Source: a virus. From it: a stretch of 28,997 nt of DNA. The notes below the pieces were generated by a model, which saw only the letters and a program-made list of their open reading frames with translations, searched no databases and was not told the DNA's origin. Position 1 is the first letter of the stretch. Every line of letters begins with the position of its first letter. The position numbers and the translations under genes were made by a program. The stretch covers positions 1-28,997 of the IMG/VR virus record IMGVR_UViG_3300005664_000047; one strand, written 5' to 3'. Shown here one piece after another: positions 1 through 28,997 of this stretch.

Positions 1-24
1 TGAATTAAGAAGCTTACTATGTAA

Positions 25-56
25 GTAGGATTACAGAATAAACAAGTGTATATTTA
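25..56 (+). promoter_or_regulatory. Bipartite phage promoter, copy 1
   Basis: GGATTACA at 28-35 is followed by exactly 13 nt and TATATTTA at 49-56. The same two boxes with the same spacing occur eight times in the window. TATATTTA resembles the Bacteroidota -7 element TAnnTTTG. The only ORF close behind it has 17 codons (75-128), so this copy may mainly drive the non-coding segment at 129-454. Confidence 0.75.
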
Positions 57-128
57 CATTAAATAAAAAAGGTTATGATAGAAGTAATTATAACACCCAA
101 AGTCATATTATCTCACTATTTAAATTAA

Positions 129-454
129 CATAAAAATATTAAACAACGTTTAAATCAACTCCACAACCAACATTCAGTAAAATATATGGATGTGTGGTGT
201 TGAATAGAATATAACATTGGGATGTGTGGTTGAAATATTTTACCAATCCAACGATGAAAACGTTCTTTCACCATATGTATTATTGAATACAATGTGACAG
301 GATTCCCACAGTGGAACAACGATAAGTGAATGCTCAGTCAGGACTGCTATCAATTGTTTAAGTGTTCAGATTATTAATGCCTTTTGTTTGTGCTGATACA
401 ATTGCGTATCGGCTATCATTGTCCTCGCCTTAACAAACAAACACATCAACTAAC
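129..454 (+). ncRNA. Gene-free stretch, candidate structured RNA
   Basis: No convincing ORF is present on either strand, although promoter copy 1 points into the stretch and copy 2 follows it. Seen directly: a 9-bp pairing GTAAAATAT (177-185) with ATATTTTAC (235-243) enclosing a direct repeat GGATGTGTGGT (188-198 and 220-230); CAACCA (164-169) can pair with TGGTTG (227-232), crossing that stem as a pseudoknot. Near the 3' end, TTTGTTTGT (383-391) pairs with ACAAACAAA (433-441) and encloses a hairpin, CTGATAC (393-399) with GTATCGG (406-412). Base composition is less AT-skewed than in the neighbouring genes. I match no known RNA family. The alternative is a regulatory leader or operator region. 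Confidence 0.4.
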
Positions 455-513
455 TTATTAGGATTACATATTGTTTGAGCGTATATTTACCTCAAATAAA
501 AATAAATAATATG
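455..513. repeat. 59-bp exact direct repeat, copy A
   Basis: Identical to 906-964. It contains a whole promoter, the untranslated leader and the ATG of the next gene, so two different proteins are expressed from the same duplicated control segment. Confidence 0.95.
458..489 (+). promoter_or_regulatory. Bipartite phage promoter, copy 2
   Basis: TTAGGATTACA at 458-468, 13 nt after the box, then TATATTTA at 482-489. It lies 21 nt before the ATG at 511. Confidence 0.8.
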
Positions 514-696
514 AGAAATGTAAGATATTGGTTCGATATATTTACTAAAATTAATAGTGAATGTGATGAGATAGAATATGTTCCGTTATCAAATGTTGAG
601 TATTATACTGAACAAATATGGAACATGACTGAGGAAGGAGATTTACCGATAGATGAATGTAGAAGAATAGCAATTGGAATATCAAAAATTAAATAA
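511..696 (+). CDS. Small acidic protein of unknown function (61 aa)
   Basis: I do not recognise this protein. The start is placed at ATG 511, after an A-rich leader (AAATAAAAATAAATAAT). An upstream in-frame TTG at 475 would translate the promoter itself, and the same promoter-plus-leader precedes an unrelated gene at 962, so the upstream start is rejected. The product is small, with several acidic residues in the middle and no membrane segment or cysteine motif. It stops just before promoter copy 3, so it is probably its own transcription unit. Promoter-per-gene organisation is typical of early phage genes that act on the host, but nothing in the protein shows a specific target. Confidence 0.7.
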   Translation: MRNVRYWFDIFTKINSECDEIEYVPLSNVEYYTEQIWNMTEEGDLPIDECRRIAIGISKIK

Positions 697-700
697 ATTA

Positions 701-732
701 TTAGGATTACAAGTTAAATAAACATATATTTA
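701..732 (+). promoter_or_regulatory. Bipartite phage promoter, copy 3
   Basis: TTAGGATTACA at 701-711 and TATATTTA at 725-732, spaced by 13 nt, 25 nt before the ATG at 758. Confidence 0.8.
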
Positions 733-757
733 CCTCAAATAATTAAAATATAAATAT

Positions 758-904
758 ATGAACGAACAACAAAAATTGGCTCACTTATTACAGAACGCAA
801 TTGATGAGTCTAATAAAATGTTTGATAATCAAACACAATCACATGCTTATATCATTGGTTATTTACAAGGAACAATTAAACAAGTAATTGAAGAATTAAA
901 ATAA
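758..904 (+). CDS. Small helical protein of unknown function (48 aa)
   Basis: ATG 758 follows a promoter and an A/T-rich leader; the frame is open to TAA at 902-904. The sequence MNEQQKLAHLLQNAID continues into a predicted all-helical protein rich in Gln, Asn and Leu and ends in IKQVIEELK. It is short, but the promoter, leader and stop are arranged exactly as in the flanking small genes, and the codon use (A/T-ending) matches. No family is recognised. The helical, amphipathic character would suit a protein-binding peptide, which is inference only. Confidence 0.65.
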   Translation: MNEQQKLAHLLQNAIDESNKMFDNQTQSHAYIIGYLQGTIKQVIEELK

Positions 905-905
905 A

Positions 906-964
906 TTATTAGGATTACATATTGTTTGAGCGTATATTTACCTCAAATAAAAATAAATAATATG
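906..964. repeat. 59-bp exact direct repeat, copy B
   Basis: Identical to 455-513. Identity ends immediately after the ATG on the 3' side and at TTATTA on the 5' side, so the duplicated unit is a promoter-leader-start cassette. Confidence 0.95.
909..940 (+). promoter_or_regulatory. Bipartite phage promoter, copy 4
   Basis: TTAGGATTACA at 909-919 and TATATTTA at 933-940 with 13 nt between. It lies inside the 59-bp repeat. Confidence 0.8.
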
Positions 965-1204
965 GAAAAATTAAATCAAATAATTGAACAATTTATTAAA
1001 TCTTCATTCTCAGAAAGTGAGATACTAGAATTAAATGAAGTAACAAATTTAGTAACTCAAATTCCAATTTCAGATATTAATCCAAATATTGTTTCTGAGA
1101 TTAAAAAATATGGTATATCTGTAGGTTATAGAAGTAATGAAACAGGATTAACGGTATATGTTGATAGTAGTGAAACTGAAGTATGGGTTGAAAGTTTATT
1201 TTAA
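962..1204 (+). CDS. Small acidic protein of unknown function (80 aa)
   Basis: The true start is ATG 962 at the end of the duplicated cassette; an in-frame TTG at 926 would begin inside the promoter. The protein begins MEKLNQIIEQFIKSSF, has an acidic helical first half and a probable beta-rich C-terminal half (GYRSNETGLTVYVDSSETEV). It has no cysteines and no membrane segment. It is not similar to the 511 product despite the identical control region, so the cassette was copied without the gene. Function unknown; likely an early accessory protein. Confidence 0.7.
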   Translation: MEKLNQIIEQFIKSSFSESEILELNEVTNLVTQIPISDINPNIVSEIKKYGISVGYRSNETGLTVYVDSSETEVWVESLF

Positions 1205-1213
1205 AATAAATAA

Positions 1214-1245
1214 GTAGGATTACCAAACACACAAACATATATTTA
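1214..1245 (+). promoter_or_regulatory. Bipartite phage promoter, copy 5 (nearly leaderless)
   Basis: GTAGGATTACC at 1214-1224, 13 nt, TATATTTA at 1238-1245. The next ATG is only 4 nt beyond the box, so by the usual -7 geometry transcription would begin at or next to the start codon. Confidence 0.75.
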
Positions 1246-1249
1246 CAAT

Positions 1250-1465
1250 ATGAAAGATAAAGAGCAATTAATATCAGAAATATATAATATAAATCAGGAA
1301 ACTGAATATATTACACGTGGGTTTATTAATGATGTGTTTGGGAATATACATGAAGTAGTTATATCAGATTATCCATTACAACCATCATTATATTTCGTTT
1401 ATCCATATTCATCATTAGCTGATAAATTTATTTCAAGTCAATTACAAAATGCTTTAAATAAATAA
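1250..1465 (+). CDS. Small protein of unknown function (71 aa)
   Basis: It starts at ATG 1250, directly behind promoter copy 5, and ends one base before promoter copy 6. It begins MKDKEQLISEIYNIN and has an aromatic- and proline-rich centre (YPLQPSLYFVYPYSS) and a helical tail. No cysteine pairs or membrane helix. Not recognised. If the promoter geometry is right, the mRNA has essentially no 5' leader, unlike the neighbouring genes with 20-50 nt A-rich leaders. Confidence 0.7.
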   Translation: MKDKEQLISEIYNINQETEYITRGFINDVFGNIHEVVISDYPLQPSLYFVYPYSSLADKFISSQLQNALNK

Positions 1466-1497
1466 TTAGGATTACAAGTTAATAAAGTGTATATTTA
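1466..1497 (+). promoter_or_regulatory. Bipartite phage promoter, copy 6
   Basis: TTAGGATTACA at 1466-1476, 13 nt, TATATTTA at 1490-1497. A 54-nt A-rich leader then leads to the AT-hook-like gene at 1552. Confidence 0.8.
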
Positions 1498-1551
1498 CAA
1501 CATAAGAAAAATAAATAATAATAACAAATAACAAATAAAAAAATCCAAACC

Positions 1552-1986
1552 ATGAAAAACGAAACAAAAAAATCAGCAGCTAAAACTAAAACAGTTAAAG
1601 CTAAAGCAGTAAAAACAGTAGTTGAAACACCAGTAGCGGTAGTAACAACTGAAGAAACAAAACAATTAGGCCGTAAGGTAAACCCGAACAGCGAACGTCA
1701 AAAACGCTTAGCGGACAAAGCAGCTAAAATTGCTAGTGGGGAAATCGTTAAACGTGGTCGTCCAGTTGAAGGTGAATCAGCACGTCAACAACGCTTAGCA
1801 GAGCTAAAAGCAAAAGCTGAAGCGAACGGTGGAGTAATCAAACGTGGAAGAGCCATTAATGGTGAATCAGCAAGACAAAAACGTTTAGCTGAACGCGAAG
1901 CAAAATTAGCAGCGGGTGTAACAATTAAACGTGGTCGCCCAGCACAGCCAAAAACAGAGGTTGTGGTTGCTGAGGAAGTAAAATAA
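1552..1986 (+). CDS. Lys/Arg-rich repeat protein with AT-hook-like motifs (144 aa)
   Basis: Likely a DNA- or nucleic-acid-binding architectural protein. After a Lys/Ala/Thr-rich N-terminus (residues 1-38) it carries three tandem repeats of about 30 residues (roughly 40-68, 69-98, 99-127) and a partial fourth. Each repeat begins Gly-Arg and has the core S(E/A)RQ(K/Q)RLA; repeat junctions read VKRGRP, IKRGRA and IKRGRP, close to the AT-hook core RGRP. The AT-rich genome would offer AT-hook binding sites. Codons are richer in G+C (CGT, GCA, GCG) than in the neighbours, suggesting high expression or separate origin. It has its own promoter and a strong hairpin after its stop. Alternatives are an RNA-binding or host-nucleoid protein; DNA binding is inferred from motif and charge. 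Confidence 0.75.
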   Translation: MKNETKKSAAKTKTVKAKAVKTVVETPVAVVTTEETKQLGRKVNPNSERQKRLADKAAKIASGEIVKRGRPVEGESARQQRLAELKAKAEANGGVIKRGRAINGESARQKRLAEREAKLAAGVTIKRGRPAQPKTEVVVAEEVK

Positions 1987-1996
1987 ATAGTGCAGT

Positions 1997-2034
1997 GTGA
2001 GCCCCTGGGAGAAAGGGGGCTCATACTTATTTTA
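1997..2034 (+). terminator. Rho-independent-type terminator after the AT-hook gene
   Basis: TGAGCCCC (1998-2005) pairs with GGGGCTCA (2016-2023), a strong GC-rich stem, followed by ACTTATTTTA. The T-run is interrupted, so termination may be partial. Confidence 0.7.
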
Positions 2035-2167
2035 GTCGGGTATATATACGATATATATCATAACTGCATAGTATCCCATACGCGCCGTATTCCATATAAC
2101 GGGCCGGGGGGTGGCGACAAAGATTTGGATTAATTTTCAGAGTTTATATAACTATAGTGGGTCGATG

Positions 2168-2190
2168 AGGTATATACTTATATATCACCC
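2168..2190 (+). promoter_or_regulatory. Candidate second-class promoter, TATATACTTATATA
   Basis: TATATACTTATATA at 2171-2184 stands 38 nt before the ATG at 2223. The same 14-mer occurs at 2918-2931. The 2025-2170 stretch before it holds no gene; it contains a related TATATATACGATATATAT sequence (2041-2058) and a GC-rich patch near 2081-2115. Confidence 0.4.
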
Positions 2191-2222
2191 ACAACAACAC
2201 AACAACAAATAAAATAAAAAAT

Positions 2223-2474
2223 ATGAGAAAATTATTATGTTTACTTGGAATCCACAAACACGAATTCTATAGATGGTCTGAATATTGGTATAATGTAGAC
2301 GCTTGGAACCAAAAAGGAGGTAAAGTTAAAATATATAAATGTGCTTGTTGTGGTAAGTATTCTAAACCACCTAAATGGTATAAAAAAGAATATAGAAACC
2401 AATATCCATTTGTAGATATACATGGTTTCCCAGCTAAATGGCATCCCGAAGTAAAAGAAATAGCAGAATTATAA
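2223..2474 (+). CDS. Small Cys/His protein, DUF1660-like (83 aa)
   Basis: The N-terminus MRKLLCLLGIHKHEF resembles small prophage proteins of the DUF1660 type, which begin K-LLC-LFGHK and carry a Cys pair further on. Here His11/His13 and the cluster C40-A-C42-C43-G could bind zinc. The protein is basic and rich in Trp and Tyr. ATG 2223 follows an A-rich leader (AATAAAATAAAAAAT). It is followed after 21 nt by the 2496 gene, so the two are probably cotranscribed. The family assignment rests on motif resemblance only, and the role of such proteins is not known to me. Confidence 0.6.
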   Translation: MRKLLCLLGIHKHEFYRWSEYWYNVDAWNQKGGKVKIYKCACCGKYSKPPKWYKKEYRNQYPFVDIHGFPAKWHPEVKEIAEL

Positions 2475-2495
2475 TTAAATATTATTACATAAAAA

Positions 2496-2831
2496 ATGGA
2501 ACCAGACTACCCTCAACACTATAAAAATTACATAGGAGCCTATGGTAAACGTTTTTATAGACCTTTTGAAAAAGAGTACATCTTTAAAATCCTCGACTAT
2601 AGAGTAAGAACAATGAAAGGTATATTAAATGAACATTGTGTTATTCCAGAATTTTTACTTGAAGATGGAACTGATGAAACAGATAGTATATTTTCAGATC
2701 CAAGAGGTACGTGGTATGATTGTGAGGATACTTGCATTATAACAAACGAATTACCCGTTTTAAAAATTGATTGGGTGGCTAATGTAAACGACTCTGATTA
2801 TGAAAAGGAGTATTTTAATCCATTTTTATAA
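2496..2831 (+). CDS. Acidic protein of unknown function (111 aa)
   Basis: It begins MEPDYPQHYKNYIGAYGKRF. The protein is strongly acidic in its second half (LEDGTDETDSIFSDPRGTW, then VANVNDSDYEKEYF) with two Cys near residues 76 and 80. It has no membrane helix. The spacing to the upstream small Cys/His gene and the A-rich leader (ACATAAAAA) suggest one transcript. Not recognised. A mixed alpha/beta soluble protein is likely; an acidic DNA-mimic role is possible but unsupported beyond charge. Confidence 0.65.
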   Translation: MEPDYPQHYKNYIGAYGKRFYRPFEKEYIFKILDYRVRTMKGILNEHCVIPEFLLEDGTDETDSIFSDPRGTWYDCEDTCIITNELPVLKIDWVANVNDSDYEKEYFNPFL

Positions 2832-2917
2832 ATTGAATTTCCATATGGCCCTTTTTGGGAAAAATCCAAAGGATTAACCTCTAAGAGAACCAAAAATTTT
2901 TACCCATAGAAAAAAGA

Positions 2918-2931
2918 TATATACTTATATA
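2918..2931 (+). promoter_or_regulatory. Second copy of TATATACTTATATA
   Basis: Exact repeat of the 14-mer at 2171-2184, located 53 nt before promoter copy 7's -7-like box. Both could serve the 2984 gene, giving two modes of expression. Confidence 0.35.
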
Positions 2932-2947
2932 ATTTTCAATTAAATAA

Positions 2948-2979
2948 TTGGGATTACAAGATTTTTAATCGTATATTTA
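2948..2979 (+). promoter_or_regulatory. Bipartite phage promoter, copy 7 (nearly leaderless)
   Basis: TTGGGATTACA at 2948-2958, 13 nt, TATATTTA at 2972-2979; the ATG at 2984 follows after 4 nt, as at copy 5. Confidence 0.75.
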
Positions 2980-2983
2980 ATAC

Positions 2984-3235
2984 ATGAGAGATAAAGATCC
3001 AAAGGAAAAAGCTAAAGAATTTGTTGATATGTTTTATTACATGTTACCAAATAATGGATATTTAGATTTGGGAATAAACAGTTGCGATAGTAGATATAAA
3101 GAAGGTATTAAATGTGCTAGGAAATGTGTTAAAGAAATCATAAAAGCTTTAGATTTTAACAAAGAAAACCAATTTATTATAGAAAATTATTGGAAAATTG
3201 TTGAAAAAGAATTGGAAGAAAATTTCGACCTTTAA
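2984..3235 (+). CDS. Conserved small phage protein, helical (83 aa)
   Basis: The pattern KAKEFVDMFYYMLPN, then a block with A-R-K-C-V-K-E-I-I-K-A-L, and an acidic tail resembles a small hypothetical protein common in phages and Bacteroidota genomes, in which KA-ELV-KF is followed by AK-CA---VDEII. Function is unknown in that group. Three Cys lie at residues 29, 41 and 45, the last two within the central helix. The gene stands alone behind promoter copy 7 and is the last protein gene before the tRNA island. Confidence 0.65.
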   Translation: MRDKDPKEKAKEFVDMFYYMLPNNGYLDLGINSCDSRYKEGIKCARKCVKEIIKALDFNKENQFIIENYWKIVEKELEENFDL

Positions 3236-3300
3236 TATATTTGTATATATGTATTAAGGATGTATAGAGATGAAAGTATATACGTATTAAAATAATATAT

Positions 3301-3381
3301 TGCGGAATGTGAGAAGATGGTATCTCATTGGCCTCATAAGCCAACGCGTAAGCCTCACGGGTTCGAGTCCCGTTTCCGCTA
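3301..3381 (+). tRNA. tRNA with CAT anticodon (Met, initiator or Ile2)
   Basis: Acceptor strands 3301-3307 and 3374-3380 pair except U1-U72. D-stem TGAG/CTCA. Anticodon stem TTGGC/GCCAA with loop CTCATAA. T-arm ACGGG-TTCGAGT-CCCGT. Oddities: the 1:72 position is unpaired (an initiator-like trait) and the variable region is 12 nt. The CCA end is not encoded. Confidence 0.8.
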
Positions 3382-3382
3382 C

Positions 3383-3474
3383 AAATAAAAATAGTTAGAA
3401 ATAACATGAAGCGTAACGTCATCCGGAGGGGTCCTACGTACCATGACAATGTTCGGGAGTTGTTTATTTTTATT
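3383..3474 (+). ncRNA. Candidate structured RNA in tRNA spacer (element A)
   Basis: AATAAAAATA (3384-3393) pairs with TATTTTTATT (3465-3474), enclosing GTTA-GAAA-TAAC (3394-3405, a GNRA-type tetraloop), GTCAT (3418-3422) with ATGAC (3443-3447), and GGA-GGGG-TCC (3425-3434). There is no ORF, and G+C is higher inside than in the closing stem. No family recognised. Confidence 0.4.
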
Positions 3475-3478
3475 ATTT

Positions 3479-3550
3479 GGTCCTATAGTTCAAGGGATAG
3501 AACAGAAGTTTTCTAAACTTCCAATACAGGTTCGAGTCCTGTTGGGACTA
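3479..3550 (+). tRNA. tRNA-Arg (TCT)
   Basis: Acceptor GGTCCTA/TGGGACT with G-U pairs; D-stem GTTC/GAAC; anticodon stem GAAGT/ACTTC with loop TTTCTAA; T-arm ACAGG-TTCGAGT-CCTGT. Discriminator A; CCA not encoded. Confidence 0.92.
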
Positions 3551-3561
3551 CAAAAATATAT

Positions 3562-3633
3562 GCTCCCGTCGTCTACTGGCTAGGACATTTGGTTTTCGAC
3601 CAAAGAAAGACGGATCGATACCGTTCGGGAGTA
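3562..3633 (+). tRNA. tRNA-Glu (TTC)
   Basis: Acceptor GCTCCCG/CGGGAGT; D-arm begins GTCTA as in Glu tRNAs; anticodon stem TTTGG/CCAAA with loop TTTTCGA; T-stem GACGG/CCGTT. CCA not encoded. Confidence 0.92.
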
Positions 3634-3947
3634 CGATTACTAAGGTAAAGCTAAGGGTGTAAGAACCTTTATGTTGGTTAGGGGGAAGCCCCCATGAAAT
3701 TCTAGGGTAATTTCTTCCTAGAGGTTAAATCCAACTAAAGTGCTAAACTATATAGATAAAGTTAACTTACTTCCTCTTAGTCTTCAATTGACAGGAATAA
3801 TACTTTCACATCGGGGTACCTGTAAGCGATGATAACTTAGTAAGTCTTACGTCAATCCATTGACTGTTTCAAAGGAAGAATTAAATGGATTATTAAGTAT
3901 GGGCGTCCATCACCTACGACAGAGGAAGACCATAGACACAATTTAAT
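3634..3947 (+). ncRNA. Gene-free 314-nt stretch, candidate structured RNA (element B)
   Basis: No ORF is present. Stems visible: AAGGT (3642-3646) with ACCTT (3665-3669); a three-way junction closed by GTTGG (3673-3677) and CCAAC (3731-3735) containing GGGGG-AAG-CCCCC (3681-3693) and TCTAGG (3701-3706) with CCTAGA (3717-3722). Further on, ATTGAC (3787-3792) pairs with GTCAAT (3851-3856), but GTCAA (3851-3855) can pair instead with TTGAC (3860-3864), so two folds compete. ACAGG (3791-3795)/CCTGT (3819-3823) crosses CATCG (3809-3813)/CGATG (3827-3831) as a pseudoknot. It abuts the tmRNA directly and could be a separate RNA or a precursor leader. Confidence 0.45.
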
Positions 3948-4328
3948 GGGGTCGCCAGGCTTTTGCTGGATACTTAAGTTCTTTGAGATGCATGTCGTGT
4001 TAGTATTGGAAACACGTAAATAACCTATATAAAAATCAAATGACGAAAAGTCTACTTTTACTTTCGAAGACGCAATGTCTTTCGTTGGTGCTGATTTAGC
4101 AGTAGCTGCTTAATCAATTTGGGTTGTATCCAACCTAGAAACAGAAGGATGCAAGAAATGAATAGAAAGTTTGAGTTGGTTTACAACTATTTAAATGAAA
4201 CCGTTAGTCGTAATTGAACTATTTCTCAAAATCAATTATATTTTGTTAGTTTAGAAAAATTGACTAAACATGTAAATGAATTTCACTCAACACTTATCCA
4301 AACGAGGGTTCGATTCCCTCCGGCTCCA
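3948..4328 (+). ncRNA. ssrA: tmRNA (transfer-messenger RNA), phage-encoded
   Basis: Rescues stalled ribosomes in trans: an alanylated tRNA-like domain plus a short message that tags the stalled peptide. The 5' strand GGGGTCG (3948-3954) pairs with CGGCTCC (4321-4327); G3-U70 is the alanine identity pair and A73 follows. T-arm GAGGG-TTCGATT-CCCTC (4304-4320). GATGCATGTCG (near 3987) and GACTAAACATGTA (near 4262) match conserved tmRNA segments. The reading frame NDEKSTFTFEDAMSFVGADL followed by AVAA ends at TAA 4111-4113; an in-frame TAA at 4030 limits the tag to at most 26 codons. The hydrophobic end LAVAA resembles the usual ALAA degron. The 381-nt length is normal, and GTAAATA-type sequence follows helix 2. 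The exact resume codon is not certain (TCA 4036 by alignment with the E. coli ANDEN tag). Confidence 0.93.
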
Positions 4329-4349
4329 CTTTTTCGAACTCCATATTCA

Positions 4350-4358
4350 TATTTATAG
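4350..4358 (+). promoter_or_regulatory. TATTTATAG motif before HNH gene 1
   Basis: It ends 12 nt before the ATG at 4371. Related TATTTATAA sites precede the second HNH gene at the same distance (6876-6884) and several structural genes. The leader also holds TTCGAAC (4333-4339), able to pair with GTTCGAA (4381-4387) across the start codon. Confidence 0.35.
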
Positions 4359-4370
4359 TAAAATATAAGT

Positions 4371-4775
4371 ATGAAAATATGTTCGAAGTGTAAAAATGAA
4401 AAGGAGGAAAAGGAATTTAATAAAAATTCTAAAAACAAAAAAACTGGTTTATCTTCCTATTGTAAAGAATGTGTTAGAAATTCTTCCAAAATATATTATA
4501 TAAATAATATTTCAATATATAAGGAAAATTACCAAAAACATAGAATTTGGTATGATGAATATAAAAGTTCTTTAAGATGTTCTAGATGTCCTGAAAACCA
4601 TCCATCATGTTTAGAATTTCATCATTTAGATCCTAATGAAAAGGAAGGTGGAATATCTGAAATGTTGAAGAGGAGATTAGACAAAGAAATTATTTTAAAA
4701 GAAATTGAAAAGTGTATAGTATTATGTTCTAATTGTCATAAAAAAGAACACTATAAACCTTTTATACATAAATAG
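4371..4775 (+). CDS. HNH endonuclease 1, probable free-standing homing nuclease
   Basis: A 134-residue HNH nuclease. An N-terminal zinc-finger-like pair of CxxC motifs (C4/C7 and C31/C34) is followed by the HNH core: C70-x2-C73, His84-His85 in EFHHLDP, and C119-SN-C122-H123 with H127. It would cut DNA near its own integration site. It shares its whole plan, residue spacing and 5' leader with the gene at 6897, so the two are paralogues. It lies between the tmRNA (ends 4328) and a CAT tRNA, and its TAG stop (4773-4775) overlaps the first bases of that tRNA, showing close insertion into the RNA cluster. Cleavage target and activity are not visible; a mobile role is inferred from family and position. 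Confidence 0.85.
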   Translation: MKICSKCKNEKEEKEFNKNSKNKKTGLSSYCKECVRNSSKIYYINNISIYKENYQKHRIWYDEYKSSLRCSRCPENHPSCLEFHHLDPNEKEGGISEMLKRRLDKEIILKEIEKCIVLCSNCHKKEHYKPFIHK

Positions 4776-4847
4776 CGGGGTAGAGAAGTGGTCATCTCGC
4801 AAGCCTCATAAGCTTGAGATCGTTGGTTCGAATCCAACTCAGCGCTA
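4774..4847 (+). tRNA. tRNA with CAT anticodon (initiator-like 5' half)
   Basis: 5' portion GCGGGGTAGAG resembles bacterial initiator tRNA. Anticodon stem CAAGC/GCTTG with loop CTCATAA; T-arm GTTGG-TTCGAAT-CCAAC. The acceptor does not pair cleanly: AGCG fits the 3' end CGCT but the inner pairs have G-G and G-A mismatches. The 5' end overlaps the HNH stop codon, so its acceptor may have been altered by the insertion. Confidence 0.75.
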
Positions 4848-4849
4848 CA

Positions 4850-4990
4850 ACAATACCTTATCAGGCCTCTCGACTACCAAAAATGAAGCCCAAATGAGTG
4901 AGGTCTTTTTATGTGAATCAAGTTGGGTAGAACAAGATATGACTATGGAGCTCTGTTAAAGAGACGTTTTTAACATCTCCTAAACTTTTT
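4850..4990 (+). other. tRNA spacer with hairpins (element C)
   Basis: No ORF. GGCCTC (near 4866) can pair with GAGGTC (near 4902), followed by TTTTT, which may act as a weak terminator. TGTTAAA (4954-4960) pairs with TTTAACA (4969-4975). Confidence 0.3.
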
Positions 4991-5005
4991 TAAATTAAAT
5001 AAAAA

Positions 5006-5176
5006 ATGGCATTACCTATTAAAAGTACTCCAACTTTATATGGAGAAGATGCAAGAAAATTTTTGGAAGCTATAGCTAATCCGAAAAAAGCATCTCCAGA
5101 AGAAATCGCTAGAATGAAAGCTCATTATGAAGATTTTAAAAAGATAATGGAGAAAAGTAAAGAAAATTTTGAGTAA
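5006..5176 (+). CDS. Small conserved-type protein (56 aa), unknown function
   Basis: ATG 5006 follows an A-rich leader (AAATTAAATAAAAA), and the frame runs to TAA 5174-5176. The protein starts MALPIKSTPTLYGEDARKFL and ends in a charged helix (FKKIMEKSKENFE). The N-terminal pattern LPIK-TP-L-G-DA--FL is familiar to me from small hypothetical proteins in Bacteroides-type genomes and archaea that often sit beside GNAT or toxin-like genes, but no such partner is present here. Codon use is normal for the window. It lies inside the tRNA island between a CAT tRNA and tRNA-Trp. The coding call is good; the function is unknown. Confidence 0.7.
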   Translation: MALPIKSTPTLYGEDARKFLEAIANPKKASPEEIARMKAHYEDFKKIMEKSKENFE

Positions 5177-5342
5177 ATTAGGAAATTTAAAATTTCCATC
5201 ATATATTAAAGTATAAGAAAAAATAATAAAAATTGTATTTTTACAAAATTTACAATATGTATAATAAGAATTGATATTCCTTATAAACGAATGGATATAG
5301 TACAAGGGCCATTCATATCATCTTAACAATTTAAATAATAAA

Positions 5343-5462
5343 ATGAAAACAACTTACATACATAATCAATTTAGTCCGTGCCTTCAGGCGACGTATCGTT
5401 TATCGATTGTCGATAATAAGGGATGGGGTATAAACCATGGTTCGGTATTAGATGTAGTTTAA
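5343..5462 (+). CDS. Possible 39-aa peptide, or a structured RNA
   Basis: ATG 5343 after an A-rich leader opens a frame of 39 codons beginning MKTTYIHNQFSP and ending VLDVV. Base composition is unlike the neighbouring genes (CCG, GCG, TCG codons). The same DNA folds well: CGTGCC-TTCA-GGCGACG (5377-5393) and TTATCGA-TTG-TCGATAA (5400-5416), with a strong terminator hairpin beginning 21 nt past the stop. Either a small peptide gene or a terminated small RNA fits. Upstream (5177-5342) there is no gene, but inverted repeats occur, such as GAATGG (5289-5294) with CCATTC (5309-5314). Confidence 0.35.
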   Translation: MKTTYIHNQFSPCLQATYRLSIVDNKGWGINHGSVLDVV

Positions 5463-5483
5463 TTAAGATATAATTAAATGATT

Positions 5484-5517
5484 AATCCGAACCAGGTAAA
5501 AGAGGTTCGGATTTTTT
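5484..5517 (+). terminator. Strong rho-independent terminator
   Basis: AATCCGAACC (5484-5493) pairs perfectly with GGTTCGGATT (5504-5513), running into a T-tract. It separates the small ORF/RNA from the tRNA-Trp transcript. Confidence 0.88.
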
Positions 5518-5532
5518 GTTTTATATACATAC

Positions 5533-5606
5533 GCGTCTTTAGCTCAGTTTGGTAGAGCACTGGTCTCCAAAACCATAGGTCGTAGGTTCGATCCCTACAG
5601 GGCGTG
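5533..5606 (+). tRNA. tRNA-Trp (CCA)
   Basis: Acceptor GCGTCTT/AGGGCGT (with G-U pairs), D-arm AGCTCAG, anticodon loop CTCCAAA, T-arm GTAGG-TTCGATC-CCTAC, discriminator G as in Trp tRNAs. CCA end not encoded. Confidence 0.93.
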
Positions 5607-5611
5607 CGAAA

Positions 5612-5690
5612 GGTGAAGAGTGTGGGTTCGATACCCATCGAGCCGTTAGGTCGGCTTGTAGTTTAAGTGGTAAAACATCACTCATTATAA
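5612..5690 (+). tRNA. Candidate circularly permuted tRNA (3' half before 5' half)
   Basis: 3' half: GGTGA (5612-5616, positions 39-43), variable AGAGT, T-arm GTGGG-TTCGATA-CCCAT (5622-5638), acceptor strand CGAGCCG (5639-5645). After only six bases comes the 5' half: acceptor strand CGGCTTG (5652-5658), U8-A9, D-arm GTTT-AAGTGGTA-AAAC, A26, and TCACT (5678-5682, positions 27-31). Acceptor strands pair 7/7 and anticodon-stem strands 5/5, and all internal distances are canonical if the gene is read circularly, with the break in the anticodon loop. The 5' half continues CATTATAA and runs straight into tRNA-Ser; ATTATAA would fit an Ile (TAT) loop, but that register uses a shifted stem. The alternative is paired remnants of a duplicated tRNA. 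Confidence 0.6.
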
Positions 5691-5775
5691 GGAAGGTTGG
5701 CAGAGAGGCTTATTGCACTAGTCTTGAAAACTAGAGGATGTAAAAGTTCCGTGAGTTCAAATCTCACACCTTCCT
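5691..5775 (+). tRNA. tRNA-Ser (TGA)
   Basis: Acceptor GGAAGGT/ACCTTCC; anticodon stem CTAGT/ACTAG with loop CTTGAAA; long variable arm; T-arm GTGAG-TTCAAAT-CTCAC. It begins with no spacer after the permuted-tRNA 5' half. Confidence 0.92.
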
Positions 5776-5784
5776 CAATAAATT

Positions 5785-5871
5785 GGAAGTTAGGTAAATA
5801 TTGGTTTGTTACGATAACCTGCTAAGTTATTCCAGGTTACACTGGTGAGAGTTCGATTCTCTTGACTTCCG
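5785..5871 (+). tRNA. tRNA-Ser (GCT)
   Basis: Acceptor GGAAGTT/GACTTCC; anticodon stem ATAAC/GTTAT with loop CTGCTAA; long variable arm typical of Ser; T-arm GAGAG-TTCGATT-CTCTT; discriminator G. Confidence 0.92.
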
Positions 5872-5883
5872 CATAAAATATAT

Positions 5884-5953
5884 GGGCGCGATGCCGAAGG
5901 CAGGCGGAAACTTTTGCAAAGTTTTTATTAGGGTTCGATTCCCTCGTGGTCCA
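5884..5953 (+). tRNA. tRNA-Ala (TGC), poorly paired acceptor
   Basis: Anticodon stem AAACT/AGTTT with loop TTTGCAA; T-loop TTCGATT within AGGG/CCCT. The acceptor (GGGCGCG against GTGGTCC) pairs only at its outer end unless one base is bulged, so it is either diverged or partly decayed. Confidence 0.7.
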
Positions 5954-6004
5954 CAAAGGTTTAGTTTAGAGATATCTATTTTCCTTAAAAAATGAATTCC
6001 ACCA

Positions 6005-6077
6005 CATCATATAGCTCAGCTGGTAGAGCATTTGTCTGATAAGCAAAAGGCCGTTGGTTCAACTCCAATTATGATGA
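6005..6077 (+). tRNA. tRNA-Ile (GAT)
   Basis: Acceptor CATCATA/TATGATG, D-arm TAGCTCAG, anticodon loop CTGATAA in stem TTTGT/GCAAA, T-arm GTTGG-TTCAACT-CCAAT. Confidence 0.92.
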
Positions 6078-6131
6078 CTTAAAAAATTAAAAAATGGAAA
6101 CAAGTAAGAAAATCGAGGACGATAAGATTAT

Positions 6132-6203
6132 GTCCTCGTGGCGAGAAGGCACGCGCAGTATACTTTTAATATACGGGTAGGGGTTCGATTCCCCTCGGGG
6201 ACA
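6132..6203 (+). tRNA. tRNA-Lys (TTT)
   Basis: Acceptor GTCCTCG/CGGGGAC, D-stem GCG/CGC, anticodon stem GTATA/TATAC with loop CTTTTAA, T-arm AGGGG-TTCGATT-CCCCT. Just upstream, CGAGGAC (6114-6120) could pair with the 5' acceptor strand in competition with the mature fold. Confidence 0.92.
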
Positions 6204-6213
6204 CAAAATATAA

Positions 6214-6286
6214 GCTTTGGAAGCTCAGAAGGTAGAGCGGCTGACTGTTAATCAGATGGATGTGGGTTCGACTCCCACACGAAGCG
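6214..6286 (+). tRNA. tRNA-Asn (GTT)
   Basis: Acceptor GCTTTGG/ACGAAGC (last pair mismatched), D-arm AGCTCAG, anticodon loop CTGTTAA, T-arm GTGGG-TTCGACT-CCCAC, discriminator G. Confidence 0.92.
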
Positions 6287-6297
6287 CAAAAAATAAT

Positions 6298-6382
6298 GGG
6301 AGTAAGGTGAATATAGGTTTGTCACCACGGTCTGTAAAACCGCAGCTTTACGTAAGGGTAGGTTCGATTCCTACTACTCCCA
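6298..6382 (+). tRNA. tRNA-Tyr (GTA)
   Basis: Acceptor GGGAGTA/TACTCCC, anticodon loop CTGTAAA, long variable arm as in bacterial Tyr tRNA, T-arm GTAGG-TTCGATT-CCTAC, discriminator A. Confidence 0.93.
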
Positions 6383-6387
6383 CTAAT

Positions 6388-6460
6388 GGATCTTTAGCAA
6401 AGTTGGTCAATGCGCTTGTCTGAAGAACAAGTTATATCGGTTCGATTCCGATAGGGTCCA
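6388..6460 (+). tRNA. tRNA-Phe (GAA)
   Basis: Acceptor GGATCTT/AGGGTCC, anticodon stem CTTGT/ACAAG with loop CTGAAGA, T-arm ATCGG-TTCGATT-CCGAT, discriminator A. Confidence 0.92.
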
Positions 6461-6466
6461 CAAAAA

Positions 6467-6542
6467 CGTGTAATAGAGGAGTCAGGTTTATCTCGCTTCA
6501 TTTGGGATGAAGAGCACGCAGGTTCGAATCCTGCTTACACGA
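6467..6542 (+). tRNA. tRNA-Pro (TGG)
   Basis: Acceptor CGTGTAA/TTACACG, anticodon stem CTTCA/TGAAG with loop TTTGGGA, T-arm GCAGG-TTCGAAT-CCTGC. Confidence 0.93.
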
Positions 6543-6547
6543 CGAAT

Positions 6548-6621
6548 GCCCTTTTAGCTCAGCAGGAAGTAGCGCTTGTTTTACATACAAGAGGTCGTAA
6601 GTTCGATTCTTACAGAGGGTA
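6548..6621 (+). tRNA. tRNA-Val (TAC)
   Basis: Acceptor GCCCTTT/AGAGGGT, anticodon stem CTTGT/ACAAG with loop TTTACAT, T-arm GTAAG-TTCGATT-CTTAC. Confidence 0.93.
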
Positions 6622-6627
6622 CTATAA

Positions 6628-6701
6628 GCAGGTAACGCATAAATGGTGGTGCATTGGTCTTCCAAACCGAAATAGAGCGAGTTCGATCCTCGCTACCTGC
6701 T
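6628..6701 (+). tRNA. tRNA-Gly (TCC)
   Basis: Acceptor GCAGGTA/TACCTGC, anticodon loop CTTCCAA in stem TTGGT/ACCGA, T-arm GCGAG-TTCGATC-CTCGC, discriminator T. Confidence 0.93.
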
Positions 6702-6702
6702 C

Positions 6703-6770
6703 AAAAGTTAAAATAGGTCATGATGACGAGACGCCAAATCCACGACTCATATGAATACTAATTAACTTTT
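6703..6770 (+). ncRNA. Candidate structured RNA in tRNA spacer (element D)
   Basis: AAAAGTTAA (6703-6711) pairs perfectly with TTAACTTTT (6762-6770), closing a 68-nt unit that starts 1 nt after tRNA-Gly and ends 5 nt before tRNA-Asp. Inside is GTCA-TGA-TGAC (6717-6727). No ORF, no family recognised. Confidence 0.4.
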
Positions 6771-6775
6771 ATTAC

Positions 6776-6847
6776 GGTCTATTGGTGTAGGGGTAACAGT
6801 ACTGTCCTGTCACGGCAGTGTCGCGAGTTCGAGTCTCGCATAGACCG
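6776..6847 (+). tRNA. tRNA-Asp (GTC)
   Basis: Acceptor GGTCTAT/ATAGACC, anticodon stem CTGTC/GGCAG with loop CTGTCAC, T-arm GCGAG-TTCGAGT-CTCGC, discriminator G as in Asp. Confidence 0.93.
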
Positions 6848-6875
6848 CGAGTTGCACCTTTTTGAACCCATATAA

Positions 6876-6884
6876 TATTTATAA
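6876..6884 (+). promoter_or_regulatory. TATTTATAA motif before HNH gene 2
   Basis: Same distance to the ATG (12 nt) as at HNH gene 1. TTTGAAC (6861-6867) can pair with GTTCGAA (6907-6913) across the start codon, with a U-G pair where gene 1 has C-G. Confidence 0.35.
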
Positions 6885-6896
6885 TAAAATATAAGT

Positions 6897-7307
6897 ATGA
6901 AAATATGTTCGAAGTGTAAAATAGAAAAAGAATTAGATAAATTCTTTAAAAATAAAATGAATTGTAAAGATGGACATTCTGCTTGGTGTAAAAAATGTCA
7001 ATTAGAACATAAAAAAATTCATTATATTAATAATAAAGATAAATATTCAGTTAGTTCATTTAATAGTAAAAAATGGTTTATTGATTTAAAAATTGGATTA
7101 AAATGTATAAATTGTGGATTTAATCATCCTGCAGCATTAGATTTTCACCATGTTAATCCTAAAGAAAAACTTTTCCCTATTAATTATAGTAATTTTGGTA
7201 GAAAAAGTAGAGGAGAAATATTAAAAGAAATAGAAAAATGTATAGTTTTATGTTCAAATTGTCATAGAATAGAACATTCAATTAAATATAATGAATATAT
7301 AAAATAA
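6897..7307 (+). CDS. HNH endonuclease 2, probable free-standing homing nuclease
   Basis: 136 residues, paralogous to the 4371 product with identical positions of key residues: C4/C7 and C31/C34 zinc pair, C70/C73, His84-His85 in DFHHVNP, and C119, C122, H123, H127 in the shared end EKCIVLCSNCH. The two differ mainly in the linkers (residues 11-30, 45-65, 91-105). It sits between tRNA-Asp and tRNA-Thr, and its TAA stop is immediately followed by base 1 of tRNA-Thr, with no spacer. The first nine codons and about 20 nt of leader match those of gene 1, so leader and gene moved together. A DNA-cutting, self-spreading role is inferred from family and position. Confidence 0.85.
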   Translation: MKICSKCKIEKELDKFFKNKMNCKDGHSAWCKKCQLEHKKIHYINNKDKYSVSSFNSKKWFIDLKIGLKCINCGFNHPAALDFHHVNPKEKLFPINYSNFGRKSRGEILKEIEKCIVLCSNCHRIEHSIKYNEYIK

Positions 7308-7381
7308 GCTTCATACGCATGAATGGTGGTGCACCTCACTTGTAATGAGGAATAGATTCGGTTCGATCCCGGAATGAAGCT
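7308..7381 (+). tRNA. tRNA-Thr (TGT)
   Basis: Acceptor GCTTCAT/ATGAAGC, anticodon stem CCTCA/TGAGG with loop CTTGTAA, T-arm TTCGG-TTCGATC-CCGGA. It starts on the base after the HNH stop codon. Confidence 0.93.
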
Positions 7382-7447
7382 CTGTGTTGCAACTAATCTG
7401 AGGGTCCACAGGTCTAGCCTCAGTTAAAATGACAAAAAGGCCGACCA
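7382..7447 (+). ncRNA. Candidate pseudoknotted RNA in tRNA spacer (element E)
   Basis: CTGAGG (7398-7403) pairs with CCTCAG (7418-7423), while CTGTG (7382-7386) can pair with CACAG (7407-7411) in that loop, an H-type pseudoknot. GGTC (7411-7414) can also pair with GACC (7443-7446). No ORF. It fills the whole tRNA-Thr to tRNA-Met spacer. Confidence 0.4.
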
Positions 7448-7520
7448 GTACCCTTAGCTCAGATGGTAGAGCAGTTCACTCATAATGAAAAGGTCACAGG
7501 TTCAATTCCTGTAGGGTGCA
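7448..7520 (+). tRNA. tRNA with CAT anticodon (Met elongator or Ile2)
   Basis: Acceptor GTACCCT/AGGGTGC, D-arm TAGCTCAG, anticodon stem GTTCA/TGAAA (outer pair mismatched) with loop CTCATAA, T-arm ACAGG-TTCAATT-CCTGT, discriminator A. Confidence 0.9.
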
Positions 7521-7525
7521 CATAG

Positions 7526-7598
7526 GGTGAAATGGTTGAGTGGTTTTAAACACTAGTCTGCAAAACTAGGTAGGTTGGTTCAATTCCAACTTTCACCT
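7526..7598 (+). tRNA. tRNA-Cys (GCA)
   Basis: Acceptor GGTGAAA/TTTCACC, anticodon stem CTAGT/ACTAG with loop CTGCAAA, T-arm GTTGG-TTCAATT-CCAAC, discriminator T. Confidence 0.92.
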
Positions 7599-7609
7599 CA
7601 AAAGTATAC

Positions 7610-7683
7610 TCTCCCCTCGTCTAATTGGCAGGATGCGATGCTTTGAACATTGCGATGGTTTGGTTCGAATCCACCGGGGAGAA
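7610..7683 (+). tRNA. tRNA-Gln (TTG)
   Basis: Acceptor TCTCCCC/GGGGAGA, anticodon stem CGATG/CATTG with loop CTTTGAA. T-loop TTCGAAT, but the T-stem (TTTGG/CCACC) has two outer mismatches. Confidence 0.88.
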
Positions 7684-7688
7684 CATAT

Positions 7689-7763
7689 GGTGTTAATAGC
7701 TCAATTGGTCAGAGCGCTTGTTTGTGAGATAAGAGGTTATGGGTTCGATCCCCATTTAATACC
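7689..7763 (+). tRNA. tRNA-His (GTG)
   Basis: Acceptor GTGTTAA/TTAATAC with the extra G at -1 (7689) facing C73 (7763), the histidine identity pair. Anticodon loop TTGTGAG; T-arm ATGGG-TTCGATC-CCCAT. Confidence 0.93.
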
Positions 7764-7769
7764 CTTAAT

Positions 7770-7842
7770 ACACCGTTAGTTTAACTGGATAGAATGAGAG
7801 GCTACGAACTTCTTGGTATAGGTTCAAATCCTATATGGTGTA
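7770..7842 (+). tRNA. tRNA-Arg (ACG)
   Basis: Acceptor ACACCGT/ATGGTGT, anticodon stem AGAGG/CTTCT with loop CTACGAA, T-arm ATAGG-TTCAAAT-CCTAT. A34 is expected to need conversion to inosine to read CGN codons. Confidence 0.92.
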
Positions 7843-7853
7843 CGTTTAATTAA

Positions 7854-7930
7854 TGCCCAACTGGCGAAACTGGTAGTACGCGTTAGTCTTAGAAACTAAA
7901 TTTTTGTGGGTTCGAATCCCACGTTGGGTA
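7854..7930 (+). tRNA. tRNA-Leu (TAG)
   Basis: Acceptor GCCCAAC/GTTGGGT, D-arm of Leu type (TGGCGAAACTGG), anticodon stem TTAGT/ACTAA with loop CTTAGAA, T-arm GTGGG-TTCGAAT-CCCAC. Confidence 0.92.
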
Positions 7931-7951
7931 CAAATATTTATTATAAAAAAT

Positions 7952-8032
7952 GCTCCCTTGGTGAAACTGGTAGTACACGATGAGCTTAAGACTCATTGCC
8001 TAGGCGTGCGAGTTCGACTCTCGCAGGGAGTA
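7952..8032 (+). tRNA. tRNA-Leu (TAA)
   Basis: Acceptor GCTCCCT/AGGGAGT, anticodon stem ATGAG/CTCAT with loop CTTAAGA, variable arm TTGCCTAGGCG, T-arm GCGAG-TTCGACT-CTCGC. Last tRNA of the island. Confidence 0.92.
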
Positions 8033-8047
8033 CAAAAAATTAAAATT

Positions 8048-8557
8048 ATGCGGATACATAGAATAAATAAAGATTTAACTAAAATATTAGTTCTTAACTC
8101 AGACTATTTACCTGTGAATGTAACTACATTCAAAAAAGCATATAAACTAGTATATAAAGGAAAAGCTGAAATTGTTGAGCAAGATAACTTATATAAAGTA
8201 AATGATAAATTTACTAAACCATCAGTTATTCGTTTAATTAAATATGTTAATATCCCATATAGAAAAGTAGTTTTATCAAGAGAAAATATATTTAAAAGAG
8301 ATGAACATAAATGTGCTTATTGCCCATCAGTTAAAAATTTAACAGTCGACCATATTATTCCTAAATCTAAAGGTGGTTTAAATACATGGGAAAATTTAAT
8401 TACTTGTTGTTTTTCTTGTAATGCTAAAAAAGGAGATAGAACTCCTGAACAAGCAGGAATGAAATTATCATTCAAACCTAGTAAACCTCACCCTATATAT
8501 TTTATTTATAAAATACATAAAGATGTAGAAAAATGGCAACCATATTTAATGTTTTAA
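8048..8557 (+). CDS. HNH endonuclease family protein (169 aa)
   Basis: The start is ATG 8048 after an A-rich leader; the open frame extends upstream through tRNA-Leu only by chance. Residues 1-75 form an N-terminal region typical of the widespread bacterial HNH family that begins with a VLN-DY-P motif (here VLNSDYLPV). The HNH core follows: C89-AY-C92, D101-H102 in TVDHIIPKSKGG, N116, and C121-FS-C124-N in CCFSCNAKKGDRTPEQAG. It is unrelated in layout to the two HNH genes inside the island. Homologues are common on bacterial chromosomes and in phages, so a homing role is less clear here; DNA cutting or nicking is the family expectation. It immediately follows the last tRNA and may be cotranscribed. 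Confidence 0.85.
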   Translation: MRIHRINKDLTKILVLNSDYLPVNVTTFKKAYKLVYKGKAEIVEQDNLYKVNDKFTKPSVIRLIKYVNIPYRKVVLSRENIFKRDEHKCAYCPSVKNLTVDHIIPKSKGGLNTWENLITCCFSCNAKKGDRTPEQAGMKLSFKPSKPHPIYFIYKIHKDVEKWQPYLMF

Positions 8558-8581
8558 GTTAATTAATTTTCTAATACTTTA

Positions 8582-8613
8582 TTGGGATTACAAAATCTTT
8601 TAACATATATTTA
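8582..8613 (+). promoter_or_regulatory. Bipartite phage promoter, copy 8
   Basis: TTGGGATTACA at 8582-8592, 13 nt, TATATTTA at 8606-8613. It is the only copy downstream of the tRNA island; the ATG at 8636 follows an A-rich leader. Confidence 0.75.
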
Positions 8614-8635
8614 TACAAATTAAAAATTAAAAGAT

Positions 8636-8848
8636 ATGAAAAATTTAACCTTTCCAAAGATTTTTACAATTTTAATGTTTGTAATTTCTGCAATTTTATT
8701 GGTAACTAATATATTTGATATTACTAATTTTGGTTACTTAAATATATTTGGTTTATTTTTAACTCCATTTCTTACTATGGGAATATTTAATATATTAACT
8801 TTGATTTCCCATCCTATAGAAATTATGTTTATTTTACTTTTTGAATAA
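8636..8848 (+). CDS. Small membrane protein (70 aa)
   Basis: Almost wholly hydrophobic. One membrane helix is likely at residues 9-27 (IFTILMFVISAILLVTN) and one or two more between 33 and 68, with an FGYLNIFGLFLTPFLT stretch between. It has no signal cleavage site. It starts behind promoter copy 8 and is followed after 14 nt by the nuclease-like gene, so the two share a transcript. A phage inner-membrane protein; a holin or superinfection-exclusion role is possible, but no specific motif supports either. Confidence 0.65.
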   Translation: MKNLTFPKIFTILMFVISAILLVTNIFDITNFGYLNIFGLFLTPFLTMGIFNILTLISHPIEIMFILLFE

Positions 8849-8862
8849 ATTAATTATTTAAT

Positions 8863-9342
8863 ATGGAAAAAACATTTAAATCTCTCACACATATAACTGA
8901 GGAAGAGGCTGAGAAATATATATCTTCTAAAGAAGATTTTAAAAATAATACATTACATTTTTTCACTTTAACACCATTAGAAGATGGTTGGGAGCAAGTA
9001 AATTATTTTACTAAGCGAACCAAAAAACCTATTCCTACTATAGGTGAAGGAAAAGAAATCATATATATAATGTCTAATCCTACATATCCAGGTTTATTAA
9101 AAATCGGATATACAGGTAAAGAAATTGAAACTAGACGTAAAGATCTATCTAAAGCAACAGGTGTTCCTACACCATTTAAAATTGAATTTGTTTATAAATT
9201 ACAAGGTAGAGGAGAAGAAATGGAACGTGAAATCCACTCATATCTTAAAGAATTTAGAACTAGCAATCAACGTGAATTTTTTGAACTAGAATTAAAACCA
9301 GCTATTAATGCTGTAAAGATTGTAGGAAAAAATTATATTTAA
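8863..9342 (+). CDS. T5orf172/MUG113-type GIY-YIG superfamily protein
   Basis: Residues 66-140 match the T5orf172 (MUG113) domain, a branch of the GIY-YIG nuclease superfamily: IIYIMSN-PGLLKIGYTGK stands for the two-strand GIY-YIG core, then RRKDLSKATGVPTPF, then E-REIHSYL and REFFEL. The conserved Arg in ETRR and the Glu/His of REIH are in the expected order. The first 60 residues are an acidic, less conserved extension. Length (159 aa) suits a single-domain phage protein. Such domains occur in many phages and are presumed DNA nucleases, though the activity of this branch is poorly established. It follows the small membrane protein in the promoter copy 8 unit. Confidence 0.8.
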   Translation: MEKTFKSLTHITEEEAEKYISSKEDFKNNTLHFFTLTPLEDGWEQVNYFTKRTKKPIPTIGEGKEIIYIMSNPTYPGLLKIGYTGKEIETRRKDLSKATGVPTPFKIEFVYKLQGRGEEMEREIHSYLKEFRTSNQREFFELELKPAINAVKIVGKNYI

Positions 9343-9359
9343 TTATTTTATCAATATTT

Positions 9360-9403
9360 TGATTCCATTTTGTGTAAGTTAATTTTTACATAATTTGGAA
9401 TCA
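9360..9403 (+). terminator. Long imperfect hairpin, possible terminator
   Basis: TGATTCCA (9360-9367) pairs with TGGAATCA (9396-9403), with an inner TGTAA (9373-9377)/TTACA (9386-9390). The stem is AT-rich with no long T-tract on the + strand, so termination strength is uncertain. Confidence 0.5.
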
Positions 9404-9458
9404 TTATATATTTATATTATATTAACATGTAAAATAAATTTTTATTTTAAATTTTTAG

Positions 9459-9502
9459 TTTAATTAAACTATTTATTAAATTTAATTAAACCATTTATTA
9501 AA
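9459..9502. repeat. Two tandem 22-bp repeats
   Basis: TTTAATTAAACTATTTATTA (AA) at 9459-9480 is repeated at 9481-9502 with one T-to-C change. Each unit begins with the palindrome TTTAATTAAA. They lie 23 nt before the ATG at 9525 and could be an operator or AT-hook target. Confidence 0.85.
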
Positions 9503-9524
9503 AACATTTTTTATATTTTTTAAC

Positions 9525-9950
9525 ATGGATATAAATAAAATATTTAACATTTTTTCTACTACAATAGAACCTGAGGATGAAGATAATTCCTTATTGGTTG
9601 ATTTTTCATCTCACCCACTATATTGGATTGGGGGATTTAATAAAATCCTTAATAATCAAGATTTTTTCAAATCATATACTGAGCATATTTTTAATACATT
9701 AGCTTCTGAGTTAGATCTAGATGAAGTAGAGAGAGCAGGAAAATTTCTTATGTTTGAAAAAGCGTGGGGATATATAAAAAATCTAAATACTGAAAATCAT
9801 TTTCATTTAGAATGTATAAAAGAAAAATCTAATAATAAGTTTTTAGAAAATCTAATAACAACAATTGAATTTTTTGAGAAAGAAGAAGAATATGAAAAAT
9901 GTTCTATTCTACATAATATCTCAGAAAAAGTAAAAGAATTCTTATCTTAG
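9525..9950 (+). CDS. Acidic protein of unknown function (141 aa)
   Basis: It begins MDINKIFNIFSTTIEPEDED. The protein is strongly acidic, with a Trp-containing first half (PLYWIGGFNKIL) and a Glu/Lys-rich helical C-terminal half (EFFEKEEEYEKCSILHNI). No membrane segment and no metal-binding motif. ATG 9525 follows an extremely AT-rich spacer carrying a hairpin and tandem palindromic repeats, so expression may be controlled independently. Not recognised. Confidence 0.65.
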   Translation: MDINKIFNIFSTTIEPEDEDNSLLVDFSSHPLYWIGGFNKILNNQDFFKSYTEHIFNTLASELDLDEVERAGKFLMFEKAWGYIKNLNTENHFHLECIKEKSNNKFLENLITTIEFFEKEEEYEKCSILHNISEKVKEFLS

Positions 9951-10027
9951 CTTGATTCTTATTTCTTTATAATGTATATTGATAATACGGGTTAAAAAAA
10001 CATTAGATAAACAGACGAATAAACAAT

Positions 10028-10071
10028 AATAACGTTGGATAATGTGGGACCACATGGATAACGTTGGGTAT
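10028..10071. repeat. Paired AACGTTGG repeats flanking a palindrome
   Basis: ATAACGTTGG occurs twice around ATGTGGGACCACAT (ATGTGG-GA-CCACAT). This arrangement in the otherwise gene-free 9951-10100 spacer looks like a protein-binding site or RNA hairpin ahead of the 10101 gene. Confidence 0.5.
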
Positions 10072-10100
10072 AAAATTTAAACAAATAATTAAAACCAAAT

Positions 10101-10292
10101 ATGAAACATAGAGATGCAGTAACTAAAAAATTAGACAATATAGAATCTGATTTGAATAAATTAAATTTTAATCTAAATCAAGGAGATAGAGATAATTGTT
10201 TTTTAACAATTGATACTATCAGAGAAAAAATTGATCAAATTAAAACATACATTGAAAATGAACCAATCATTGGAAATGAATTAAATAGATAA
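10101..10292 (+). CDS. Small coiled-coil protein (63 aa)
   Basis: Start MKHRDAVTKKLDNIESDLNK. Heptad-like hydrophobic spacing (L, I, L, L, L) through residues 10-30 and again in TIDTIREKIDQIKTYI suggests two helices forming a hairpin or dimer. Length and pattern resemble small coiled-coil proteins common in T4-like phages beside nucleotide-metabolism genes, with unknown roles. It is followed after 22 nt by the HD-domain gene and is probably cotranscribed with it up to the terminator at 11133. Confidence 0.65.
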   Translation: MKHRDAVTKKLDNIESDLNKLNFNLNQGDRDNCFLTIDTIREKIDQIKTYIENEPIIGNELNR

Positions 10293-10314
10293 TAAATTAA
10301 AAAATAAAAAAGTT

Positions 10315-11109
10315 ATGAATTTTACTGCAGAACAAATCCAAAGTAATTGGGATTCACTTATTAATTATATAGATAATTATATTGAAGAACCCCGTAGAAC
10401 TAAATTAAAAGATTTCTATTCTAAATATCAGGAAAGAATCATTTTAATGCCAGCATCTCATAAAAAAGAATACCACAATGCTTTCCCAGGTGGATATGTA
10501 GAACATGTTAATCGTGTTGTTTCAGCAGCCCTTCAACTTAATAGTGTTTGGGTTAATATGGGGGTAGAATTAAATTATACCGAAGAAGAATTAGTATTCT
10601 CAGCTATAAATCATGATTTAGGAAAAATGGGTAGTGAAGAACATGAAGCATACTTACCTCAAACAGATCAATGGCGTAAAGAAAAATTAGGTGAAGATTA
10701 TTTATTCAATACAGAATTAGAATTTATGACTGTTCCTGATCGTAGTCTATATTTACTTCAGACTCATGGAGTTGAATATACCAAAAATGAAATGTTAGCA
10801 ATTAAATTACATGATGGTATATATGATGAATCTAATAAACCATATTTATTGGGTTGGCTTCCAGGACAAAAATTACGTTGCTCTTTACCATTAATTGTTC
10901 ATCAAGCAGATTTCTTAGCTTCTAGAATTGAATTTGAAAGAGAATGGTTTCCTAAATTTAAAAATAACTTGGATAATGGAAAAACAAATGGTACATTACC
11001 TAAGAACACCAACGGAAAAAAAATCCCTATCAAAACAAAAGCATTAGGTGATATGAAAAGTGAAGGATTAAAAAAAGCATTTAATACTTTCTTTACCGAG
11101 GATAATTAA
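10315..11109 (+). CDS. HD-domain phosphohydrolase (264 aa)
   Basis: Predicted metal-dependent phosphohydrolase of the HD superfamily. First metal ligand His64 in YVEHVNRV; the diagnostic His100-Asp101 doublet in INHDLGKMG; further His in LQTHGVEY and LHDGIYDE; and the closing Asp in VHQADFLASR, all in the usual order. The motif KEYHNAFPGGYVEH before the first His is familiar from an HD protein in T4-like marine phages. Substrate (nucleotide, nucleic acid end or cyclic nucleotide) cannot be told from sequence. The C-terminal 50 residues are basic (LPKNTNGKKIPIKTK). It is the last gene before a strong terminator and pairs with the small coiled-coil protein upstream. Confidence 0.85.
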   Translation: MNFTAEQIQSNWDSLINYIDNYIEEPRRTKLKDFYSKYQERIILMPASHKKEYHNAFPGGYVEHVNRVVSAALQLNSVWVNMGVELNYTEEELVFSAINHDLGKMGSEEHEAYLPQTDQWRKEKLGEDYLFNTELEFMTVPDRSLYLLQTHGVEYTKNEMLAIKLHDGIYDESNKPYLLGWLPGQKLRCSLPLIVHQADFLASRIEFEREWFPKFKNNLDNGKTNGTLPKNTNGKKIPIKTKALGDMKSEGLKKAFNTFFTEDN

Positions 11110-11132
11110 CCTATTAAATTATAAAAACAAAT

Positions 11133-11165
11133 AAAGGTTGTGTTTAATAGCACAACCTTTTTTTA
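11133..11165 (+). terminator. Rho-independent terminator after the HD gene
   Basis: AAAGGTTGTG (11133-11142) pairs perfectly with CACAACCTTT (11151-11160), continued by TTTT. It separates the HD unit from the following genes. Confidence 0.92.
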
Positions 11166-11186
11166 TCAACTAAATTTAACAAAACA

Positions 11187-11456
11187 ATGGTAACTACAAT
11201 TATTATTTTAATTTTTATTATTTTAATATTATTTTTTGTAATTTTTAATCTATTAAGAAAAAACGAAAAATGTGAAGATATTATTAACTCATATGAATCT
11301 TATATGACCAATTTATCTAACACAATCAACTTCTCAGATAAAAAACTAAAAGAGATTGATGCTAAAGGTTCATTTGAAGGAGATGATGAAGTAGGTTTTT
11401 TCTTTAAACAAGTTAAATATTTACAAGAACAATTAAACAATTTTAAAATTCAATAG
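11187..11456 (+). CDS. Single-pass membrane protein with coiled coil (89 aa)
   Basis: One N-terminal membrane helix (residues 3-23, almost only I, L, F and V) is followed by basic RKNEK and a helical cytoplasmic or periplasmic part. The block IDAKGSFEGDDEVGFFFKQV matches a conserved segment (G-SFE-DDEVG--F) of a small hypothetical protein I know from T4-like marine phages near the late sigma gene. Its role is unknown there. The next gene starts 5 nt after the stop, so it is cotranscribed with the sigma-like factor. Confidence 0.75.
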   Translation: MVTTIIILIFIILILFFVIFNLLRKNEKCEDIINSYESYMTNLSNTINFSDKKLKEIDAKGSFEGDDEVGFFFKQVKYLQEQLNNFKIQ

Positions 11457-11461
11457 AATAT

Positions 11462-12340
11462 ATGTCTAAAAATTATTTTACCCTAGATACTGAAAGAGCT
11501 ATTATACAATATAATTTGAGTATAAATCCTGCTGAAAAAAGTAAGATTTATGATGATAAAATTCATTATGCTTTTTTTAAACTTACTCAAAATATAATTC
11601 ATACTTTTAAATTTTACTATACAGAAGTTGAAAATATTGAAGATTTACAACATGAAATTATAATATTTCTCCTAACCAAAATTCATTTGTACCATCATAG
11701 TAGAAGTATTCAGGATAGATTAAATAAAATAATAAATAAAGAATTCAAAGAATCATATGATTTAGATTTTACTCATTTTACTAATGATTCCCCTATCATA
11801 ACTCAGGATCAAATTAACCAATTTATTTCAACACTTGAAGTATCTGAAAAATGTATGGAGAAGTTAAAAAAATTAACACCACCTAAAGCATATTCATATT
11901 TTGGTACTATTGTTAAACGTTGGCTTATATTATATAATCAAACTAACTATAAAAAACGAATCAATTCTACTCCAGTCTCCACAATTGAAGAAGATAATAT
12001 ATATTCGTATAATATAGAAGAAAATAATTCTCCTAGTGATAAATTAAATAATAATGATAAAATCTCTTTATTTATTGATTTATATGTTGATTATTGTACA
12101 AATAATATATACACTATTTTCCCAAAAGAAATTGATTCTAAAATAGCAGATGCGATATTAGAATTATTTAGAAAAAGAGATAATTTAATTATATTTAATA
12201 AAAAAGCATTATATATCTATATACGAGAAATGATTGATGCTAAAACACCAAAAATTACCAAAATAGCGGAGGAATTATATGATATATATAAAAAAGGTTA
12301 TATTTTTTATTTAGAAAATGGTTATATAAAGTTTCAATAA
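11462..12340 (+). CDS. Late-transcription sigma factor, T4 gp55-like (292 aa)
   Basis: Likely recruits host RNA polymerase to late phage promoters. Opening YFTLDTERAIIQYN, then IHYAFFKLTQNIIHTFKFYY and IEDLQHEIIIFLLTKIHLYH, followed by PPKAYSYFGTIVKRWLI, parallels the sigma-region-2-like core of gp55 relatives in marine T4-like phages (the KAFSYF-IVK-WL signature contacts the -10 element). It is longer than T4 gp55 (185 aa): an insertion lies between the core segments, and a C-terminal third of about 100 residues is rich in Asn, Asp and Ile and unassigned. It stands directly before the structural operon it would control. A TATATTTATAA site follows its stop. Confidence 0.8.
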   Translation: MSKNYFTLDTERAIIQYNLSINPAEKSKIYDDKIHYAFFKLTQNIIHTFKFYYTEVENIEDLQHEIIIFLLTKIHLYHHSRSIQDRLNKIINKEFKESYDLDFTHFTNDSPIITQDQINQFISTLEVSEKCMEKLKKLTPPKAYSYFGTIVKRWLILYNQTNYKKRINSTPVSTIEEDNIYSYNIEENNSPSDKLNNNDKISLFIDLYVDYCTNNIYTIFPKEIDSKIADAILELFRKRDNLIIFNKKALYIYIREMIDAKTPKITKIAEELYDIYKKGYIFYLENGYIKFQ

Positions 12341-12344
12341 AATG

Positions 12345-12368
12345 TATATTTATAATAAATAAAATATT
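12345..12368 (+). promoter_or_regulatory. Candidate late promoter before the structural operon
   Basis: TATATTTATAA (12345-12355) and a second TATTTATAA lie between the sigma-like gene and the ATG at 12377. They lack the upstream GGATTACA box of the early-type promoters. TATTTATA is the reverse complement of the T4 late box TATAAATA; whether orientation matters here is unknown. Confidence 0.45.
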
Positions 12369-12376
12369 TATAAATT

Positions 12377-12727
12377 ATGAGCAGTTTAGAATCTGAAATA
12401 TTTGGTGGTAAAAAACTTAAAGATTTATTCCAAGAAATTTATTCCAATCAAAAAAAGAAAGAAAAACAAATCTCAATTTTAATTGATGAATTAAAACCAA
12501 TGATAGAAAATATTGGTGATGCTACTCTTATAGTTCCACTAATTAAAGAATATTTAGAAATTGGAGTTAAAAATGATGAACAATTAATTAAAATGGCTAC
12601 TATTATACAACGTTGTCTTTTAAATGTAGCATCATCAAATAATGGGGATGGAAGCCTAATTTCAGAAGCTGAAAAAGCTCAATTATTAAAAGATATAAAT
12701 AAATTAAATAATAAAGAAGAAAATTAA
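12377..12727 (+). CDS. Conserved helical phage protein (116 aa), first gene of structural operon
   Basis: All-helical: SNQKKKEKQISILIDELKP, then IGDATLIVPLIKEYLEIGVK, then NDEQLIKMATIIQRCL and an acidic tail. The central GDA---PLIKEYL---VKND-QL-K pattern is familiar from an uncharacterised protein of T4-like marine phages at this operon position. Its stop overlaps the next start (TAATG), implying translational coupling to the baseplate hub gene, so a baseplate or assembly-chaperone role is plausible but inferred. No membrane segment. Confidence 0.7.
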   Translation: MSSLESEIFGGKKLKDLFQEIYSNQKKKEKQISILIDELKPMIENIGDATLIVPLIKEYLEIGVKNDEQLIKMATIIQRCLLNVASSNNGDGSLISEAEKAQLLKDINKLNNKEEN

Positions 12728-13977
12728 TGAGATATGGTTTTTCAGGATTAAATCATAATTTAAATTCAAATAAAAATAACAATTTTGAATTAGGAAATAA
12801 TAATCCTCTTACCATCATATCAATCAGAGTTATCAGTATAATTTTAGATAAATCTCATCCTAGATTTGAAGAATTAGGAGGATGGAATTCATTAGGAGCA
12901 ATTGAATATGAATTAGTTACTAATCCAAATCCAAATTCTAAACTATATCCAGTTGCATATCCTATTAATCCTAATATAAAAACTTATCCATTAGTTAATG
13001 AAATAGTATATTTATTATCATTACCTAATACAGAAATAGGTAAAACTAATACTTCTAATAGACAATATTATATTAATATAATAAGTTTATGGAATCATCC
13101 TCATCATAATGGATATCCATCAAACCCCTCATCTTTACCTCCTTCACAACAAAAAGATTATGCTCAAACCCAAGGAGGAAACGTAAGAAGAGTAACAGAC
13201 CAATCTACAGAAATATTTTTAGGTAAAACTTTTAAAGAACGCTCAAATATTCATCCGTTATTACCATTTGAAGGTGATTTTATCTTAGAAGGTAGATGGG
13301 GTAATTCAATTCGTTTAGGAAGTACTGTTAATAATTTAAACAATTGGTCATCTTCAGGAAATAATGGAGATCCAATTTTTATAATAAGAAATGGTCAAGG
13401 AATTAGATCTAATGAAGGGTGGGTTCCTATTACTGAAGATATAAATAAAGATGATTCATCTATATATTTAACTAGTACTCAAAAAATCCCTATTAAATCT
13501 AATAGTATAAATGATAAATTTGATTTTACCAGTTATAATTTATCAACGCCTCCACAATCCCCAAATGAATATGCTGGAAAGCAAATAATTCTCAATTCAG
13601 GAAGATTACTATTAAATTCTAATTATGATCATATATTACTCAATTCGGCAAAATCTATCAATTTAAATTCTCAAGAATCAGTTAATATAGATACTAAAAA
13701 ATTCATAATCCAATCAGATAAAACATATTTAGGTAATGAAGAATTAGCCAAAGAACCGTTATTATTAGGTAATTCTACAGTTGATTTATTAAATAATTTA
13801 GTTTCTTCCTTAGAAAATTTAGCAACTGCATTACAATCAACACAAACTCCTCCTGCAGTTCCCTATCAACAATTATCATTAAACTTAACAATTCCAGCAT
13901 CACAACTTAAAACAAGTTTAAAAGCTATAAAAGAACAATTGAAAAATATAACTTCAAAAAATAATTTTACTGTATAA
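12727..13977 (+). CDS. Baseplate hub/spike-type protein, gp5-like (416 aa)
   Basis: The stretch IHPLLPFEGDFILEGRWGNS, followed by IRLGST and NNWSSSGNNGDPIFIIRNGQ, is characteristic of gp5-like baseplate hub proteins of marine T4-like phages and likely forms an OB-fold beta barrel (about residues 35-235). The C-terminal part (residues 280-340) has repeated beta strands (IILNSGRLLLNSN, ILLNSAKSINLNS, VNIDTKKFIIQ) as in a spike beta helix or prism. No lysozyme domain is seen, unlike T4 gp5 (575 aa), so cell-wall cutting must be done elsewhere. The end has a helical region and a basic tail. Coupled by TAATG overlaps to genes on both sides. Confidence 0.75.
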   Translation: MRYGFSGLNHNLNSNKNNNFELGNNNPLTIISIRVISIILDKSHPRFEELGGWNSLGAIEYELVTNPNPNSKLYPVAYPINPNIKTYPLVNEIVYLLSLPNTEIGKTNTSNRQYYINIISLWNHPHHNGYPSNPSSLPPSQQKDYAQTQGGNVRRVTDQSTEIFLGKTFKERSNIHPLLPFEGDFILEGRWGNSIRLGSTVNNLNNWSSSGNNGDPIFIIRNGQGIRSNEGWVPITEDINKDDSSIYLTSTQKIPIKSNSINDKFDFTSYNLSTPPQSPNEYAGKQIILNSGRLLLNSNYDHILLNSAKSINLNSQESVNIDTKKFIIQSDKTYLGNEELAKEPLLLGNSTVDLLNNLVSSLENLATALQSTQTPPAVPYQQLSLNLTIPASQLKTSLKAIKEQLKNITSKNNFTV

Positions 13978-14525
13978 TGGCTAATTTATCTACATTTTCT
14001 TTTGAAGAGTATTATGATACTTTAAATAAATTATCTAATATAGATGCATTTAATATAAAACCTAATACCCCTGAATCATTTATAAGTGATAATATAAGAT
14101 TATTTATTGCTCCTACTTTAAGAGCATATATATCTATTTTTAGAGAAAAATTATATGAAAAATATAAATTACCTGAAGATTTCCCAACTACTAATCTAAC
14201 AACCCAATTTTTATCATTAGATGAAGAAAAAAAGATTTTAGGAATAGAAGAATTTAATAATTGGAAACAATATTGGAACGCATATCAGGATTATAGAAAA
14301 AAGACCCCACAACTACCTCCAAGAGGTACTGTAGGTACGGAAGAATTAATAGATGCTTTGGTTTTTGGAAGAAGAAATGCTAATTTATTTGGAGCATATC
14401 AAGTAAATTCTCCTGAAGTATCTAAAACAGCTACTAAAACAAATCAAGAAATAAAAGATACTCAACAAAAAAATTTAACTCAAAGTAAAATTACCTCAAT
14501 CAAATCATCAGTAAGTAAAATTTAA
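13977..14525 (+). CDS. Probable baseplate-associated protein, unknown (182 aa)
   Basis: Not recognised. Residues 1-110 look helical and aromatic (FSFEEYYDTLNKLSN, LRAYISIFREKLYEKY, NNWKQYWNAYQDYR). There is a short Pro-rich turn (TPQLPPRGTVG), and a Gln/Lys/Ser/Thr-rich, probably disordered tail. It starts in the stop of the hub gene (TAATGG) and is followed after 3 nt by the next gene. Position between gp5-like and gp25-like genes suggests a virion or assembly protein. Confidence 0.6.
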   Translation: MANLSTFSFEEYYDTLNKLSNIDAFNIKPNTPESFISDNIRLFIAPTLRAYISIFREKLYEKYKLPEDFPTTNLTTQFLSLDEEKKILGIEEFNNWKQYWNAYQDYRKKTPQLPPRGTVGTEELIDALVFGRRNANLFGAYQVNSPEVSKTATKTNQEIKDTQQKNLTQSKITSIKSSVSKI

Positions 14526-14528
14526 TAA

Positions 14529-15350
14529 ATGGTAGGAAAAGATAAAATACCTGTTTTATTAGTCAATAAATCGCAAGAATTGATTGATCAATTAATCCCT
14601 ACTATTATTCAAATAGCATCTCAAGTAGGTATTGAAAATATAGGTCAAGCAAATGAAAAATTACCTAATACATGTCTTTCTAAAGATGAATTAGAAAAAA
14701 TTTTAATTATAAGAAATAATTTATTAACTAAATTAAATAATACCTCTAAATTAATAGAAACTTTAAGTAAACCCTTAGATGTACTAAATACTACAGTAAA
14801 GGTAACTTCAACTCTACTTACAACTACTAGTATAGCCAGAAAAGCTTCTAATATAGCTATAGCTGCTGTCCCATCACCTCCAGGTACTCCAGGTGCAATA
14901 ATTTCTACTCTAAATGTTTTAAAAGATTTAGAAGAATTTATTACTCCTAAAATTCAATTAGCTAAAAATAGTGTTACTTCTATTTCTAATATATTAGATT
15001 ATGTTAATTCAATTTTGTCTAAATTAATAATTCTATTAAAATCTATAGATAAATATCTATTAGGGTGTAATGTATCTGGGTTAGTAACTTTAAATGAATA
15101 TTTAACTAAAGTTGATGAAAATTATAACCAAATCAAATCAGAACCAACAAATAAAGAAATATATCAAGGATTTATTTTAGAAGTTGTAGAAGAACCATTT
15201 TCACCAACAGTAAGTAAAAGAAAAGCTGTTGCAAAAAATTCACAAGGTATTATTTTATTATCAACTCCTTCATCCTTTACAACTATCCCACAAATTTTAT
15301 TAACAGAACTTAAATTAATAATTGATAAAAATAATTTAAAAGCCAATTAA
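14529..15350 (+). CDS. Probable tail/baseplate structural protein (273 aa)
   Basis: Not assigned to a named family. Long helices (residues 10-95, 130-175) surround a small-residue, hydrophobic segment (IAIAAVPSPPGTPGAIIS), and the C-terminal block IYQGFILEVVEEP continues into KRKAVAKNSQGIILL and SSFTTIPQILLTELKLII. That block resembles uncharacterised structural proteins of T4-like marine phages. The hydrophobic centre could span a membrane or pack in a tail core; no signal peptide. Separated by 17 nt with a TATTTATAA motif from the next gene. Confidence 0.6.
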   Translation: MVGKDKIPVLLVNKSQELIDQLIPTIIQIASQVGIENIGQANEKLPNTCLSKDELEKILIIRNNLLTKLNNTSKLIETLSKPLDVLNTTVKVTSTLLTTTSIARKASNIAIAAVPSPPGTPGAIISTLNVLKDLEEFITPKIQLAKNSVTSISNILDYVNSILSKLIILLKSIDKYLLGCNVSGLVTLNEYLTKVDENYNQIKSEPTNKEIYQGFILEVVEEPFSPTVSKRKAVAKNSQGIILLSTPSSFTTIPQILLTELKLIIDKNNLKAN

Positions 15351-15355
15351 TTTAA

Positions 15356-15364
15356 TATTTATAA
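15356..15364 (+). promoter_or_regulatory. TATTTATAA motif, candidate internal late promoter
   Basis: It lies in the 17-nt gap before ATG 15368 and matches the motif before 12377 and 26342. Being 3 nt from the start codon, it would give a leaderless message if it drives this gene. Confidence 0.35.
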
Positions 15365-15367
15365 CAA

Positions 15368-15724
15368 ATGAAACAACAAGAACTTAAACAACTAATTGAA
15401 GAATCAGTAAGAAAAGTATTTAATGAAGAATTAAAAAATATCTTATTAGAAGCAGTTAAAGGAAATAAACAATCTATAACTGAATCTAATGATAGTAGAA
15501 CAATTAATTTTTCAACAAATTCAATCCCACATAATCCAAATGTTAAACCTATTGATAAAAAACAGGCTTATATGGATATATTAAATGAAACAGCAGAAGG
15601 TCCAAAATCTCCTTATGAGCAAGAATTTAAAATAAATGGACCAATAAATACTATGTCTGAAGGAAGTTCACTTCCTGAAGGTCAATTAAGTTTAGATAAT
15701 ATAATGAATTTAATTAATAAATAA
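15368..15724 (+). CDS. Small helical structural-operon protein (118 aa)
   Basis: The N-terminus QELKQLIEESVRKVFNEELK is a strong amphipathic helix resembling the opening of several small proteins in marine phage structural clusters. The middle is Ser/Asn-rich and probably unfolded, and the end (EGQLSLDNIMNLINK) is a short helix. No enzyme motif. The stop overlaps the gp25 start (TAATGG), so production is tied to gp25. A scaffold or wedge-assembly role is possible. Confidence 0.6.
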   Translation: MKQQELKQLIEESVRKVFNEELKNILLEAVKGNKQSITESNDSRTINFSTNSIPHNPNVKPIDKKQAYMDILNETAEGPKSPYEQEFKINGPINTMSEGSSLPEGQLSLDNIMNLINK

Positions 15725-16131
15725 TGGCATTTGGATCAAAGAAAATATTTCCAATAGATCAAAAACCAGGAACTGCGGTTGGAATTTCTATTCCATTTAA
15801 TGCTCCTAATGTATTTTTTTCCACATATACTACTAAAGATGCCATAAAAAATAATTTATTAAATTTTTTTCTAACTAATAATAAAGAAAGATATTTAAAT
15901 AATAAATTTGGTGCTAATTTAAGAGCCTTTATATTTGAACAAATTTCTTCAAATAATATTGATTTTTTACAAGAAACTATTCAATCATTAATAGGTCAAT
16001 ATTTTAATAATATAAAAATAGAAACCCTTAATATAAATGAATACCCAGATTCAAATGAAATAAATGTTATATTAGTTTATAGCATAATAAACACAGGAAT
16101 TACAGATCAAATAGAAATAACATTTACATAA
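15724..16131 (+). CDS. Baseplate wedge subunit, gp25/GpW family
   Basis: At 135 residues it matches the usual gp25 size (T4: 132). The core NNKERYLNNKFGANLRAFIF, followed by FEQISSNNIDFLQETI and the beta strands IKIETLNINEYPDSNEINVI, is the gp25-like lysozyme-fold signature (ER--N--FG--LR-FIFE). In T4 the protein joins gp6 and gp53 in the wedge core and contacts the sheath. It sits directly before gp6 (2-nt gap), the conserved order in contractile tails. No sign of truncation. Confidence 0.9.
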   Translation: MAFGSKKIFPIDQKPGTAVGISIPFNAPNVFFSTYTTKDAIKNNLLNFFLTNNKERYLNNKFGANLRAFIFEQISSNNIDFLQETIQSLIGQYFNNIKIETLNINEYPDSNEINVILVYSIINTGITDQIEITFT

Positions 16132-16133
16132 TA

Positions 16134-17984
16134 ATGGCTACTAATAAAAATATAAAATATATAAACAAAGATTTCTCAGAATTTAGAGCTAATCTTATAG
16201 ATTATACAAAAACATATTTTCCTACTACATTTAATGATTTTAGTCCTGCATCACCAGGTATGATGTTTATGGAAATGGCTTCATATGTTGGAGATGTTTT
16301 ATCTTTTTATTTAGATAATCAAGTTCAAGAAAATTATCTTCAATTTGCTCGTCAATCTAATAATTTATTTGAATTAGCTTATATGTTTGGTTATAAACCA
16401 AATGTAACAGGAGTAGCATTAACTAATATTGATTTTTACCAAAAACTTCCAGCTAAATTATCTGGTTCAACTTACATTCCAGATTTTGATTATTCATTAT
16501 TCATAAATGGAAATTCTACAGTAACTACTACTAATGGTATTTCTTTTCTTATTTCAGATCCAGTTGATTTTTCAGTATCTAGTTCATCTGATTATACTGA
16601 TGTTTCTATATATGAAATTTCAGGTGGTAACCCAACATATTTTTTACTTAAAAAAACAAGAAAAGCAATATCATCTACTATAAATTCAAAAACATTTACT
16701 TTTGGTAATCCTACAAAATATGCAACTGTTGAAATTAATGCTTCAGATATGGTAGGAATATTAGATTGTTTTGATAGTGATGGAAATCAATGGTATGAAG
16801 TAGATTATTTAGGTCAAGAAATGGTCTATGATTCTATAAAAAATACTAATACTAATGATCCTACTTTATCTTCATATAATAGTGATTCTCCTTATTTGTT
16901 AAAACTTAAAAAAATACAAAGAAGATTTGTAACTAGATTTAAAAACTCATCAACTTTACAAATTCAATTTGGAGCAGGCACAACAAATGACTCAGATGAA
17001 GTTATAGTACCTAACCCAGATAATGTAGGTATAGGATTACCTTTTGAAAAGACAAAATTAACAACAGCCTATTCCCCATCTAATTTTTTATTTACTAAAA
17101 CATATGGGATAGCTCCATCCAATACTACATTAACTATAAGATATTTAACAGGAGGAGGAGTTGAATCAAATGTATCTTCTAATACTTTAACCAGATTAAA
17201 TGGTGATGTGAAATTTTTAAATTCAAATCTAACTGCCATTACAGCCGATAATATTTTTTCCTCATTAGCAGTAACTAACCCAGAAGCAGCAAGTGGAGGA
17301 GGAGATGGAGATACAATAGAAGAAATAAGACAAAATTCTTCAATGAATTTTTCTACTCAATTAAGAAATGTAACTCAAGATGATTATTTAGTAAGAGCAT
17401 TAAGTATGCCCTCAAAATTTGGAAATATATCCAAAGCATATATAGAACCCACTAAAATTGCCTCTACATCTCCAAATGAATTACCTAGTATATTAGATTT
17501 ATATGTATTAACTTATGATATAAATAATAAACTTAATAACGCATCACTTGCTTTAAAACAAAACTTATCAACATATCTTTCTCAATATAGAATGCTTAAT
17601 GATACTGTTAATATTAAAGATGGGTTTATAATTAATATAGGAGTAAATTTTGATATAATTGTACTTCCTAATTACAATAGTAATGAAATATTAACTAAAT
17701 GTATAAGTGCTTTACAATCATATTTCTCAATAGAGAATTGGCAAATAAATCAACCAATAATATTAAGAGAATTATATATTCTTCTAGATAAAATAGAAGG
17801 AGTTCAAACAGTTAAATCAATTAGTATATCAAATAAAGTTGGAACTAATTTAGGATATTCTCAATATGCATATGATATTTCAGGAGCTACTAAAAATAAT
17901 GTTGTATATCCATCATTAGATCCTATGATTTTTGAGGTTAAATACCCAAACACTGATATACAAGGAAGAGTAGTTTCATTATAA
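16134..17984 (+). CDS. Baseplate wedge protein gp6-like (616 aa)
   Basis: The N-terminus INKDFSEFRANLIDYTKTYF, then FNDFSPASPGMMFMEMASYV and GDVLSFYLDNQVQENYLQFA, is the hallmark of the T4 gp6 / J-like baseplate wedge family. T4 gp6 has 660 residues, so the gene is near full length. The middle (residues 100-400) is beta-rich; the C-terminal third holds IEEIRQNSSMNFSTQLRNVT and QDDYLVRALSMPSKFGNISK, the conserved gpJ-type domain. gp6 dimers form the inner baseplate ring. Follows gp25 by 2 nt. Confidence 0.9.
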   Translation: MATNKNIKYINKDFSEFRANLIDYTKTYFPTTFNDFSPASPGMMFMEMASYVGDVLSFYLDNQVQENYLQFARQSNNLFELAYMFGYKPNVTGVALTNIDFYQKLPAKLSGSTYIPDFDYSLFINGNSTVTTTNGISFLISDPVDFSVSSSSDYTDVSIYEISGGNPTYFLLKKTRKAISSTINSKTFTFGNPTKYATVEINASDMVGILDCFDSDGNQWYEVDYLGQEMVYDSIKNTNTNDPTLSSYNSDSPYLLKLKKIQRRFVTRFKNSSTLQIQFGAGTTNDSDEVIVPNPDNVGIGLPFEKTKLTTAYSPSNFLFTKTYGIAPSNTTLTIRYLTGGGVESNVSSNTLTRLNGDVKFLNSNLTAITADNIFSSLAVTNPEAASGGGDGDTIEEIRQNSSMNFSTQLRNVTQDDYLVRALSMPSKFGNISKAYIEPTKIASTSPNELPSILDLYVLTYDINNKLNNASLALKQNLSTYLSQYRMLNDTVNIKDGFIINIGVNFDIIVLPNYNSNEILTKCISALQSYFSIENWQINQPIILRELYILLDKIEGVQTVKSISISNKVGTNLGYSQYAYDISGATKNNVVYPSLDPMIFEVKYPNTDIQGRVVSL

Positions 17985-17997
17985 ATTTTTATATTAC

Positions 17998-19110
17998 ATG
18001 GCAATTTTTAAAATATTTCCAACAAAAGATACAACATTATATTCTATGTATCCTGAAATGAATACAGGATTAGATGAAATTATAGAATCATCCCTTGAAG
18101 TAGGTATCCTACCAGATCCTTCACCTCAAACAAGTCGATTTTTAATTCATTTTGATAATGATGAAATAACAGATATTATTGATTCAAAAATCCAAAATTC
18201 TCAATGGACATCTAATTTAAGATGTTTTGTTGCTAATGTTACAGCTTTAAATTCTGATACAACAATTCAAGTATTCCCTATTTCTCAATCATGGAATATG
18301 GGTACAGGAAGATACAAAAACTCCCCAGAAACACAAAATGGAGCAAGTTGGATATGGAGAGATTATCAAGGTGGAATTATATGGACTACTAGTTCATTTG
18401 CTCCAGGTTCAACAGGTTCTTATTCAGCTTCCGTTGATCCAGGAGGATGTACTTGGTATGTAACTCAATCATTAAGTGGATCTCAAACATTTAGTTATTA
18501 TACTGATAAAGATATTAATATTAATGTTAAAAATATTGTAGAAAGTTGGTATAGTGGTTCTATATATAATGATGGGTTTATTCTAAAACAACAAACAGAA
18601 TTTGTAGATAATGAAGATGTACAACCTAAAATGAAATATTTTTCAATTGATACTCATACTATATACCCACCATGTTTAGAATTTAAATGGAATGATTCAT
18701 CTTTCTCTACAGGTTCTTCTACATTATCTACAATATCAACACAACCATTTGTTGTAGCATTAGGTGATAATCCAGGATACTTTTATTCAGGTAGTGTAAA
18801 TGTATTTAGAGTATATTCTAGACCAGAATATCCTGTTAGAACTTTTTCAACATCTTCATATTTTACACAAAACTATTATTTACCAACTTCTTCATATTAT
18901 GCTGTGAAAGATGTATATACAAATGAATTTTTAATAGATTTTGATTCTACATATACTAAATTAAGTCAAGATGAAACTAGTAGTTTCTTTACTTTATATA
19001 TGAATGGATTACAACCTGAAAGATATTATAAAATATTAATTAAAACTATGGTTGATGGAAATACTATAATATTAGATGATAATTATTATTTTAAAATAAT
19101 TAATGGATAA
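17998..19110 (+). CDS. Virion structural protein with DNRLRE-like domain (370 aa)
   Basis: The opening KIFPTKDTTLYSMYPEMNTG with a following SRFLIHFD strand resembles DNRLRE-type beta domains that begin with a 'DTTLYS' motif. Beta strands dominate, with Ser/Tyr/Trp-rich segments (WIWRDYQGGIIWTTSSF, GGCTWYVTQSLSGSQTF). The C-terminal YPVRTFSTSSYFTQNYYLP, followed by LYMNGLQPERYYKI, is familiar from structural proteins in T4-like marine phages. Probably a baseplate or tail-attached beta protein exposed on the particle. The stop overlaps the start of the kinase-like gene (TAATGA). Confidence 0.7.
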   Translation: MAIFKIFPTKDTTLYSMYPEMNTGLDEIIESSLEVGILPDPSPQTSRFLIHFDNDEITDIIDSKIQNSQWTSNLRCFVANVTALNSDTTIQVFPISQSWNMGTGRYKNSPETQNGASWIWRDYQGGIIWTTSSFAPGSTGSYSASVDPGGCTWYVTQSLSGSQTFSYYTDKDININVKNIVESWYSGSIYNDGFILKQQTEFVDNEDVQPKMKYFSIDTHTIYPPCLEFKWNDSSFSTGSSTLSTISTQPFVVALGDNPGYFYSGSVNVFRVYSRPEYPVRTFSTSSYFTQNYYLPTSSYYAVKDVYTNEFLIDFDSTYTKLSQDETSSFFTLYMNGLQPERYYKILIKTMVDGNTIILDDNYYFKIING

Positions 19111-19628
19111 TGAAAAAATTTAAAATTAGATTAATTATAAAAGAAGAAATTGAAAAAATTATTGGAAGGGGAGGTTCTAAAGAAGTTACTTCTTCTGATA
19201 ATTCTAATGTTGTTACTAAAAAATTCTTAGGAAATATAAATAAAGAAAACCTATTAAAAGAAAAACAACTTGGAGATAAATATCCCAACTTTATAGCAAA
19301 AACAATAAAATTAACTGATAATTCACTTACACAAGAAAAATTAAATAATAATAAATTATATTCTCAAATAATACTATCTCTATCAGAAGAGGGTCAAGAA
19401 TTGTTTGAAGAAAGTGGTTTAGATGATGAATTTGAATTTTTAGTAAAATATCCTGAATATAATAAAAATAAGGAATTAAAAGATAAAATATCAAAATTAG
19501 ATAATTTTGTAAAAAATACTCTTATAGGTAAAGAAAAAATATCAATCAATAATTTAGATTATCCTAATATGAATAATATAGGATATGATAATAAAGGAAA
19601 TATAAAATTATTAGAAATATTTTATTAA
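19110..19628 (+). CDS. Degenerate protein-kinase-like protein (172 aa)
   Basis: Small N- and C-lobe hints of a protein-kinase-like fold: a Gly-rich loop GRGGSKEV (residues 19-26), VVTKKF with a possible ATP-site Lys37/38, TQEKL as a possible hinge (about 74-78), and LDYPNMNNIGYDNKGNIKLL near the end (149-168), parallel to the catalytic Asn and DFG region of kinase-like proteins. The DFG aspartate position reads Glu169 and the catalytic Asp is absent, and the C-lobe is far too short. A pseudokinase or ATP-binding structural protein is likely. Lying inside the tail operon with TAATG coupling it may act in assembly. Assignment is by motif reading only. Confidence 0.5.
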   Translation: MKKFKIRLIIKEEIEKIIGRGGSKEVTSSDNSNVVTKKFLGNINKENLLKEKQLGDKYPNFIAKTIKLTDNSLTQEKLNNNKLYSQIILSLSEEGQELFEESGLDDEFEFLVKYPEYNKNKELKDKISKLDNFVKNTLIGKEKISINNLDYPNMNNIGYDNKGNIKLLEIFY

Positions 19629-19629
19629 A

Positions 19630-19974
19630 ATGGAAAAATTAAATTTAACCAAAAAAGCATATGCTAAGAATCAATTTGAAAAAGTTATAGATACTAAATT
19701 TTCACAATTAGCATTATCGCCATCTAATGAACAACCGGTTACTCCAACTATATCGATTGATGAATTTTTTCAATACTATGATCAATTATTTTTCCAAATT
19801 CCTAAACTTGGTCCTACAAAATCTCATGAATACCTTATAAAAACAAGTTCCGAATATATAAATTTTACTCCATTAAATGATGATATATCAGCCTTAGTAG
19901 ATGAAATAAATGTATTACAACAACAAAATCTAGAATTAAATCAACAATTAGTAGAATTACAACTTCCTAAATAA
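19630..19974 (+). CDS. Small structural-operon protein with coiled-coil end (114 aa)
   Basis: Unknown. Residues 1-25 are basic and helical; the middle has EFFQYYDQLFFQIPKLGPTK; residues 90-114 form a Leu/Gln-rich coiled coil (INVLQQQNLELNQQLVELQL). The sequence between Tyr49 and Pro58 is aromatic. The stop overlaps the start of the large tail gene (TAATGG), hinting at a chaperone or partner of that 1044-residue protein. Confidence 0.6.
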   Translation: MEKLNLTKKAYAKNQFEKVIDTKFSQLALSPSNEQPVTPTISIDEFFQYYDQLFFQIPKLGPTKSHEYLIKTSSEYINFTPLNDDISALVDEINVLQQQNLELNQQLVELQLPK

Positions 19975-22900
19975 TGGATAAATTAGTCAATATCACCCAA
20001 GTAAATCCAGATAATCTTCAATTACAAAATTATACAATTGATGATGAATCTCTTATATCCAATTTTACTCAAGATATTATTTTTAATCCCAACGAAGATT
20101 ATTTAGAATATTTTGTACTTGATTTAAATCAAAATATTTTATTTAGTAATGTTGTAGGTTATCCTAATTATAAAATTCAAGATAATAATATATTAATTGA
20201 TCCACAAAATAACCTGGAACTAGCAGGATTTACAGAAGGTCAATATTATACAATATATAATTTTTTAAAGCAAAAACTATCTTCATCTCCATATAATACT
20301 CTTTATATACAAGATATAAGTCCCGATAGAACTGAATTAAGATTAAATACAACAAAGATATCTAACTCTGATATCATAGAATCTACTTCACAATTAGCTT
20401 TAGAAATCGCTAACTCACCAGGTTCATACAAAGATTTTTATTTAGATTTTGGTGATAATAATTTAATTATAGCTACTAATATTGCTTTGGATAATACAAA
20501 TCCAACTAACTCTACAGTACTAATAAAATTATATGAACCATTACCTGAAAATTTTACTTTTCAGTCTCAATGTTGGGTAGTAGAACAAATAGCTGAATCT
20601 CAAGCTTATCAAATTGAATTAACAACAATTTTTACTCTTGAAGAAAACTTAAATTATATTGGGGGTCCTAATTTTAATTTACCTATTCAAGACCAAATAA
20701 ATAATTCTACCTCTTATCAAAATTTAAGTACTCTTTCCCAAAACACATCTGTTCTAGGTTCAGGTAGTTTACTATACCAAATAAATAGTATTTTAAAAGA
20801 TAAAGGAATTGAAATTAACATAGACTATTCAGATTACTCTGATTTTGTTCATTTTTCATCCGCTCAAACAAGATTAGAAAATTTTTATTATAAATTGGCC
20901 CTATTAGAAGAATACACATTAAGTGGAAGTTATTCTAATAACACCCCAACAAGTTCTTTCACTTCAGCAAGTCAAGGAATGTGGGATAATAAAATTAATG
21001 AAATAATAACTAATTTTGATGGATATGAATATTATTTATACTACACCTCAGAAAGTTATTCTTGGCCTAAATCCAATTCACAATATCCATATTTAAATTA
21101 TTCTGTAAATGATCCTATTTCTTTAGCATGGTTTGTAACTCAATCTATTTCAGCATCATTATATGATAATGAAAATATTAATGGATTAATTAATACAATT
21201 CCTTCATATCTAAAAGAAGATCCTCAAAATGATCAATATATTTTATTTGTTCAAATGATAGGACAACATTTTGATAATGTTTGGATCTATTTAAAAGATA
21301 TCACTAACAAATTTGATTCAGATAATAGATTAAATTTTGGAATTTCAAAAGATATAGTAGCACAAGCAATAAGAGATTTAGGAGTAAAGATATATCAAAA
21401 TAATTTTTCTACCACTGATTTATACTCAGCATTATTAGGAGTAACTAATTCTGGGAGTAATTTAAACATCCCATTTACTACAGGATCATTACCATCTCCA
21501 TCAGGATATGAATATATAAATTCATATGTAACCGCTTCATCATTAAATGATTTACAACCATTAGATGATGTTAACAAAGAAATTTATAAACGTATATATC
21601 ATAATTTACCTTACTTATTAAAGAAAAAAGGTACAGTTGATGGATTAAGAACTTTGATAAATATTTATGGCATTCCTGATACAATATTAAGAATTAACGA
21701 ATTTGGAGGTCAATCATCTAATATAACAAATTATGATAATTTTCAAGATCAATTCAACTATGAATTTTATTCTGAAGGAACAGGTTATTTAAAATACCCT
21801 CTAGATTTCAAAGCATCATTCTCAGGAGAATTTAGATTTAAAACTAATGGGATACCATCATCATCAATTTCACAAGTATTATTAACCTCAGACGATACTT
21901 CTTCCCTTATAATAACATTACATTATACTGGATCAGGAAATACTAGTGGTTCATATTCTGGTTCAATTGTGGACCCTTATAACAATTATGGTAATGTTAC
22001 TTTAGAAGTAAGTGGATTAACATCAAGTGTTTATTTACCTGTGTTTGATGGAGATTGGTGGTCTGTATTATTCTATTATGATTTAACCTCACCTTATACT
22101 CAAAAATTATATGTTAAAAATAATATATATGAGGGATACGATGGAAATACTATAGGATTTCAAGCTTCTTCTAGCTTCAACAAAAATCCTACAGCGATAT
22201 CAGGTTCATTATACTTATCATATCCAACAAATGTAGGATCTAATTATCCATTTTCTGGATCATTTCAAGAATTTAGATTATATAACACATTATTAAGTGA
22301 AAGTAAATTTAATGATTACGTTATGAATCCATTTTCTATAGAAGGAAATATGGTAACAGGTTCTCAATCATCTTTGAATACTTTATTATTTAGAGCTCCT
22401 CTTGGTGCATTGTTAGATAATGATTCATCTTTACTTATAAGATCTTCTTCACATTCTTCATTAACATCATATCCATCTGTACCATCATTAGGTTCTGCTA
22501 CTAGTTTATATTATTTATCTGGTTCATTTACTTTTGAACCTAATACTGAATATAATTATCAAAATCAATTTAATGCCGGAATAAAAAATGCAGTTTCAGA
22601 TAAAATAAGAATAATTGATGAAGTATTACCAAGTGGAGATACTCTTTCCAAATATATATCAATCCAACAAAATTCTTACGTAAGTGAAAGTTTCACCAAA
22701 GATGTTAATTATGTTGAAGTAGCATTTTCCCCTCAAGATGAAGTTAATGACGATATTATAGCTCAATTAGGCTCATTTAATATTGGTAATTATATTGGAG
22801 ATCCAAGACAAGTATCATCTTCATTAACTTATTACCCTGATTTTAATAAATTAAGAGATGAATATTTTTCTAAATATACTAATAATTATAATTTGTGGGA

Positions 22901-23108
22901 TTATATAAGATTAATTAAATTTTTAGATAATTCTTTATTTAAAATGATACAAGATTTTACTCCTGCAAAAACAGGATTAGCAACAGGTATAGTAATAAAA
23001 CAAACAATTTTAGAAAGAAATAAATATCCTTTACCTCAAGCAACAACAAATAGTGAAATAGCTTTTGTAGGAAGCCCAACATCAAGAACACTTAATATAC
23101 CTTACTAA
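19974..23108 (+). CDS. Large tail/baseplate protein with gpI-like and LamG-like domains (1044 aa)
   Basis: Region near residues 535-575 (IYKRIYHNLPYLLKKKGTVD, then RTLINIYGIPDTILRINEFG) matches the P2 gpI-type motif (LP-LLK-KGT--GL--LI--YGIP) of baseplate-tail fibre connectors. About residues 605-785 read like a concanavalin-A/LamG beta sandwich: FSGEFRFKT, SLIITLHYTGSG, WWSVLFYYD, KLYVKNNIYEG, GSFQEFRLYNTLLSE. The C-terminal part (YFSKYTNNYNLWDYIRLIKF, FLDNSLFKMIQDFTPAKT) is a conserved ending of such proteins in marine phages. It may bind host sugars or hold a fibre; binding target unknown. TAATG overlaps both neighbours. Confidence 0.7.
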   Translation: MDKLVNITQVNPDNLQLQNYTIDDESLISNFTQDIIFNPNEDYLEYFVLDLNQNILFSNVVGYPNYKIQDNNILIDPQNNLELAGFTEGQYYTIYNFLKQKLSSSPYNTLYIQDISPDRTELRLNTTKISNSDIIESTSQLALEIANSPGSYKDFYLDFGDNNLIIATNIALDNTNPTNSTVLIKLYEPLPENFTFQSQCWVVEQIAESQAYQIELTTIFTLEENLNYIGGPNFNLPIQDQINNSTSYQNLSTLSQNTSVLGSGSLLYQINSILKDKGIEINIDYSDYSDFVHFSSAQTRLENFYYKLALLEEYTLSGSYSNNTPTSSFTSASQGMWDNKINEIITNFDGYEYYLYYTSESYSWPKSNSQYPYLNYSVNDPISLAWFVTQSISASLYDNENINGLINTIPSYLKEDPQNDQYILFVQMIGQHFDNVWIYLKDITNKFDSDNRLNFGISKDIVAQAIRDLGVKIYQNNFSTTDLYSALLGVTNSGSNLNIPFTTGSLPSPSGYEYINSYVTASSLNDLQPLDDVNKEIYKRIYHNLPYLLKKKGTVDGLRTLINIYGIPDTILRINEFGGQSSNITNYDNFQDQFNYEFYSEGTGYLKYPLDFKASFSGEFRFKTNGIPSSSISQVLLTSDDTSSLIITLHYTGSGNTSGSYSGSIVDPYNNYGNVTLEVSGLTSSVYLPVFDGDWWSVLFYYDLTSPYTQKLYVKNNIYEGYDGNTIGFQASSSFNKNPTAISGSLYLSYPTNVGSNYPFSGSFQEFRLYNTLLSESKFNDYVMNPFSIEGNMVTGSQSSLNTLLFRAPLGALLDNDSSLLIRSSSHSSLTSYPSVPSLGSATSLYYLSGSFTFEPNTEYNYQNQFNAGIKNAVSDKIRIIDEVLPSGDTLSKYISIQQNSYVSESFTKDVNYVEVAFSPQDEVNDDIIAQLGSFNIGNYIGDPRQVSSSLTYYPDFNKLRDEYFSKYTNNYNLWDYIRLIKFLDNSLFKMIQDFTPAKTGLATGIVIKQTILERNKYPLPQATTNSEIAFVGSPTSRTLNIPY

Positions 23109-23587
23109 TGTCATTAAAAAATATTCTCATAACAGGATCTATAGGTAGTATTCCGTCTCAATCATACGGACAAAAAACTTATATATCTTCTACTGATAAT
23201 CAATCTATTCCTATAGAACATATTACTGGAAGTAGTGGAGGATCAATGCCTGAATTAAACGGGAATATATCTTCATCTAATTTATTTGTTAATATTACTC
23301 AATCTTGGGAAGTAACAAACAATTCTCCCCTAGGACCAATTACTTATACTCATAATACTCAAGATGAATTTATAAATGGTGAATTTAGTGGATCAACATT
23401 ACAAGTATCAGACCAACGTCTAGTAGATGAAGATTGTATAAATTTATTAAATATAAATCCCACATTAGTAAATTATAAAATATATTTTTATAGTAATAAT
23501 GTAACTCCTTCAGGAATATTTTTAGATTCAGATACAACACCAAATTCAGGAGAAATATATTTATTATATGATTCATCATCACTTTAA
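23108..23587 (+). CDS. Probable virion protein of unknown function (159 aa)
   Basis: Beta-rich, Ser/Thr/Asn/Gly-rich, typical of a tail-surface or fibre-associated small protein: GSIGSIPSQSYGQKTYISST near the start, and SGIFLDSDTTPNSGEIYLLY at the end. No cysteine motif and no helix-rich part. It starts in the stop of the large tail gene and precedes the 900-residue protein by 5 nt, so it belongs to the same complex by position. Not recognised. Confidence 0.6.
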   Translation: MSLKNILITGSIGSIPSQSYGQKTYISSTDNQSIPIEHITGSSGGSMPELNGNISSSNLFVNITQSWEVTNNSPLGPITYTHNTQDEFINGEFSGSTLQVSDQRLVDEDCINLLNINPTLVNYKIYFYSNNVTPSGIFLDSDTTPNSGEIYLLYDSSSL

Positions 23588-23592
23588 ACAAC

Positions 23593-26295
23593 ATGCCAAT
23601 ATCAACAACCGTAACTAGATATTCTCCATCTGTCATAACTAAGGGAATTAAATATATTAAAATTAATAGATTTGATGAACAAGGTACTGATAATACTATA
23701 TCTCTACAAGAATTAACTAATTTAAGATTATTATTTGAAGATTTAGGTATAGTAGATTTCCCAATATTATCAATAGCTGAATACTCAGATTATTATTTAT
23801 ATAGAGTAGGTCCTGTTGTTTTAGGAAATTCAACTGATAAATTTAAATCACCAACAGATCCTAATACTGCAACAGATACATACTCTTTAACCTCAGGAGA
23901 TAATACATCTCCAATATTTTATGGATATACTAATACAACAGGAAGTATAAATGGAAATGGTTTATATAATTTTCAAAATGGTGGATATACCGTAACAGCA
24001 ACATGTTATTTTTCAGCTAGTGCAACAGTAGTATCTAAAAAACAATTCTATGTCTTATTTACTGGATCTAATGGTATTATAAGTAAACAACTATTTAATC
24101 CAAATTTTGGAAGTCCTGGAACTGGATCTTATTCAGCTTCTATATCATACGTTCCAACATCTGGTTCTACATTAGGTGTGGCTTTTGCCTCTAGTTCAGT
24201 TAATATTAATTTTAACTTACCAAGTATTGACTTTAGAATAACTCAAGATATAACTTCATCTATTGATAATAATATACTAAATCATAATTTTAGTGCTTCT
24301 GCATATACTGGAAGTGATAAATTATACATCACTGATCCAGGTTCTTGGACAGGAATAGGTTTATCATCATCTATAAATCCTCTTTCATATTTTACTTCCT
24401 CAACAAATAAATATACATTTGGTGATACTCCAAACCATTTAATTCATTTTACATCCTCAGTCTATCTTGAAGGATCAGGAGGACAAATAATATTAGAATT
24501 AAGAAAAAATATTACTGATGTTATAGCAACTGAAGGATTCTCAGTAGGAGGTGGTACTACTGTTGCGATTTCTGCTTCATTTTTAGCTACAGAAAATGAT
24601 GCATGCTTTTTATACATTAATAATGATGGATCAGGATTCACTGTTACAGCTAGTAATGTACAATGGCAATTTACTCAATCTGTATCTCCACATTCTGAAT
24701 CTAATTTAACAGTTTTAGAACCATATTTAACTGAAAATTTCTTTTATAGTGATTGTAATGCATTATATGGTAATGCTGATGGATTAGAATATGATGATAG
24801 TTTTATGAAGATATTATATGATGATGGTTCTGTAATACCTTCAAACCAGTCAGAAATATTATCAAACACAGCAGAAAGAGCTCCTGTAAAATCATATAAT
24901 TATGCTTTAAGAGCACAAGTTATTCCTAGATATAATGGTGTTAAATTAATCCAACAAAATAGAAATATATGGACTGAAGGAGATACTAGTTTTGGAAAAG
25001 AACCATCTGTTCAAAATTTAGGAACATATTTTGCATATTTTGATTATATGAATGGTACTGATTATATATTAACTAATAAAAAAGCCGCTCATATATTATA
25101 TTTAATAGATAAAGATGGTAAAGTACAAACACCAACTTTAGATAGCCCATATTATCCTAATTTAACACAAAATTTCCTCTCAGGAGAAAATGCCAATATT
25201 TCATTTGAAACTTCTACAGGTAATGCTGCTAATATTCAAGGTATTAAACCTATCATAAGATCAGGAGTTTACCCAAAACCAGTTATATATTCTCAAACAG
25301 GAAGCAATGCAAATTCTTCTTCAAATATAATATTTGATAATATATACGAATTATCTAATGTACCTGATTATTTAACAAGTATTTACTTATATCCTCAAAC
25401 ATGGCAGATAAATACATATAATAATTTTTTAGATGCTTATTTAGGAACTGATCCTATAGTTAATTTTATTTCCCCAAATGTAAGTTATAATAGTGTATCT
25501 CCTGATAGAAATCTAGAAATAGATGTTTCTTCTAATAAAACCCAAATTATTGCCTCAATTAGTATTCCATTAAAAACTGTATTTCCTACCCCATCAGCAT
25601 TGGGAGCAATACGAATATTAAAATCTACTGATGGTGGTACTACATGGAATGAAATAGCTATACTAAATAATTTTTCAATAAATTCTTCATACGAAACATT
25701 TTCATTAAGTACCTCACCCCAAATCACTACTCTTGGAGATAAATATAGAGTCACAATTAATACAGTAGGGATTCCTGGATTTATACAACAAGGACAAGGA
25801 ACATTTTCTCTATCACAAACACCCGCCCCATCTAATATTTCAATTAATCCTCCATATTGGATTACTGGATCTTTATCAAAAAATATACTTACAGGCTCAG
25901 CATTTACAGGATCTTATATAACAACATCCCCATTATATCAAACATTTCCATCTTCCTCAGCATCATATGAACCTGTTTTACCATTTACATTACAAACAAA
26001 TGATGAAATTAGGTTTGAAGGAGACGAAACCCAAATATATACTATTACTACTGTAGAAACAGGAATAAGTGGATCATTATATTTAACTTTAAATAGAAAT
26101 ATTGCCGATGGGACTGATTTAGATTCATTTTTAATAAGAAGATATACTCCTGACCCTGGATATATATTATTGGATATACCTTCTGAAGGAGGAGGAACAG
26201 GTTTTATTTTTCCTGAACACGTTACTTTGGATGTTCAACGAAATTTTAATACCATAATACAAAACTTAAAAGAAAAAGGATTAATTCCAATTTAA
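23593..26295 (+). CDS. Large virion (tail/fibre) protein of unknown fold (900 aa)
   Basis: N-terminus VTRYSPSVITKGIKYIKINR then a long beta-rich body with repeated Ser/Thr/Gly strands (residues 95-370). The middle has VKSYNYALRAQVIPRYNGVK, typical of virion proteins that contain a stretch with RAQVIPRYNG. The rest is again beta-rich. The C-terminal end (IFPEHVTLDVQRNFNTIIQN, LKEKGLIP) recurs in other marine phage structural proteins I have seen. No catalytic motif. Likely a tail fibre, baseplate arm or neck whisker subunit; which cannot be told. Confidence 0.6.
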   Translation: MPISTTVTRYSPSVITKGIKYIKINRFDEQGTDNTISLQELTNLRLLFEDLGIVDFPILSIAEYSDYYLYRVGPVVLGNSTDKFKSPTDPNTATDTYSLTSGDNTSPIFYGYTNTTGSINGNGLYNFQNGGYTVTATCYFSASATVVSKKQFYVLFTGSNGIISKQLFNPNFGSPGTGSYSASISYVPTSGSTLGVAFASSSVNINFNLPSIDFRITQDITSSIDNNILNHNFSASAYTGSDKLYITDPGSWTGIGLSSSINPLSYFTSSTNKYTFGDTPNHLIHFTSSVYLEGSGGQIILELRKNITDVIATEGFSVGGGTTVAISASFLATENDACFLYINNDGSGFTVTASNVQWQFTQSVSPHSESNLTVLEPYLTENFFYSDCNALYGNADGLEYDDSFMKILYDDGSVIPSNQSEILSNTAERAPVKSYNYALRAQVIPRYNGVKLIQQNRNIWTEGDTSFGKEPSVQNLGTYFAYFDYMNGTDYILTNKKAAHILYLIDKDGKVQTPTLDSPYYPNLTQNFLSGENANISFETSTGNAANIQGIKPIIRSGVYPKPVIYSQTGSNANSSSNIIFDNIYELSNVPDYLTSIYLYPQTWQINTYNNFLDAYLGTDPIVNFISPNVSYNSVSPDRNLEIDVSSNKTQIIASISIPLKTVFPTPSALGAIRILKSTDGGTTWNEIAILNNFSINSSYETFSLSTSPQITTLGDKYRVTINTVGIPGFIQQGQGTFSLSQTPAPSNISINPPYWITGSLSKNILTGSAFTGSYITTSPLYQTFPSSSASYEPVLPFTLQTNDEIRFEGDETQIYTITTVETGISGSLYLTLNRNIADGTDLDSFLIRRYTPDPGYILLDIPSEGGGTGFIFPEHVTLDVQRNFNTIIQNLKEKGLIPI

Positions 26296-26314
26296 TAAAA
26301 ATATAATTTAATAA

Positions 26315-26323
26315 TATTTATAA
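26315..26323 (+). promoter_or_regulatory. TATTTATAA motif, candidate late promoter
   Basis: Located in the only sizeable gap (46 nt) of the structural operon, 18 nt before ATG 26342. This suggests separate late expression of the following virion genes. Confidence 0.45.
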
Positions 26324-26341
26324 TAAAAATATAATAATAAA

Positions 26342-26995
26342 ATGGGATATTTAAATAATACTGTTATAACAGTAGATGCAATTTTAACAACAAAAGGAAG
26401 ACAATTATTAGCAAAAAATGATGGTTCTTTCAAAATTACTCAATTTGCTCTCTCAGATGATGAAATAAATTATACTTTATATAATCCATCACATCCATCA
26501 GGTTCTGCTTATTATGGTGAGGCAATTCAAAATATGCCTTTGTTAGAAGCATTTCCTCAAGAAACCCAAATTATGAAATCTAAATTAGTTACTCTTCCTA
26601 GAGGTACAGCTAAATTACCTGTTTTAGATTTAGGTTATTCTGCAATCGTAATTAAACAAGGTGCTTCATTAACAATTACTCCTCAAACATTAAATTATTT
26701 TGGAGGAAATACTTTTGAATCTACTGGATACACAGCAACAATTTCAGATGTTAGATTATTTAGTACATTTGAAGGAGTAGGTGTAAATACTCCTGCCGCC
26801 CAAGCATTAAATACTACAACTACATTAGGAACAAATGTTTCCAAAACAGTTGTTGGTACTACAATTAATATAAGAGCAACTACTATAAATACTTTATTTG
26901 GTTCTAATAATCAATTACAAGCTACATTAACTGTAGTAGGTAGAGATAGTGGTGCTCGTTTAACAATCCCAGTAACTGTAACAAAAATATCTTAA
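26342..26995 (+). CDS. Virion structural protein (217 aa)
   Basis: The opening GYLNNTVITVDAILTTKGRQ, then LLAKNDGSFKITQFALSDDE and HPSGSAYYGEAIQNMPLLEA, is a signature I know from abundant virion proteins of uncultured T4-like phages. The first half is compact, and the second half (residues 105-217) is beta-rich with an Ig-like ending (INTLFGSNNQLQATLTVVGR). Its own TATTTATAA motif and A-rich leader suggest strong late expression. Exact location in the particle is unknown to me. Confidence 0.7.
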   Translation: MGYLNNTVITVDAILTTKGRQLLAKNDGSFKITQFALSDDEINYTLYNPSHPSGSAYYGEAIQNMPLLEAFPQETQIMKSKLVTLPRGTAKLPVLDLGYSAIVIKQGASLTITPQTLNYFGGNTFESTGYTATISDVRLFSTFEGVGVNTPAAQALNTTTTLGTNVSKTVVGTTINIRATTINTLFGSNNQLQATLTVVGRDSGARLTIPVTVTKIS

Positions 26996-27004
26996 ATATA
27001 AAAC

Positions 27005-28012
27005 ATGTCTTTTAACCGTTTTTCACCCGAAGATTTTGTAGTAAGCTCTGATTCAATCACTTCAACCTTATGGTCAGGAGGAGCAGTAGCTTTAAATACT
27101 ATTTATACTTCATCTACTCAAGAAGCAGGTTCTTCTGGAGATTTTTATTTAAATATTTATCAAACAGCTTCTACAGAACCTGCTGCAGCAATTCAATTTG
27201 CTATAGCATATGGAAATAAAAATGGTAGTGGAAGCTCTTTATATAATAGCTCAGTTAATGGAGCATCACCAACAAAAACTACATATGGTCAATACCAAAA
27301 TTTAGTAATAGGAGATGAAAATACAGATTTTATATTTGGAGGATATACCTCATCAGATTTCTGGGTTATATCTGTAGATAGAACAAGATATAAAGAATCT
27401 TTATTCCCAGGTTCATTAGCACTAACAATTTCAGGAAGTACTGGAGCTCTTACATTAACAGATGATAGTCAAGTAGCTTCTTCAATAATATTTAATGATG
27501 CTGGAAGAGTATTCCAATTAGTTAGTGGTTCTCAAGGAACAGTATATACAGGATTATATTCAACAGGGTATAGTCCATCAGGTTCATATGGTTGGTTGTT
27601 ACCAGATATTGGAACTATTATTTTAAATCCAAAAGCATTAAGTGCCTCAATTTCTTTATCTCCTAGTCAATCATCAAACTCAGATGGGTTAAATTATAGA
27701 AAATTATATGATGCTTTAAATGGAGCTTCTGCAAAATCGTTCTCTTTAAATAGTCAAGAAACTATTTCTTCAGATTACATATTTGTAAGAGCTAGAAATG
27801 CCGAATTTAATTATTCTGAAAATCCAAGTTTCATATCAGGTAGTACTGGAGAAGTATTATTTAATTCATTTATAAATGCTCCACAAACATATATAACAAC
27901 AATTGGTTTATATAATGATACTAATGAATTATTAGCTGTAGCTAAACTTTCAAGACCATTATTAAAAGATTTTACAAAAGAAGCTCTAGTAAGAGTTAAA
28001 TTAGATTTCTAA
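27005..28012 (+). CDS. Virion structural protein (335 aa), paralogous C-terminus
   Basis: The opening SFNRFSPEDFVVSSDSITST then LWSGGAVALNTIYTSSTQEA is familiar from marine phage virion proteins. The C-terminal 80 residues (FVRARNAEFNYSENPSFISG, then YITTIGLYNDTNELLAVAKL) are shared with the next gene, whose matching segment has REN-EFN, YITTIGLY and LLAV-KL. That points to duplication of an attachment domain. Gly/Ser/Thr-rich beta sequence otherwise. Separated from its neighbours by 9 and 5 nt, so one transcript. Confidence 0.7.
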   Translation: MSFNRFSPEDFVVSSDSITSTLWSGGAVALNTIYTSSTQEAGSSGDFYLNIYQTASTEPAAAIQFAIAYGNKNGSGSSLYNSSVNGASPTKTTYGQYQNLVIGDENTDFIFGGYTSSDFWVISVDRTRYKESLFPGSLALTISGSTGALTLTDDSQVASSIIFNDAGRVFQLVSGSQGTVYTGLYSTGYSPSGSYGWLLPDIGTIILNPKALSASISLSPSQSSNSDGLNYRKLYDALNGASAKSFSLNSQETISSDYIFVRARNAEFNYSENPSFISGSTGEVLFNSFINAPQTYITTIGLYNDTNELLAVAKLSRPLLKDFTKEALVRVKLDF

Positions 28013-28017
28013 AATGG

Positions 28018-28997
28018 ATGAGCGCTTACAAGCAACTTCTCACATCAGATATAATCGTTACTCCATTTGAGGTAAATAAAGAATTTACTTTTTATGGGGA
28101 AAGCGATTTAACTGGTTCTAATGTAGGAATTGATAGATTATTAGGTAAAAATATAACCTCATCATTATTTAATCCTAATTCAGACCCAACAACTGGACAA
28201 TTAGGTACTCAATATCAAAGATTAATTTATAATTCAATTAAAGAATTATATTATTCTAATTATTTAAGTTCTAGTTATGGTGATTCTATTAATAGACCAA
28301 CCCTTATTCCTGGTTCTACCTCTGAAGGAGATGCTTTAATAGGTTCACCTTCAAATCAAGCATATTACAATTACTCTCAAACTACATTATCCTATCCTAA
28401 ATTCTTTCCAACTGGTTCTAACAATACAATTGGTGTAATATCAATCCCAGTTAGATTATTTGGTGATTATATTCAACCAACATCATTCAAATTAACCACA
28501 GAAAGTGGAAGTTTAACTGATGATGGTGAAGGAAATATTTTATATAATAGTAATATAGTAGGAAATATATTTTATCCTCATGGATTAATTGTTATAACAG
28601 GTAATTCTCAATCATATAGTATTAGCGGTTCAGTATATGGAACAGCATTATATGGAGATGCTTTATATGGAGGAGGAGCTACATTCGCAGATGAATTAAT
28701 AAATTTCATTACTTCATCAAATGTTACTTGTTCATTCTCTAGTTCATATACAATTTATGAAACTCAATACAAATGTACTATAAGAGAAAACGAATTTAAC
28801 TTAACATTAAATCCAACAGCTATTTCAGGTAGTACAAGTGATGGGGAAAAAAATGGTGTTCCTTATGGTTTCGTAACTGAATCATATTTTTCTCCTTATA
28901 TTACCACAATAGGTTTATATGATGAAAATCAAAATTTATTAGCGGTAGGTAAATTAGCACAACCATTGCCAACATCCCCAACTACTGATACAACAAT
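28018..28997 (+). CDS. Virion structural protein, 3'-truncated by window end
   Basis: Start at ATG 28018 (MSAYKQLLTSDIIVTPFEVN); the ATG at 28014 runs into a stop after 18 codons. The frame is open for 326 codons to the window edge. Beta-rich, with a Gly/Tyr/Ala loop (GTALYGDALYGGGATF) and the C-terminal domain shared with the preceding gene: IRENEFNLTLNPTAISGST, later SPYITTIGLYDENQNLLAVG. The opening VTPF-VNK-F resembles other marine phage virion proteins. Probably a tail or neck component. Confidence 0.7.
   Translation, partial: MSAYKQLLTSDIIVTPFEVNKEFTFYGESDLTGSNVGIDRLLGKNITSSLFNPNSDPTTGQLGTQYQRLIYNSIKELYYSNYLSSSYGDSINRPTLIPGSTSEGDALIGSPSNQAYYNYSQTTLSYPKFFPTGSNNTIGVISIPVRLFGDYIQPTSFKLTTESGSLTDDGEGNILYNSNIVGNIFYPHGLIVITGNSQSYSISGSVYGTALYGDALYGGGATFADELINFITSSNVTCSFSSSYTIYETQYKCTIRENEFNLTLNPTAISGSTSDGEKNGVPYGFVTESYFSPYITTIGLYDENQNLLAVGKLAQPLPTSPTTDTT

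What the first reader, a model, noticed from the sequence alone, without database searches (positions are those of the whole stretch)
5607..5690. Candidate circularly permuted tRNA in a phage
A complete T-arm plus 3' acceptor strand (5612-5645) lies six bases before a complete 5' acceptor strand plus D-arm (5652-5682). Read circularly, acceptor strands pair 7/7, anticodon-stem strands 5/5 (TCACT with GGTGA), and every spacing is canonical (U8-A9, A26, 5-nt variable loop). The break falls in the anticodon loop. Processing of tRNA-Trp 3' and tRNA-Ser 5' ends would release exactly this RNA, with free ends in the anticodon loop. Permuted tRNAs are established in some red algae and archaea; I know of no phage case. 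An RNA ligase could close the loop, which may read ATA codons (ATTATAA). It might also be a decoy for anticodon nucleases.
Basis: partly seen in the sequence, partly recalled or inferred. Interest (0 to 1): 0.8.

Follow-up and report, generated by a model that had tools for sequence, protein, structure and literature searches.

The report
Permuted tRNA-mimic RNA in phage tRNA array
Between two ordinary tRNA genes, this phage carries a short RNA gene built like a tRNA with its halves swapped and its amino-acid end closed into a hairpin; it belongs to an apparently unrecorded, widespread class of small tRNA look-alikes in phages, so it is probably a mimic rather than a working tRNA.

Summary
Between tRNA-Trp and tRNA-Ser, window 5607-5690 encodes T-arm, 7-bp acceptor hairpin with a 6-nt cap, then D-arm, closed by a 5-bp anticodon-like stem. 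It is not chance: a structure scan of other phage contigs found 29 similar 'minimal' modules wedged behind ordinary tRNA genes; 17/29 have a perfect anticodon stem, against 26/841 junctions of ordinary neighbouring tRNAs. In Streptomyces phages (Immanuel3 group) an unannotated Pro-Gly spacer folds de novo into the same permuted cloverleaf, with 12 of 22 pairs showing compensatory changes. The permuted layout itself is known: it is the tRNA-like module of YrlA Y RNAs, which I also found beside Ro60 genes in phages and bacteria. The window element lacks the Y RNA basal (Ro60-binding) stem, and 26 records with minimal modules encode no Ro60. A working permuted tRNA is unlikely: 13-nt loop, A at position 33, UUCG/GNRA-capped acceptors in some relatives, and no RNA ligase in a complete-size phage genome with the module. 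Best reading: a minimal, Ro60-independent tRNA mimic released by tRNA processing. Its function (decoy or tether) is inferred. Conservation of this very copy could not be tested: no close relative was found.

The parts
5607..5690 (+). predicted released RNA (84 nt) between tRNA-Trp and tRNA-Ser
   Evidence: ARAGORN boundaries; sequence
5533..5607 (+). ordinary tRNA-Trp(cca); its 3' processing would set the 5' end of the element
5607..5611 (+). 5' tail CGAAA; CGA(A/G) follows the discriminator in many minimal modules
5612..5616 (+). anticodon-like stem, 3' strand GGTGA, pairs 5/5 with 5678-5682
5617..5621 (+). 5-nt variable loop AGAGT
   Evidence: sequence
5622..5638 (+). T-arm GTGGG-TTCGATA-CCCAT
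5639..5645 (+). acceptor 3' strand CGAGCCG
5646..5651 (+). cap of the acceptor hairpin TTAGGT (no CCA)
   Evidence: sequence
5652..5658 (+). acceptor 5' strand CGGCTTG, 7/7 pairs with 5639-5645
5659..5677 (+). U8-A9, D-arm GTTT-AAGTGGTA-AAAC, A26
5678..5682 (+). anticodon-like stem, 5' strand TCACT
5683..5690 (+). 3' tail CATTATAA up to the tRNA-Ser start
5691..5776 (+). ordinary tRNA-Ser(tga); RNase P cleavage would set the 3' end of the element

Best explanation
It is a minimal tRNA-mimic RNA: the circularly permuted tRNA-like module known from YrlA Y RNAs (T-arm, closed acceptor hairpin, D-arm), here without the long Ro60-binding basal stem and placed inside a tRNA array. Shown: the fold in the window; a recurrent class in phage tRNA arrays; compensatory evolution in one homologous family of that class. 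Inferred: it is cut out of the tRNA transcript by RNase P acting on tRNA-Ser and 3' maturation of tRNA-Trp, stays a hairpin-capped L-shape that cannot be charged, and works by occupying a tRNA-binding factor (most likely as a decoy for a tRNA-cleaving or tRNA-modifying enzyme, or as a tether) rather than by decoding.
For:: complete fold exactly between two tRNA genes; among junctions lying in no ordinary tRNA, the acceptor hairpin is often 7/7 (36 of 94 with perfect T and D stems), against 3 of 810 ordinary junctions; the anticodon stem, not used for selection, is 5/5 in 17 of 29 other minimal modules against 26 of 841 ordinary junctions; the homologous spacer of Streptomyces phages, chosen by DNA similarity only, folds de novo into the same permuted cloverleaf; 12/22 pairs change on both sides; for 15 named pairs 97.5% of cells pair and 0/500 shuffles reach the covariation. 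RosePharie and WRightOn keep the flanks and a 7-bp stem but replace the module with a plain hairpin, i.e. a conserved base with an exchangeable module, as in Y RNAs; the same descriptor finds modules at a number of bacterial Ro60-family loci (9 of 19 by my count of its output), one above Rfam's YrlA cut-off; caps such as UUCG and GNRA in relatives.
Against: No homologue of the window element itself was found, so selection on this copy is inferred from the class. Its minimum-energy fold differs from the permuted cloverleaf. The basal stem and Ro60 partner of YrlA are absent. Expression, release and any protein partner are untested. The class was collected with patterns and a structure filter, so acceptor statistics are partly selected; the anticodon-stem test and the Streptomyces alignment are not.
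Confidence: 0.68

Rival explanations
1. True permuted tRNA gene: the ends (5'-P, 3'-OH after RNase Z/P cuts) are sealed by an RNA ligase, the acceptor cap is removed, and a working tRNA results.
For: Reversed halves with complete cloverleaf and tRNA-Ile-like sequence; ends meet in the anticodon loop; some minimal-class phages encode Rnl1, Rnl2 or RtcB.
Against: 13-nt loop, A33; no Rnl1 or Rnl2 ligase in the window fragment; none of three ligase families in G072, a 46,094-bp record matching the complete-genome size of Immanuel3; tetraloop caps in relatives; loop lengths and sequences vary across the class.
Confidence: 0.08
2. Full YrlA Y RNA bound by a phage or host Ro60.
For: Same module order as RF02553; basal-stem versions sit beside phage Ro60 genes; part of Actinomycetes genomes encode Ro60 (13/98); RF02553 aligns at 27.8 bits.
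Against: No basal stem or Y-RNA motif in the 5- and 8-nt tails; TROVE absent from the window (29 kb) and from 26 minimal-class records; RF02553 scores ordinary tRNA junctions up to 35.6 bits, so the hit is not specific.
Confidence: 0.12
3. Remnants of a tandem tRNA duplication (3' half of one copy, 5' half of the next) without function.
For: Both halves resemble one tRNA; the short gap between the acceptor strands looks like a normal spacer of this array; this could be how such modules arise.
Against: Both breakpoints would have to fall in the anticodon loop; the same product recurs in about 30 contigs with stems intact; covariation in the Streptomyces family.
Confidence: 0.12

Closest known systems
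YrlA (Rfam RF02553), tRNA-like Y RNA of bacteria and phages
   Same: order T-arm, capped acceptor hairpin, U8-A9, D-arm, closing stem in place of the anticodon stem; T- and D-loop tRNA nucleotides; positive controls found by the same scan beside Ro60 genes
   Different: window element has no basal Ro60-binding stem, no Ro60 gene nearby, lies inside a tRNA array, about 84 nt, below Rfam cut-off
Circularly permuted tRNA genes of red/green algae and archaea
   Same: 3' half precedes 5' half with a short spacer between the acceptor strands; break in the anticodon loop
   Different: no 7-nt U33 loop; bacterial setting without known splicing endonuclease; ligase absent in a complete-size genome of the class; tetraloop-capped acceptors in relatives
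Ordinary tRNA-Ile of Cellulophaga phage phi4:1
   Same: 75.8% identity over 84% of the rotated sequence, including both anticodon-stem strands
   Different: halves in normal order, ordinary 7-nt loop

Membership tests
YrlA Y RNA | permuted tRNA-like module (T, acceptor hairpin, D) | tested here: met
YrlA Y RNA | long basal stem that binds Ro60/Rsr | tested here: not met
   only a 5-bp stem, 5- and 8-nt tails, then tRNA genes
YrlA Y RNA | score above Rfam gathering (69 bits) | tested here: not met
   27.8 bits; but most modules beside bacterial Ro60 genes also fail it
YrlA Y RNA | Ro60 (TROVE) partner encoded | tested here: inconclusive
   none in the 29-kb fragment; rest of phage genome and host unknown
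Permuted tRNA gene | reversed halves forming a full cloverleaf | tested here: met
Permuted tRNA gene | decoding loop of 7 nt with U33 after joining | tested here: not met
   13 nt, A33 in every tested 7-nt trimming
Permuted tRNA gene | splice motif or ligase to join the ends | tested here: inconclusive
   no Rnl1 or Rnl2 in the fragment; genome incomplete; splice motif not tested
Permuted tRNA gene | mature tRNA detected | not testable with these tools
   needs RNA from infected cells
Minimal phage module class described here | 7-bp acceptor hairpin, 5-bp closing stem, wedged within about 25 nt of an ordinary tRNA, no basal stem | tested here: met

The most novel reading that the evidence does not exclude
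Phages carry a widespread, unannotated class of Ro60-independent permuted tRNA mimics inside their tRNA arrays, excised by the host's own tRNA-processing enzymes, that act as decoys against tRNA-cleaving antiviral enzymes.
Probability: 0.3. Interest if true: 0.85.

Novelty: new variant of a known kind. Interest (0 to 1): 0.68.

Why it matters
Large phage tRNA arrays are read as codon supply. Conserved tRNA mimics hidden in their spacers, with compensatory evolution and present in culturable Streptomyces phages, suggest that arrays also deliver non-decoding RNAs. This gives a direct experimental handle on what the tRNA-like module of Y RNAs does when no Ro60 is attached, a question left open in the YrlA literature read here (PMC7790460).

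Tried and rejected
RF02553 score as proof of YrlA: rejected, since junctions of ordinary tRNAs score up to 35.6 bits. Exact-pattern searches for homologues of the window element: none. BLAST of the element: only half-matches to ordinary tRNAs. Relatives of the window phage by a 416-aa structural protein: 80 loci, none with the element. L104 was kept as a weak member; several pattern hits were ordinary tRNA neighbours or random. Early view that modules next to a full anticodon hairpin (L140, L092) were attachment-site duplications: dropped once their flanking complementary stems were seen. RNA ligase as a general companion: rejected. Searches for published phage permuted tRNAs found none, but subscription papers are not held.

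Full report
OBSERVATION. Window 5607-5690 lies exactly between tRNA-Trp (5533-5607) and tRNA-Ser (5691-5776) in an array of 25 tRNAs plus a tmRNA. The loop after joining the two ends would be CATTATAA+CGAAA, 13 nt; position 33 is A in every 7-nt trimming tested, although ARAGORN then calls a tRNA. The predicted minimum-energy fold is a different one, 4.6 kcal/mol better without tertiary contacts.

WHAT IT RESEMBLES. The only significant non-tRNA Rfam lead at this place is YrlA, RF02553, 27.8 bits, below the gathering score of 69. The alignment shows that the YrlA consensus has the same permuted order. The score itself proves nothing: the same model gives up to 35.6 bits to junctions of ordinary neighbouring tRNAs. 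The literature describes YrlA as a 90-150 nt RNA with a tRNA-like domain (D, T and acceptor arms) and a basal stem that binds the Ro60 homologue Rsr (PMC8394870). It suggests the tRNA-like domain as a possible competitive inhibitor of an anticodon nuclease (PMC7790460), and notes Ro60 proteins and YrlA in phages (PMC7765460, PMC7824862).

A CLASS IN PHAGES. I wrote a structure descriptor (T-arm, 7-nt strand, cap, pairing 7-nt strand, U8-R9, D-arm with GG) and ran it on contigs fetched with tRNA-motif patterns and on loci related to the window. Where both halves belong to ordinary tRNAs, 7/7 acceptor pairing is rare (3 of 810); where neither half does, 36 of 94 are 7/7 and the distribution is bimodal. 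Two kinds appear. (a) Modules with a long basal stem, often with a TTACTTC/ATTACATC-like motif. In four phage records checked these sit close to a TROVE/Ro60 gene (L160/L173, L124/L174, L096/L176, L420); I take these to be YrlA Y RNAs. The same descriptor finds modules in about half of 19 bacterial Ro60-family loci, one of them above Rfam's YrlA cut-off. (b) Minimal modules wedged within about 25 nt behind an ordinary tRNA, without basal stem: 29 besides the window, in 29 contigs or records (two of these, L526 and L527, are Streptomyces isolates nearly identical to each other, so the number of independent families is smaller). Their anticodon-like stem was not used for selection, yet 17 of 29 are 5/5 against 26 of 841 ordinary junctions. 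The window element belongs to (b). L277 shows the arrangement at its tightest: 72 nt fill the whole space between tRNA-Pro and tRNA-Ala.

EVOLUTIONARY TEST. One minimal module (L459) is the unannotated Pro-Gly spacer of Streptomyces phages of the Beephvirinae. Eight spacers chosen by DNA similarity only were aligned. RNAalifold returned the permuted cloverleaf de novo, with 22 pairs of which 12 show changes on both sides. For 15 named pairs, 97.5% of cells pair against 86.1% in shuffles; 8 pairs have double changes against 2.5; no shuffle reaches the covariation score. The flanks CGAGA and TCGTGACTTG are nearly invariant. RosePharie and WRightOn keep flanks and stem but carry a plain hairpin instead of the tRNA-like module; Dennebes has a degenerate module; Manuel has lost it. 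A conserved base with an exchangeable module is the Y-RNA design principle.

MECHANISM. Shown: structure, class, covariation in one family. Inferred: release by RNase P (tRNA-Ser 5' end) and tRNA-Trp 3' maturation, giving an uncharged L-shaped mimic. A working permuted tRNA is unlikely because of the loop, the UUCG/GNRA caps in several relatives (L104, L426, L277, L545), and the absence of Rnl1, Rnl2 and RtcB from G072, whose 46,094 bases equal the record length of complete Immanuel3. Across the minimal class RNA ligases occur only in some records. Ro60 is not encoded in 26 minimal-class records (some are fragments), though 13 of 98 Actinomycetes genomes, mostly large ones, have it, so a host Ro60 cannot be excluded for the Streptomyces phages. 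My preferred function is sequestration of a tRNA-binding enzyme (decoy), probability about 0.35 taken alone; the structural class assignment is much firmer, about 0.85.

ORIGIN. The rotated sequence aligns with an ordinary Cellulophaga phage tRNA-Ile, including both strands of the anticodon stem, and its 5' half with tRNA-Met of Acinetobacter phage Minot. A tandem duplication followed by loss of the outer halves could have produced it.

LIMITS.

Noticed in passing
window 15-90, 448-523, 691-766, 899-974, 1198-1263, 1456-1531, 2932-2997, 8572-8647: Repeated element TWGGATTACA-N~18-TATATTTA upstream of ORFs, probably a phage promoter; it explains the identical N-termini (MSVYLPQIKINNM) of the TTG-started ORFs at 475 and 926.
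   Followed up: partly
window 5484-5518: Terminator-like hairpin AATCCGAACC...GGTTCGGATT followed by a T run just upstream of tRNA-Trp; missed by the scanner because its loop is 10 nt.
   Followed up: no
window 4371-4775, 6897-7307, 7904-8557, 8863-9342: Endonuclease-like ORFs in and next to the tRNA array (HNH_5 and T5orf172 by Pfam for the last two; the first two share a 124-nt stretch 73% identical and a 59-nt stretch 88% identical).
   Followed up: partly
window 3948-4331: Phage tmRNA, 73.7 bits; not called by ARAGORN.
   Followed up: no
L124, L140, L112:6207, L113, L160; L558: Several basal-stem modules carry a hairpin with a 7-nt anticodon-like loop just before the variable region (e.g. 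CTTTTAA in L124, CTTCTAA in L140, CTGTTAA in L112; CTCTTAA in bacterial L558): whole-tRNA mimics permuted between positions 26 and 27.
   Followed up: partly
L430 6229 and 6302; L443 minus strand 1779 and 1853: Two minimal permuted modules in tandem.
   Followed up: no
L557 4163, 4305, 4619: Acinetobacter sichuanensis: three YrlA-like modules in a row after a Ro60-family gene.
   Followed up: no
L534 and L536 (RosePharie, WRightOn), Pro-Gly spacer: tRNA-like module replaced by a plain hairpin while flanks and stem are kept.
   Followed up: yes
RF02553 on tRNA arrays (G027, G028, G032 and others): Rfam's YrlA model gives 20-36 bits to junctions of ordinary neighbouring tRNAs, and misses most modules beside bacterial Ro60 genes at its cut-off.
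   Followed up: yes
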